64,000 nucleotides of DNA, taken from Boseongicola sp. SB0665_bin_10 (GTDB lineage: Bacteria; Pseudomonadota; Alphaproteobacteria; Rhodobacterales; Rhodobacteraceae). Shown piece by piece: positions 1 through 64,000 of this stretch; the first letter of the stretch is position 1, and the number at the start of each line of letters is the position of its first letter. Under the pieces are notes generated by a model. That model worked only from the letters and a program-made list of their open reading frames with translations, ran no database searches and had not been told where the DNA came from. The position numbers and the translations under genes were made by a program. Location: positions 1 to 64,000 of the forward strand of contig VXSG01000004.1 of NCBI GenBank assembly GCA_009838075.1, in the 5' to 3' direction.

Positions 1-123
1 CCGCAAGCCGTTGAAACAAAACAGGTTTGAAAATCAAACTGTCGAAGACGGGCTTACGTTCTTCGTGACTTCAGCGGGAAGCTGCACTGGATTGTCCAGA
101 ACGAAATAGGCCTTGACGAAGAG

Positions 124-789
124 GTGTTTCCGCGCCGGAATCGATTGTCGGCGGTGCTTCGCAAACCACTGGAAGAGCACATTTTCGGCGAGTTCGAGTT
201 GCGTACGGACACGTCCACGCATCAGCGTCGGCTGGTCCTGCAGTCGAATGCCGGTCCGCCGCTTCCGTACCTTGTTTGGTCGGCGGGGCAGCGTGAGTTC
301 GTGCCCTTGCTGCTTGGACTCTACTGGTTGCTGCCACCGTCCAAGACACCACGGCGCTGGGATTTCGACTCAGTTGTGATCGAGGAACCGGAGGCCGGAC
401 TGCATCCGAATGGCATCGGAGCCGTGATCAACCTTGTCATGGAATTGCTGTTGCGTGGATACCGGGTCTGCGTTTCCACCCATTCGCCCCATGTGCTCGA
501 CATCTTTTGGGCGTTGCGCTTCTTTCAACAGAATAACGGACAGCCGAAAGACGTGCTGAGTCTCCTTGGGCTCGAAGCGACACACAAGACGAAGCAGCTT
601 GCCAAGGCTGCGCTCGCCGGCGATTTCAGGACGTACTATTTTGCCCGCAACGGAAAAGTGCGGGACATTTCCCGACTTGACCCTGGATCGGAAGACATCG
701 TGGAGGGCGGCTGGGGCGGCCTGACGGAATTCTCAGGCAGGGTTGGCGACATAGTCGCCGACGTTGCCAACCGCAATGAGAAGTCATGA
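124..789 (+). CDS. AAA/ABC-type ATPase C-terminal part (AAA_15/AAA_21-like); N-terminal Walker A not seen in window
   Basis: Signature-like WSAGQREFVPLLLGLYWL, Walker B VVIEEPEAGLHP, H-loop CVSTHSPHVLD; frame open back to ~31; stop overlaps the next start (ATGA). Confidence 0.75.
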   Translation: MFPRRNRLSAVLRKPLEEHIFGEFELRTDTSTHQRRLVLQSNAGPPLPYLVWSAGQREFVPLLLGLYWLLPPSKTPRRWDFDSVVIEEPEAGLHPNGIGAVINLVMELLLRGYRVCVSTHSPHVLDIFWALRFFQQNNGQPKDVLSLLGLEATHKTKQLAKAALAGDFRTYYFARNGKVRDISRLDPGSEDIVEGGWGGLTEFSGRVGDIVADVANRNEKS

Positions 790-1259
790 CATTCAGGGAA
801 GCCGTCGAGGCGACGCAACCGCCAGTGCGCGAATCATACTGTCAGGGCAAGCAGGCCATGGAGAACAGGCACCGGCAACTTGTATCCTGCCAAGATCCTG
901 CCCGCTTGACCGGCAGCATAGCTCTCGACGACGTGCTCAGACAGCAAAAGCCAAGCGACAGTCGCTGGGACTATGGTCTCGGCTACGAGTCAGCCAACGG
1001 GAACGAACAGGCGATCTGGGTTGAAGTCCATTCTGCGACGACGGGCGAAGTCTCGACAGTTCTCAAGAAACTGCAATGGCTGAAGGACTGGTTGAACGCA
1101 GAAGCGGACCAGCTCCGAAAGCTGACCGAACGCTCGAACAAAGAATTCCGCTATGTCTGGGTCGCCAGCTCGGGCGTGCACATCCCAGGGCACCATCGTC
1201 AGGCAAAAGAGCTCGCCCGGAGTGGCCTCAAGTTGAAGGGGCGCCTCCAGTTGCCTTAG
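786..1259 (+). CDS. Small protein of unknown function, translationally coupled to the upstream ATPase
   Basis: 157-aa ORF overlapping ATPase stop by 4 nt; RWDYGLGY...IWVEVHSA...KKLQWLKDWL pattern. Confidence 0.6.
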   Translation: MTFREAVEATQPPVRESYCQGKQAMENRHRQLVSCQDPARLTGSIALDDVLRQQKPSDSRWDYGLGYESANGNEQAIWVEVHSATTGEVSTVLKKLQWLKDWLNAEADQLRKLTERSNKEFRYVWVASSGVHIPGHHRQAKELARSGLKLKGRLQLP

Positions 1260-1591
1260 CCCACATGCAGCGGAAAGCCGGAATTCCAGCATTGACAGAA
1301 TGAACGGCCCGAAGTTCGAGTCAGTTGCGGCACGGACAGACTCGACTGCCCGTCGTGAATTGACCTTCCGCTTCACCCGAGTGGCAAGCCGGCTGACACG
1401 CAGGATGAGGGTGCCACGTTGGCGGGTTCGCCCGCAGGCACTGCTCTTCGCGAAATTCGCTGCGCGGTCGGCATCGCATGGCCAGTGAAGGCTCCCGGGC
1501 GCAGCTGCCGGCTCGGGAATCGAACCGCTTGGCATGGTATGGGTGACGGTTTCGCGGGAACCCGCATCGGGAAAGCGACGGTACGGTGGCA

Positions 1592-1750
1592 TCAATGTGT
1601 GCCGCCGAACCCCGCAAGAAGATTGACGTCCGAGGACCGGTCGTACAGCAAGCCTGCCATCTCGTCGTGCGCGCGCCCGAAGAACCCTCCCCTCACGCGC
1701 TCCTGCGAATCCGAGAAGGAGTTGCCGATGACCCCAACGACGGGCGTTAC
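1592..1750 (-). pseudogene. 5'-truncated C-terminal fragment of a transferrin-binding-protein-like (TbpB beta-barrel) protein
   Basis: Minus-strand reading VTPVVGVIGNSFSDSQERVRGGFFGRAHDEMAGLLYDRSSDVNLLAGFGGTH* between in-frame stops; resembles FYGPxHEEaaGxF...GAFGGxR C-termini. Confidence 0.5.
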
Positions 1751-1816
1751 TTACGCAAGCCGGCTGGTTCATGCAAGACTTGCTGTCCGCGATTCAGTGC
1801 ATTGCGGCTGTCAGGC

Positions 1817-3115
1817 TCATCCGTGCTGTTTCTCGATCTTCGACAGCTTTCCGACAATCAGGGAAATCACCGCAGCGAAGAAACTGAGAAGAGCGCCCAT
1901 CTTCGCCGCATCTTGAACAGCGCCAGGATCGAAGGCGACGGTTGCGATGAACAGAGAGACCGTGAAGCCGATCGCGGCCACGCAACCGATCACGAAGAGA
2001 TCGACGACGCGCACGCCCGCCGGCAATCCAAGCTTCATTGGAGCGGCCGCGAACCAACCGAAGAGCAGGACACCGAAAGGCTTTCCGACGATCAGGCCCA
2101 AGAGAACAAGCCAGGTCGCCGAGCCTATGGCGGAGAACTCGACACCGGCATTCAGCAGGCCAAAGAAGAACAGAATGACCTCGACGGGATGCTTCAGCAA
2201 ATGCTCGGTATGGTTCAGCAGGTCCGTCAGGTACTGCTCCGCCTCGGCAAAAATGCCGAATGCGCGGTCTGCATGCGGAAGTGTCGGCACGATGGGAAGC
2301 AGACCCAGTGCGGGATGCAGACCACTCTCCTGGAACCCGTACCAGCTCATGGCCCCCGCCACGAGATAGGGCCAGAAGGACAGTTTCTTGCGCACCCATG
2401 TCGACTTGCGGCGCAACTGATCCTCCCGATCCAGCCAGCGAGGCAGCCAGTTGAAGAGCACGTAGACTGCAATTGCCGAGAAGACCGACAGCAGGAACCA
2501 CTCGGGCGCCAGTTCGCCGGACGGGTAGAAGACTGCCAGGATGATCAAGCCGCAGGCGTCGTCGGCGATCGCGAGGAGCAGCAGGAAACGAACCGCCGGA
2601 TGCCCGGCACCGAACACGAGCCGGCCCACGAGGTAGCTGAAGGCGATGTCCGTGGCAGTCGGTATCGCCCATCCATTCGCCACCGCGTCATAGGTATCCG
2701 AGCCAAGATATGCCGCGAGCCCGAGATACACGACGATCGGGCCGATCATCCCTCCCGCGGTCGCGACGAGCGGCGTTGCCGCCTTCCTGCCGCGGAGCGA
2801 GCCGTTTTCAAGTATGACCGCCTCCCAGACCTCCTTCGCCGCGATCGCGAAGAAGAAGGCCATCAGAACGTCGTTCACGAGGAAATGGAAACTCAGGACC
2901 CTCTCGACGTCGGGCAATTCACTGATGCCGTAGTACTTGCCATAGCCCTTCAGCCAGTAGCCTGCATCCACGCCCACCCAGTCGTTGAACCAGAGCGGAT
3001 ACTCGACCATCAGCTTGTAGGTTCCGGGATCGGCGTTGGCCCAGACAAGCGCGATCAACGCCCCGATGATCAACAGCAGCGAATAATTGGTGATGAAGTT
3101 CCAGACGCGATACAT
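1817..3115 (-). CDS. nhaA: Na+/H+ antiporter NhaA
   Basis: Full-length NhaA-like sequence (ALVWANADPG, GWAIPTATDIAFS, ALPIVPTL-like regions). Confidence 0.95.
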   Translation of the reverse strand: MYRVWNFITNYSLLLIIGALIALVWANADPGTYKLMVEYPLWFNDWVGVDAGYWLKGYGKYYGISELPDVERVLSFHFLVNDVLMAFFFAIAAKEVWEAVILENGSLRGRKAATPLVATAGGMIGPIVVYLGLAAYLGSDTYDAVANGWAIPTATDIAFSYLVGRLVFGAGHPAVRFLLLLAIADDACGLIILAVFYPSGELAPEWFLLSVFSAIAVYVLFNWLPRWLDREDQLRRKSTWVRKKLSFWPYLVAGAMSWYGFQESGLHPALGLLPIVPTLPHADRAFGIFAEAEQYLTDLLNHTEHLLKHPVEVILFFFGLLNAGVEFSAIGSATWLVLLGLIVGKPFGVLLFGWFAAAPMKLGLPAGVRVVDLFVIGCVAAIGFTVSLFIATVAFDPGAVQDAAKMGALLSFFAAVISLIVGKLSKIEKQHG

Positions 3116-3293
3116 CCCGAGGCTCCTTCAAGCATACAGGTCGAAATAGACCGCCAACCCGTGCTGGGCAAGCCGAGGACCCGCAATTCCAAGGCACCGC
3201 GCCGAGTTGGCTGCATTCAGGTCAGACTTTCCAGAAATTCCGGAAGGTTGGCATGCCGCCAGGCGGGGCAGACCAATCGGGCGTTTTCGAAGC

Positions 3294-4316
3294 TCAGGCG
3301 ATCGTGCCCCAGGCAAGGCCCGCGATCAACGCTCCCAGGAGTGCAATCCCGAGATAGCCGGCAAAGACCCGTGGCTTGACAAGCGCCCAGACCGCAATGG
3401 CGGCCGGAATGGAACTGACGCCTCCGGCCAGCACGAACGACATGGCCGCCCCGGGCGCCATGCCTTGGGCAAGAAGGGCATCCACCAGTGGCACGGCAGC
3501 ATAGCCGTTCAGGTAGGCAGGCGCGCCAACGACGGCTCCCAGAAGAACCGGAACGACGCCCTCGCCGCCCAGGATTCCCGCGATCATTTCCGCAGGCACG
3601 TAGGCGAGCATCAACGCCTCGACCATGTAGGCTAGCATCAGCCACTTGCCGAGAAAGAGCGCGTTCTCAATGACGGCATTGCGGAAGACCTCGCGACGCC
3701 GGCGTTCGCGCCAGAAGCGCCACTCCGGCGTCCCCTCGAAGGGCGAAGGGCCGCAACCGCACCCGTTTGCCTGGGGCTGCGGCCTCAAGGGGTCGGCAAA
3801 GACCGGAGACCGGAAGAAGAGGCGAACGATCATCCCGCCAAGAAGACCCATGCCCACTGCACTGACGGTCTTCGCGACAGCGAAAGGCACGCCGAGCGTG
3901 CCGGCCGTGATCAGGAACATCGCCGGGTCCATCAAGGGAGAGGAAAGCCAGAATGCCATCACCGCGGACAAAGGTGCGCCGATCGACAGAAGGGCGGCGA
4001 TGAAAGGGATCACCTCGCAGGAGCAGAATGGCGACAGGCCGCCAAGAAGCGCTGCCAGCACGATCATCCGCACCTCGCGCCCCTCGAAGGCCTTCACGAG
4101 CAAGGCTTCCGCCCCGGTCGCCTTGAGGAGTCCGACCGCCAGAACCGCGAAAAGGATGAACATGCCCGTCCGGGAAAACGCGCCGATCGCGAATCTCACG
4201 GTTTCCTTCGCCTGCAACGGGTCGATGAGCGCAACCAAGAGCGGCAACGCGAGAACCAGGAGCCAGACCCGATCAAGCCTCACTCGCCCTGCAAGCGATG
4301 CAGTCAAGTCAGCCAT
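3294..4316 (-). CDS. Permease, DUF318/YraQ-ArsP family
   Basis: Multi-TM, GLSPFCSCEVIPFIAALL motif, SSPLMDPAMF. Confidence 0.85.
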   Translation of the reverse strand: MADLTASLAGRVRLDRVWLLVLALPLLVALIDPLQAKETVRFAIGAFSRTGMFILFAVLAVGLLKATGAEALLVKAFEGREVRMIVLAALLGGLSPFCSCEVIPFIAALLSIGAPLSAVMAFWLSSPLMDPAMFLITAGTLGVPFAVAKTVSAVGMGLLGGMIVRLFFRSPVFADPLRPQPQANGCGCGPSPFEGTPEWRFWRERRRREVFRNAVIENALFLGKWLMLAYMVEALMLAYVPAEMIAGILGGEGVVPVLLGAVVGAPAYLNGYAAVPLVDALLAQGMAPGAAMSFVLAGGVSSIPAAIAVWALVKPRVFAGYLGIALLGALIAGLAWGTIA

Positions 4317-4653
4317 GATGTCCGGCCCCCCCTTCGGCCGCGTCAGCGCAACACTCGTTCAACAGGAACGTCGAGAGCTCCTGCATGCGCTCGTAGGCGG
4401 CGCCGACGCAGATAATCCTGCGCCCTTCCCGCATCTGCCGCACAAGGCCCGCCGCTGCGAGGAATTTCATGTGGTGGGTCAAGGTGGACCCGGTCACACC
4501 CGACCTCTCGCCCAGCTCTCCAATGGACAGCCCGTCAGGTCCTGCGCGCACGAGAATCCTGAGCACGGACAGGCGCTGCTCCGAGCCCAGCGCCGCGAAG
4601 CTTGCGGCGGCCTTGCTCAGGTCCAGCGTCGAATCGGATGCAGTTATTTTCAT
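4309..4653 (-). CDS. ArsR/SmtB-family transcriptional regulator
   Basis: Winged HTH (LSIGELGERSGVTGSTLTHHMKFLAAAGLV); overlaps permease start; start chosen at MKITASD, an upstream ATG at 4701 is possible. Confidence 0.88.
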   Translation of the reverse strand: MKITASDSTLDLSKAAASFAALGSEQRLSVLRILVRAGPDGLSIGELGERSGVTGSTLTHHMKFLAAAGLVRQMREGRRIICVGAAYERMQELSTFLLNECCADAAEGGAGHHG

Positions 4654-4675
4654 ATTGCTAGAAATATGAAAATAA
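4644..4675. promoter_or_regulatory. Perfect inverted repeat TTATTTTCATAT-N8-ATATGAAAATAA, putative ArsR operator
   Basis: 12-bp perfect arms, 8-bp spacer, AT-rich in GC-rich context, overlapping the arsR start. Confidence 0.7.
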
Positions 4676-4782
4676 AACCGGTTGTCAATGAATTTGTGCA
4701 CGGAGACGCTGTCTGGAAGACAGGATGGGCGTCACCGGCCAAGCCTTTGGCCCGTTCGACGTGCACCAACTCGCGCTCCAAG

Positions 4783-5752
4783 TCACCTGTCAAGGGCCTC
4801 CGGGTTCGCCATGTGAACCGGGTCGCGCCAGCCAAACGCATTGACCTGTTCGAAAGTGCCCCTGAACTGCAATTCGAATTCGTCTTCCGTCACGTAGCCG
4901 ATGTGAGGCGTCGGCAAGACGTTGGGCTGGCTCAGCAGGGCATGCGTCGGGTCCGGGAGCGGTTCCTGCTCGAACACGTCGGTTGCGACGAGAACGCGGC
5001 CACGCCTGACCTCCGATTCCAGCGCCCCGGGTTCGATGAGACCCGCCCGGGACGTGTTGACCAGAAGCGCGCGATCAGCCATCGCGGCCAGATCGGCACC
5101 CGTGACAATGCCGCGTGTCGCGGGCGTAAGCCGAACATGCAGGCTGACGATGTCCGACGTCGCAAAGAACGCCTGCCCACTCTTGGCGACGCGCCGCCCG
5201 TCTGCCCGGGCTTGCGCACAACCCTCCTCAGGTCCCCACCACTGGACGTCCATGCCGATCGCGTTCGCGTAGCCCGCCACGACCCCGGCAATGCGTCCAT
5301 AGCCGTACCGTCCAAGCCGCCGGCCGCGTAGCGTCCGGCCGACACCTGCCTGCCAGTTCCCCGACCGAACCGAGTTGACCTGACCCGGAATCTGCCGCCA
5401 GCTCGCCAGGAGCAGCGCCAGCGTCAGTTCAGCGGCGGCATGAGACGGCGTTCCCGCGTGCATGTTCGAACACACCAACGCCGTGCTTCGTGCAGGCATC
5501 AACGTCCACGTGCGCATGCGCACCCAGCTGGGAAATCAGCCTGAGATTGGGCAAGCGGTCGAGAGGCTCCGCCGTGATCCGGGATCTCTCGCGAATGAGC
5601 ACCATCGCTTCGCCCGGGAACAGACGGGCGGCAAGTGCCGCAATATTCGTTTCGTGACCTGTCCAGACCGTGACGTCGTGACCGTCAAGCAGGTCGAAAC
5701 TCGGCAGGGTCCGGAGCGGGTCGGACCAGTCATCCAAGATGTGAACTTTCAT
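4783..5752 (-). pseudogene. D-2-hydroxyacid dehydrogenase (phosphoglycerate dehydrogenase-like), split by a frameshift
   Basis: N-terminal half in ORF 5429..5752, C-terminal half in ORF 4783..5523; continuous homology if one base near 5475 is removed (KHGV/VCSNMHAGTPSHAAAELT). Confidence 0.75.
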
Positions 5753-5979
5753 GCCGCCGCCCCGCTTGCACCGCCCTCGCCGCCATCACGGCCAATGCGT
5801 CGGCCATCCACCGAGACATGTGTGCAAGCCAACGGTCGACGCATTCGGTTGGCGACGGAAATCGGGGATGCCTGCCGCCGGCCTGCCGCTGATGACGAGC
5901 AGGCACCACGTGAGAACGTGGCCAACCGACCCGGAAGCCGGTAGGAGTTGCAAGATCCCGCAGCGGCACCAGACGACTC

Positions 5980-6582
5980 ATGGACAAGGGCCTTTCCGAT
6001 CTCAAGAAGCGTCTCGGCGCATGCAACCTCTGCACCGCGCGTTTCGCGGCAACGGCCACTGGGCATCGCCCGCGCCCGGTTGTCTGGTTCGAATCCACCG
6101 CTCGCCTTCTGGTCGCCGGACAAGCGCCCGGCCGGCAGGTGCATGAGATCGGCATTCCCTTCAAGGACAGGTCGGGCGATCGCCTCCGCGACTGGATGGG
6201 CATCGACGAGTCGACGTTCTACGACACCGCGCGTGTCGCCGTCGTTCCGATGGCCTTCTGCTTTCCAGGCTACAGCGCCAGCGGCAGCGACCTGCCACCG
6301 CCCGCCATCTGCGCGCAGACATGGAGGGCGCGCGTGCTCGACAGCCTTCCGGCCATCCGCCTGATGCTGCTCGTTGGCGCCCATGCACATGCCTGGCATC
6401 TCGAACTCCCACGGAACGCCCGGGTGACCGAGACCGTCCGCAACTGGAAATCCCGGCTTCCGGACGCGTTTCCCCTGCCCCACCCGTCCTGGCGGAACAC
6501 GGCCTGGCTCAACTCCAATCCGTGGTTTGAAACGGACTTGCTGCCCGAACTCAAGACCCGCGTGCAGGAAGCGCTCGCTTGA
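5980..6582 (+). CDS. Uracil-DNA glycosylase family protein
   Basis: LGACNLCTARF, VAGQAPGRQVHEIGIPFKDRSGDRLRDWMG, LPHPSWRN. Confidence 0.85.
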   Translation: MDKGLSDLKKRLGACNLCTARFAATATGHRPRPVVWFESTARLLVAGQAPGRQVHEIGIPFKDRSGDRLRDWMGIDESTFYDTARVAVVPMAFCFPGYSASGSDLPPPAICAQTWRARVLDSLPAIRLMLLVGAHAHAWHLELPRNARVTETVRNWKSRLPDAFPLPHPSWRNTAWLNSNPWFETDLLPELKTRVQEALA

Positions 6583-6700
6583 CGGGCACTCGACGGGAAC
6601 GCGGGGCTCGACCTCGACGAGGAACAGCGCGTTTCCTCGAAGGACCTGTGGTCGCTCCCTTGCACCGTCACGCACGCACGAACCTTGCCGCCACGAGATG

Positions 6701-7648
6701 TCAGTATCCACGGAACCGGTCGACGAGATGCAGCAGCGGCTCGCCAGCCTCGCCACGGCGAATGTTCTCGACAAGGACTCCGACTGCCGTATCCGGCCGC
6801 GTGGCGGACGCGATGTGCGGCGTCACGGTGATGCCCGGGTGGGCCCAAAATGGGTGATCGCGCGGCAGGGGCTCTTCGCGAAAGACGTCAAGCGTCGCAT
6901 GCGCAATGTGGCCGCTGTCAAGCGCGGCGAGCAGCGCGTCGTCGTCGATCAGCGGACCGCGACCCGGATTGATCAAGATGGCCCCCTTCGGCAGGAAAGT
7001 CAGCCGTTCCGCGTTCATGAGTTCCTCCGTAGCGGGCGTGAGCGGCAGAAGGAGAATCAGCAACTCGGCCATTCGAAGCGCCTCGACGAGCCCGTCTTCT
7101 CCCGACAGGCACGTCATGCCCGACACGTCCTTCCCGCTTCTGCTCCAGCCGGTTACGGGAAATCCAAGGTCCGAAAGCGCACCGCCCACGGCGCAGCCAA
7201 GCACGCCGAGCCCCAGGATCGTCAACGGTCGCTCGCGCGCAATCGGCGGCACGCAAGGGTCCCAAGCGGCGTCGCGTCGGCAGACGTCCCTGTCGATGCC
7301 GAGATGATGCCGCAATGCGTGGGCAACGCACCATTCGACCATTCCGGCGGTCAGCCCCGGATCCACCATGCGTGCGAGCGGCGCCGTCAAGGTCTCGTTG
7401 GTGACCACGTCTTCCACGCCCGCCCAGAGATTCAGGACCGCCTTGGCGCCCGTGAACGGCGAGAAGTCTTTCATGTCGCTCCACGGTGCATAGACGATGT
7501 AATCAATGGTCTCGGGTGATCGAGGCGCTCTCTCGCGAATGACTTCTGCCTCGATTCCGGCATCGGTCAGCGCGGCCGGCAGGAGCTCGCCATATTCTTC
7601 CCAGTCCATGCGCTGTCCGGAAAGCAGGACCCTTATCAATTTCGCCAC
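6701..7648 (-). CDS. ghrA: Glyoxylate/hydroxypyruvate reductase A-like
   Basis: GLGVLG NAD-binding site, INPGRGPLIDDDALLAALDSG, TPHIASATRPDTA; GTG start proposed at 7648. Confidence 0.82.
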   Translation of the reverse strand: MAKLIRVLLSGQRMDWEEYGELLPAALTDAGIEAEVIRERAPRSPETIDYIVYAPWSDMKDFSPFTGAKAVLNLWAGVEDVVTNETLTAPLARMVDPGLTAGMVEWCVAHALRHHLGIDRDVCRRDAAWDPCVPPIARERPLTILGLGVLGCAVGGALSDLGFPVTGWSRSGKDVSGMTCLSGEDGLVEALRMAELLILLLPLTPATEELMNAERLTFLPKGAILINPGRGPLIDDDALLAALDSGHIAHATLDVFREEPLPRDHPFWAHPGITVTPHIASATRPDTAVGVLVENIRRGEAGEPLLHLVDRFRGY

Positions 7649-8778
7649 CTGTAGACGTGCGCAGACTGCACCAGGCCGAAGGCCATCATCAGGACCAGCA
7701 GGGCCGATCCGCCATAGGAGACAAGCGGAAGGGGAACGCCCACCACCGGGGCAAGACCCACGACCATCGAGATGTTCACCAGGACATGAAGGAACAGTGC
7801 CGCCGACACGCCCAGAGTAAGAAGCGCGCCAAAGCGATTCTTGTTCCCGAGCGCCGACAGGACGCACACGAAAATGATCAGGCCGTAGAGCGAAAGCAGG
7901 GAGAACCCTCCGACGAACCCGAACTCTTCGGCAAGCGTCGTGAAGATGAAATCCGTATGTTTCTCCGGCAGGAAGTTCAGGCGCGACTGCGTGCCTTGCA
8001 TGAAGCCCTTTCCGGCCCACCCACCGGATCCCAGCGCAATCTTGGACTGCGTGATGTGATAGCCCGCGCCAAGGGGATCGATCGAAGGGTCAAGGAATAT
8101 GTTGATACGGCGATACTGGTAGTCTTGCAGGATCTGCCAATCCGTGCCGCGCGAAAGAAAGACCGTGAACACCATGCCCGCCATCGCGCCGACCACGCCC
8201 AGGAAGTACCACCAGCTCACGCCGGCACAGAACATCACGATGCCGCTGCCCACGACCAGGAGCACGGTCGTGCCCAGGTCAGGTTGCCTGAATATGATCG
8301 CTGCGGGGATGAGGATCAGGATCAGTGGCACGAGCACCCATTGCGGCCGCGACACGCTCGAAAGCGGCAACCAGTCGTAATAGGCCGCAAGACACATCAC
8401 GAGCGCGATCTTCATCATTTCCGACGGCTGAAACTGGATGAATCCGAGATCAATCCAGCGCTGCGCACCCATGCCAACGGTCCCGAAGAACTCCACCATG
8501 ACCAGGAGCACGAGAGCGAAAGCATATGCCAGGCCGGAAACCGAGCGCCAGAACCAGATCGGCACAAGACCGATCAACAGCATCAGGACAAGACCCGCCG
8601 CAAACCGCACCATGTGTGGTTCCGCCCAGCGGGACACGTCCCCGCCCGCTGCCGAAGTCAGCATCAGGAACCCCACGGAGGCGACTGTGGTCAGCAGGAC
8701 CACAAGCGCCCAGTTGACATGGAGAAGCTTGCGCGCGCCTCTCGGAATGAACCGTGCCCTGTACTCGAGAAAGCTCAT
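7636..8778 (-). CDS. rodA: Rod shape-determining protein RodA (SEDS)
   Basis: FtsW/RodA/SpoVE family signature, order mreBCD-mrdA-rodA. Confidence 0.95.
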   Translation of the reverse strand: MSFLEYRARFIPRGARKLLHVNWALVVLLTTVASVGFLMLTSAAGGDVSRWAEPHMVRFAAGLVLMLLIGLVPIWFWRSVSGLAYAFALVLLVMVEFFGTVGMGAQRWIDLGFIQFQPSEMMKIALVMCLAAYYDWLPLSSVSRPQWVLVPLILILIPAAIIFRQPDLGTTVLLVVGSGIVMFCAGVSWWYFLGVVGAMAGMVFTVFLSRGTDWQILQDYQYRRINIFLDPSIDPLGAGYHITQSKIALGSGGWAGKGFMQGTQSRLNFLPEKHTDFIFTTLAEEFGFVGGFSLLSLYGLIIFVCVLSALGNKNRFGALLTLGVSAALFLHVLVNISMVVGLAPVVGVPLPLVSYGGSALLVLMMAFGLVQSAHVYRWRN

Positions 8779-10715
8779 GCCCTGCTCGCCTCGCGGACCG
8801 GTTTCTGGCGCGGGCGCAGCACCATCTCCCGATGCTGCTGTCGAATCGCCTCCCGCTGGTCCGGCGGATAGGCCGCCAGTGGCGGAATGCCCCCGGACAG
8901 CGCGTAGAGAAGGATGTCTCGTGCCGGCAGTGCCACCAGCGCACCGCTGCTGCCGTGTTCTATGACGACGGCGATGGCGTATTTCGGCTTGTCATGGGGC
9001 GCAAATGCAACAAAGAGGCCGTGGTCCCGCAAGTGCCGGGGAAGCTCCTCGTTTTGCGTGACCCCTTGGTCCCGCTCCGATTCCGAAATGCTCCGCACCT
9101 GGCTGGTCCCTGTCTTGCCGGCCATGAGGAATTCCTCGGCAACGATTCGCGCCCTTCGTGCAGTTCCCCTTGGGCCATTGACCGCGTTGTACATGGCCCG
9201 TCGAACCAATTGCACCAGGCCTTCGGGCAGATCGAGCTCTGCGGCCGGCTCGACCGGTGTCTCGACGCCATCGATCGACTTGATCAAGCGTGCCTTGACT
9301 GCCCGCATGCTCGCAATGCGCGCGGTCATGACCGCGAGTTGCAGCGGCGAGGCCAGAACGTCGCCTTGCCCGATGCCCGCATTCAATGTCTCGCCCTGAA
9401 GCCAGCCTTCGCCACGAACACGTGCTTTCCACCTGATGGACGGCACGATGCCGGACCGTACGGCCGACAGGGGAATGTCAGGGCGCTGCCCCAGCCCGAA
9501 TTCCGCGCACAGTTCCGCGATACGATCGATTCCAACGCGGCGGGCAACCTCGTAGAAATAGACGTCACAGGACTGGGCAATTGCCATGTCCAGATCCATC
9601 CGGCCGTGGCCGCCGGACCTCCAGCAATGGAACTTGCGTCCCCCGAACTCCAGGTGTCCAGGGCAATGTATGATGTCGCGCGGTCCCAGCGCCCCAGCCC
9701 GCAAGGCAGCCAGCGCGGTCATCATCTTGAATGTTGATCCCGGCGGATACTGTCCTTGAACGGATCTGTTGAACAGGGGCACGTGGTCGTGATCCCGAAG
9801 CGCGCCATAGTCCTTCACCGAAATCCCGCGCACGAACAGGTTCGGATCATATGACGGCGACGACACCATGGCCCGAATGCCGCCGGTCTCAACGTCAATG
9901 ACGACCGCGCTGCCGCTTTCGCCCGCAAGCCGCGCCTGCGCATAGTTCTGGAGTGCATGATCAACGGTCAGTTGCAGGTCGCGTCCCGGAACCGATTCAT
10001 CGCGACCAAGCTCGCGCATGACACGGCCCGCTGCGCTGACCTCGATCCTGCGGAGGCCGGCACGCCCGCGGAGATCGGTCTCGCGCTTTGCCTCGATTCC
10101 GATCTTGCCGAACTGATACCCCGGAATCTGCAGGACAGGGTCCGACGGTTCCACGCGGGACAGGTCGCTTTCGCTGACCGGCCCGACATAACCGACCACA
10201 TGCGCAAAATCCGACCCCAATGGATACACGCGCGACAGGCCGACTTCCGGCGTGATGCCGGGCAGGGCTGGGGCGTTGACCGCGATTTCCGCAACATCTT
10301 CCCAGGTCAGTTGGTCCGCAAGCGTCACCGGCACGAACGGACTCCGGCGATACATCTCCTTCAATGCGCGCTCGAGCTTGCTTTCATCAAGCGCGACAAG
10401 ACGCCGGACCTTGGCAATTGTCTCCTCGACGTCACCGGCATCCTCTCGCACGATGACGATCCGGTAGTTCTGGCCGTTTTGCGCCACAGGGATCCCGTGA
10501 CGGTCGAAGATCTTGCCCCGGCGCGGTGAGATGAGGCGCACGTTGACGCGGTTGTCCTCGGCCAGGAGCTGGTAGTTTGCCGCCTCGTGCACCTGCAGCT
10601 GGCGCATCCTCAGCACCAGGGTTCCCAGGAGGGCAAGCTGGCCACCGCCCAGCAAGAGCGCGCGCCGCGAGATGATGCCGGCACTCTCGTCGGATTCTGC
10701 CCAGGAGCGATTCAT
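8775..10715 (-). CDS. mrdA: Penicillin-binding protein 2
   Basis: PBP2 dimerisation region; SxxK YPPGSTFKMMTAL; KTGTSQ motif. Confidence 0.95.
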   Translation of the reverse strand: MNRSWAESDESAGIISRRALLLGGGQLALLGTLVLRMRQLQVHEAANYQLLAEDNRVNVRLISPRRGKIFDRHGIPVAQNGQNYRIVIVREDAGDVEETIAKVRRLVALDESKLERALKEMYRRSPFVPVTLADQLTWEDVAEIAVNAPALPGITPEVGLSRVYPLGSDFAHVVGYVGPVSESDLSRVEPSDPVLQIPGYQFGKIGIEAKRETDLRGRAGLRRIEVSAAGRVMRELGRDESVPGRDLQLTVDHALQNYAQARLAGESGSAVVIDVETGGIRAMVSSPSYDPNLFVRGISVKDYGALRDHDHVPLFNRSVQGQYPPGSTFKMMTALAALRAGALGPRDIIHCPGHLEFGGRKFHCWRSGGHGRMDLDMAIAQSCDVYFYEVARRVGIDRIAELCAEFGLGQRPDIPLSAVRSGIVPSIRWKARVRGEGWLQGETLNAGIGQGDVLASPLQLAVMTARIASMRAVKARLIKSIDGVETPVEPAAELDLPEGLVQLVRRAMYNAVNGPRGTARRARIVAEEFLMAGKTGTSQVRSISESERDQGVTQNEELPRHLRDHGLFVAFAPHDKPKYAIAVVIEHGSSGALVALPARDILLYALSGGIPPLAAYPPDQREAIRQQHREMVLRPRQKPVREASRA

Positions 10716-10727
10716 ATTCGTTCCCTC

Positions 10728-11255
10728 TCAGGACCGGTCCCTGTCCCCGGGATGCAGCTTTCTGATGCCGAGAACCCGCTCGGACAGAAGAACGACAACC
10801 GGATAGAACAGGATGGCAAGCCCCAAGTGCATGATCGTCACGTCCATGCCGGCCTGACCGGCACCGGACAGCAACAGCACCACGGTCTCAACGACCTTCA
10901 TCACAAGGAGCACGATTGCAATCAGCAACCATTCCGTGAGCAACGTCGCCGCAAACGCGCGCGCGCGTCGCCCGCGCAGGAACTCGCCGGCAAGAACCAC
11001 CAGGGCCGCCCACAGCCCCGGAGGGCGCATGAACAGCATGTCGGCAATGAGGAAGACCGCTGCCAGAAGAAGCGCAGGCACGTATTCGGGGCGCCTGACG
11101 ACCCACGCAAAGGCCATGACAAGCACGAGTTCCTGGCCGGGCACCCAGTCGTCAGGGCCAATGTCCAAGGGCAGAAGCTGTACAAACCCCGCGGCGCCCG
11201 CCAGCAGGAAGAATCCCGCGCGAAACAGCCAGACGCGGCTCACGAGGTCAGCCAT
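10728..11255 (-). CDS. mreD: Rod shape-determining protein MreD
   Basis: Small multi-TM protein between mreC and mrdA; start at MADLVSRVWLF. Confidence 0.8.
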   Translation of the reverse strand: MADLVSRVWLFRAGFFLLAGAAGFVQLLPLDIGPDDWVPGQELVLVMAFAWVVRRPEYVPALLLAAVFLIADMLFMRPPGLWAALVVLAGEFLRGRRARAFAATLLTEWLLIAIVLLVMKVVETVVLLLSGAGQAGMDVTIMHLGLAILFYPVVVLLSERVLGIRKLHPGDRDRS

Positions 11256-12189
11256 CGGCATTCTCCCCCCCCGCCCGCACCGCCTCGACCGGCGGCAGAA
11301 GCGGACCAACCAGGACCGCCGGAGCATCCAGTTTCTCAACCGGCGGGCTGCGAAGCACGCGAAGGAACTCCATGCGGTCGTAGTCGGCAGCAAGCCTCAG
11401 CCTCAGGCGACCGTTGCGGTCCAGCACGACATTTCCGACAAGCAGTCCCGCCGGCAGCACGCGACCGGCGCCGGACGAGACGACACGATCGCCCGGCCGC
11501 ACGTCATCCGGGGCGTCAATGAGCTCAAGGACCGGCAACCGGGAATTGTCGCCCGAAAGAAGCGCATTCTGTCCCGATGGCTGAATGGTGACGGGGACGC
11601 GACTTGTACTGTCCGTCAAGAGCAGCACCCGGCTTGAACGCTGCCCGACTCCGAGGATGCGGCCGACAAGTCCGAGCCCGTCCGTGACGGCCCATCCATC
11701 CGCTATTCCGTCGCGCACGCGCCCGACATTCAGCTGCACGGTATGGCGGTAGGGTGAGCCGCTGTCGGCAATGACCTTGCCCGTGACCACGGTCAGTGCC
11801 GGATCCAGCCGGGCCCTGTTCAAGTTCAGCAGCCTGGCGTTCTCCTGCTCCAGTTGCAGCGCCGTCTCTCTCCAGGCCCTTAGCCGGCGAAGCTCGTCGC
11901 GCAATTCGCGGTTCTGACGCTGAAGAACGGCATAGGACTGAATCTGCGTTGCCAGATTGACGGCCTCCGTGACTGGCACCAGGGCCCATTCCAGGTTCGT
12001 CACGACGAAATCGACGACAGCAATCCGCATGCGCTCGGCCCGTGACGTGTCGCTCCGCCAAAGAACGAAGGTGGCAAGCAGGACAAGCACCAGGCAGCCG
12101 ACGGCCATGTGCCTGATCGGACGAAAATAGTCGACTTTCTTGTCGTTTCGCCGTGCCACGATCCTACTTTGGCAACATCCCTGTTCCAC
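11248..12189 (-). CDS. mreC: Rod shape-determining protein MreC
   Basis: MreC coiled-coil and beta domain (GLVGRILGVGQRSSRVLLLTDSTSRVPV). Confidence 0.92.
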   Translation of the reverse strand: MEQGCCQSRIVARRNDKKVDYFRPIRHMAVGCLVLVLLATFVLWRSDTSRAERMRIAVVDFVVTNLEWALVPVTEAVNLATQIQSYAVLQRQNRELRDELRRLRAWRETALQLEQENARLLNLNRARLDPALTVVTGKVIADSGSPYRHTVQLNVGRVRDGIADGWAVTDGLGLVGRILGVGQRSSRVLLLTDSTSRVPVTIQPSGQNALLSGDNSRLPVLELIDAPDDVRPGDRVVSSGAGRVLPAGLLVGNVVLDRNGRLRLRLAADYDRMEFLRVLRSPPVEKLDAPAVLVGPLLPPVEAVRAGGENADG

Positions 12190-12279
12190 GCCTACGACAC
12201 TTGGTCATGCCATCCGATCCGGGAGGAATCGACACCGTCATGTCCACAATGCGGGAATACAGAAAGATGTGCCTCCCTT

Positions 12280-13437
<1,158 letters not shown>

Positions 13438-13645
13438 TCAACTGCTCCCGCCCGCAACACTCCAAATTGATGTGCCCGGACCAATGGCGGTCGTGCCACC
13501 GGGCCGAGCGGATGAAGCGGCAAGCGCGCTGCGGGCGACAGACCGCAGGTTGCGCGTCGACTCTCGGGCGTCCGCGTCAACCCGGCACTTGTCCATCCGG
13601 CAAGGCGCAGCGTCGGTTGCCGGGCCGATGCACGAAGTTCGAACA

Positions 13646-13981
13646 TCAAAACATGCGACCGCCAATCGGGACATCCTTGTCCGGCTTCAACAACACGACC
13701 TCCCCGTCCTCGTCGGGCACCCCCAGCACGAGTATCTCCGACATGACCGGGCCGATCTGACGCGGCGGGAAGTTCACGACCGCGAGCACCTTGCGCCCCC
13801 GCAGCGTCGCGACATCGTAGTGTCGCGTGATCTGCGCGGAACTCTTCCTGACACCGAGGTCCGGCCCGAAATCGACCCAAAGCTTGAACGCAGGCTTTCG
13901 CGCCTCCGGGAAAGGTTCCGCGCGCGTAATCTCGCCGACGCGAATGTCGACCTTCATGAACGCCTCGAAGCTGATGGTCAT
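13646..13981 (-). CDS. csaA: tRNA-binding protein CsaA
   Basis: FMKVDIRVGEITRAEPFPEARKPAFKLWVDFG. Confidence 0.9.
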   Translation of the reverse strand: MTISFEAFMKVDIRVGEITRAEPFPEARKPAFKLWVDFGPDLGVRKSSAQITRHYDVATLRGRKVLAVVNFPPRQIGPVMSEILVLGVPDEDGEVVLLKPDKDVPIGGRMF

Positions 13982-14796
13982 TTCCCAAGCTCCCGGCTTC
14001 TGCCGGCGGCAGCGCTGACGGCCCGCGAGACAAGTGCGGGGAATCCCGAGGCATCGTCCATCAAGACGTTCAACGCAGCCTCCGTCGTCCCGCCCGGCGA
14101 CGTGACGTTGACTCGAAGCTGCCCCGGATCCTCGGGCGAAGCCTCGGCCAGGGCGCCCGCACCTGCAACCGTCGAACGCGCGAGCATGAGCGCCAATTCC
14201 GGCGAAAGGCCCTCCGCCTGGCCGGCCGCCGCAAGCGCTTCGATGAGATGAAAGACATAGGCCGGACCAGACCCGGACACGGCCGTGACCGCGTCCATGT
14301 CCGCCTCCCGATCCAGGCGCACGGTCTGGCCAACGGCCGACAGGAGGTCCTCTCCCATGTCCATGCCGGCCTCGGAAACCCGACCATTGCGGACGAGTGC
14401 CGTGATTCCCCGTCCAATTGCGGCAGGCGTGTTCGGCATCGCGCGAATGACCGGAGTCAATGATCCAAGTGCCGCTTCGAACCGTTCAAGCGTCGTCCCC
14501 GCCGCAACCGACAGGAACAGGGTGTCCTTGCGTCCCCCGAACTGCCGCACCGGCTCCAATGCCGTGTCCATCATCTGGGGCTTGACCGCGACCACGACGA
14601 TCGCCGGCGAAGCAGGCAGGTGGGAATTCAGGTTCACGCCGGCAAGCGCACTCAGTTCGTCGGAAGGTGCCGGATCGACCACCCAGACGGCGCTCACGTC
14701 CATGCCTTGCCCGATCCACCCCTTGAGCAGTGCTCCTCCCATCTTGCCGCAGCCGAGGAGAACGAGGCCCCGATGCGCGATTTCACCCAATTCCAT
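13978..14796 (-). CDS. proC: Pyrroline-5-carboxylate reductase
   Basis: LGCGKMGGALLKGW, AVSGSGPAYVFHLIEALA. Confidence 0.95.
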   Translation of the reverse strand: MELGEIAHRGLVLLGCGKMGGALLKGWIGQGMDVSAVWVVDPAPSDELSALAGVNLNSHLPASPAIVVVAVKPQMMDTALEPVRQFGGRKDTLFLSVAAGTTLERFEAALGSLTPVIRAMPNTPAAIGRGITALVRNGRVSEAGMDMGEDLLSAVGQTVRLDREADMDAVTAVSGSGPAYVFHLIEALAAAGQAEGLSPELALMLARSTVAGAGALAEASPEDPGQLRVNVTSPGGTTEAALNVLMDDASGFPALVSRAVSAAAGRSRELGK

Positions 14797-14856
14797 GGCA
14801 AGCCTCCCATCCCGTTTTCAGCACCATGCCGAAATCCGATTTCGCGGGGCCGAAAT

Positions 14857-14887
14857 GGAAAACCGGGTCGCCCGTTCGGCGACCCGG
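14857..14887 (-). terminator. Rho-independent terminator downstream of the YbjN-domain gene
   Basis: Minus strand CCGGGTCGCC-gaacg-GGCGACCCGG followed by TTTTCC; perfect 10-bp stem. Confidence 0.8.
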
Positions 14888-14947
14888 CCTCCGCCGCGCC
14901 CGCGATCAGCAAAGGAGGAGACAACGTTGCGGACGCAGCAACCCCGT

Positions 14948-15448
14948 TCAGGCGCGGCCATAGGCCTCTGTCATGGCGACATCCATTGCGCGTTCCGGCG
15001 ACTCCTTGCCCCATGTGGCAAGCTGAAACGCCGGGTAGAACCGTTCGGCCGCCTGCACGGCGATCCGGATCATCGTGTCGACCTGCTCGGCGCTCGCGGA
15101 CTGGTCCCCAGCCAGCACGAGGCCATATCGCCATGCCATCAGCTTCTGGGACTGCCAGAACGCGAACGCTCCCGACCAGCATATGTCATTGGCCCGATTC
15201 AGCATCTCGTAGAGAGCGCCCATCCTGTCCCTTGGCGGATCGATTTCGAAGGTGCAGATCAATCGCAGGGTCTCGTCCTGCGGAGACCAGGCAAGGGTGA
15301 TCGAATACGTCCGCCATTGCCCCTCGATCGCCATTGCGATCTGGTCTTCCGCAAACCGGTCGAACTCCCATTCGTGACGCTCGGCCACGTGTTCGACAAT
15401 GTCGATCGGGTGGAGGTCTTCAGTGATGTACTGCTCTGTCAGTGACAT
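14948..15448 (-). CDS. YbjN domain-containing protein
   Basis: RMGALYEMLNRANDICWSGAFAFWQSQKLMAWRYGLVLAGDQ. Confidence 0.85.
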   Translation of the reverse strand: MSLTEQYITEDLHPIDIVEHVAERHEWEFDRFAEDQIAMAIEGQWRTYSITLAWSPQDETLRLICTFEIDPPRDRMGALYEMLNRANDICWSGAFAFWQSQKLMAWRYGLVLAGDQSASAEQVDTMIRIAVQAAERFYPAFQLATWGKESPERAMDVAMTEAYGRA

Positions 15449-15813
15449 GCGCTCTCGCCCCATCTTGCGTGCCTGATGGTTGATCCCACCACGGCTTGCC
15501 GTCAATTCAAGATTCAGTGGATCCGGTCATCCGCTTTGCGAGATATGGTGTTCCGAAAGCGAAGACCTGTAAAGCGAAATCTTTTCCAGATCCAAAATTA
15601 AGGCGAGGGCGGCCGGCCGGCTTCGCCAACGCCGCCCGGTCCTCGCGCGTCATCCTGCACGGGCCAGAGCGAAAGCGGCATTGCGGCGGCGGCCCCGCAC
15701 CCGGCAAGGGCGCCAGGCGATGCGTTGTCTCCCGGGTCAGCCGAGCCGTGCGCGCGACGATCAGATTGTGCAAACACGGCACGGGCCAGGGAACCTGCCG
15801 CGGCAGTTCGGGG

Positions 15814-16068
15814 TCAGGACTTCTTTCGCTTGCGGGTCTCCAGCGCTTCGACCCTTGTCCGGAGCGAATCGTTCTCCGCGCGCGCCTTCTCGGCCATTGC
15901 CCGCACGGCGTCGAACTCCTCGCGGGTCACGAGATCCCGACCCGCCAGCCACCGGTCGAGCATGCCCTTCATGACCGTTTCGAACTCGTTCCGGGCACCG
16001 CGGGCGACTCCCATCGAATTCATCATGAGCTGTGCAAGATCGTCCAATCTCGGGTTTCGGGTCTGCAT
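15814..16068 (-). CDS. BMFP/UbiK-like accessory factor
   Basis: Short coiled-coil protein RDLVTREEFDAVRAMAEKARAENDSLRTRVEALE. Confidence 0.8.
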   Translation of the reverse strand: MQTRNPRLDDLAQLMMNSMGVARGARNEFETVMKGMLDRWLAGRDLVTREEFDAVRAMAEKARAENDSLRTRVEALETRKRKKS

Positions 16069-16153
16069 GCCTGTACCTCGTCCTGCTTGAACACGTCCCG
16101 GCATCTATAGGTTGCGCGCGCGTGCTTCACAAGGTTGACGCAACCGCGCAGCA

Positions 16154-17059
16154 ATGCCACGAACGCGATTCATGCAGCACGGAATTCCGTTCCCCGACAT
16201 TTCACCAATCCTGGTCGAGATTTCCCTGGGCCCGGTCAATCTGCCGATTCGCTGGTACGCGCTCGCCTACATTGCGGGGATCCTGGCCGGCTACTGGATT
16301 CTCCGTCGAACCATCGCGCGTCCGCAGCTTTGGAAAGACGACACACCGGCCCTTGACCGCAAGCGGCTTGATGACCTGTTGGTCTGGCTGATTCTCGGGG
16401 TCGTCCTGGGAGGCCGCCTCGGATATGTCCTGTTCTATGGTCAGGGAAAGGCATTCGAAGATCCCCTGTCGATCCTGCGCGTCTGGGAAGGCGGCATGTC
16501 GTTCCATGGCGGCCTGGTGGGCGTTGCCGTCGCCGCAACAGTCTTTGCGCACAGGCACGGCCTGCCTCCGGCGGGACTCGCGGACGGACTGGCACTCGCG
16601 ACGCCGCCGGGGCTGTTCCTTGGCCGCATCGCGAACTTCATCAACGCCGAACTCTGGGGAAAGCCAACGGACCTGCCTTGGGGCGTGATCTTTCCGGGCG
16701 CCGCCGCACAGAACTGCCCGGATGTCGAAGGCGCCTGTGCCAGGCATCCGTCGCAAATCTACGAAGCGGGACTCGAGGGACTGATTCTCGGTGCTCTTCT
16801 TCTTTGGCTTGCCTATGGGCGAGGCTGGCTCAAGAAGCCCGGCGCAGTCGTCGGCATCTTCATCGCGGGCTACGGCGCGTCTCGCTTCGCGGTGGAGCTC
16901 TTCCGGCAAGCCGACTCCCAGTTCGTGACCGCAGGCAACCCCATGGGACATGTCGCCTCCGCCGGACCGGTCGGGGTTACCATGGGCCAGCTCCTGTCCC
17001 TGCCAATGATCGCCCTTGGGCTGCTCGCGCTGTTCCTTGCATTCAGATCCCGCCCGTGA
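16154..17059 (+). CDS. lgt: Prolipoprotein diacylglyceryl transferase
   Basis: [34 protein letters not shown]. Confidence 0.96.
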
Positions 17060-17207
17060 ACGCAGCCCCCGGTCTCTCCGGCCGTTCACGCCAAACGCGC
17101 CAGACGGCGCCGACCGCACCCGCGAGGATCGCCCGGCCCGGACTTGCCCGGGACGAGACTCGTCTTCCGCAACAGCGCCTGCCTGCCTGCAAGGAACGCG
17201 CTTCCGG

Positions 17208-18272
17208 ATGACCGAGCTCGGGAAGCGCCTCATCCAGAGAATCCGCAGCACCGGACCAATGACCGTGGCGGAGTACATGCGCGAATGCCTGCTGCATCCG
17301 GAATTCGGATACTATTCCAGGCACGACCCCCTCGGCGTGTCGGGCGATTTCACGACGGCACCGGAAATCAGCCAGATGTTCGGCGAACTCCTGGGGCTGG
17401 CGCTTGCGCAAGCCTGGCTCGATCGCGAGGCGCCACGACCGGTGTGCCTTGCGGAGCTTGGCCCTGGAAGGGGCACGCTCATGGCGGACATTCTGCGGGC
17501 CAGCCGGACGGTGCCCGAATTCCCCGAAGCCGTTTCCGTTCACCTCGTGGAAGCCTCACCGGTTCTGCGCGACGTGCAACGGAAGACGATTGACCGCCCG
17601 CTTCGCCATCACGACTCGATCGAGAGCCTTCCCCGCGGTCCCCTGTTTCTCGTCGCGAACGAGTTCTTCGACGCACTTCCCGTACGCCAGTTGCAGCGCG
17701 ACGGGGCCGCGTGGCGGGAACGCATGGTCGGCGTTGACAACGACGGCAACCTGACCCTGGGCCTCTCGGACCCGGTCAGTTCGGAACTGCTTGCCGACCG
17801 GCTGGGCGATACACGCGACGGCGACATCGTGGAGATCCGGCCGGCCGCGCGTGCCATTGCGGCCGATATCGGTGCGCGAATCGCCGAATCTGGCGGCCTT
17901 GCGCTGGTGGTGGACTACGGCGGCCAGCATTCGCTCGGCGACACGCTGCAGGCCGTCCATGCGCACGGGAGCGTGCCGCCCCTGACCGATCCCGGCATGG
18001 CTGACCTGACCGCCCATGTGGACTTCGGGGCAATTGCGCGTGCCGCCCGTCCCGCCGCTCACACGCGGGTGATTCCCCAGGGCGAGTTCCTCGAACGTCT
18101 CGGAATTGTCCAGCGCGCGGAGAGGCTGGCCGAAGGACTGACAGGATCCGCTCTTGAGAGCCATCGCGCCGCGCTTCGCCGCTTGACGCATGAAGACGAA
18201 ATGGGAACGCTCTTTCGGGCAATGGCCCTCTACGAGGACGGTACACCCTTGCCGCCCGGATTCACGGCATGA
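17208..18272 (+). CDS. SAM-dependent methyltransferase, MidA/NDUFAF7 family
   Basis: FGYYSRHDPLGVSGDFTTAPEISQMFGELLG, LVANEFFDALPVRQL. Confidence 0.92.
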   Translation: MTELGKRLIQRIRSTGPMTVAEYMRECLLHPEFGYYSRHDPLGVSGDFTTAPEISQMFGELLGLALAQAWLDREAPRPVCLAELGPGRGTLMADILRASRTVPEFPEAVSVHLVEASPVLRDVQRKTIDRPLRHHDSIESLPRGPLFLVANEFFDALPVRQLQRDGAAWRERMVGVDNDGNLTLGLSDPVSSELLADRLGDTRDGDIVEIRPAARAIAADIGARIAESGGLALVVDYGGQHSLGDTLQAVHAHGSVPPLTDPGMADLTAHVDFGAIARAARPAAHTRVIPQGEFLERLGIVQRAERLAEGLTGSALESHRAALRRLTHEDEMGTLFRAMALYEDGTPLPPGFTA

Positions 18273-19024
18273 CGATCGAGTTCATCACGTCCGAGGCCCT
18301 GGCAAACTTGCGCCACGGCTTCTTCACGCGGAAAGGCGGTGCATCCACCGGCCTCTTCGCCAGCCTGAATTGCGGCCATGGCTCCACGGACCGGAAGGAT
18401 GCCGTGTCAATCAACCGGAAACGGGCGGCGGACGTTCTCGGCCTCTCGCCGAAACGCCTGGCGACGGTTCACCAGGTGCACTCGGCCACGGCGCTTGCAA
18501 CCGACGCCCCGTTCGATATGCGGCCGAGAGCGGACGCGATGGCAACGGCGGAACCAGGCCTTGGCCTCGCCATACTGACCGCCGATTGCCAGCCGGTGCT
18601 CCTTGCCGACAATGCCGCACGGGTGATCGGCGCCGCGCATGCCGGTTGGCGCGGTGCCTTGGACGGCATCATGGAAGCCACGGTCGATGCAATGGTAGGC
18701 CTTGGTGCACGTCCGGCTGAAATCACCGCCGTGATCGGCCCGTCAATCAGCCAGCGCGCGTATGAAGTGGGACCGGAATTCCTTGAACGCTTTGTCGACG
18801 ACGACTCCGGGAACGCGCGGTTCTTCGCAAACGGACGTGACGACCGCCTTCAGTTCGATCTTGTTGGCTACGGCCTTCAACGTCTGCGCAATGCAGGCAT
18901 CGGCAATGCGCAATGGACGGGGCATTGCACATATTCCGATTCGGAGCGCTTCTTTTCGTATCGGCGAAGCCGGCATCGCAAGGAGCGGGACTACGGCCGC
19001 CTGATATCTGTCATCTGCCTTTGA
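18269..19024 (+). CDS. pgeF: Peptidoglycan editing factor PgeF / YfiH laccase-domain protein
   Basis: HGFFTRKGG, TADCQPVLLAD, AAHAGWRGALDG. Confidence 0.93.
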   Translation: MTIEFITSEALANLRHGFFTRKGGASTGLFASLNCGHGSTDRKDAVSINRKRAADVLGLSPKRLATVHQVHSATALATDAPFDMRPRADAMATAEPGLGLAILTADCQPVLLADNAARVIGAAHAGWRGALDGIMEATVDAMVGLGARPAEITAVIGPSISQRAYEVGPEFLERFVDDDSGNARFFANGRDDRLQFDLVGYGLQRLRNAGIGNAQWTGHCTYSDSERFFSYRRSRHRKERDYGRLISVICL

Positions 19025-19090
19025 GGGCGAAGGAGGCATCGCACCCCAAGGTCGCGGAAGGCACGGGTGCCACGATCCAGATGCCCGGCA

Positions 19091-19591
19091 TCACGCAAGT
19101 TCGCCTTGCCGCGCCTCGAGCACGTCGAAGGGCACTGCGGGTTCATCCTTTGCACACCGAATCACCAGTGAAGTCTTGACCGAGATCACGTTTGGCGCCG
19201 ACGTCAGTTCATCGGTCAGGAACCGCTGAAATGTCGAGAGATCGGGAGCCACGCATTTCAGGATGAAATCCACTTCGCCATTGAGCATGTTGCACTCTCG
19301 GACAAGGGGCCAGTTCCGGCAACGCGTCTCGAACGCGCTCAGGTCCGCTTCCGCCTGGCTTTGCAGGCCAACCATGACAAAGACCTGCACTTCGAAACCC
19401 AGTGCACGGGCATCAACCAGGGCGTGATAGCCCCGAATCAGCCCTTGGTCCTCAAGCGCCCGGACCCTGCGAAGACAAGGCGGCGCGGAGATTCCCACCC
19501 GCCGAGCCAACTCTACATTGGTCATGCGGCCATTGGCCTGCAATTCGGCAAGAATCTTTCGGTCGATTGCGTCGAGCCTTTCGCCAGGCAT
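19091..19591 (-). CDS. Lrp/AsnC family regulator
   Basis: LDAIDRKILAELQANGRMTNVELARRVGISAPPCLRRV; divergent from trxB. Confidence 0.93.
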   Translation of the reverse strand: MPGERLDAIDRKILAELQANGRMTNVELARRVGISAPPCLRRVRALEDQGLIRGYHALVDARALGFEVQVFVMVGLQSQAEADLSAFETRCRNWPLVRECNMLNGEVDFILKCVAPDLSTFQRFLTDELTSAPNVISVKTSLVIRCAKDEPAVPFDVLEARQGELA

Positions 19592-19878
19592 GTTCGTCTG
19601 CTCCCCCGTCTGCAGAATCTTACCGGACTGGCCGGCTTCGCGCAACATTGTGTCGCAATTGCGCAATTTCGTTAGCCTTGCCCTTGCATTCCGTCATCCG
19701 GCGCCTTTCGGAACGCTCTCCGGTCCGCGCAAACCCGTCCGTCATGTCTGGTCGAAGCCATCGGAACGGCACGCGCGCGCAAGGAGGGATCCTGGCAATG
19801 CCCAGGTGCCAAAGGCACTTTCGATGCACGGGTTCCCGGACTATATCGGTCCGGCATTCTTCCTGGGAGGCACCTGCC

Positions 19879-20844
19879 TTGAGCAACACGCGACACACGA
19901 AAGTCCTGATCATCGGATCGGGTCCTGCGGGCTACACGGCCGCCGTTTATGCGAGCCGTGCGATGCTCGAACCCCTTCTTGTCCAAGGCGTCCAGCCAGG
20001 CGGTCAGCTCATGATCACGACCGATGTCGAGAATTGGCCCGGCGAAAGCAACATCCTGGGTCCCGGCCTGATGGCGAACATGGAGGAGCATGCGCGGGCC
20101 GTCGGCACCGAAGTCGTCTCCGATCACGTTCAATCGCTCGACCTCTCGTGCAGGCCCTTCCGTGCGAACGGCGATGCTGGCACCGTCTACACGGCCGACA
20201 CCGTCATTCTGGCAACGGGCGCACAGGCAAGATGGCTGGGCCTTGCATCCGAGGAGGCGTTCAAGGGCTTCGGCGTCTCGGCCTGCGCAACCTGCGACGG
20301 GTTCTTCTTTCGCGGCCAGGACGTCGTTGTTGTCGGCGGCGGCAACACGGCTGTCGAGGAAGCCCTCTTCCTGACCAACTTCGCAACCAGGGTCACCCTG
20401 GTCCATCGCCGTGACGCGTTGCGCGCCGACAAGATCCTTCAGCACCGGCTCTTCCGCCACGAGAAAATCGAGGTTCTCTGGGACCATACTCTGGATGAAG
20501 TCCTCGGAACGGAGGATCCGAAGGCCGTCGAGGGCGTGCGGGTGAAGCACGTCAGGACCGGACAGGTCTCGACGGTTCCCTGCAAGGGGGTTTTCATCGC
20601 CATCGGCCACACGCCTTCGAACGAACTGGTCAAGGACAGCCTTGAACTGCACAGCGGCGGCTACGCCGTCACCGCACCGGACTCGACGGCCACTTCGGTC
20701 CCCGGCGTATTTGCCGCAGGCGACATCACCGATCACGTGTATCGCCAGGCGGTCACGTCCGCCGGGATGGGCTGCATGGCCGCGCTTGAAGCCGAACGCT
20801 TCCTTGCCGAACAGGGGCGGGATGCGGAAATCGCCGCCGAATGA
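19879..20844 (+). CDS. trxB: Thioredoxin-disulfide reductase
   Basis: IIGSGPAGYTAAVYASRA, CATCDGFFFRGQ; TTG start proposed. Confidence 0.96.
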   Translation: MSNTRHTKVLIIGSGPAGYTAAVYASRAMLEPLLVQGVQPGGQLMITTDVENWPGESNILGPGLMANMEEHARAVGTEVVSDHVQSLDLSCRPFRANGDAGTVYTADTVILATGAQARWLGLASEEAFKGFGVSACATCDGFFFRGQDVVVVGGGNTAVEEALFLTNFATRVTLVHRRDALRADKILQHRLFRHEKIEVLWDHTLDEVLGTEDPKAVEGVRVKHVRTGQVSTVPCKGVFIAIGHTPSNELVKDSLELHSGGYAVTAPDSTATSVPGVFAAGDITDHVYRQAVTSAGMGCMAALEAERFLAEQGRDAEIAAE

Positions 20845-21010
20845 CCGCAGGCAGGGGCGGGGCGCTCAATGGAGCGGGCGGCCCGGCGAAAGCGGATGTC
20901 CGGGGCCGCAAGTCGCTCGTGGCACGGCTGGCCTGGAGACGCAGAACAACTTGCCTTCCCTGCATGCCACTGGATAGGGAGGGCATTCCAGAAAGCGCGC
21001 CGGATCGATC

Positions 21011-22717
21011 ATGATGCATTCGAATCACTCCCCCATTCCGGAACTGCTTGTTCCCCGGAACACGGCACAGGGACTCAAGGAAGAGGCGGCAAGGCTGCCG
21101 AGCTGGGATCTCACGCCGCGCCAGACCTGCGATCTCGAACTCCTGATGAACGGCGGATTCCATCCGTTGAACGGCTTCCTGGGCGAAGACGACTACGGCA
21201 CCGTCGTCGACAGGATGCGGCTTGCCGACGGAACGCTGTGGCCGATGCCGGTCACGCTTGACGTATCGGAGCGATTTGCCGAAGGCGTCACGCTCGGCAG
21301 CAACATTGCCCTTCGCGATCAGGAAGGCGTGATACTTGCAACCATGAACGTCACCGATCGGTGGCGCCCGGACAAGTCCAGGGAATCGAACAAGGTCCTT
21401 GGCACCGAAGACCTTGCGCATCCTGCGGTCAACTACCTGCATCACGCTGCCGGTCCGGTCTATCTCGGCGGGCCGGTGACTGGTCTCCAGCTTCCGGTGC
21501 ACTACGATTTCAGGGTCCGCAGGGACACGCCAAACGAGCTTCGCGCATATTTTCGAAAGCTTGGCTGGCACCGCATCGTGGCATTCCAGACCCGCAATCC
21601 GCTGCACCGCGCACACCAGGAACTGACGTTTCGGGCGGCGCGGGAAACGGCCGCGAATCTCCTGATACACCCGGTCGTGGGCCTGACGAAGCCCGGTGAC
21701 GTCGATCATTTCACGCGCGTGCGATGCTATGAAGCCGTGCTCGACAAGTACCCGTCTTCCACGGCCGCAATGAGCCTGCTGAACCTCGCCATGCGAATGG
21801 CCGGTCCGAGAGAGGCGGTCTGGCACGGACTCATCCGCAGGAATCATGGTTGCACCCACATGATCGTTGGCCGCGACCATGCGGGTCCGGGAAAGGACTC
21901 GAGGGGCGAGCCTTTCTACGGGCCCTATGATGCGCAGAAACTGTTTCGGGAGCATGAAGCCGAAATCGGAATCGAGATGGTGGACTTCAAGCACATGGTC
22001 TACGTGCAGGAACGCGCCCAGTACATGCAGGCCGACGAGATCGAGGAAGGGTTGACCGTGCTGGACATTAGCGGCTCGGAACTCCGCCGCCGGCTGCGCG
22101 AAGGCCTCGAATTGCCGGACTGGTTCACCTTTCCCGAAGTCGCGAGAGAACTCCGACGCCGCTACCCGCCCCGTTCCCAGCAAGGCTTCACGGTCTTCTT
22201 CACCGGATTTTCCGGATCGGGGAAGTCGACGATCGCGAACGCCCTCCTGGTCAAGCTCATGGAGATGGGCGGGCGTCCGGTCACGCTTCTCGACGGCGAC
22301 ATCGTCCGCAAGAACCTCTCCAGCGAACTGGGATTCTCCAAGGAGCACCGGGACCTGAACATTCGCCGCATCGGGTTCGTCGCTTCCGAAATCACGAAGA
22401 ACGGCGGGATCGCCATCTGCGCGCCGATCGCCCCCTATGCCGATGCGCGGCGGGTCGTGCGCGAGCAGATCGAGAATTTCGGCGCCTTCGTCGAGGTGCA
22501 CGTGGCCACGTCAATCGAGGAATGCGAGCGACGTGACCGGAAGGGGTTGTACAGGCTCGCAAGGGAAGGCACGATCAAGGAGTTCACCGGCATCTCGGAC
22601 CCCTATGACGTCCCGGAGAACCCGGAATTGAAGCTCGAAACCGAAAACGTCGAAGTCGATCTCTGCGCGCAGCAGGTGCTCTTGAAGCTGGAACAGATGG
22701 GCCTGGTCGCTGCATGA
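21011..22717 (+). CDS. sat-cysC: Bifunctional sulfate adenylyltransferase / adenylylsulfate kinase
   Basis: ATP sulfurylase motifs (FQTRNPLHRAHQEL, GRDHAGPGKDS) fused to APS kinase (FTGFSGSGKSTIANAL). Confidence 0.95.
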   Translation: MMHSNHSPIPELLVPRNTAQGLKEEAARLPSWDLTPRQTCDLELLMNGGFHPLNGFLGEDDYGTVVDRMRLADGTLWPMPVTLDVSERFAEGVTLGSNIALRDQEGVILATMNVTDRWRPDKSRESNKVLGTEDLAHPAVNYLHHAAGPVYLGGPVTGLQLPVHYDFRVRRDTPNELRAYFRKLGWHRIVAFQTRNPLHRAHQELTFRAARETAANLLIHPVVGLTKPGDVDHFTRVRCYEAVLDKYPSSTAAMSLLNLAMRMAGPREAVWHGLIRRNHGCTHMIVGRDHAGPGKDSRGEPFYGPYDAQKLFREHEAEIGIEMVDFKHMVYVQERAQYMQADEIEEGLTVLDISGSELRRRLREGLELPDWFTFPEVARELRRRYPPRSQQGFTVFFTGFSGSGKSTIANALLVKLMEMGGRPVTLLDGDIVRKNLSSELGFSKEHRDLNIRRIGFVASEITKNGGIAICAPIAPYADARRVVREQIENFGAFVEVHVATSIEECERRDRKGLYRLAREGTIKEFTGISDPYDVPENPELKLETENVEVDLCAQQVLLKLEQMGLVAA

Positions 22718-22798
22718 CATTCTGTTGCCGCGTTCCGGCGGGTGTCGAAGCCAGCGCCTGGTGAGAGGGGCCTGCCGCCCGATCCCTGCGAAACGGGC

Positions 22799-24175
22799 CT
22801 ACCCTGATTGAACGGGTTCAAGCGCGGCGCCCAGTCCCGTCATGAGTGCCGCGAATGTCGGAAACGAAGTGGCGATCGGCGCGGCGTCGTCCACGGTCAC
22901 GGCTTCCTTCGCGCCGAGGCCAAGGGAGAGAAACGCCATGGCAATGCGGTGATCAAGACGCGCCTCGACACGAGCACCGCCCGGCACGCCCGCAGGGCCC
23001 ATGCCCTCGATCTCCCACCAGTCCTCGCCTTCCCTGACGGTCCCGCCTGCAGCACGCAGACCGGTTGCCATCGCATCGATCCGGTCACATTCCTTTACCC
23101 GGAGTTCCCCCACGCCCCGCATGATGGTGCGCCCCTCGGCGAACGCGCTGACAATCGCGAGAATGGGGTATTCGTCGATCATGGAAGCCGCGCGTTCAGG
23201 TGGCACCTCGATGCCCTTGAGTTCGGGGGAGAAGCGCGCACGGATGTCCGCGACCGGCTCGCCCCCTTCCTCGCGCTCGTTTTCAAGGGCCAGGTCGGCT
23301 CCCATCTCGCGAAGCGTGGCAAAAAAGCCGGTACGGGTCGGGTTCATCCCGACATTGGGAACCAGGACGTCCGATCCCTCGACGATCAGTGCGGCCGCCA
23401 CCGGGAAGGCCGCGGAAGACGGATCGCATGGCACGGAAATGTCTTGCGGCAGAAGCTCGGCATGTCCCTCGAGCGTGATGACGCGTCCGCCAGCCCTGGC
23501 ATCGACGTCGATGACGGCACCGAATCCCCTGAGCATTCTCTCCGTGTGGTCACGCGTGGCCTCCCGCTCGACCACGACCGATTCGCCGGGCGCGTTGAGC
23601 CCGGCGAGGAGGATGGCGGACTTCACCTGCGCGGACGCAACCGGCATGGTGTAGTTGACGGGCACCGGATCCGTCGCGCCCGTGATTGTCATCGGCAGCC
23701 GTCCGCCCGAGTGACCAACCGCCCGCGCTCCAAACTCGGCAAGCGGCTCGGTGACCCGACTCATCGGACGCGACCGCAGGGATGCGTCGCCCGTAAGGGT
23801 CGCCGTGATCGGCGTGGTTGCCATCGCGCCCATGACGAGGCGCGCACCGGTCCCTGAATTCCCGCAGTCGATCACGTCCGCGGGCTCACCGAATCCACCA
23901 ACGCCCACACCATGAACGGACCAGTTGCCCTCGCCCAAATCAGTCACTTCGGCACCGAAAGCGCGCATCGCGTCGGCGGTGGCCAGCACGTCCGCGCCTT
24001 CGAGAAGCCCTGCGATTCGCGTTTCGCCAACGCACATCGCGCCGAGAATCAGCGATCGATGCGAAATCGACTTGTCGCCCGGCACATGCGATTCTCCCGA
24101 TAGCGCACCGGATCGACGCGCAATCATCGGTTCAGGTGCACCACGTCCCGCCATCGGCATTCCTTCATCGCTCAC
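22799..24175 (-). CDS. aroA: 3-phosphoshikimate 1-carboxyvinyltransferase
   Basis: [35 protein letters not shown]. Confidence 0.96.
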
Positions 24176-24211
24176 GGCTCTTTAGACCAGATGCATTGCA
24201 AGGGTCCACCT

Positions 24212-24952
24212 TCAGGCACCGGGCTTCCGGAACGAGAGATAGGTGGGCGTACGACCCTCCCGCAACGCCTTCCGCTCGTAGCGCGTCGGCAGCCAGTCCT
24301 CCCATGGCTTTCGCCAGTCGTCGGGGTGAACCGCCTGCCAGACAAATCCAGCCCTCGGCACTTCCTCCATGGTTTGGCGCACGTAGTCCGGAATGTCTGT
24401 CGAGATCCTGAGCTGGGCACCCGGTGCCATTATCGAAAAGAGTGGATCCAGGTGTTCCGATGTCACGAAGCGTCGTCTGTGGTGCCTCTTCTTCGGCCAG
24501 GGATCCGGGTAGAGAAGAAACGCCCTGGCCACGGACTGGTCGGGCAGCACGTCCATCAGGTCGCGTGCATCTCCCGGATGTATCCGGATGTTCCCCGCTC
24601 CGGTCGACCTGATCCTGCCAAGCAGCTTTGCCACGCCGCTGATGTAGGGCTCCGCGGCAACAAAGCCGACACCCGGGTTCCGTACCGCCTGATGCAACAA
24701 GTGCTCACCACCACCGAATCCCACTTCCAGCCAGACTGGGCGGTCGCCAAACATCGCCTTGAGATCCAGTTTGGTGCGCCCGGGATTCTCGTCCCGCCTG
24801 ACGCCTGCCAGCCCAACCCGCCCGAGATCGTCCAGATGGCGCTTCTGGCTTGCGCGCAGGCCCCGGCCGCGAGCACGCCCGTACAGGTTGCGCCGGGGCG
24901 CGTCGGAGGAAGGTTTGCGGGCCATGGGCGCGTTTCGCAAGCCGGCACGCAC
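24212..24952 (-). CDS. trmB: tRNA (guanosine(46)-N7)-methyltransferase
   Basis: WLEVGFGGGEHLL, LLYPDPWPKKRHHRRRFV. Confidence 0.94.
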   Translation of the reverse strand: MRAGLRNAPMARKPSSDAPRRNLYGRARGRGLRASQKRHLDDLGRVGLAGVRRDENPGRTKLDLKAMFGDRPVWLEVGFGGGEHLLHQAVRNPGVGFVAAEPYISGVAKLLGRIRSTGAGNIRIHPGDARDLMDVLPDQSVARAFLLYPDPWPKKRHHRRRFVTSEHLDPLFSIMAPGAQLRISTDIPDYVRQTMEEVPRAGFVWQAVHPDDWRKPWEDWLPTRYERKALREGRTPTYLSFRKPGA

Positions 24953-24997
24953 CCGTCAAGTCTTGCCACTCCTGGAAGCCAGCGATAAGAACGGATC

Positions 24998-25657
24998 ATG
25001 AACGCTCGCGACATCCGATTCTGCGGGGAAACCCTCACGCTGCTCCCGTCAGGCGCTTTGCATTGGGCTTCAAGAAAGCTTCTGGCGTTCGCGGACCTGC
25101 ACTTGGGAAAGTCCGAGCGAATCGCGCGAAGGAGCGGCACGCTTCTGCCGCCCTATGACGCCGACGAGACGCTCGCGCGACTTGCCTTGGACGTGGACGC
25201 GTTGCGGCCGGAAGTCGTGCTGTGCCTGGGCGACAGTTTCGACGACCTCGCTGCCGCCGACGCGATTTCCGAGACGATTCGAGCGAAGGTCTCCCGGCTG
25301 CAGGACGGCAGGCGGTGGATTTGGCTCGAAGGCAACCACGATCCCGGCCCTGCCAACATGGGCGGTGCATGCCTGAACGAGTTTCGGCTCGGCCCCTTCG
25401 CCTTCCGCCACATTGCCGAGAGCGACGCCGACCCGGGAGAAATCTCCGGCCACTTCCATCCCAAGGCACGCATCCGCGGCACCTCCCGGCCCTGCTTCAT
25501 GTTTGACGAGGCGCGGCTGATTCTGCCCGCCTATGGATGCTATACGGGAGGGCTCGACTGGACGGCATCCGCGCTGCGCGACCTCCTTTCCGAACGCGCA
25601 GTGGCGTATCTCACCGGGGCGCAAGTCTTGCCCGCGCCGGTCCCGAGTGCGGTGTGA
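24998..25657 (+). CDS. pdeM: PdeM-like calcineurin phosphoesterase
   Basis: LAFADLHLGKSE, LCLGDSFDD, LEGNHDPGP, ISGHFHPKA. Confidence 0.88.
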   Translation: MNARDIRFCGETLTLLPSGALHWASRKLLAFADLHLGKSERIARRSGTLLPPYDADETLARLALDVDALRPEVVLCLGDSFDDLAAADAISETIRAKVSRLQDGRRWIWLEGNHDPGPANMGGACLNEFRLGPFAFRHIAESDADPGEISGHFHPKARIRGTSRPCFMFDEARLILPAYGCYTGGLDWTASALRDLLSERAVAYLTGAQVLPAPVPSAV

Positions 25658-25807
25658 GCAATCCTCCAACCGTCAACGAACCCGACGGCACTTCCTGCCG
25701 ATGCCATTTGCGCAAGGACGCGTCGTCATCTCCAAACGAAGAAGGACGGTTCCCGCGGTACGCCAAGTCTCCAGGGTACGTCGGTCGCCCCAGTTCGAAT
25801 GCAAGCG

Positions 25808-26257
25808 TCAACGCGGTCCAACCATCCAAGGATCGACCGTCTCCACACCGGTATTTCGGAACCCGCCGGTGTTCCTCGTCACCACGGCAAGGCCGCGGGT
25901 GAATGCCGATGCAGCCAAGAAAGCATCCATAATATGGTCGTCGAGTGACTCGCCGCGAAGGCGCTTGTCTTCCAGGATCTTCGCGCATGCCTGCGCGTCG
26001 GCGAGGGTCCAATCCACGATCCGGTCTTCGAACAGCTCGTCAACGAGATCGTGAAACCGCCCGGCAAGATTGCGTCGGCGCTTTCCTTGCGCCAGACGTC
26101 CGATGCCATTGAGCACTTCCCAGACAGAAACTGACGAAAGGCCCAAGCCTTCGTCTGCGATTGAATCGAGGAAACTGGCGACCCGCGGTTCAGGCAGCGG
26201 CCGCATCATCTCGGAAACCACGTTCGTGTCCAAGAGCCACGCGAGCGGAGCAGTCAT
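25808..26257 (-). CDS. PIN-domain toxin (VapC/FitB-like)
   Basis: WLLDTNVVSEMMRP, DDHIMDAFLAASA, VVTRNTGGF. Confidence 0.9.
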   Translation of the reverse strand: MTAPLAWLLDTNVVSEMMRPLPEPRVASFLDSIADEGLGLSSVSVWEVLNGIGRLAQGKRRRNLAGRFHDLVDELFEDRIVDWTLADAQACAKILEDKRLRGESLDDHIMDAFLAASAFTRGLAVVTRNTGGFRNTGVETVDPWMVGPR

Positions 26258-26511
26258 TCCTCTCCCTCATCGGAAAACGAAATAGGTCGATACCCACCAC
26301 GTACCGGTGGCGGAAGGTCGACACCGTGGTCCGCTCCGAAATGTCGGGCGAATGCCTCGGACGGCTTCGGGCGGAGCTCGGTCTTCGTGCGCTGCTCGTG
26401 GATCAGGCGGCGGACCAACTCTTCCATCGATACGCCTATCTGACGGGCTTCCCGTCGAAGCCAGGACTTGTCCCCCGGATCAATGTCGCGGACGATGATG
26501 CTTGTGCTCAT
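26254..26511 (-). CDS. FitA/VapB-like ribbon-helix-helix antitoxin
   Basis: SIIVRDIDPGDKSWLRREARQIGVSMEELVRRLIHE; overlaps toxin start by 4 nt. Confidence 0.85.
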   Translation of the reverse strand: MSTSIIVRDIDPGDKSWLRREARQIGVSMEELVRRLIHEQRTKTELRPKPSEAFARHFGADHGVDLPPPVRGGYRPISFSDEGEE

Positions 26512-26627
26512 GCCAGCACCCCCCTCTTCCATAAGGCGCCCATCCTGCCGGACAGTCAGCAATCAAATTATGCTATCAGGCACCGAGGATCAAGGCAGGA
26601 TCCAGACCGGAAGAGCCCGCGGGCCAT

Positions 26628-27530
26628 TCAGGCCGTCAAGCCCTCCGGTTCCGGAACGCCGTTCGAGCGGCAACATGCCGTCAACGTGTTTGCAAGCAGG
26701 CAGGCGATGGTCATCGGCCCGACGCCGCCCGGCACGGGCGTGATTGCGCCAGCCACCTGTGCAGCGCGTTCGAAGTCGACGTCTCCCACAAGCCGGGTCT
26801 TGCCGTCGCCCCTTTCCGGCGCCTCGACCCTGTTGATCCCCACGTCGATCACGGTGGCCCCGGGCTTGATCCAGTCGCCTTGAACCATTGCAGGTCGCCC
26901 GACGGCAGCCACGACCACGTCCGCTCTCCGCACGACCTCCGCCAGATCCCTGGTTCGCGAATGTGCGACTGTCACGGTACAGCTGTCGCCGATCAGCAGC
27001 TGGGCCATCGGCCTGCCCACGATGTTGGACCGGCCGATTATCACCGCATCCAGACCTGAGAGGCTTTCGTGGTGATCCCTGAGCATCATGAGGCAACCAA
27101 GGGGCGTGCAGGGCACCATCGATTTCCGGCCGGTGCCGAGAAGCCCCACATTGGAGATGTGGAAACCATCCACATCCTTTGCCGGGTCAATGGCATTGAC
27201 GACGAGGTCCTCATGCAGATGTTCCGGAAGCGGCAACTGCACCAAGATGCCATGGATGGATGAGTCATCGTTCAATTGATCAATCAGTGCGAGCAGTTCG
27301 CGTTCCGGCGTGTCTGCAGCAAGCTTGTGTTCGACGCTCTTCATTCCGGCCTCGACCGTCGCCTTGCCCTTTGAACGCACGTAGACCTGGCTTGCCGGAT
27401 CCTCGCCCACCAGAACCACTGCAAGACCGGGCACAATGCCGTGCTCGCCTGCCAGCCGTGTCACGTGGTCCTTCACCTTGCCGCGCACTGCGGCCGCGAA
27501 TTCCCTGCCATCAATCTTCTTTGCACCCAT
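26628..27530 (-). CDS. folD: Bifunctional methylenetetrahydrofolate dehydrogenase/cyclohydrolase
   Basis: [42 protein letters not shown]. Confidence 0.96.
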
Positions 27531-28000
27531 GAATACCTCCCGACCGAGTCAAGCAGTGGAATATCCATGTATCCATTTGCCAGATGCCGGGAAACCGGCA
27601 ATTCGGGCAACGCGAGCGCCCTCTTCCCGGTTCCCGGGCGCGTTGCCTGGACACAGCGGCACCATTCCGGCCAAACTCAGGCATCCGTCACGCCCAACCC
27701 ATGCGGTCACGCCCCGAAATCCTGTGGCCGCCGCCCAGGAAGCACGGCCTCGGTCGTCGTCGCCGGGGACTGGCAAGACCGGTCCTCCCCCCTGTGCGAC
27801 ATCTCGACATTTTGGAGTCCGCAACGTCAGTCATGCGCCACCGGCAGCACGGACGCTTGAAGGGTCCAGACGCCCGATTCCGACGGAAAATGCGGGTGTC
27901 AGGAGGACAAGGTGGATGGCAGCGGCGCCCGGGGCGACAACGGCTTCCGGCAGCCGTGCCCGGCCGTCCTGCTGCAGCCGCCAGGCGCCTCGCTTACGGA

Positions 28001-29923
28001 CTAGGCCGTCGGTTCCGGCTCGAATTCGGGTTCCTTGCCGTCCCCGGACCTCTTGCGCGGACGTGTCTTGGGAATGGCCGTGACGCTCGCCGTGCCGCTC
28101 GCGTCAGTCGAATCGTCTTCATCGTCGTCGGCACGCTTCAACGGCTTGCCCTCGATCACGTTCGTGATTTCGCTGCCCGTGAGCGTTTCATATTCCAGCA
28201 GCCCTTCGGCGAGGCGCTCCAGCTCGCCCATTTTCCTGTTGAGAATTTTCCTGGCCGTTTCGTACCCCTCGTCGACGAGTTCCTTCACCTTCTCGTCGAT
28301 GCGTTTCTGCATTTCCTCGGAATGGGCCTGGCCGGATTGGAAAGTGCCCAGATAGCCTTGCTGCTCGTAGGAATAGTCGACCATGCCGAGTTCGTCCGCG
28401 AAGCCGAACTGGGTCACCATGGCACGCGCGATCTTGCTTGCCTGCTGGATGTCAGATGCAGCGCCGCTGGTGATGTCGTCCTTTCCGAAAATCAGTTCCT
28501 CTGCAGCCCGGCCTCCCATTGCCATGGCGATCTTCGACTTGTACTTCCGGAACGTGACCGAGAGCTGGTCCCGTTCCGGCAAGCTCAGCACCAGGCCGAG
28601 CGCCCTGCCTCGTGGTATGATGGTGGCCTTGTGTATCGGATCGTGCTGCGGAACGTTGAGACCCACGATGGCGTGTCCGGCCTCGTGATAGGCAGTCAGC
28701 TTCTTTTCTTCCTCCGTCATGACCATCGAGCGCCGTTCGGCGCCCATCATGACCTTGTCCTTGGCATTCTCGAAGTCATCCATCGTGACGAATCGCCGAC
28801 CGACGCGGGCCGCCATCAACGCCGCCTCGTTCACGAGATTTGCGAGATCCGCCCCGGAAAAGCCGGGCGTGCCGCGCGCGATGATGCGAAGGTCGACGTC
28901 CGGACCAAGGGGAATCTTGCGTACATGCACGCCAAGAATCTTCTCGCGGCCCTTGATGTCGGGGTTGGGCACCTGCACCTGCCGGTCAAAGCGACCCGGG
29001 CGCAGGAGCGCCGGATCAAGCACGTCGGGACGGTTCGTCGCTGCAACGATGATGATTCCCTCGTTCGCCTCGAAGCCGTCCATTTCGACCAGAAGCTGGT
29101 TCAGCGTCTGCTCCCGTTCGTCATTGCCACCGCCGTAGCCTATGCCACGGCTACGGCCCACGGCGTCGATTTCGTCAATGAAGACAATGCACGGCGCATT
29201 CTTCTTCGCCTGCTCGAACATGTCACGGACACGACTGGCGCCAACGCCAACGAACATCTCGACAAAATCTGACCCGGAGATCGTGAAAAACGGCACCCCG
29301 GCCTCGCCCGCAATGGCACGCGCCAACAGAGTCTTGCCCGTGCCCGGCGGACCCACCAGGAGCGCGCCCTTGGGAATCTTTCCTCCGAGCCGCGAGAACT
29401 TCTGCGGATTGCGGAGGAATTCCACGATTTCCTCGAGTTCCTCCTTGGCTTCGTCAATCCCGGCCACGTCATCGAACGTGACGCGCCCGTGCTTCTCGGT
29501 CAGCAGCTTTGCACGCGACTTCCCGAACCCCATGGCGCCGCCGCGTCCGCCGCCCTGCATCCGGTTCATGAAATAGATCCAGACGCCGATCAGCAGGAGG
29601 AATGGCAGGAACGACCAGAAGATCGCCATGAAACTCGACTGCTTCTGCGGCTTGGCGTCGAAGGACACGTTGTTGCTGACCAGGAGTTCCGTGGTTTCCG
29701 CGCCTTCAGGCTGGATCGTCACGTATTCGCGGCCGTCGCCGCCGCGGAAGGTGATCCTTTCGCCGTCAATCGTCGCAGCCGTTACGCTGCCATCCGAAAC
29801 CCGGTCAACGAAATCGGAATAGCTGACGGTCGTGTTGCTCAGGCCGGGCTGGCCTCCCGAAACAAGATTGAACAGCGCCAGCACAAGCAGGAACAGGACA
29901 ATCCAGAAGGCGATGTTGCGCAT
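28001..29923 (-). CDS. ftsH: ATP-dependent zinc metalloprotease FtsH
   Basis: [26 protein letters not shown] region, HEAGHAIV. Confidence 0.97.
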
Positions 29924-30013
29924 GTTGGTCAACGGAAGCTCCCTCGGGCAAGTCGTGACGGACCATTCAGATCCGTCCGGTTCCCAAGTCAAATAGCAAT
30001 CGGGGCGGATTCT

Positions 30014-31300
30014 TCAACGGGATTGCAGAAATTCGTCGAATCTGCCGCGACCCGTTGCCTTCGCGGTCCACGGGCCGGCGAGCCCCGCCACTGGTGCAGC
30101 CACAAGGGTTGCGCCCCGCCAGATCGCGGGTGACGCGAGAAGGCTCCGGCGTGGCATCCCCGTCTCGCGCCACGGCGTGTCCCTGACGGCCTCGCCTAGC
30201 GCGCGCACCTCGAGCGCGTCCGCGTGCGGACCTTCCAGGACCCAGCGGCCGTCCCATTGCCGATCGGTTCGTCCGAACACATCCTTCACCGCGTTGAATT
30301 CCCGCGCGATGCGCCACGGGCCCGGACCGTCCCGGCCGTCGGGCTCACGCGTAATGATGCAGCCCGCAAGCGTGTGCCTTCCCTCGTTCCGCAGGGCATG
30401 ATCCAATTCCAGCATCGCGTCAGAACGTGGCGGATACGCGCCCCCGCCCACCCATGCCAGCGCATGGCGGCGCAGGCGGAACAGGATCTCTCGCGGAACG
30501 CGACGCCCCTGGCTGGACGCGTCCGCCGCAAGGATCACGTCGCCATTCTCCTCCGAAGCAATCCGGGCGGCCTCACGGCGGACGTAGTGCTCCAGCGCTT
30601 CGCGCGCCGCACTCATGTTCCTGGCGACTTCGGACAATGCGCCCGCATCGATGCCCAACTTCGAAAGGGCCTTCAACCTGTCCCGGGCGCGCACGCGTTC
30701 GAATTTCGGGTCGTCGTTGGAAGGATCCTCAATCCACGAAATGTCCCTGCGCAAGAGGTACTCACGCCATTCCTCACGCCCGTGGTCGAGCATCGGACGG
30801 ATCCAGGTCGTGCCATGCCGTGTGAATCGGTGGTCCATCTCGGAGAGCCCGTCGACACCGGACCTTCTCGCAAGCCGCATGATGAAAGTCTCCGCGACAT
30901 CGTCACGGGTATGGCCGAGGGCAACCTGGTCGATGCCCGAATTGCGCGCCCAGTCGCCGATGAGACGATAGCGAGCCCTGCGCGCCTCCGCCTGAAGGTT
31001 GCCGGCCCCGCTCCATTTCCATGTCAGCACGGTGTGGGGAATGCCCTTCTCGGCGCAATGGTCGGCAACGGTCCCGATCTCGCCGGACGCCTCCGGACGA
31101 AGCCCATGATCGACGGTCACGGCTTCAACCGGGAATCCCAGATCGCAACCGTGCCAAAGCATCACCTCGAGACAGGCCATCGAGTCACTGCCTCCGGACA
31201 CGGCAACGGCCAGTCGCCGCGGCCGGCCCCACGCGAAGGGCCGACCCGCCAAGTTCCTGATCAATTCGTCGAACGAGGTGGCTTCGCGAATCACGGACAC
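30014..31300 (-). CDS. tilS: tRNA(Ile)-lysidine synthetase
   Basis: AVSGGSDSMACL PP-loop, ALGHTRDDVAETFIMRL. Confidence 0.93.
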   Translation of the reverse strand: MSVIREATSFDELIRNLAGRPFAWGRPRRLAVAVSGGSDSMACLEVMLWHGCDLGFPVEAVTVDHGLRPEASGEIGTVADHCAEKGIPHTVLTWKWSGAGNLQAEARRARYRLIGDWARNSGIDQVALGHTRDDVAETFIMRLARRSGVDGLSEMDHRFTRHGTTWIRPMLDHGREEWREYLLRRDISWIEDPSNDDPKFERVRARDRLKALSKLGIDAGALSEVARNMSAAREALEHYVRREAARIASEENGDVILAADASSQGRRVPREILFRLRRHALAWVGGGAYPPRSDAMLELDHALRNEGRHTLAGCIITREPDGRDGPGPWRIAREFNAVKDVFGRTDRQWDGRWVLEGPHADALEVRALGEAVRDTPWRETGMPRRSLLASPAIWRGATLVAAPVAGLAGPWTAKATGRGRFDEFLQSR

Positions 31301-32142
31301 GTCAAGCCGGTCCGAGCCTCCTGCGCCTCAACCGAAGCGTCCGATTCAGGAAACCGGAGCGTGACTTCCGAGAGCGTGATGCAGGCCTCCTGCACCTGAC
31401 CCAGCCCGTCGAGCGAGAGGCCGAGCTTCAGCAAGGCAACCGGCGCCGTCGGGCCGTCCGGCGTGCCCGAATAGCTTTCGAGGTATGCGCGCGCGGCACC
31501 GGAGGTCATGCCAAGCCCCGACAAGGATTCGCCGCGCAGCAAATGCGCGACCCCCGTAAAGGGTCCGCCTTGGTATTTCTCGGTGAAGGCCTGAAAGAGC
31601 TCAACCGCGGTCTCGAATTCCCCCTGATCGAAACTGGCCTTGGCGCGATCGAAGTCCGCCCTTTCCGCAAGCGCCAGTTCGACGCCGCCGGTGTCGATCA
31701 GGTCGATCGCGAATCCGCTGTCGGCCTGCGTGACGGTCGCGACCTCCGCCGGTTCGGATTCTTCGGAGAGGGCTCCGCCCAGCGTCGTGGTCTCGCCCAG
31801 GCTTGCGATGTCGCAATCCGCCTCCAGTTCGCACAGGCGGAATTCGAGGTCGCCGATCCTGTTCGTGCCGTCGGCAACGATTGACTGGACGCGGTTTGCC
31901 AGTTGCTCGGACGCCGCCGTCAGACGCCGAACCTCCGCTTCCAGATCGTCGAGGCGCTCGAGAACGTTGGTGCTCTGGAGTCGCCCTTCTGGTGCGGCGG
32001 TGGTCGAAAGTTCGCGCTTCAGCCGGCGCATCTCGACAAAGAGCACGGTCAGTTCCTGCCGAATGTCGGCAAGTGTCTGTTCCCGGTCCTGCGCGACGGC
32101 TGGCGCAGAAAGAAGCAGGGCGGCGGCAATCAAGGCCCGCAT
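31291..32142 (-). CDS. cpoB: Tol-Pal system protein CpoB/YbgF
   Basis: N-terminal coiled coil plus TPR (FDRAKASFDQGEFETAVELFQAF); next to pal. Confidence 0.9.
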   Translation of the reverse strand: MRALIAAALLLSAPAVAQDREQTLADIRQELTVLFVEMRRLKRELSTTAAPEGRLQSTNVLERLDDLEAEVRRLTAASEQLANRVQSIVADGTNRIGDLEFRLCELEADCDIASLGETTTLGGALSEESEPAEVATVTQADSGFAIDLIDTGGVELALAERADFDRAKASFDQGEFETAVELFQAFTEKYQGGPFTGVAHLLRGESLSGLGMTSGAARAYLESYSGTPDGPTAPVALLKLGLSLDGLGQVQEACITLSEVTLRFPESDASVEAQEARTGLTCP

Positions 32143-32155
32143 CGGGCGATCTCCT

Positions 32156-32659
32156 TCAGAGGCCGACTCCTGTGCTCAGCACGGTCACGGCACGGCGGTT
32201 CTGCATGTAGCAGGATTCCTCCGAGCAGATCTCGATCGGGCGCTCCTTGCCGTAGCTTATGGTCCTCAATCGCGACGGGTCGATGCCTTGCGAGATCAGG
32301 TAGTTCTGCACCGTTGATGCCCGGCGGGCGCCGAGGGCCAGGTTGTAGGCCTGGGTGCCCTGCTCGTCCGCGTGGCCTTCGATGAGGGCCGTGTATTCGG
32401 CGTTGCCCGTGAGCCATTCGGCCTGGCCGTCAAGCGTGGCACGCGCCGTCGGCGTGAGCGTGGACTGATCCACGGCAAAGAGCACGCGATCACCGATGGT
32501 CGAACTGAAATAGGCGGCTGACTGCGGGTCGTCGACCGAGCCGAGCGCCCCGGTTGCACCGGTTGCGCCCGTATCCGTGGTGCCTTGGCCGAAACGATCG
32601 GCCTGGCTGCAGGCACCGAGGGCCATGAAGACGACAAGTAACGATCTGAAGAGCGGCAT
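32156..32659 (-). CDS. pal: Peptidoglycan-associated lipoprotein
   Basis: Lipobox-like LGACSQ, OmpA domain ALIEGHADEQGTQAYNLALGARRA. Confidence 0.95.
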   Translation of the reverse strand: MPLFRSLLVVFMALGACSQADRFGQGTTDTGATGATGALGSVDDPQSAAYFSSTIGDRVLFAVDQSTLTPTARATLDGQAEWLTGNAEYTALIEGHADEQGTQAYNLALGARRASTVQNYLISQGIDPSRLRTISYGKERPIEICSEESCYMQNRRAVTVLSTGVGL

Positions 32660-32796
32660 TGGTTCACCTGCGACTGCTTTCTGTTCCCTGCCTCATACAT
32701 GACCCATCGGCAAAGGCAACGGAAACAGGACGAATTTCGACGTCGGCAGGGCTGTTCGGCCCGGCGCAATCCGTCCGTGCGAAAGTCGCGGCCCCC

Positions 32797-34122
32797 TCAG
32801 GGAAGCAGTGGCGACCACGCCGGGTCGGATGCTGCCGTCTCCGTGGGGACTCGCCTGAGATTGCGTCCGGAAATGTCCACCGAAAAGAGTGCCGGCCTGC
32901 CTTCGGCCCCGGCGCTCTCGCGCGTGAACATCAGTACCCGGCCGTTCGGCGACCATGTCGGACCCTCGTCAAGGAAGGATGCCGTGAGGAGTCTCTCGGC
33001 CGAGCCGTCCGCGCGCATCACGCCGATATGGAAGCGACCTGCATTCTGCTTCGTGAACGCGATGAAGTCGCCTTTCGGCGACCAGACCGGCGTGCCGTAG
33101 CGCCCCGGCCCGAAGCTGATCCTTCGGGGCTGGCCACCAGCGGCCCGCATCACGTAGAGTTGCTGGTTGCCGGACCTGTCGCTTTCGAAGACGATCTGGC
33201 GTCCGTCCGGAGAGAACGACGGGGCGGTCTCGATCGACGGGGCCGAAGTGAGCCGGGTGCGTCGCAGCGTCGCGACGTCAAGCGTGTAGATGTCGGTGTT
33301 TCCGCGGCGCGCCTCGGAATAGACCACGGTTCGACCGTCCGGCGCATAGCGGGGTGCAAAAGTCATGGATTCGGCATCTATGGCCAACGCCGTCTTGCCG
33401 ACGCCACCGACGGTGAGTTCGTATATCTGCGGAAAGCCGGTCTCGTAGCTCGTGAACAGTATCCTGTCGCCCGTCGGCGAAAACCTGGGCGCAAGGACGA
33501 TTGACGATGCATCCGTCAGGTAGCGCACGTTCTCGCCGTCAAAGTCCATGATCGCGAGTCGTTTCCGGCGGTCGTCCTTGGGACCCGTTGCTTCCACGTA
33601 GACAACGCGGCTGTCAAAATACCCGCCTTCGCCCGTGATCCGGGAGTAGACCTGGTCCGCGATCTTGTGCGCCACGCGCCGCCAGCTTCCCGCGACCCCG
33701 GCGAACTGCAGCCCGTCGCCGAGCGGCGCGTCGGCAAAGACATCGAAGAGGCGGAACTTGGCGAGAAGGCGCCCGTCGGAGGTGAGCGCAACGGAGCCAA
33801 CGACCAGTGCTTCCACGTTGATCGCCTTCCAGTCCGGATACGCCACCGGAGCGTCGAAGTCCGCCACCTGGCTGACATAGGCCTGATGCGGGACGTCGCG
33901 AAACAGGCCGGTTCCAACGAGATCGCGCGCCACCACTTCCGTGATTCTCGCCGCGTACTCCTCGGCAGCGGAGTTCTCGGCAAGGAACGGCGCCACCGCG
34001 ATCACCACCGGCTCGATCACGCCCTTGGTGATTTCGATCCGCAAGGGTCCGGTGCGATCCTGCGCCAGCGCCTGTGTCCCGAGCGCGAATGCAAGGGCGA
34101 GTGCAAGGAGAATCTGCGTCAT
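32797..34122 (-). CDS. tolB: Tol-Pal system beta-propeller TolB
   Basis: Repeated SPDG/SPTGD blades, order with pal and tolA. Confidence 0.95.
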
Positions 34123-35237
34123 CGGAACTCCATCCCTTCTTCACTAAAGGTTGCTTCCACTTCGCGCCATCGGTCAAATTTTTCGGCCGGAAGCTGGAAT
34201 CCCTTTGTGCCACAGCGAATGATGGCGCGTCGAGCGGCCCCGAACGCCCTGTCCGCATCCGCCTCGCTGCCGCCACGGAATTCGACCATTCTGATCGAGC
34301 CCGTGACGGGCACGCCGGTGCGTTGCATGTCGAAGGCCACGACAACCGACGTCGCGCGTGCACTGGCCGACAGGCTTCCGACATTCCAGCACTGCCCGAC
34401 CGCGAGGCCGAACGCCTCCTTTTCGCCACCGGTCAGGTCACCGGTCAAGGGCGAGCCGCGCGACGCCACCTGCTGGGAATCCGCGTCCGCGTCGGCCAAT
34501 GCGGCCACTTGCTCGGGTTCGTGCGTGGAGTCGTCCGGCACGTCCGGCACGGGGCTTGGAGGGCGCGATGGCCGTGGTCGGGGCCGCATGGAACTGACGA
34601 CCGCATTGGTCTCCTCCTCTTCGGCCTCGGTGACGATGCGGTCGCTGGCCTCCTGCGGCGCCTGCGGAGCGTCTTTCTCCTCGACCAGCTCCGGCGGCGC
34701 CTCGGGGTCGGGAACGGTTGCCTCGATCAGGTCATCCCCGGTTTCCGCCTCGGGCGGCGGCGCCAATTGCGGCACCGGCGCGACGCGGGGCGCCGGCGCT
34801 GCGACCTGGTCAGGCTGGGCGGTCGTGCCGTCGAAGTCCGATGGCGCCAGGAGCGCCGTCGGCGCGCTGTCTTCGATCTCCAGCCCCAAGGCGGGCTGAT
34901 CGAATTCAAACTCCGGCACGTCGGGGCTCTCCGGAGGTGCCACCGGGCTGGGCGTGGCCAGATCCGTGGCCGCAACCGCCACCGGGGACCGTGGTGCCTC
35001 GTCGTCCTCCGGCGCATCCACGTCGGGCGCGTCGGTCTGCGTTTGCGGCGCGGCCCCGGGTGGCACCAGCGCCGAGAATTCCTGTTCGGAAAGGATCGCC
35101 ACTTCAGACAAGATCACGACCTCGGATTGCCGGTCGCTGGCCAGGGGTCCGGCGAGGAACACCGCCAGGAGGAATGCGATGTGACCCGCGCCCGAAATGT
35201 ACCAGCTCCAGCGCAATCCTTCCTCACCCGCCTCCAA
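34119..35237 (-). CDS. tolA: TolA-like cell envelope protein
   Basis: N-terminal TM, Pro/Ala/Glu-rich central region, C-terminal domain; position between tolR and tolB. Confidence 0.82.
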
Positions 35238-35685
35238 GCCTCGGACCGCCCATGTCGGTCACGAGACCGATATCCGTGATGCCTGCCGCATTGAGGGCTC
35301 CCATGACCCGCACGACGCGCGCGTACGGGATCGCGCCGTCTGCCCGGATGAAGACTCGCCTCGAGGCCCGTTCGCTCAGGACGGCGCGGAGACGTGGCAC
35401 GATCTCCTCGTCCGCCACCTCCGTCGTCTGGATCATCGTGATCCCGTCCGCTGTCAGCGTGACGGTCAGCGGCTCCTCCTGCCCGCTTGCAAGCGCCTGC
35501 GCCGCGGTCCTGGGAAGCTCGACGGGAACGCCAACCGTCTGCAGCGGGGCCGCGACCATGAAGATGATCAGCAGCACGAGCATCACGTCCACGAAGGGCG
35601 TGACGTTGATTTCGGACATTGGCCTTGCGCGCCGCCGCCGGCGCCGTTTGCCGGTCCGTTCGTTCTGAACCACTTCGGCACCCAT
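35224..35685 (-). CDS. tolR: Tol-Pal protein TolR (ExbD family)
   Basis: MSEINVTPFVDVMLVLLIIFMVAAP. Confidence 0.93.
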   Translation of the reverse strand: MGAEVVQNERTGKRRRRRRARPMSEINVTPFVDVMLVLLIIFMVAAPLQTVGVPVELPRTAAQALASGQEEPLTVTLTADGITMIQTTEVADEEIVPRLRAVLSERASRRVFIRADGAIPYARVVRVMGALNAAGITDIGLVTDMGGPRLGGG

Positions 35686-36383
35686 CAGCTCTGATCCAGC
35701 TGGCGTGACAGTATGGTGGCAAATTCGTCGGCAAAGCTCTCGTAGCCCGCAATGATGCGCCCGCTGTCCGCGGAGAGCTTGTTGTAGAAGATCACCGCCG
35801 GAATTGCCGCAAGAAGACCCAGGCCGGTGGCAAGAAGCGCCTCGGCAATTCCGGGCGCGACCACTGCAAGGTTCGTGCTCTGTTGCTGCCCGATCTCGAT
35901 GAAGGCCGACATGATGCCCCATACCGTGCCGAACAGTCCGACGAACGGTGCGGTCGAGCCGATTGTTGCCAGCAGCGGCAGGCCCTTCTGCAGCTCCTCA
36001 GCCTCCTTCTGGATCGCCACGTCCATTGAACGGTCGATCCGCGCATGCGCCCCGCCGATGGCCATCCCGTCCGCCTTGTGTGAACGCCGCCACTCGGTCA
36101 TTCCGGCGACGAAGACACGTTCGGTTCGTCCCGACGGAATCGGCCCCAGCGCGTCATAGAGGGTGTCCAGCGGCTCACCCGACCAGAAGGACGCCTCGAA
36201 CCTTTGCGTCTCGCGTCGTGCGCGCCAATACTGGCCGTGCTTGTTGATGATGACGGCCCAGCACCAGAACGAGGCGAAAACAAGCAGTACCATCACCACC
36301 TTGACGACGATCGTGGCACGCGCGAACAGCGCCCACATGGAGAATTCCATCTCCTGCACCAACGCAAGGGTTTCCGCTTCCAT
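35685..36383 (-). CDS. tolQ: Tol-Pal protein TolQ (MotA/TolQ/ExbB)
   Basis: LPLLATIGSTAPFVGLFGTVWGIMSAF. Confidence 0.95.
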   Translation of the reverse strand: MEAETLALVQEMEFSMWALFARATIVVKVVMVLLVFASFWCWAVIINKHGQYWRARRETQRFEASFWSGEPLDTLYDALGPIPSGRTERVFVAGMTEWRRSHKADGMAIGGAHARIDRSMDVAIQKEAEELQKGLPLLATIGSTAPFVGLFGTVWGIMSAFIEIGQQQSTNLAVVAPGIAEALLATGLGLLAAIPAVIFYNKLSADSGRIIAGYESFADEFATILSRQLDQS

Positions 36384-36497
36384 TGCTCGACTCTCTTGCT
36401 GCCCTGCCCCGACATTTCGGGTTCCTCATGCGGCTGGACAATAGCTCAAGGTCGGGACAAATGGAATAAGCCGAGGCAGAAGCCGGATTCGGCCGCA

Positions 36498-36890
36498 TCA
36501 CGATTCAAGGCGTTGGCGAACTCCCTCCGGAAACCGGATCGCTCTTCCGCCTTCGGCAAGGGCGACGAGCGTGACCTTGGCGACAAACAGCGTTTCTCCG
36601 TCCCGCAACACGGTTTGGACCAACGCAATCCGCGCACCCGAATGCGACGACAGGCGAGTTTCGACAACGAGGTCATCGTCGAAACGCGCCGGCGCCAGGT
36701 AGTCGGCCTCGATACGGCGCACCGCGAACACGATGCCGAACCTGTCCTTCAACCCCGACTGGTCGACGCCCTTCTCGCGCACCCACTCGGTCCGGGCCCG
36801 CTCGATGAACTTCAGGTAGTTGGCATAATAGACGATGCCCGCGAGATCGGTGTCCTCGTAGTAGACGCGGATCTCGAAACTATGGGGCAT
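36498..36890 (-). CDS. ybgC: Tol-Pal associated acyl-CoA thioesterase
   Basis: IRVYYEDTDLAGIVYYANYLKFIERARTEW. Confidence 0.95.
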   Translation of the reverse strand: MPHSFEIRVYYEDTDLAGIVYYANYLKFIERARTEWVREKGVDQSGLKDRFGIVFAVRRIEADYLAPARFDDDLVVETRLSSHSGARIALVQTVLRDGETLFVAKVTLVALAEGGRAIRFPEGVRQRLES

Positions 36891-37630
36891 GCAGCGCCTT
36901 CACTTCGTATGGCTCCTGTTGGGCCTCGTCCAGATTCCTCGCAATCCAACCTCCAAGACCGGGGCTTGTCCGCGCTGCCGCTGCCGGGAGTTGACGCCTG
37001 GCGACGACGGTTCCGGCCCAAGAATGGACCGGTGCGGCAACGGGAGGCAAGCGCCGTTCTTCCCACGGGAATCCGCGCCCGACTTATCCACTGCCACCTC
37101 CTGGCCCTTACATTTCATTTGCCGCTCAGAGCGCGTGAGCGTGACTGCAAGGCATTGAATCGTTGACGTTTTCTACGGCGCCAGGCACCTTCGCTTCCGA
37201 CAGCCGCCGTTCCGTAATCAAATAGTCACCGAATCGTTTCGATCTCCGGTCCCTGGGGTTCCCCAAGTGTCCTGCCGCGAACGCCCGCCCTGCGCAAGCG
37301 TCGGCAATCGTTCCGTCGAGCCGGGGAAGCGCATTGGCCACCGCCGCAGTCGACGCGCGAAAGGTGGATTGTTCGGGCGATTGGGCCATGTCCCGCTTCC
37401 GGCCGTCGGAAGCAACCCGGCCCGACGAAGCGACTCCACATGCGCTGCCGGTCTCAATCGGTGCGCGACACGAACAGGAGCCTGTCCAAGGGATGGCGGC
37501 CGCCTCCATGCAAGCCGAGGACGGGATTCCGGAGGGCGGTGCCTGACACTGATGCGAATTGGCATTTACGTTACTTGTTGCACTTGCGGCGTTCAGGGTC
37601 CATGTCCCTCCGCACGAAGGAGACGCCACC

Positions 37631-38080
37631 ATGGCAACGAGAATTACGGCAGGGATGCCGCTCGGCATTCCGAGCGAACGCGATGCGACCCTCGCGGATC
37701 GGGCGGGCCGGGCGCTGGAGCCTCTGGTTGAAGGGACCAGGCCGGTATCGGCACGGTTCGGAAGCGAAACCGTGGATATCCCGGCGTCGGCGCTGCGACT
37801 GCTCCGGGAGATCCTTGATCGCATGGCGCACGGCAAGGGCGTCGCCCTCACGCCACTTCACGCCGAGCTCACGACGCGGCAGGCGGCCGAGCTTCTGCAA
37901 GTGTCACGCACGCATTTGGTCCAACTCCTCGACGCGGGCCGGATCCCCTGTCGCAAGGTCGGCTCGCACCGCCGAGTCCGTGCCGAGGACATTCTCGCCT
38001 GGCGCCGAGAGACCGAGCTGCGCCGCCGCGAGGCGCTCGACGAACTGACCGCACGCGACCAGAAGCTCGGCCTGCAATAG
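37631..38080 (+). CDS. HTH (excisionase-type) DNA-binding protein, putative antitoxin
   Basis: LTTRQAAELLQVSRTHLVQLLDAGRIPCRKVGSHRRVRAEDILAW; RBS GAAGGAGA upstream; 3 nt from PIN gene. Confidence 0.85.
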   Translation: MATRITAGMPLGIPSERDATLADRAGRALEPLVEGTRPVSARFGSETVDIPASALRLLREILDRMAHGKGVALTPLHAELTTRQAAELLQVSRTHLVQLLDAGRIPCRKVGSHRRVRAEDILAWRRETELRRREALDELTARDQKLGLQ

Positions 38081-38083
38081 GAG

Positions 38084-38653
38084 ATGGCCGGCCCGACGGC
38101 GTTGCTGGATACCAACGTGCTCTATCCGGCCGGTCTTCGCGACCTGCTGCTGCGCCTCGCCGACCGCCATCTCCTTGCCCCGCTCCGGAGCGCCGACATC
38201 CATGCCGAGTGGATGCGCAACCTCCTGGCCGACCGTCCAGATATCGACGCCGCCGTGCTGGACAGGACCCGCGCGGTCATGGACGAACACTTCCCCGATG
38301 CCGTCGTGACGGGCTACGAGGCCATCGCCGCCGGGCTCGACCTGCCGGACCCCGACGACCGCCATGTTCTGGCGGCGGCCATCCGCGGCGGCGCAGACGT
38401 GATCGTGACCCGCAATCTGCGAGATTTTCCGGTCGACCGGCTGGCGCCCCATGCGCTGGCGGCGCAGCACCCCGAAGCCTTCATCGCCGGCCTGTTCGAA
38501 TCCGACCCCGGTGCCGTCCTCGACGCAGTTCGCGGCCACCGGGCAGCGCTGCGCCATCTGCCACGGTCGGCGCGCGATCATCTGGCGGCCCTCGAACGCC
38601 AGGGGTTAAGTGGCACGGTCTCCCTGTTGCGGCGGCACGAGACGGCGATCTGA
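38084..38653 (+). CDS. PIN-domain protein, putative toxin
   Basis: ALLDTNVLYPAGLRDLLLRLAD, DPDDRHVLAAAIRGGADVIVTRNLRDFP. Confidence 0.88.
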   Translation: MAGPTALLDTNVLYPAGLRDLLLRLADRHLLAPLRSADIHAEWMRNLLADRPDIDAAVLDRTRAVMDEHFPDAVVTGYEAIAAGLDLPDPDDRHVLAAAIRGGADVIVTRNLRDFPVDRLAPHALAAQHPEAFIAGLFESDPGAVLDAVRGHRAALRHLPRSARDHLAALERQGLSGTVSLLRRHETAI

Positions 38654-39103
38654 CCGGCCCCGCTATCCGTATCGCCGTCGCCGCTTTGAGCGCTGCCCTG
38701 CGGCGCTGCCGGCCCGCCGCCCGGATTCTCACGGCCCCTAGCCCGACACCCGCCGGACTGGCCGTTCGCCGGTAGCCCGGCCGCCACAGGCGGCGGCAGC
38801 CAGAGCAGCGCCAACAGCCAGAACCCACGGCGTACGATCCGGGACCGCTCTTCCATGCTGTAGCGACGCACCCGCGCTGGCGGCAATTCAACCGTTCCCG
38901 GAGGAAGTCTACACTGACTTCCTGGCCCGTTTCTGGTCCTTGACGCACGCGAAGGGTGACCCGTCCGGCTCAGCTTCGGCATTCAGGTGAAACGCGGGCC
39001 CGGCCAAACCGCTCGAGGCCTCCCGTTCAAGAGCCGGGATCGTGTGGACAGGCACGTCGGCTCGTCCCGCCTGCGTGGGGAATGGTCGACAAGGGCGACG
39101 GCA

Positions 39104-40210
39104 TCATTCCGCCCCGATCCATGCCATGCCGTAGTCATTCTTCAGGTCGCGATAGATACTGTGGGCGTGGCCTTGCTCCCGCGCTTCGGCCAGCGTGTCC
39201 TGGGGTGCGTATTCGATGACCGTAGAAGGCGCGGAAATCCGGAAGTAGGCGAAGCCAGGCGCGTCCTGCGGCCCCCACCAGCCGAAATATGTGTCGTCGA
39301 GCTCGGCCCTGACGGTTTCCATCCTTGCCGCCCGGTCGTCGTCGTTGATGAAGCCGAGGCGTGTCCGGATCAGCGCGACCAGCAGTTCCCTCTGCGCCTC
39401 GGACAGGTCGCTGCCCTTGACGCCTTCGTGAGCGACCGCGGTGCCGAATTCGCCGGGGCCCAGCAGAAGGTCGATGGCCGTGTCGCTTCGGACGGCCCGT
39501 GCCCTTTGGTCCTCACCCAGGCTCCCGAGCAAGGCCTGCGCGGCGTCGACTTCGTCCGCCACGATGAATGCCCGCCCGCCGTCGTGGTCGACGTGGAGCG
39601 GCTGCCCACCGGTCAGCATGGGCGAGAAGGTCACATCGGCCCCGTAGACCGTCACGTTGATGCCAAGGTGGTGACCGCCGAACTGGAACATCCAGGGCCG
39701 GGTCGGGGAAGGCTCTCCCAGGATGGCGACGTAATAATGATCAACGCCGTACTTGTTGAACCAGTGGTCCGTCGGAAAGGTCCGCTCCGCGGCCAGCTGC
39801 CATTCGAGGTTCCGGATGCCGGACGGGCTCATGATCTCGGCCAGCAGCGCGTCCAGCAAGGCGCGTTGCCCTTCGCCGAGTTCCCCCAGCTTCAGCCCGC
39901 CGCGCGGGATCATGCCTTCGGGGAAGTTGGACCAGTTGGAGCGCTGCGCGTTGTCGGTGAACGCGTAGGTCGCCTTGCCGCGCTGCCCCGCATCCAGCGC
40001 CTCGATGAAAGCCCTGGCCGCCGCGGTGATCGCTTCCGTCCTGACGTCGGTCGTTCGGGGCGGGAAATCGTCGCGAAGCCGCGCCTCGATCGGCGCGGTG
40101 TTCACGCCGAAGGCAATGCCCGTCACCAGCCGGGGCTGCCCGAACACCAACGCCATGAATGCGGCCAGGACGACCGCCGACGAGCCCAGAGCCCACAAGG
40201 CAATTCTCAT
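39104..40210 (-). CDS. DUF3500 domain-containing protein with N-terminal signal/TM segment
   Basis: YVAILGEPSPTRPWMFQFGGHHLGINVTVYG, VTFSPMLTGGQP. Confidence 0.85.
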   Translation of the reverse strand: MRIALWALGSSAVVLAAFMALVFGQPRLVTGIAFGVNTAPIEARLRDDFPPRTTDVRTEAITAAARAFIEALDAGQRGKATYAFTDNAQRSNWSNFPEGMIPRGGLKLGELGEGQRALLDALLAEIMSPSGIRNLEWQLAAERTFPTDHWFNKYGVDHYYVAILGEPSPTRPWMFQFGGHHLGINVTVYGADVTFSPMLTGGQPLHVDHDGGRAFIVADEVDAAQALLGSLGEDQRARAVRSDTAIDLLLGPGEFGTAVAHEGVKGSDLSEAQRELLVALIRTRLGFINDDDRAARMETVRAELDDTYFGWWGPQDAPGFAYFRISAPSTVIEYAPQDTLAEAREQGHAHSIYRDLKNDYGMAWIGAE

Positions 40211-41101
40211 GTGCGCTTCCTGAAAGGAGGGAATCGTGCGTGACACCTCCGCAGCCGAAGAAAGCCGCCTTGCACTTCACGGCATTGTCATCTGCCGTGT
40301 CGAACAGGTCAACCCGAAGTCTCCCTTGCGCACGGCGGAGTTTTTCTCCACGGGCCTTGACGAGGTCGTTTGCCGGGTCGGCAATTCATCCTGCACCGGA
40401 TTCGGCTGTTTCGGCCGCAGATCCGTGACCTGGCCCCGTTCTCCCGCCATGCGCGTGATTGGCGGCACATTGCTTGAGCGGGATCAATCCGGACACCCCC
40501 CGCGCGACACGAGCCCGGTGCGCAACGCCGGACCGTAGGGTCACCATTGCACCATGCGGGCGCGAACGTCCTCCTTGCCGGCGCGCCAGGCCGTCGCGAA
40601 ACCGCCGCATCCCCTGCCAACCGAAAACTGCACGGCCTGGCGCTGATAGATGACCGCAAGTACCTCCGGATGCGATGTCGCCTACGAATTCTCAACACTT
40701 GAATGACGCGCACTACCGCTCTCCGCCGGTCCTGGAGCGAGTACTTGGGTCCGACGGCGGGATCCGTGATCATGCAACGCCAGGGACCTAAGTTCAAACT
40801 GGCCTGAACAAGAACCTCGCCCTGCAATTCGCCGTTCGCGAGGTGCCTCCGGACGCTCGTGGATCTACCTTGCATTGCTGCAACGCCTGGGAAGGACGGA
40901 CGGAGAAGTGCCATGAAATCGACGCAAACGGCAAAGTCGACAAGGTGATGTCCAGCTACGCCGCGTGACCTTTCCCAGCGTAGAGGATGCAAGGACGGGA
41001 CTCCCGGCATGACTGTGCAAAACCGTTGCGATCTCGGGTCGCGCACCGGAAACCAAGGCCCGATCTTCGCTTCCGGGACCGCCACGCAAGACTTTCGCGC
41101 C

Positions 41102-42124
41102 CTATAGCAGCACACCCTGCCCGGTCGAATCGGGAGGAGAGAGACCCAGGTGCTTCCAGGCGTTGGCGGTCAGCATCCGTCCCCGCGGCGTCCTCTGGAT
41201 CAGGCCCTGTTGAAGCAGGTACGGCTCGATGACCTCATCGATCGCATCCCTGCTTTCCGACATCGCCGCCGAGATCGTGTCCGCTCCGACGGGTCCGCCC
41301 TGGTAGTTTTCCGCGATCAAGGAGAGATATTTCCTGTCCGCACCGTCAAGTCCTCGGCCATCAACGCCAAGCCTGGTCAATGCCCCGTCAGCCAGTTCGC
41401 GCGTCAGGCGACCGTCCGATTCGACGACGGCGAAATCCACGACCCGCCGCAGCAGCCGGCCTGCAATTCTCGGCGTGCCACGGGCGCGGCGCGCGATCTC
41501 GTGGGCGCCGCCTTCACCGGTCTCGACCCCCATGAGACGGGCGCCGCGCGAAACAATCTCGTGGAGCTCGTCGTCTGTATAGAACTGCAGCCTGATCGGA
41601 ATCCCGAACCGGTCGCGAAGGGGCGTCGTCAGAAGTCCCAGGCGGGTTGTGGCGCCCACGAGCGTGAAAGGCTGCAACTCGATTCGAACCGTTCGCGCGG
41701 CCGGCCCCTCGCCGATCACGAGGTCAAGCTCGAAATCCTCCATCGCCGGGTAGAGCACCTCTTCCACCGCCGGGTGCAATCGGTGAATCTCGTCGATGAA
41801 AAGGACATCGCGGGCATCGAGATTCGTCAGGATCGCCGCAAGATCTCCCGCCTTTGCCAGTACGGGCCCGGAAGTCATGCGGAAATTGACCCCCAGCTCG
41901 CGCGCCATGATCCGGGCAAGAGTCGTCTTCCCCAGCCCCGGCGGTCCGTGGAACAGTGCGTGGTCCATCGCCTCGCCGCGCTGCTTCGCGCTCTCGATGA
42001 ACACGCGCAGGTTGGCTCTCGCCTCGGCTTGCCCGATGAAGTCGTCAAGCATTCTGGGCCGAAGGGCGCGATCCGCGTCCTCGGGCCTTGCTTCCGGACG
42101 AAGGGTCGGATCCGGCCCGCTCAC
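41102..42124 (-). CDS. ruvB: Holliday junction helicase RuvB
   Basis: [36 protein letters not shown] start proposed (ATG at 42163 possible). Confidence 0.96.
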
Positions 42125-42188
42125 CTCCAGCACTCCTGCCGGACGCCACGAAGGCGCTGGCACTGGAACGTGCTATCCGTGAAGGGGG

Positions 42189-42830
42189 TCATGCGTTCGG
42201 GGCCAATCTCTTCAATGCCTCGCGGATCAGCGTTGCGGTATCGGCATTCTCGGTCATTCCGGCCGCCGCGGCCACTGCCGTTGACGCCTCTCCCGGCGCG
42301 TAGCCGAGATTCCGAAGTGCGGAAAGCGCTTCTGCCTGCCAAGCCGTTCCGGGCACCGGTTCCGTGACAGGCCCGGCTTCCGAACTGACGTCAAGTTCGG
42401 GGCGCGCGCCTCCCTGCATCACCATCATGTCGGGCACCTTGCCCTTGAGCTCGTTCACGACCCGCTGCGCGATCTTGGGACCCACGCCCGGTGCCGCCCT
42501 TATCGACGCCCAGTCGCCGAGGGCGATCGCACGTGCCACGGCGTCAGGCCCCAATGTCCCGAGAATCGCCATGGAGGCCCTTGCGCCAATTCCCTGAACA
42601 CCCATCAGGAGCCTGTGCCACTCACGCTCCACTGGCGTCATGAACCCGAAGAGTTGCAAGAGATCCTCGCGCACGACGAGATCCGTGTAGAGTGACGCCG
42701 CCTCGCCGGTCCCGGGCAACGCCGCCAGTGTCCGGCCGCTGACGAACACGACGTATCCCACGCCACCAACGTCCAGAAGCACGTGATCGCTTGCGCGATG
42801 GTCAATCCTGCCGGACAGGCGCCCGATCAT
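42189..42830 (-). CDS. ruvA: Holliday junction protein RuvA
   Basis: [30 protein letters not shown]. Confidence 0.95.
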
Positions 42831-43312
42831 GCCATCACCAATGCACGGCTTTGGGACATGTGCGCATGGCAAATCGCGACGGCGAGCGCATCAGCCGCGT
42901 CCTGCCCGGAAATTTGCGCTCCGGGGAGCTGCAGCCGCACCATGTGCTCGATCTGTCGCTTGTCGGCGTGCCCGACACCGACGACCGCCTTCTTCACCGC
43001 GTTAGGGGCATACTCGCCAACCTCGACGCCCGCTCGTGCCGGCACCAGCATCGCGATGCCCCTCGCCTGTCCCAGCTTGAGGGTGGACGCACCATCCTTG
43101 CTGACAAAAGTGTGCTCCACTGCCGCCGCGTCCGGCGCGTGTCTCTCCCAGACCTCGGTAAGCTGGTCGAACAATGAGGCAAGCCGAGATCCGAGCGGCC
43201 CCGTGCCGGTCCGGCAGATGCCGTTCGCCACGTGAGAGAGCCGCGACCCGGAGGTCTCGATGACTCCCCAGCCAAGGGCGCGAAGCCCCGGATCCAGTCC
43301 CATTACGCGCAT
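42827..43312 (-). CDS. ruvC: Crossover junction endodeoxyribonuclease RuvC
   Basis: [47 protein letters not shown]. Confidence 0.95.
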
Positions 43313-43515
43313 TTTCCTGACCTGCTCTGCTGACCTCGCCCGGAAATTAGCACAAAACGTGAATATCTGCCAAGAAATTTGGCGGGAGCGCTTGGGCGCG
43401 GCAGTTCTCCAGCGCCCGCGTCCTGCCTGCGGGACGCGTTCGTCCGGTTTCGGAAGCGACATCTGGCATGTCGCTTTTTCCCAATTATATTGACGGGTTA
43501 CGGCAGTTCCGGAGA

Positions 43516-43532
43516 TATGCAGTTCCTGCATA
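43516..43532. repeat. Short perfect inverted repeat TATGCAG-TTC-CTGCATA in the ruvC/DUF1127 intergenic region
   Basis: 7-bp perfect arms, 3-nt spacer, about 90 bp upstream of the DUF1127 start. Confidence 0.5.
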
Positions 43533-43619
43533 CGGGACATGCGAATTTGAGCCTTGTCCAGGCATTTCCTCGCCTCTAGCTGCGACTCGAAACGCAACGC
43601 CAGCAAGAGGAGAACGGCC

Positions 43620-43820
43620 ATGGCCATCACCATGAATCGCGGCACCGCCGCCAACGTCAGAGGGACGCCAATGACCCTGTCCGGGATTGTCTCGGGCGTC
43701 ATTCACTGGAACAAGGCACGCCGCACCCGCGCCGTCCTGTCCAGGCTGAGCACCCACGAACTGGATGACATCGGCATTTCCCGTGGAGACATCGACTCGA
43801 TCTGCCTGGGCCGCAGATAG
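43620..43820 (+). CDS. DUF1127 (YjiS-like) small protein
   Basis: [36 protein letters not shown] upstream. Confidence 0.9.
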
Positions 43821-43870
43821 GCCGATTCCAACCTCTGGCGCATGCCAGGCCGGGAACGCGCGGAATTCCG

Positions 43871-43901
43871 AAGGGACCGATTCCTGATCGGTCCCTTTTT
43901 T
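43871..43901 (+). terminator. Rho-independent terminator downstream of DUF1127 gene
   Basis: GGGACCGAT-tcctg-ATCGGTCCC followed by TTTTTT. Confidence 0.92.
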
Positions 43902-44107
43902 GTCGGTGCCTGTCGGACTCCATCCTTGCAAAGGACCGCAAGCCGGGCCATGAGATTGTGCGGCATTTCTTCTGCAAGTCTCGCTGCGGTGGCACAGATG
44001 ACCGACATGGCCAAGCCCGGTGCATTTTCGATTCTTGAAGGCACGGACGTCGGGGGTCCGGCAGCAGCTGCCTGTCACTTGACGGATTCCGCGAGGGCGA
44101 TGACGCG

Positions 44108-45772
44108 ATGGCTATCGAAGCTGACCACGTAATTGTCGGCGCGGGCAGCGCCGGCTGTGCAATGGCGTACCGACTCGCCGAAGCCGGTCGCAAGGTCATC
44201 GTCGTGGAGTACGGCGGCAGCGACCTCGGACCGCTCATCAACATGCCGGGTGCACTCAGCTACCCGATGAGAATGCGCCGATACGACTGGGGACTTGTGA
44301 GCGACCCCGAACCGCACCTTGGCGACCGGCGAATTGCGACTCCTCGCGGCAAGGTGATTGGCGGGTCGAGTTCCATCAACGGAATGGTCTACGTGCGTGG
44401 CCATGCACGGGACTTCGACCATTGGCGTGACCTGGGAGCGGACGCCTGGAGCTACGCCGATGTCCTGCCCTACTTCCAGCGAATGGAGGACTGGCACGAT
44501 GGCAGCCGTGGCGGTTCGGCCTCATGGCGCGGTCGGGGAGGACCGCTGCACGTCACGCGCGGACAACGGCGCAATCCGCTGACACGTGCCTTCGTCGAGG
44601 CCGGGCGGCAGGCGGGCTATCCCGTGACCCTGGACTTCAATGGCTACCAGCAGGAAGGTTTCGGCGCCTTCGAGATGACCATCTGGAACGGTGCGCGATG
44701 GTCGGCGGCCAAGGCCTATCTGAGACCTGCGCTGCGGACCGGGAATTGCAGGCTGGTCCGTGCCCACGCGAACCGAGTCACCTTTGATGGAACACGGGCG
44801 ACCGGAGTCGAGATCGAGCGCGCCGGACGCACCGAGGTGATTCACGTTGGTTCCGAAGTCATTCTGTCGGCCTCATCCCTGAATTCACCGAAGCTGCTCA
44901 TGCTCTCGGGCATTGGCCCTGCAGCGCATCTGGCCGAACACGGGATCGAGGTCCTCGCGGATCGGCGAGGTGTCGGCCAGAACCTTCAGGATCACCTCGA
45001 ACTCTATGTCCAAGTGGCCACATCGCAGCCGGTGAGCCTGTACAGGTACTGGAATCTCCCGGGCAAGGCCTATGTGGCCTTGCGCTGGCTTCTCGCCCGC
45101 GACGGCCCCGGCGCCTCGAACCAGTTCGAGAGCACGGGTTTCATCCGTTCTGCGGCCGGAGTCGAGTATCCCGACATCCAGTTCCATTTCCTGCCGATCG
45201 CAATCGGGTATGACGGGCGGATGGCGGCGAAGATGCACGGCTTTCAGGCCCATGTCGGCCCGATGCGGAGCCCTTCCCGTGGCGAGGTGCTGTTGCGGTC
45301 GGCCGACCCTAGGGATCCGCCGCGAATCAGGTTCAACTACATGAGCCACGAGAGTGACTGGCGGGACTTCCGAACCGGCATCCGGCTGACACGCGAAATC
45401 TTCGCCCAGCCGGCATTTGCACCATATTACGGTCGGGAGCTGCTGCCCGGACCCGAAGCCCAGACCGACGACGAGCTCGATGCCGTGGTCCGGGATCATG
45501 TCGAAAGCGCCTACCATCCCTGCGGCACAGCGCGCATGGGACGACGAGACGACCCGATGGCGGTCGTGGACGCGGAAGCGCGCGTGATCGGGGTCGAAGG
45601 GCTCCGGCTCGCGGACAGTTCCGTCTTTCCAAGGATCACCAACGGCAACTTGAACGCGCCGTCAATCATGGTTGGCGAAAAGGTCTCCGACGCAATTCTC
45701 GGCCGGCCGCCACTGGCACCCAGCAATCTGGAGCCCTGGATTCATCCCGACTGGGAAAGTCGACAACGATAG
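44108..45772 (+). CDS. GMC-family oxidoreductase, choline dehydrogenase-like
   Basis: [52 protein letters not shown]. Confidence 0.92.
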
Positions 45773-45788
45773 TCCTTCCGGACCTCGC

Positions 45789-46550
45789 TCAAGGCGCGAG
45801 AGTCTCGGTATTCCCATCCACGGCGAGAACCTGGCCGGAAATCTTCGACGCCGCACCCGAAGCCAGGAAATGGACCGTGCCTGCCACGTCTGCAGCCGTG
45901 ACCCAGGTCTTCATCGACACGCCGGCCGCATGACTTCGCCGCACTTCGGCTTCGTCAACGCCCTGCGCAGCGGCTTCCATCGCGACCACCCTGTCCATGC
46001 GCGGCCCCTCGACCGCACCGGGGCAAACGGCATTGACGCGAACGCCCGCCGGCCCAAGTTCCATCGCCAGGGTCTTCGTCAGGCCCACAAGCGCCCATTT
46101 GGCGGCGGCGTAGGGACTCCTGAGCGGATAGCCCGCAATTCCGGCCGTCGAGGAGGTCAGGACGATCAAGCCAGCCCTTTCGGCACGCATCACGCGCGCA
46201 GCCCAGCGGCATGTCAGGAACGTCCCATGCAAGTTCGTTGCCACGCAGCGCTGCCATTCACCGTAATCCAGATCCTCTATCCGGCCAGCCGGCCCGCCCG
46301 TGCCGGCATTCGCGCAGACCACGTCGGCACCGCCCCAACTTGCCTCGACGATCCCCAGGAAGGCTGCCATTTCGGTCTCCGACGTGACGTCCGCCACTGC
46401 GGTCGTTGCCTCCGGCCATGCCGACGCGAACGCGGCGACCGCGTTCGCGTCGACGTCGCAGACGGCGACCTGATCGCCGTCGGCAAGGAACCGTTCCGCG
46501 ATAGCCTTGCCGATTCCGGAAGCGCCCGCGGTTACGACAATCCGGCGCAA
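45789..46550 (-). CDS. Short-chain dehydrogenase/reductase
   Basis: VTAGASGIGKAIAERF, YAAAKWALVGLTKTLAMELGPAGVRVNAVCPG. Confidence 0.92.
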   Translation of the reverse strand: MRRIVVTAGASGIGKAIAERFLADGDQVAVCDVDANAVAAFASAWPEATTAVADVTSETEMAAFLGIVEASWGGADVVCANAGTGGPAGRIEDLDYGEWQRCVATNLHGTFLTCRWAARVMRAERAGLIVLTSSTAGIAGYPLRSPYAAAKWALVGLTKTLAMELGPAGVRVNAVCPGAVEGPRMDRVVAMEAAAQGVDEAEVRRSHAAGVSMKTWVTAADVAGTVHFLASGAASKISGQVLAVDGNTETLAP

Positions 46551-46764
46551 TTGCGTTCTCCTGCTCGATCTTGACGGAATCGGATGGCAGTCACCGATTC
46601 GCTGGCATTACGGACTTCCCGGGCCGCAACATGGCCTGCAAGAGCATAGCAGTCCACCGCAGAAACGTCATGAGCAATGCTGGAATTCGTCCGGCCAATC
46701 CCGGCTTGCGAAGCAACGGGGCGCATGCGACCAACGGTGCCGAAAAAGAGGAAATCGAGCGAGA

Positions 46765-48429
46765 ATGAGCGAGACCGGAAAGACCGCAAGAAACATACTC
46801 TTCGTCATGCATGATCAGCTCCGCTTCGACTACCTGAGCTGCGCCGGGCACCCGCACTTGCACACGCCGAACTTTGATCGAGTCGCGTCGATGGGAGTGC
46901 GGTTCACCAACGCATATGCCCAGTCGCCTGTCTGCGGCGCGTCCCGGATGAGCTTCTATACCGGCCGTTACGTCTCGTCTCATGGCGCCCAGTGGAACGG
47001 GTTTCCCATCAGGGTCGGCGAACAGACGCTTGGGGACCACCTGCGACGCCTTGGCATGAGCTGCTGGTTGATCGGCAAGACGCACATGAAGGCGGACGCC
47101 GAGGGAATGGCTCGCCTCGGGCTTGCACCCGACAGCGTCATTGGCGCGCGACAGGCCGAGTGCGGCTTTGACGCCTGGATCAGGGACGACGGGCTCTGGG
47201 GCGAAGGGCCGGACGGGTACTATGACGAAAGGCCCTCTCCCTACAACGAATACCTCAGGTCGAAAGGCTATCCCGGCACAAATCCCTGGGCTGACTTTGC
47301 CAACGCCGGGAGCGACGACGACAAAATCGCCAGCGGATGGATGCTCGTCAATTCGGACAAACCCGCCAACATCCGCGAGCAAGACAGTGAAACGCCCTGG
47401 CTTACGCGCGAGGCCATCCGGTTCATCGACCAGGCGACTGATCCCTGGTGTGCGCATCTAAGCTACATCAAGCCGCATTGGCCCTACATCGTGCCGTCCC
47501 CCTACCACGCCATGTACGGCCCGAACCATGTTCCGGCTCCACGACGCCACGAGATCGAGCGAGACGACCCGCACCCTGTCTACGGAGCCTACATGGACAA
47601 TCGCGCCGCCGCCGCGTTTCAAAATGACGAGGCGCGGCAAAAGGCGGTTCGCGCCTACATGGGCCTGATCAAGCAATGCGACGACCAGCTGGGCAAGCTG
47701 CTTGATCACCTGGAAGCAACGGATCGGATGGACAGCACGATGATCGTCCTGACCTCCGATCACGGCGACTACCTGGGAGATCACTGGCTGGGCGAAAAGG
47801 ACCTCTTCCACGAGCCGAGCGTCAAGATCCCGCTCATCGTCTACGACCCGCGCCCTGACGCGGACGGCACCCGCGGCCAGACCTGCGACGCTCTTGTCGA
47901 GTCCATTGATGTCGCCGCCACGTTCGTGGAGTTTGCGGGTGGCAAGGTGCCCGATCACGTCATCGAGGGACGGTCGCTCCTGCCGCTGATTCGCGGCGAG
48001 TCCCCTGCGTGGCGCGAATTCGTCATCAGCGAATACGACTATTCCGTGACGCCGCAATGCGCAAAGCTCGGACTCGAGCCGCGCGATGCACGACTCTTCA
48101 TGGTCTTCGATGGCCGGTTCAAGATGATGCATGCCGAAGGAGGCTTTCGGCCAATGCTCTTCGATCTGGAGACCGATCCAGACGAGTTTCACGACCTCGC
48201 CAAGGGAGACGCGCATCAAGGCGAGATCGACAGGCTCTACGGATGCCTTGCCAAGTGGGGCAGGCGACTGGCGCAGCGTGTGACCAAGTCCGACGACGAC
48301 ATCAAGGCCATGCGCGGGCGATCACAACGCAAGGGCATCCTGCCCTTCCTCGTTGACGGCTCCGAGGTCGAAGACGAATTCACGGCACGGTATCGCGGCC
48401 GGACGCCGGCCAGGTTTGCGGAGGAATAG
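46765..48429 (+). CDS. Sulfatase / phosphonate-monoester-hydrolase-like alkaline phosphatase superfamily enzyme
   Basis: NILFVMHDQLRFDYLS, SPVCGASRMSFYTGRYVSSHG, LTSDHGDYLGDH. Confidence 0.9.
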   Translation: MSETGKTARNILFVMHDQLRFDYLSCAGHPHLHTPNFDRVASMGVRFTNAYAQSPVCGASRMSFYTGRYVSSHGAQWNGFPIRVGEQTLGDHLRRLGMSCWLIGKTHMKADAEGMARLGLAPDSVIGARQAECGFDAWIRDDGLWGEGPDGYYDERPSPYNEYLRSKGYPGTNPWADFANAGSDDDKIASGWMLVNSDKPANIREQDSETPWLTREAIRFIDQATDPWCAHLSYIKPHWPYIVPSPYHAMYGPNHVPAPRRHEIERDDPHPVYGAYMDNRAAAAFQNDEARQKAVRAYMGLIKQCDDQLGKLLDHLEATDRMDSTMIVLTSDHGDYLGDHWLGEKDLFHEPSVKIPLIVYDPRPDADGTRGQTCDALVESIDVAATFVEFAGGKVPDHVIEGRSLLPLIRGESPAWREFVISEYDYSVTPQCAKLGLEPRDARLFMVFDGRFKMMHAEGGFRPMLFDLETDPDEFHDLAKGDAHQGEIDRLYGCLAKWGRRLAQRVTKSDDDIKAMRGRSQRKGILPFLVDGSEVEDEFTARYRGRTPARFAEE

Positions 48430-48432
48430 CTT

Positions 48433-49197
48433 GTGCGGGTCGCCATCACGGGTGCAGCGTCAGGAATTGGAGCGGCCACCGCGAAAAGGCTGTTGGCGGC
48501 AGGGCACGAGGTCATCGCCTTCGACATCGCCGAGCCTGCCTCGGCCAGTGCCTGGTACAACTGCGACATGGCGGATCCGACCTCGATCGATGCCGCCGTC
48601 GCCAGGGCGCATGGGCGTTTTGACGCGCTTGTCACCTGTGCGGGCATCCCGCCCCGGCCCGGCAATGCGCAAGCCGTCCTCGCAGTGAATGCACTGGGCC
48701 TGGTTCATCTGACCGAAGCATTCCTGCCGCTGCTCCAGAAGGGCGCCAGCATCGTCAACGTCGCATCTCGCGCGGGCGGGCACTGGCGCGACAACATCGC
48801 CGAGGTGAAGGCATTGTTGGCTCTGCGGGACCCGTCGAGTCTCGATTCGTTCATCACGCGCCACGACATCGACCACGTCCGCGCCTACAATCTCTCGAAG
48901 GAGGCCGTGATCGTCTGGACCATGGCCAGCACGGAACGGCTGACCGGGATGGACATCCGCATGAATTCCGTGAGTCCTGGCGCCGTCAGCACTGGCATTC
49001 TCGAAGACTTCGCCAACGCCTTCGGTGAAGTTGTGGCCAGAAACGTCGCGCGTGCCGGACGACCGGCATTGCCGGAAGAAGTTGCCGACCTGATCATCTT
49101 CCTGGCCAGCCCTGAGAGCAACTGGATCAAGGGGATCGATCTCTGCATTGACGGCGGGATGTCAGCCATGGCGTTGTCCGACACGCTTGGGCTCTGA
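48433..49197 (+). CDS. SDR, coniferyl-alcohol/3-alpha-hydroxysteroid dehydrogenase-like
   Basis: VAITGAASGIGAATAKRLLAAGHEV, YNLSKEAVIVWTM. Confidence 0.85.
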   Translation: MRVAITGAASGIGAATAKRLLAAGHEVIAFDIAEPASASAWYNCDMADPTSIDAAVARAHGRFDALVTCAGIPPRPGNAQAVLAVNALGLVHLTEAFLPLLQKGASIVNVASRAGGHWRDNIAEVKALLALRDPSSLDSFITRHDIDHVRAYNLSKEAVIVWTMASTERLTGMDIRMNSVSPGAVSTGILEDFANAFGEVVARNVARAGRPALPEEVADLIIFLASPESNWIKGIDLCIDGGMSAMALSDTLGL

Positions 49198-49411
49198 AGT
49201 CCACCTGACTTCGCCTGCGCCCCTCCACGCGGCAGCGGCGGTTGGTTCTGCCTTCGTCGCGTTCCCCGGCCCGGCGAGGAGGGCATCCCGAACCGGGCGA
49301 CGGCACGGGCCATCGGGACTTCGCCGCCATGCTTGCCGCTCATGCCGCGGCCGGGAATGCGCGATTGCCACGGCGAAAGCGCCGACACGGAAAATTCGGG
49401 CGGCGCTTGAG

Positions 49412-50533
49412 CTACGTTGCGCTGAGCGCGTCCGACAGGACCGCTTCCAGGACGTCAAGTGGCACGTCCTCGGCCACAAACGCTCTGCCAATGCCGCGCA
49501 CAAGCACCATCCTGAGCCGGGCATCGACGACTTTCTTGTCCTGTCTCATGAGGCCGATCAACGTTCCGGCATCCGGCAGATCCCCGGGAATGTCGGCAAG
49601 ATCGAATTTCATTCCCATGGATTCCAGATGCGCGCGGACGCGGACCGGCGCTTCCTGGGAACACAGGCCCATGCGCGCGGACATCTCGAATGCCAGGGCA
49701 CACCCAAGCGCCACGCCTTCGCCGTGCAAAAGGCGGTCTCCGTAGTTCGTGGCCGCTTCAAGCGCGTGACAGAACGTGTGCCCCAGATTGAGCAATGCGC
49801 GGTCCCCCTCCTCGGTCTCGTCTTGCGCAACGATTTCGGCTTTCATTTCCACCGAGCGGCGCACTGCCTGAGCCCTGAGATCCCGGTCACCTTCAACCAG
49901 CGTCCTGCCGTTTCCTTCCAGCCATTCGAAGAAGGCGGCGTCTCCAATCAGGCCGTATTTGACCACCTCCCCGTAGCCGGCCAGGAAATCGCGTCGTGGC
50001 AGCGTCGCGAGGGTGCCGGTATCTGCAAGGACCAGGGACGGCTGGTGGAACGATCCGACCAGGTTCTTGCCATGCGGCGAATTGATGCCCGTCTTGCCGC
50101 CGACGGAACTGTCTACCTGCGCCAGAAGCGTCGTCGGCATCTGGACAAACCTGATCCCACGTCGCAGGATCGCCGCGGCGAACCCTCCCAGATCGCCAAT
50201 GACGCCGCCGCCGAGCGCAATCATCACGTCGCGGCGTTCGACCCGCTCCTCCAGCATCCATTCGACAGTTCGTTCCAGAATGGCCCAGCTCTTCGTGGCC
50301 TCGCCGACAGGCAACGTCTGGACCACACTGCCGATTCCCTCTGCGGCAAGCCCGGCCTGCAATGTCCCGAGATGCATTTCCGCCACGGTCTCATCGGTCA
50401 GCACGGCCACGCGGGGACGCTTCAGAAACGGCCGAATCTCGACACCCGCGCGCGCTACCAGGCCTTCGCCAACGCGGACATCGTAGCTCCTGTCACCGAG
50501 CGCGACCTGAACGACCTCGTCTCTCACCGACAT
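49412..50533 (-). CDS. aroB: 3-dehydroquinate synthase
   Basis: ALGGGVIGDLGGFAAAILRRGIRFVQMPTTLLAQVDSSVGGKTGIN. Confidence 0.97.
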   Translation of the reverse strand: MSVRDEVVQVALGDRSYDVRVGEGLVARAGVEIRPFLKRPRVAVLTDETVAEMHLGTLQAGLAAEGIGSVVQTLPVGEATKSWAILERTVEWMLEERVERRDVMIALGGGVIGDLGGFAAAILRRGIRFVQMPTTLLAQVDSSVGGKTGINSPHGKNLVGSFHQPSLVLADTGTLATLPRRDFLAGYGEVVKYGLIGDAAFFEWLEGNGRTLVEGDRDLRAQAVRRSVEMKAEIVAQDETEEGDRALLNLGHTFCHALEAATNYGDRLLHGEGVALGCALAFEMSARMGLCSQEAPVRVRAHLESMGMKFDLADIPGDLPDAGTLIGLMRQDKKVVDARLRMVLVRGIGRAFVAEDVPLDVLEAVLSDALSAT

Positions 50534-51090
50534 TCCGCCAACACGTCATCTCGGACGCGAAGCGCCTTCAGCACGCGATCCGTCATTTCGTCAATGGTGC
50601 AGGGGGGCTCTGCATCCACCGTCACGTCTGCAAGGGCGTAGACCGGTGTGCGCACCTCATATAGTGACGCAAGCGTTTGCTTCGGACGCTTCGTGCGCAG
50701 CAGCGGTCGCGTCGACTTGTGCCGCACACGCTGCCAAAGCAGGTCAAGGTCGGCACGCAGCCAGACCGAGAGCCCCTGCTCACCAATCAACGTCCGGTTG
50801 TTCTCGCGGAGAAACGCCCCGCCCCCGGTCGCCAGAACCATGGGCTCGCCCCCCAGGAGTCGCGCAATCACCTGCGTCTCCCGGGCGCGAAAGAACTCCT
50901 CGCCATCGCGTTCGAAGATCTCCGCGATGGTCCGGCTCGCCGCCCGTTCGATCTCCGCATCACTGTCAAGAAACGGGACATCCAGACGCTTTGCCAAAGC
51001 GGTTCCAATGGCGCTCTTGCCGGCTCCCATCATCCCCACCATCACGACGGTTTTCCTTAGCTTGAATGGCAAAGCAGACGCTTCCCGCAT
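50524..51090 (-). CDS. aroK: Shikimate kinase
   Basis: VVMVGMMGAGKSAIGTALAKRLDVPFLDSDAEIE, LATGGGAF. Confidence 0.95.
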   Translation of the reverse strand: MREASALPFKLRKTVVMVGMMGAGKSAIGTALAKRLDVPFLDSDAEIERAASRTIAEIFERDGEEFFRARETQVIARLLGGEPMVLATGGGAFLRENNRTLIGEQGLSVWLRADLDLLWQRVRHKSTRPLLRTKRPKQTLASLYEVRTPVYALADVTVDAEPPCTIDEMTDRVLKALRVRDDVLAECR

Positions 51091-51136
51091 CACTTTTCGC
51101 GTTGCTGACCTGAATGGCGTGATCTTCTTGCAAATA

Positions 51137-51151
51137 CCAGATATAATCTGG
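51137..51151. promoter_or_regulatory. Palindrome CCAGAT-ATA-ATCTGG in the divergent aroK / small-ORF intergenic region
   Basis: Perfect 6-bp arms, 3-nt spacer; contains TATAAT. Confidence 0.45.
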
Positions 51152-51207
51152 CAGACGCGGCCGGATTCGGCATGATCCTGCAATGCTGGTACAAGAGGCG
51201 CATCAAG

Positions 51208-51342
51208 ATGCTTCGTCTTCTGAAACTCGTGTTCGTTGTGTTGATCCTTCTCGGTGGAGCGGTGATCGTCTACGCATATGTGGGCGACCTGAGCCCGAAA
51301 CAGGTCACCGTTAGCGCCCCGGTGGAACTGGATGGCGGCTAG
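51208..51342 (+). CDS. 44-aa single-TM small protein (not in supplied ORF track)
   Basis: MLRLLKLVFVVLILLGGAVIVYAYVGDLSPKQVTVSAPVELDGG*; stop overlaps the start of the next ORF. Confidence 0.75.
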   Translation: MLRLLKLVFVVLILLGGAVIVYAYVGDLSPKQVTVSAPVELDGG

Positions 51343-52882
51343 TTCAGCTTTCGTGCGGCTGGCATGCGGCATTCTCGTCGCGCGATTCCTGCTGGCTGCC
51401 GCGTGGGCAGGCGACCATCCGCTCTCCGCAATTGACTGGCTTTCGAATTCCGTGGCACCTCCACAGGCCGAATCGGCCCCCCCGAACGACGTGACTCCGC
51501 TTGCCGCGCTGCCGTCGGAAATCGCGGTACTGCCTCTCGACGGGAACACGCCGGACGGCGTGGGCCTGCAACCTGCGGAGCAGCTCGGACTGGCGCCCGG
51601 CCTCTGGGGTCGCAGTTCAGCCGCCGATCTTGCCCGCGCCGTTTCAACCCTTCCGGACGGCAGCAATGCGCCACCTGTACTCAATCGCTTTCTGCGCGAC
51701 GTGCTGACGGGCCAGTTTGACCCGCCGATAGACGCGGCCATCGACGACAGGTTCTTTCTTGCGCGGATCGACCGACTCCTGTCCATGGGTCACTTGCAGG
51801 AAGCGGACGAGATCATTCGCCGGGCCGGGCCGGAGGAATCTCGGCGGTTTCGCCGCGCCTTCGACATCGCATTGCTGACGGGCAACGAGACCGAGGCCTG
51901 CCGCATCATCGAGAACGCGCCGGACATTTCGCCAACCTATCCGGCACGCATCTTTTGCCTCGCCCGGCTCGGAAACTGGGATGTTGCAGCGCTCACGCTT
52001 GGAAACGCGGAAGCGCTTGGAATCCTGGCTCCGGAGGAAGAAGAGCTTCTGCTGCACTTTCTTGATCCCGAACTCTTCGAAGGCGACCCGCTTCCAGCAC
52101 CGCCACGGCTCCCCTCGCCCCTGCAATTCCGGCTGTTCGAGGCCGTCGGCGAACGCATCCCGACCGAGCAATTGCCGGTCGCCTTTGCTGTGGCGGACCT
52201 CTCAAGCACAACCGGATGGAAGGCTCGACTTCGAGCTGCCGAGCGCCTTACGGCGGCAGGCGCGCTGCCGGTCAGCCGCCTGCTCGAAGTCTATGCGGAA
52301 GGAAAGCCGGCTGCGTCCGGCGGCATTTGGGAGCGCGTCAGCGCAGTCGGGTCCCTGATGACCGCCCTGAAGTCCGAAGACGGCGGTCTCGTGAGTCCGG
52401 CCCTGGCGCCCGCATGGAAGGCGGCCAATGCCGGGGGCTACGAAAAGGCCCTTGCGAAATGGCTTGCGGCACGCCTTGAAGGCCGGGATCTTTCGGATCC
52501 GGCCATGCGCATTGCCTTCGAGATCGCGTTGCTTGCGGAAGATCCGGTGCTCGCCGAGCATTTTGCGGGCGACCGCAGAGAAAGCCAGTTCCTGCTCGCG
52601 ATTGCAAAGGGGCTTCGCGGCGCATTGCCCGGCCCGAACATGCTTGCGCAAGCCGTCGTTCGCGGTCTCGCGGCACATGGCCCGAGCCCCGCCTACCGTG
52701 TCTTGATCGAGGGAGATCGCGAAGGAGAAGCCCTCTTTCGCGCGCTTCTGCAGCTCATGGACGGGGCGGCGGGCAACCCGTATGCCACGCAGCAATCCCT
52801 CATGCTGCTGCGAACTCTTGGCCTTGAACCCCTGGCCCGGCAGGTTGCAATCGAACTGGTGCTGGAACACGGCAGGGCATGA
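51332..52882 (+). CDS. Conserved hypothetical protein with signal peptide, alpha-helical-repeat-like
   Basis: Long ORF in an aroB-aroK / xerD context; overlaps the 44-aa ORF and xerD by a few nt. Confidence 0.75.
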   Translation: MAASSAFVRLACGILVARFLLAAAWAGDHPLSAIDWLSNSVAPPQAESAPPNDVTPLAALPSEIAVLPLDGNTPDGVGLQPAEQLGLAPGLWGRSSAADLARAVSTLPDGSNAPPVLNRFLRDVLTGQFDPPIDAAIDDRFFLARIDRLLSMGHLQEADEIIRRAGPEESRRFRRAFDIALLTGNETEACRIIENAPDISPTYPARIFCLARLGNWDVAALTLGNAEALGILAPEEEELLLHFLDPELFEGDPLPAPPRLPSPLQFRLFEAVGERIPTEQLPVAFAVADLSSTTGWKARLRAAERLTAAGALPVSRLLEVYAEGKPAASGGIWERVSAVGSLMTALKSEDGGLVSPALAPAWKAANAGGYEKALAKWLAARLEGRDLSDPAMRIAFEIALLAEDPVLAEHFAGDRRESQFLLAIAKGLRGALPGPNMLAQAVVRGLAAHGPSPAYRVLIEGDREGEALFRALLQLMDGAAGNPYATQQSLMLLRTLGLEPLARQVAIELVLEHGRA

Positions 52883-53805
52883 ACGAGTCGGAGCGCATCA
52901 CGACCTTTCTCGACGCCCAGGTCGCCGAACTCAATGCTTCCCGGAATACGCAAGTGGCCTATGCACGGGATCTGAAGGATTTTCTGGGATGGCTGAAGAC
53001 AAGGAAGTTGGCGCTGCTGACCGTCAACCAGACGGGGATCGAAGATTACCTCATTGACCTTGACGCATTGGGTCTGGCACGCTCAACCCGCGTCCGTCGC
53101 CTCTCCGCCGTCCGGCAATTCTATCGCTTTGCATTTGAATCGGGCTGGCGTCGCGACAACCCCGCGATCCGCGTAAAGGGTCCCGCCCCTGAAAGGCGCC
53201 TGCCAGGAACCTTGTCCGAAGACGAGGTTGAGCGCCTTCTCGAAGCGGCGCGCGAAACAGGCCGCCTGAATGACCGGCTTCGGAATGCCTGCCTGATGGA
53301 GATTCTCTATGCGACAGGCTCAAGGGTCAGCGAATTGGTTTCGTTGCCCGTCACGGCCGCACGGGGAAATCCGAAATTGCTTCTCATGCGTGGCAAGGGG
53401 GGCAAGGAACGAATCTTGCCGCTCTCCGAACCAGCCCGTCTCGCACTGTCCGCCTGGCTGGAAAGACGGGACGCATTGGAGGAAGTTGCCCGCAAGAACA
53501 GAGGCGTTCCGCCATCGCGATATCTCTTTCCGTCGCGCGGCAGGTCCGGACACCTTACGCGGCACAGATTCTATCAGTTGGTCAAGGAGCTTGCCGTCGC
53601 GGCAGGCATTTCGCCAGGCAGGGTCACTCCACACACCCTGCGACACGCCTTTGCCACGCACCTGCTCGCCAGGGGCGCCGACCTTCGTGCCATCCAGACC
53701 CTTCTGGGCCATTCAGACATCGCCACAACCGAGATATACACCCATGTGCTCGAGGACCGCGTCAAGGAACTCGTTCTGGAACATCACCCGCTTGCGAAAG
53801 AATGA
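52879..53805 (+). CDS. xerD: Tyrosine recombinase XerD/XerC-like
   Basis: TPHTLRHAFATHLLARGADLRAIQTLLGHSDIATTEIYTHV. Confidence 0.93.
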   Translation: MNESERITTFLDAQVAELNASRNTQVAYARDLKDFLGWLKTRKLALLTVNQTGIEDYLIDLDALGLARSTRVRRLSAVRQFYRFAFESGWRRDNPAIRVKGPAPERRLPGTLSEDEVERLLEAARETGRLNDRLRNACLMEILYATGSRVSELVSLPVTAARGNPKLLLMRGKGGKERILPLSEPARLALSAWLERRDALEEVARKNRGVPPSRYLFPSRGRSGHLTRHRFYQLVKELAVAAGISPGRVTPHTLRHAFATHLLARGADLRAIQTLLGHSDIATTEIYTHVLEDRVKELVLEHHPLAKE

Positions 53806-53990
53806 AGCCGCCAGAACCGTTCCGCCGGTTCACGGTCGGATTCGAACACGAAGCATCAGGATCCCTGCCACGCGGAGCGGGACCTCCACGTCCGTGCAGC
53901 CATGCCCCGTCGGCGAATCCTGGTCCGCACCCGAACATCTCTTCCTTGAATGACTCCCGCCGGCACTTCATATTGCGAGAATGGCCTTGA

Positions 53991-55310
53991 TTGGCGAATA
54001 GGATGGACGGCGCACTTTCACTGATCGACGCCGGTTTCTGGGTGACGTGCGGCGCCATCCTGCTGCTGCTGATCCTGTCCGCCTTCTTTTCCGGCAGCGA
54101 GACCGCGTTGACTGCCGCTTCTCGCGGCAAGCTCAAGGCACGTGCCGAGAAGGGCGAGCGCGGCGCCGCGCGTGCTCTCGAGGTGACCGAAGACAGCGAG
54201 CGTCTTATCGGATCGGTGCTTCTCGGCAACAACCTCGTCAATATCCTGGCCACTTCCCTCGCAACGGCGATGTTCACGCGCGCCTTTGGCGAAAGCGGCG
54301 TTGCCCTGGCCACGCTGCTCATGACGCTCCTGGTGCTGATATTCGCGGAGGTCCTGCCGAAGACCTACGCGATCTCGAATGCCGAGCCAGCTGCCAGCCG
54401 GGTCGCCCGACCCATCGGATGGCTTGTCCTTGTCCTGAACCCGGTCGTGCATGCCGTGCGATCCGTCGTGCGCGGCGTGCTGTTCTTGTTCGGTGTCCGG
54501 ATTGACCCGGACAGCCGCATCCTCTCCGTGCGCGAGGAAATCGCCGGCGCCCTTCGGCTCGGCCATTCGGAAGGTGTTCTCGAAAAGGAACATCGCGACC
54601 GAATGCTGGCGGCACTTGATCTCGGCGAGCGAACCGTCGAGGAGATAATGCTCCACCGCAGCCAGATCGAAATGATCGATGCCGACCTGCCGCCACAGCA
54701 GATCATCGAACTCTGCCTAAACTCGGCACATACACGCCTGCCGATCTTTCGTGGCGAGCAGGAGAACATCATCGGAGTCTTGCACGCGAAGGAACTGCTT
54801 CGCGCAATTCATCCTCGCCTCTCAGACCTCGAGACGAATTCCGATCCGTTTGAGGGGTTCGACCCGATGGACGTGGCCAAGAAGCCCTATTTCGTCCCGG
54901 AGACCACGACGCTCGATGACCAGATGCGTCAATTCCTTCACCGGTCAACCCATTTTGCCCTGGTCGTCGACGAATACGGCGCGCTGGAAGGCCTGATCAC
55001 GCTCGAGGACATCCTTGAGGAGATCGTCGGCGAAATCACTGACGAACTGGATCCTGACGAGGTGCATCCGCTGCAGCGAACCGAAGGTGGAGATTGCGTG
55101 GTCGATGGAGCCATGACGATCCGGGATTTGAACCGTGCGACGGACTGGTCCCTGCCGGACAACGAAGCCGTGACGGTCGCGGGCCTCGTGATCCATGAAG
55201 CCCAGACAATTCCCACGGTTGGCCAGGTCTTTTCGTTCCACGGATTCCGATTCGAGATCCTGGAACGCCACAACAACCGGATCACGCGCCTCAAGATCGC
55301 GGCGCTCTGA
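53991..55310 (+). CDS. CNNM/CorC-HlyC family transporter with CBS domains
   Basis: LSAFFSGSETALTAASRGKLKARAEKGERGAARAL, CBS and CorC_HlyC C-terminal domain; ATG at 54003 also possible. Confidence 0.92.
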   Translation: MANRMDGALSLIDAGFWVTCGAILLLLILSAFFSGSETALTAASRGKLKARAEKGERGAARALEVTEDSERLIGSVLLGNNLVNILATSLATAMFTRAFGESGVALATLLMTLLVLIFAEVLPKTYAISNAEPAASRVARPIGWLVLVLNPVVHAVRSVVRGVLFLFGVRIDPDSRILSVREEIAGALRLGHSEGVLEKEHRDRMLAALDLGERTVEEIMLHRSQIEMIDADLPPQQIIELCLNSAHTRLPIFRGEQENIIGVLHAKELLRAIHPRLSDLETNSDPFEGFDPMDVAKKPYFVPETTTLDDQMRQFLHRSTHFALVVDEYGALEGLITLEDILEEIVGEITDELDPDEVHPLQRTEGGDCVVDGAMTIRDLNRATDWSLPDNEAVTVAGLVIHEAQTIPTVGQVFSFHGFRFEILERHNNRITRLKIAAL

Positions 55311-55447
55311 CACCATCCAGCCTGATGCGGATTGCCAAGGCTTCGACGCGCCCCGGCGGCAGACGGACGGCTGCCTGGGCCCGTCTTCAAACGGCGACGC
55401 GCTGCACTGCCAGCCGGCACTTCCAGGTCGTTCCGGCATGGCTGCGC

Positions 55448-58183
55448 TCATCGTTCGGTGAGCTTCAGCTCGATCCGCCGGTTCTGCGCCCGGGCTGCGT
55501 CGGTGTCCTCCGGGTTGACCGGCCGGTATTCGCCGAATCCCGCGGCGGCCAGCCGTTCCGGCGGGAAGCCCAGCGTCCCGGTCATGTATTTCACCACCGA
55601 CAGCGCGCGGCCCGCGCTGAGCTCCCAGTTGTCCGCGAACGCGCCCGCCACCACCACCGGCGCGTTGTCGGTGTGCCCGTCGACCCGCAGCACCCAGTCG
55701 AGGTTCGGCGGGATCTCGTCGGCCACCTCCTCGAGGATCCCCGCGACCTCCTCGATCGACGCCTGCCCCTCCGGCAGCAGCGTCGCCGAGCCGCTCTCGA
55801 ACAGCACCTCCGACGGGAACAGGAACCGGTCGCCGACGACCCGCACACCCTCCCGGTCGCCCAGGACCCGCCGCAGCGTGCCGAAGAACTCCGACCGGTA
55901 GGCGGCGAGGTCGACCACCTCCTCGTCCAGCGCCGCCTTCTCGCGCCGCAGCCGCTCCGCCTCCGCCGCCTCCAGCGCCGCGCGCCGCCGCTGCTCCGCC
56001 GCCACGCGGGCCAGCGCCCGGTTCAGCCGGCTCCCCAGCGCGTCGATCCGCACCCGGGACTCCCTGTCCCGCTCCTCGGCGCTGTCCAGGAGCCTCGAGA
56101 GCTCCGCCAGCTGGCCCCGGAGCGCGGCCACCTGCGCGTTCAGCAGCGCCACCTCGCGCTGCGCCCGCGAGGAGATCTCCCGCTCCTCCGCCAGCTGCCG
56201 GCCGGCCGTGTCGAGGAGGGCCTGCCTCCGGTCCCGCTCGTCGATCGCGCCCGCGCGCGCGTCCTCCGCCGCCAGCCGCGCCGCAAGCGCGGCGGCCAGC
56301 TCCTCGCGCAGCCGCGCAGCGTCCGCCTCCGCGTCCGCCTCCGCGTCCCGCAGCGCCGACACCTCCTCCCGGAGCCTGTCGCGGGCCGCCGCCAGCAGCG
56401 CCAGCTCGGCCAACGCGCCGTCCCGGCCGGACTCCGCCTCCTCAAGCAGGCCTTCCGCGCGGCCGAGCCGCGCGAGGGCCTCGTCAAGCCGCGCGTTCAG
56501 CTCCTCCCCGGCCGCGCCGGCCGCCGCCAGCTCGGCCAGCGCGCCGTCCCGGCCGGACTCCGCCTCCTCAAGCAGGCCCTCCGCGAGGACGAGCTTCGCG
56601 ACCACCTCGGCAAGCCGCGCGTTCAGCTCCTCCTCGGCCGCGTTGGCCGCCGCGAGCAGGGCAAGCGTCTCCTCGGCGTCCTTCCGCGCCTCCTCGAGCT
56701 GGAGCGACAGCGCGGTCAGCTCGGCGTTCGAGTTGCGCAGCCTCTCGCGCAGCGCCTCCGCGATCGCCGCCTCCGCGAGCCGCGCCGCCTCCTTCGCGTC
56801 AAGCTCCGCCTGCGCGCTGTCGGCCTGCGCCAGCAGCTCCCTGATGACCGCCGCGTCGGCCTCGGCGCCGCTGCGGGCACTGCCAAGCTCGGCCCGGGCC
56901 TCGGCCAGCGACGCCGCGGCCTCGGCCCCGGCGGCCTCCGAGCGCTCCAGCGCCGCCAGCGCGTCCGCCAGGGACGCGTCGCGCGCCGCAATGTCGGCCA
57001 GGGCACGGGCCAGCAGCGCGGCGGTCTCGGTCTCGGTCACTTCCGACCGCTCAAGCGCCGCGTAGGCTTCCGCCAGGGACACGTCGCGCGCCTCGATGTC
57101 GGCAAGGGCACGGGCCAGCAACGCCGCGGTCTCCGCCTCGGTGGATTCAGACCGCTCGAGGGCGGCGCGGGCTTCCGCAAGGGACGCGTTGCGCGCCTCG
57201 ACGTCAGCCAGGGCGCGGACCAGCAGCGCCGCGGTCTCCGCCTCGGTCATTTCGGACTGCTCAAGCGCCGCCAGGGCTTGCGCAAGGGACACGTCCCGCG
57301 CCTCGATGTCGGCAAGGGCACGAACCAGCAACGCCGCGGTCTCCGCCTCGGTGATTTCCGACTGCTCGAGTGCGGCGCGAGCTTCCGCAAGGGACGCGTC
57401 GCGCTCCTCGAGGTCGGCCAGGGCGCGGGCCAGCAACGCAGCGGTCTCCGCCTCGGAGATTTCCGATCGCCTGAGCGCCGCGAGGGCTTGCGCAAGGGAC
57501 ACGTCGCGCTCCTCGACATCGGCCAGGGCACGGACAAGCAATGCGGCAGTCTCCGCCTCGGAGATTTCAGACTGCTCAAGCGCCGCGAGAGCTTGCGTCA
57601 GGGACGCCTCGCGCGCCGCTACGTCAACCCGTAGCCGAGCCGCAACCGCCTCAAGAGTCCGGCTTTCCTCCAATGCACTGTCACGCTCGATCAGCAATGC
57701 GGCTATCTGCTCCTCAAAACTGGCGATCGTCGCATCCCGATCGCGAAGCGTGCGCGCCTGCACATCGATCTGACCCGTGAGACTCGCGATGAGCGCAGCC
57801 TGCCGGTCGGTCTCGCCCTGCAATCTTGCAATCGCTTCATCCCGCACGAGAAGCGTGTGCGCCTGCGCGTCGATCTGGCCGGTGAGATCGGCGATGAGCG
57901 CGGCCTGCCGCTCGGTCTCGCCTTGCAGCGTGGCAACGCCTTGCCGAAGTTGCGTGGCTTCCTGCTTCGACAGTCCGAGCGCCTCGCTGAGTGCCAGCAC
58001 TTCTGCCGACAGGTCGCCGAGCGCCGACTCCTGTCCCGTAATGGTCTCTCGCAGGACTGCCTGCACGAACATGAAAATCGTGAGCAGGAAAATCAGCACC
58101 AGAAGCAGGGCTGCCATGGCATCCACGAAGCCCGGCCAGATCGAACCGGACACGCGCTGCATCGACCTATGTGTCAGGGCCAT
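55448..58183 (-). CDS. MotB/OmpA-like peptidoglycan-binding protein with long repetitive coiled coil
   Basis: N-terminal WPGFVDAMAALLLVLIFLLTIF TM with conserved Asp; heptad repeats; C-terminal OmpA domain VDGHTDNAPVV...RAQNRRIELKL. Confidence 0.88.
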   Translation of the reverse strand: MALTHRSMQRVSGSIWPGFVDAMAALLLVLIFLLTIFMFVQAVLRETITGQESALGDLSAEVLALSEALGLSKQEATQLRQGVATLQGETERQAALIADLTGQIDAQAHTLLVRDEAIARLQGETDRQAALIASLTGQIDVQARTLRDRDATIASFEEQIAALLIERDSALEESRTLEAVAARLRVDVAAREASLTQALAALEQSEISEAETAALLVRALADVEERDVSLAQALAALRRSEISEAETAALLARALADLEERDASLAEARAALEQSEITEAETAALLVRALADIEARDVSLAQALAALEQSEMTEAETAALLVRALADVEARNASLAEARAALERSESTEAETAALLARALADIEARDVSLAEAYAALERSEVTETETAALLARALADIAARDASLADALAALERSEAAGAEAAASLAEARAELGSARSGAEADAAVIRELLAQADSAQAELDAKEAARLAEAAIAEALRERLRNSNAELTALSLQLEEARKDAEETLALLAAANAAEEELNARLAEVVAKLVLAEGLLEEAESGRDGALAELAAAGAAGEELNARLDEALARLGRAEGLLEEAESGRDGALAELALLAAARDRLREEVSALRDAEADAEADAARLREELAAALAARLAAEDARAGAIDERDRRQALLDTAGRQLAEEREISSRAQREVALLNAQVAALRGQLAELSRLLDSAEERDRESRVRIDALGSRLNRALARVAAEQRRRAALEAAEAERLRREKAALDEEVVDLAAYRSEFFGTLRRVLGDREGVRVVGDRFLFPSEVLFESGSATLLPEGQASIEEVAGILEEVADEIPPNLDWVLRVDGHTDNAPVVVAGAFADNWELSAGRALSVVKYMTGTLGFPPERLAAAGFGEYRPVNPEDTDAARAQNRRIELKLTER
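56393..56638 (-). repeat. Two tandem 126-bp (42-aa) repeats within the MotB-like gene
   Basis: EELNARLxExxAxLxxAEGLLEEAESGRDGALAEL twice; about 57 bp nearly identical at DNA level. Confidence 0.85.
56879..57613 (-). repeat. Seven tandem 105-bp (35-aa) repeats within the MotB-like gene, last copy degenerate
   Basis: RD(V/A)SLAxAxAALxxSExxEAETAALLxRALADxEx unit; copies alternate RDVSLAQAL / RDASLAEAR. Confidence 0.92.
57719..57928 (-). repeat. Two tandem 105-bp (35-aa) repeats of a second family
   Basis: LQGETERQAALIADLTGQIDAQAHTLLVRDEAIAR / LQGETDRQAALIASLTGQIDVQARTLRDRDATIAS. Confidence 0.9.
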
Positions 58184-58186
58184 GGT

Positions 58187-59350
58187 TCAAGGTCCATCCT
58201 GACCGTGCTGCCCAAGCGCCCGTATCTCCTTCGTCAATTCTGCAAGATCGGCCCTCAGCGCACCCATGCTTTCCTGCCGGCCAGCCGAGACTTCTTCCAG
58301 AATGCGAAGCACCTGAATGTCCATTGACCTCAAGCGCCGGCGGCTTTCCGCGTCAAAGCCACTGGCCCCTTCCCGCACCAGCCCTTCCAGGGCGGCCACA
58401 AGACGGTCCTGAGCCTCGGAATTCCATTCAAGGTCGCGTTCGCCAAGGTTTTCGTTGAGCGCACCTATGGCATCGACGACCCTTTCCAATTGCTTGCTGT
58501 CGGCAACGCGTTGCTCTGTTGTTTCGGCATAGGCCGTCTGCAGCTGATTCATCTGCTCGGCAAGGTGTTCAACCAGTTGCGAAAGCGAGCCCTCTTCGCC
58601 GCCCGCCCCCTCTTCGCCAGCGAATCCGACCCGGGTCATGCTAGAGAGCCACTCCTCAAGTTCTCGAAAGAAGCGGTTCTGGCCGTGACTGGCAAAAAGT
58701 TCCAGGATCCCGACAACGAGCGACCCGGCCAATCCCAAAAGCGAGGACGCAAAGGCGATGCCCATTCCTTCAAGCTGGTCCTCAAGACCGGATATCAGGC
58801 GCTCGAACACCGTGACGCCGCTTTCGCCTTCCGCTGGGGCCAATGCCCGAATCGTGTCCACCACGGCGGGCACAGTGGTGGCGAGACCATAGAATGTGCC
58901 CAGAAGACCCAGAAAAATAAGGAGATTTATGATGTATCGCGTGATGTCGCGAGCTTCGTCAATGCGCGTTGCGACGGAATCCAGGATCGAGCGGGAGGAC
59001 GACGCGCCGATCTGGCTTCCTGCGCTCTTCTTGCGCAGGAGAGCAGCCAACGGAGCCAGCAGCCTCGGTGCCTTGACCAGCTCGTGGCCTGGGCGACCCT
59101 GGGCAAACCCCTCGATCCAGCTGACCGACGACACCAACTGAAAGATCTGCCAGAAGCAGGCCACGACCCCTATGACAAAGACAAGAGCTATGAACGCGTT
59201 GAACCATGGGTTCGCAAGGAAGACGGGAGCGACCCGCGGGAAGGCCAGCACGGCCCCGACGCCGACCAGCGTCAACACCAGGATCATCGTCATGAACTGA
59301 CGATAAGGTTGCGTGAAATCCCACTCAGCCTCGGTGTCCGGCCGGCTCAT
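58187..59350 (-). CDS. MotA/TolQ/ExbB proton-channel-family protein with C-terminal helical tail
   Basis: TMs including INLLIFLGLLGTFYGLATTVP and GMGIAFASSLLGLAGSLVVGILELF; 3 nt from the MotB-like gene. Confidence 0.88.
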   Translation of the reverse strand: MSRPDTEAEWDFTQPYRQFMTMILVLTLVGVGAVLAFPRVAPVFLANPWFNAFIALVFVIGVVACFWQIFQLVSSVSWIEGFAQGRPGHELVKAPRLLAPLAALLRKKSAGSQIGASSSRSILDSVATRIDEARDITRYIINLLIFLGLLGTFYGLATTVPAVVDTIRALAPAEGESGVTVFERLISGLEDQLEGMGIAFASSLLGLAGSLVVGILELFASHGQNRFFRELEEWLSSMTRVGFAGEEGAGGEEGSLSQLVEHLAEQMNQLQTAYAETTEQRVADSKQLERVVDAIGALNENLGERDLEWNSEAQDRLVAALEGLVREGASGFDAESRRRLRSMDIQVLRILEEVSAGRQESMGALRADLAELTKEIRALGQHGQDGP

Positions 59351-60050
59351 CTGCCCAACCCGCCGGAAACCCCGCCCACCACGACGGCGCGCACCATCCC
59401 CACCCGCGCCGGGCGGCACGGCATTTGCGGGGCGCCCCGCCGGTCGAGGACGAGGACGCGGCTTGCGCCGGGCGCCCCTCGCACGGCCTGAACGCCCGCG
59501 TTACGGTTCGCCCCGTTTCGTCGCCGGCCCGGCGCGTCTGCAGGCGAACCTTCGAGAGCCCGGCGACGGGAAGGCATTCCGGGGTCGGTCTTCAACCTAT
59601 GGTGCAGGGCAGACTGGATGACGGTCCCCTTTCTCGTGCTGGTCAGCATGTGCTCTCCCGGGGTTCCGCCCCTCAAGCCCCTCCCGTCAGGGAGGTGTTG
59701 CCGACTGGCCTTCGGCCCCATGCTGCCTCTTGCCAAGAATAGTTAATGCGCGACGGCGTGCCAACCGGAATGCGAAGCAGTGTCGGCGGTTGCATCATGC
59801 GACCGGGAGGACTCGCCATTGCCTGATCCCGTTGACTGCCGTGACATCCGGTGGAACGGCATTTCACTGGCAACTCATCGGCACCGAAAGTGGCTGCCGG
59901 CACCACCTGTCCCGCTGGGTTTCGGCGCGAGAAACTGGTCTCCATTGGATCCCTGGCCGGGACGAAGGGGCTTGTCCGGCCTTCCGAGGATTCGAGTTCG
60001 GGAACCCTTCCCCCGGGCCAGACGCGGACACGGCGTCCACGGCAGGCACG

Positions 60051-60617
60051 CTACCGGCCACCCACTGCCAGGACGTGCACGCGTGCCGACAGCCAGTCCA
60101 GATCCTCGTCCTCGATGCCCAGTTCCCGAAGGTGATCCGCCGTGTTCCAGAGGTACTCCGAATTCGGGCCGCGTCCGCCTGCAGCACGCGCGATGATCCG
60201 GGCCTGCTGTTCAAGTGCCAGTCCTGAGACGTACTGCACATGGGTTCGGTCAATCACGTATGCCAGCGCCGTCACCGCAGGACCGTCCGCGACATCCAGT
60301 TCAACGAGGCGCTCCTGGTACGCAGAAGATATCAATTCGCGTTCGCGCAGGCATTCGATCGCCTCGATGCTTGCGTGGTCAGGCACGCGCATCACCTGCC
60401 CGTGGCACGACGCCCCGGACACTTCGTCGAGTGCGAGCACCAGCCCCGGATCCCCGGCGGTTCCACGGTGGTGGATTGAACGCATGCAAAACGACCTGTG
60501 ATAGCCGCGCAGCGTCGCGAGCTTCCGCTCGACCACCGGAAATCCCGGGTTCCAGAGAAGCGATGCGTACCCGAAGACCCAAAGCGGGTGCAGATCCAGG
60601 ACTTTCTCTTCCGTCAT
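60051..60617 (-). CDS. Gamma-glutamylcyclotransferase (ChaC family)
   Basis: LWVFGYASLLWNPGF, GYHRSFCMRSIHHRGT, YLWNTADHLRELGI. Confidence 0.92.
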   Translation of the reverse strand: MTEEKVLDLHPLWVFGYASLLWNPGFPVVERKLATLRGYHRSFCMRSIHHRGTAGDPGLVLALDEVSGASCHGQVMRVPDHASIEAIECLRERELISSAYQERLVELDVADGPAVTALAYVIDRTHVQYVSGLALEQQARIIARAAGGRGPNSEYLWNTADHLRELGIEDEDLDWLSARVHVLAVGGR

Positions 60618-60659
60618 GGCCACCTTAAAACAGCGGACAACAGTCAAGGGAAGGGGCGG

Positions 60660-61652
60660 ATGCTGCGTCTTGTTGCGGTGCTCGTGGTTGCCGCGCTTTT
60701 GTGGATGTGCTGGTGGGTCATCGGGCATTCTGCATATCAGAGAACCCTTGCGTCCTGGATGGAACAGAGGCGCAACGATGGCTGGGTGGCGGATTTCTCG
60801 GACATCGCGACACGCGGCTTTCCCAACCGCTTCGACACCACCATGTCCGATCTCACGCTGGCGGATCCTGGCTCGGGCATCGCCTGGTCGGCGCCTTTCG
60901 TGCAGTTCCTTTCGCTTGCCTACAGACCGCATGAGGTCATCGCGGTTCTGCCGGACAAGCACGTGATCTCGACGCCGAGGGAGGCGCTTCAGGTCAACCA
61001 TGGCAGTGCTCGCGCATCAATCCACTTCAAGCCCTCAACCGACCTTGCCCTGGAAAGGGCGCGGCTTGTCCTGAAAGACCCCCGAATCCACTCCTCGCTG
61101 GGTTGGACCGTTTCGTCGACGGAGTTGCGCTTCGCCATCGAGACGATTCCCGTGCGCGAAAGCGCGTATCGAGTGGGAATGGAATTGCTGGAGCTTTCGC
61201 TCCCGGACATGCTGCGACGCGCCCTGAGTTCGTCCCGGACATTGCCTGACAAGATAGGCGTGGTTCGCGCCGACGCGGAGTTAGGGCTTGATGCGCAAAT
61301 TGACCGGCGTTTCCTTGAAGGGGCGCATCTCGGGATCAACCGGTTGGACCTGGCCGACCTGTCGGTTCGCTGGGGCGAATTCTCCTTCAGTGCAAAGGGC
61401 AACCTGACCGTCTCGGAGGATGGCGTGCCAGACGGCGAGATCATGCTTCGCGCGGCTGGATGGAAAGCCCCCCTGGACCTGGCGGAAACGATGGGACTGA
61501 TCGAGCCGGCATTTCTCGAGGCGCTGGAGACTGCGCTCGATCTGATGAGCGGGCACGGAGATGTGGTTGAACTCCCGCTCGTGTTCTCGCGCGGCCAGGT
61601 CAGCTTGGGCCTGTTTCCGTTGGGAAGGGCTCCAAGACTCCAGGCTTGGTGA
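60660..61652 (+). CDS. DUF2125 domain-containing protein
   Basis: N-terminal TM, TRGFPNRFDTTMSDLTLADPGSGIAWSAPFVQFLSLAYRPHEV. Confidence 0.88.
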   Translation: MLRLVAVLVVAALLWMCWWVIGHSAYQRTLASWMEQRRNDGWVADFSDIATRGFPNRFDTTMSDLTLADPGSGIAWSAPFVQFLSLAYRPHEVIAVLPDKHVISTPREALQVNHGSARASIHFKPSTDLALERARLVLKDPRIHSSLGWTVSSTELRFAIETIPVRESAYRVGMELLELSLPDMLRRALSSSRTLPDKIGVVRADAELGLDAQIDRRFLEGAHLGINRLDLADLSVRWGEFSFSAKGNLTVSEDGVPDGEIMLRAAGWKAPLDLAETMGLIEPAFLEALETALDLMSGHGDVVELPLVFSRGQVSLGLFPLGRAPRLQAW

Positions 61653-61701
61653 AGTCCGCACCTTCAGAATGAGTTTCCGAATTGCACCGGCTTGGCGCGC
61701 G

Positions 61702-62619
61702 TCATCTGGCCCCGCCTCGGCCGAAGTCCGGCGCAGCCGTGTCCTGGCCCGCCTCGATGATGCCGCGGCGAATCGTGCGCGTGCGAGTGAAGTAGTCGAA
61801 GAGCAGTTCCGCATCCTCGGTTCTGATCGCGCGTTGCAGAGCGAACAGCTCCTCCGTGAAGCGGCCAAGGATCTCGAGCGTCGCCTGCTTGTTGTTCAGG
61901 AACACGTCCCGCCACATGGTCGGATCGGACGCCGCTATGCGCGTGAAGTCCCGGAAGCCCGCAGCCGAGTATTTCACGACTTCGCTGTCCGTCACTCTTC
62001 GAATGTCATCGGCCACTCCGACCATCGTGTAGGCGATGAGATGCGGGCAGTGGCTCGTGACCGCCAGCACGAGGTCGTGATGGTCGACGTCCATCTCCTC
62101 GACATCTGCGCCCATGCCGCGCCAAAGTTCCTTCAATCGACCGAGCGCAGCCGGCTCAGTGCGCGAGTCGGGCAAAAGGATGCACCAGCGATTGTCGAAG
62201 AGTTCCGCGAAGCCCGAGCGTGGCCCCGAATGTTCGGTTCCGGCCAAGGGATGGCCGGGAATGAAGTGAACCCCCTCGGGCACATGGGGCGCGACGGCTT
62301 CGACCACGGCCCGCTTGACGGAACCGACATCCGTGAGGGTGGCACCAGGCTTCAGATGAGGTCCGATCTCGAACGCAACGCTCCCCATCACGCCAACAGG
62401 CACGGCAAGGACGACGAGGTCGGCGCCATCCACCGCGTCTGCGAGCGTGTCGGTCACGATGTCACAGAATCCGAGTTCGCGTGCAATCTCGCGGCTGTCC
62501 TCAGACTTGGCCGTGCCGGCAATTTCGCCTGCAAGCCCGGCGCGCCGGATAGCGTGAGCCATGGACGACGCAATGAGTCCGAGTCCGATCAATGCAACGC
62601 GGCCATAGATCTCCTTCAT
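61702..62619 (-). CDS. Prephenate/arogenate dehydrogenase family
   Basis: [37 protein letters not shown]. Confidence 0.93.
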
Positions 62620-63704
62620 TTCTGAGCCTCCCTGAACCGTCGTGCGCTCTCGACGACGCGTCGGCAATCGCTCTCGCTGCCTACCGTGATCCGGAGGCAG
62701 TCTGGCAGCTTGTAACCTCGGACCTTGCGGACAAGAATGCCCGCTTCGCGGAATACCGCATCGCAGGCATTCGCCTCCTCCTCGTCCCGGAAACGCGCCA
62801 GGATGAAATTGGCGCTTGACGGATCCGAGAGAACACCCAGTTCAGCCAGGGAGCGGGACAGCCATTCTCGGCAGGCAGCGTTCTCCTTGAAGCAACGCCG
62901 TACCCAATTGCGGTCGCGCACGGCGGCCTCGGCGACCGAGAGCTGCACCGTCGAGAGATTGAAGGGCCCTCGCACTCGGTTGAGATTGCTGATCACGTGC
63001 GCCGGGCCGTAGCCCCAGCCGACCCGGAGACCGCCCAGCCCGTAGATCTTGGAGAACGTTCTGGTCATCACGACATTTTCCCGCGCCTCGACCAGCGCGC
63101 GCCCCCCGTCGAAGCCCTCCACATATTCGGCGTAAGCCCCATCCAGAACCAGGAGGACATGACTCGGCAAGGCCTCGGCAAGCCGGCTGACTTCGCTTGC
63201 ATCAATCATGGTGCCCGTGGGATTGGCCGGGTTGGCCACGAAGACAAGCCGCGTGCGATCGGTGACTCCATCCAATATGCAGTCGACGGCCACCTGACGT
63301 TCCACCTCGGGCACTTCGACCGGCGCAGCGCCGGACGCCATGGCCGAGATCCGATACATCGAGAACCCGTGCTCCGTGTGAATCACCTCCGTGCCTTCGC
63401 CGCCGTAGGCCTGGCATAGAAAGGAAATCACCTCGTCAGACCCGGCGCCGCAGATGACCAGATCCGGGTTCAGGCCATGAACCTCCGCAATCGCGTGGCG
63501 CAGGCCAGCGTGGTCGTCGGACGGATACCGATGCAGTTCGCCGGCCACCTCGAGCCATGCGGCCTTGGCCGCCTCCGGGGTCCCAAGCGGGTTTTCGTTC
63601 GAGGACAGCTTCAAGGCGTCGCTGCGACCTTCAAGTCGGCTTTCGCCACCCCGATAGGGCGCAATCCGGTCAATGCCGGACCTTGGAACTGGCGTTCTGG
63701 TCAT
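62616..63704 (-). CDS. hisC: Histidinol-phosphate aminotransferase
   Basis: [32 protein letters not shown]. Confidence 0.95.
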
Positions 63705-63714
63705 GGAAAGGTCT

Positions 63715-63996
63715 TTAGCTGCCCCTAGCAGTGCGTGCCACTTGATTTATTCCGCAACGAGCGCAACATCGTCGCCCGCCGTCCGAAACCGTCCTCGCGC
63801 CGCCAAGGCGCTCGTTCACGACGCCGTCCCATGAGCGTGTCCTGCTCGTGCATGCCTCGTTCGCGACGATCAGCCGCTTGCCGTGTCTGCGACACATCCA
63901 CTCCAGTTTTCGCCTGAACCGGTAACGGGCCAGGCCCAGCATCGAGCGCACGGTCCTCGTCCTTCCGTAGTGAGGCCCCGGACGTCTATGGTGAGC
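63715..63996 (-). pseudogene. Degenerate C-terminal fragment of a TnpB/OrfB-like (IS200/IS605-IS607 type) protein
   Basis: TVRSMLGLARYRFRRKLEWMCRRHGKRLIVANEACTSRTRSWDGVVNERLGGARTVSDGG then frame change to [16 protein letters not shown]. Confidence 0.65.
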
Positions 63997-64000
63997 TCAC

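Follow-up and report, generated by a model that had tools for sequence, protein, structure and literature searches.

A heptad length rule and tandem repeats in the predicted coiled-coil stalk of a MotB-like protein of Rhodobacteraceae

Introduction

What sets the length of the stalk that joins the membrane helix of a MotB-like protein to its peptidoglycan-binding domain, and what is that length for? The question is raised by a gene in a 64,000-nucleotide stretch of Boseongicola sp. SB0665_bin_10 (contig VXSG01000004.1, positions 1 to 64,000; hereafter the window), the stalk of which is enlarged by three separate tandem-repeat expansions. A preliminary description of the locus had read these expansions as a tunable spacer, with a coiled-coil register kept by units in multiples of seven residues and a copy number that may vary to match the periplasmic or peptidoglycan distance. 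Here we compare the gene with its orthologues and favour, with moderate confidence, a different reading: that the protein is the wall-anchored, long-reach arm of a non-flagellar proton motor of the 5:2 type, a coiled coil constrained in register and not a radial spacer.

Results

The features of the locus are listed below by window position; all lie on the minus strand, and residue numbers refer to the B protein.

58187..59350, minus strand: A subunit, ~387 aa, a TolQ/ExbB/MotA-like channel protein by weak MotA_ExbB and ZorA matches; adjoins B
55448..58183, minus strand: B subunit, an open reading frame of 911 aa assigned by NCBIfam to the PRK09039 family of peptidoglycan-binding proteins, with a MotB/TolR/ZorB-like layout
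58058..58138, minus strand: single transmembrane (TM) helix, residues ~16-42, with WPGFVDAM and Asp21 (invariant columns, 42 orthologues)
57725..57934, minus strand: repeat a, 2 x 35 aa LQGET units, residues 84-153, variable zone 1 (TRF, unit comparison)
57680..57730, minus strand: conserved stalk island 2, residues 152-168 (SFEEQIAALLIERD), with F156 E157 Q159 V160 A161 L163 invariant or near-invariant
56885..57619, minus strand: repeat b, 7 x 35 aa RDxSLA units, residues 189-433, variable zone 2 (TRF, unit matrix)
56639..56821, minus strand: conserved stalk island 3, residues 455-515, with near-invariant columns 461-513
56396..56647, minus strand: repeat c, 2 x 42 aa, residues 513-596, variable zone 3 (TRF, unit comparison)
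55880..56236, minus strand: conserved C-terminal stalk island 4, residues 650-768, LLNxQVAALRxQL ... YRSEFFG (42-orthologue alignment)
55478..55804, minus strand: OmpA/MotB-type peptidoglycan-binding domain, residues 794-902 (PF00691, PDB sequence and Foldseek matches)

The B protein was recognized by the NCBIfam model NF006542 (PRK09039, 'peptidoglycan -binding protein') at 603.6 bits, against a curated cut-off of 388, and so were all 42 of the aligned orthologues. The family is already catalogued (NCBIfam PRK09039, NF006542-NF006546), and PRK09039-type orthologues are present in 294 of the 298 genera of Rhodobacteraceae as well as in many other alphaproteobacterial families; a literature search found no functional study of the B family or of the A-B pair. 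Within the TM helix (IWPGFVDAMAALLLVLIFLLTIFM), the residues W16 P17 G18 F19 V20 D21 A22 are invariant columns of the 42-orthologue alignment, and Asp21 fits the TM aspartate of the B subunit of a 5:2 ion-driven motor, for which an ion-carrying role is predicted. At the other end, residues 794-902 match Pfam PF00691 (E 6e-15), and this OmpA-type domain matches MotB and PomB among PDB sequences and MotS, MotB and TagL domains by Foldseek; the MotB-like architecture of the preliminary description is thus supported. The two are joined by a stalk of ~720 residues, an Ala/Leu/Glu-rich helix with no proline. A 769-aa open frame on the plus strand (55325-57634) runs antisense to most of the B gene, and we regard it as a probable by-product of the GC-rich codons of the heptads.

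B is linked in an operon with a partner, A, the stop codon of which lies 3 bp before the B start (the listed A open reading frame extends to 59419), and A adjoins B in 139 of 141 same-strand loci. Measured from a fixed anchor at 40 loci, the length of A was near-constant (5th-95th percentile 373-399 aa), and a GLLGT TM motif is invariant in it. Against PF01618 (MotA_ExbB) the window protein fell below the Pfam cut-off and six of 22 members matched at E<=0.01, and the ZorA1 model of PADLOC matched at E 3.9e-9; the best PDB profile matches of A were designed coiled coils and hence uninformative. The genes around the pair are ChaC, DUF2125, prephenate dehydrogenase, CorC and XerD. A ChaC-like gamma-glutamylcyclotransferase gene and a DUF2125 gene (window 60051-61001, minus strand, and 60498-61652, plus strand) are retained upstream of A and B at the family loci examined.

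All three expansions of the preliminary description (2 x 35, 7 x 35 and 2 x 42 aa) were recovered at the expected place in this minus-strand gene (55448-58183), with unit sizes of 35, 35 and 42 aa that are indeed multiples of 7. Units are 79% identical at the nucleotide (nt) level in repeat a, 71-90% in b, where unit 7 is degenerate, and 88% in c; the TRF periods and scores are 105 nt and 849 for array b, 105 nt and 297 for a, and 126 nt and 420 for c. Compared with itself over 70 residues, the stalk reaches an identity of at best 0.84 at lag 70 and 0.83 with a lag of 35, and a chance origin of the repeats was rejected, since 200 shuffles over all lags reached a maximum of 0.40. Units 3 and 5 of array b, which are 90% identical, weakly suggest the 70-aa higher-order duplication that had also been proposed, but identities at lag 1 and lag 2 overlap and the array of one congener (G001) does not alternate. 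In the 42 orthologues the conserved stretches are residues 1-90, 152-168, 455-515 and 650 onward, and these islands flank the expansions, so that the repeats occupy three variable zones between them; the edge of island 2 overlaps the last residues of repeat a.

Copy number was proposed to vary between strains, and it does vary between species: the window has 7 units of array b, G007 and G002 have 8 each, G005 has 10, a count inferred from the order of the units where a contig ends, and G001 has 11, where units are up to 97% nt identical and the short-read assembly may under-count. Contigs of several congeners break inside the B gene. Repeat a is present in two copies in all five species of the genus, and the zone c duplications are of 42 aa in the window, 35 aa in G001 and 28 aa in G007 (6, 5 and 4 heptads), units which were duplicated separately in the three species. 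Relatives from the sister genus (L123, L126) carry one unit of the LQ(G/N)ES type and one b-like proto-unit, indicating that arrays a and b both grew in the genus of the window.

Several further features of the gene were seen. One congener (L212, G006:C77) has a fragment similar to the 35-aa unit of array b (AREASLSDALAALARSEAAGAETAAS) within variable zone c, as if a unit had moved between zones. A 28-aa (four-heptad) internal repeat occurs across many genera (L035, L050, L075, L080, L152, L163, L166, L180), and that of the sister genus, which includes RLAEAAAAEAL-type units, could represent an earlier expansion at island 3. In five congeners, the 3' end of the B gene is found in additional copies directly upstream of a tRNA-Thr(CGT) gene (L062, L063, L066, L067, L060), and the genome of the window itself has a decayed copy at the same tRNA site (L069 5554-5920, contig C52). 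The corC-side contigs L061, L064, L065 and L068 start with the same B gene end, and at most one 5' half of the gene was found per genome; this suggests that either the 3' part of the gene is duplicated or a second copy of the operon collapsed in assembly.

The length of the stalk follows a heptad rule across the family. We defined an alignment-free spacing D, from the TM motif (FVD) to the YRSEFF motif before the OmpA domain, in 132 orthologues, and 116 of these fall in classes 1, 4 and 5 modulo 7 (n=51, 47 and 18; all others n=16). The 85 distinct values of D have counts of 4, 30, 6, 3, 27, 12 and 3 for remainders 0 to 6 (chi-square p 2e-12, with orthologues that are not phylogenetically independent). 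Within the family, the distinct values showed no pattern at p<0.05 for moduli 3-6 and 8-11, and modulus 14, the double of 7, was also significant; all 15 orthologues from other families lie in classes 1, 4 and 5. Alignment gaps behave alike: 896 of 1326 distinct gaps (68%; 14% expected), de-duplicated by length and inserted sequence only, are multiples of 7, and 259 of the other 430 are 3 or 4 modulo 7. Steps of 3 or 4 residues, known as stammers and stutters, are tolerated by coiled coils, the core of which stays continuous. The commonest gap across the family is a single heptad. Bias of the aligner towards multiples of 7 was rejected, as simulated deletions of random length, re-aligned with the same settings, were flat modulo 7.

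The composition and periodicity of the stalks are of the same kind. Among strongly repeat-bearing stalks, the best period is divisible by 7 in 16 of 20, and over the whole window stalk the hydrophobicity period peaks at 3.50 residues, not 3.6. Prolines number 13 per 57,169 stalk residues, with none in 123 of the 132 stalks, and cysteine is absent from all of them. Taken together, the period, the spacing modulo 7 and the gap sizes bear out the earlier proposal that register is kept between the TM helix and the OmpA domain, and a register-keeping coiled coil is well supported at the level of sequence. The heptad codons form 21-nt quasi-repeats, and indels of 7 residues could thus be partly mutational; nonetheless, such a bias does not predict the classes of 3 and 4 modulo 7, which favours selection for continuity of the core. 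To our knowledge, neither the quantified heptad rule nor the repeat-driven extension has been described for the B family, and a literature search on tandem-repeat length variation of periplasmic coiled coils found nothing relevant.

Structure prediction bears on whether the stalk is a rod throughout. An AF2 monomer model of the whole B protein, made with 42 sequences and of low confidence, was helical over residues 18-774 at a mean pLDDT of 67, with helices at 52-204, 384-494, 499-643 and 649-774 (153, 111, 145 and 126 residues), and over most of array b it placed breaks of 4-5 residues every 35 residues, at SE(I/M)(S/T)EAE. Modelling of array b alone gave the same break positions, at a pLDDT of about 41-61. 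The AlphaFold check proposed for a continuous coil was therefore divided, with long helices elsewhere in the stalk but low-confidence breaks in array b, and a strictly continuous rod there is uncertain. This leaves room for a compact stalk, in which the units of array b would be single helices with tight turns at SE(I/M)(S/T)EAE that pack into an antiparallel, spectrin-like bundle; more of the stalk might fold likewise, and added units would thicken or slightly lengthen a short rod. Such a fold would suit the periplasm better, it agrees with the recurrence of the breaks at one repeat position and a 35-residue spacing in both AF2 runs, and it would account for the S/T-x-x-E capping box and the missing hydrophobic core of the third heptad in each unit. 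We nevertheless consider it unlikely, though it deserves to be taken seriously: the breaks are of low pLDDT (about 40-60), copy numbers of both parities (7, 8, 8, 10, 11) would flip an up-down bundle, a single-heptad gap is hard to fit in one arm of a hairpin, and elsewhere in the stalk the model has helices of 111-153 residues. On the models, array b could be either a parallel rod with polar interruptions or an antiparallel bundle, and the parity of the copy numbers and the prevalence of single-heptad gaps favour the rod.

The lengths themselves are far from uniform, the orthologue spacing ranging from about 138 to 2195 residues. With ~0.1485 nm per helical residue and the stalk taken as straight, the window protein would measure ~110 nm, the family median ~66 nm, orthologues of other families ~39 nm and that of G021 ~326 nm. 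The latter (L055, G021:C12) is a 2363-aa orthologue in which about ten 113-aa repeats range from similar to identical and ~2170 stalk residues include no proline, with one N stretch in the assembly; its 113-aa unit could consist of 13 heptads and two hendecads. The periplasm of Gram-negative bacteria is roughly 20-30 nm wide, so stalks of several times this length make a straight radial spacer implausible for most of the family. Within some other genera the length is fixed, at 537, 578 or 738 aa, each common to several species, which points to constraint there.

These lengths bear on two further explanations. If any in-register length worked, unequal recombination would shift the copy number with no functional meaning, and the near-identical units of G001, the 113-aa repeats of G021 and the use of three unit sizes in zone c by sister species are what such neutral drift would leave behind; lengths held constant across species in several genera speak against it, and as a complete account we regard it as improbable, although it is compatible with the long-reach arm, of which it would be the evolutionary half. 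That copy number tunes the stalk to the membrane-to-wall distance of each strain, as first proposed, is very improbable and was not borne out, since straight lengths at the family median, in the window and in G021 all exceed the periplasm several-fold, the lengths of congeners are up to 157 residues (23 nm) apart and several other genera have a fixed length, even though copy number does differ between species and the shortest orthologues (138-179 residues, ~20-27 nm) would fit.

Discussion

The long-reach arm that we favour would work as follows. A, TolQ/ExbB/MotA-like, and B, MotB-like, would form a non-flagellar proton-motor pair, nearly universal in Rhodobacteraceae, in which two B chains sit in a pentameric A channel, the dimer being deduced from the 5:2 stoichiometry of known relatives. 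Beyond the membrane, the B dimer would continue as a parallel, in-register coiled-coil arm that ends in the peptidoglycan-binding OmpA domain, with a stalk made of four conserved islands and three variable zones. The variable zones would gain and lose units of 4-6 heptads through tandem duplication, and the changes that last would for the most part be those that leave the core unbroken (7n, or 7n plus or minus 3/4). The phase of the arm would be constrained, and its length loosely so. As the arm is far longer than the gap between membrane and wall, it probably takes an oblique or sideways course in the periplasm, and the excess length may provide a long, torsionally stiff reach of the motor to the wall.

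In its broadest form, the proposal is that a near-universal, unstudied envelope motor drives, or is held by, a coiled-coil arm of 60-300 nm that runs along the wall, and this we put forward tentatively, as less likely than not. If it is true, the arm would provide mechanical coupling over a long range within the periplasm, and its length would evolve in heptad quanta, set differently from genus to genus. The family also presents one coiled-coil stalk in a natural series of lengths (~140 to 2200 residues) between fixed end domains within one bacterial class, and a length rule that can be read without alignment; together these make it testable whether the length of a coiled coil, or only its phase, matters in a membrane motor. 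They also draw attention to a motor pair, uncharacterised and found in nearly all genera of the family, the arms of which would be several times as long as the periplasm is wide.

Among known proteins, the members of the PRK09039 family share the TM, stalk and OmpA layout of the window protein, which at 911 aa, with three extra tandem expansions, exceeds the 627 aa of the NF006542 model. MotB and PomB likewise have an N-terminal TM helix with a conserved Asp and a C-terminal OmpA-like peptidoglycan-binding domain, but the window protein differs in its ~720-residue, proline-free coiled-coil stalk, and identity with a flagellar stator was rejected because no flagellar genes lie beside the A-B pair. 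An excerpt of one study mentions non-flagellar relatives with 'extraordinarily large periplasmic domains', without naming the present family (PMC12505986).

The PADLOC models of ZorB and ZorA match B and A, and for Zorya a ZorA5ZorB2 arrangement and a requirement for wall binding have been shown (PMC11890865). However, the long extension is on A and cytoplasmic in Zorya, whereas here it is on B and periplasmic. In five neighbours PADLOC gave no match, either to defence genes at large or to the ZorC/ZorD or ZorE effectors, and this, together with the near-universal distribution in the family, led us to reject membership of Zorya.

Domain II of TolA is also a periplasmic arm of variable length (110-335 residues) driven by a TolQ-type motor, and in gammaproteobacteria it is typically much longer than the width of the periplasm, which has been read as excess reach (PMC12204202); TolA differs in being a separate protein with a different end domain. 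Finally, the arms of SMC proteins, although they are the cytoplasmic, antiparallel arms of an ATPase and belong to an unrelated protein, resemble the B stalk in that a long coiled coil has its length under periodic constraint: their natural lengths are multimodal, and they are functional only at lengths that fall in a periodic pattern (PMC5344682).
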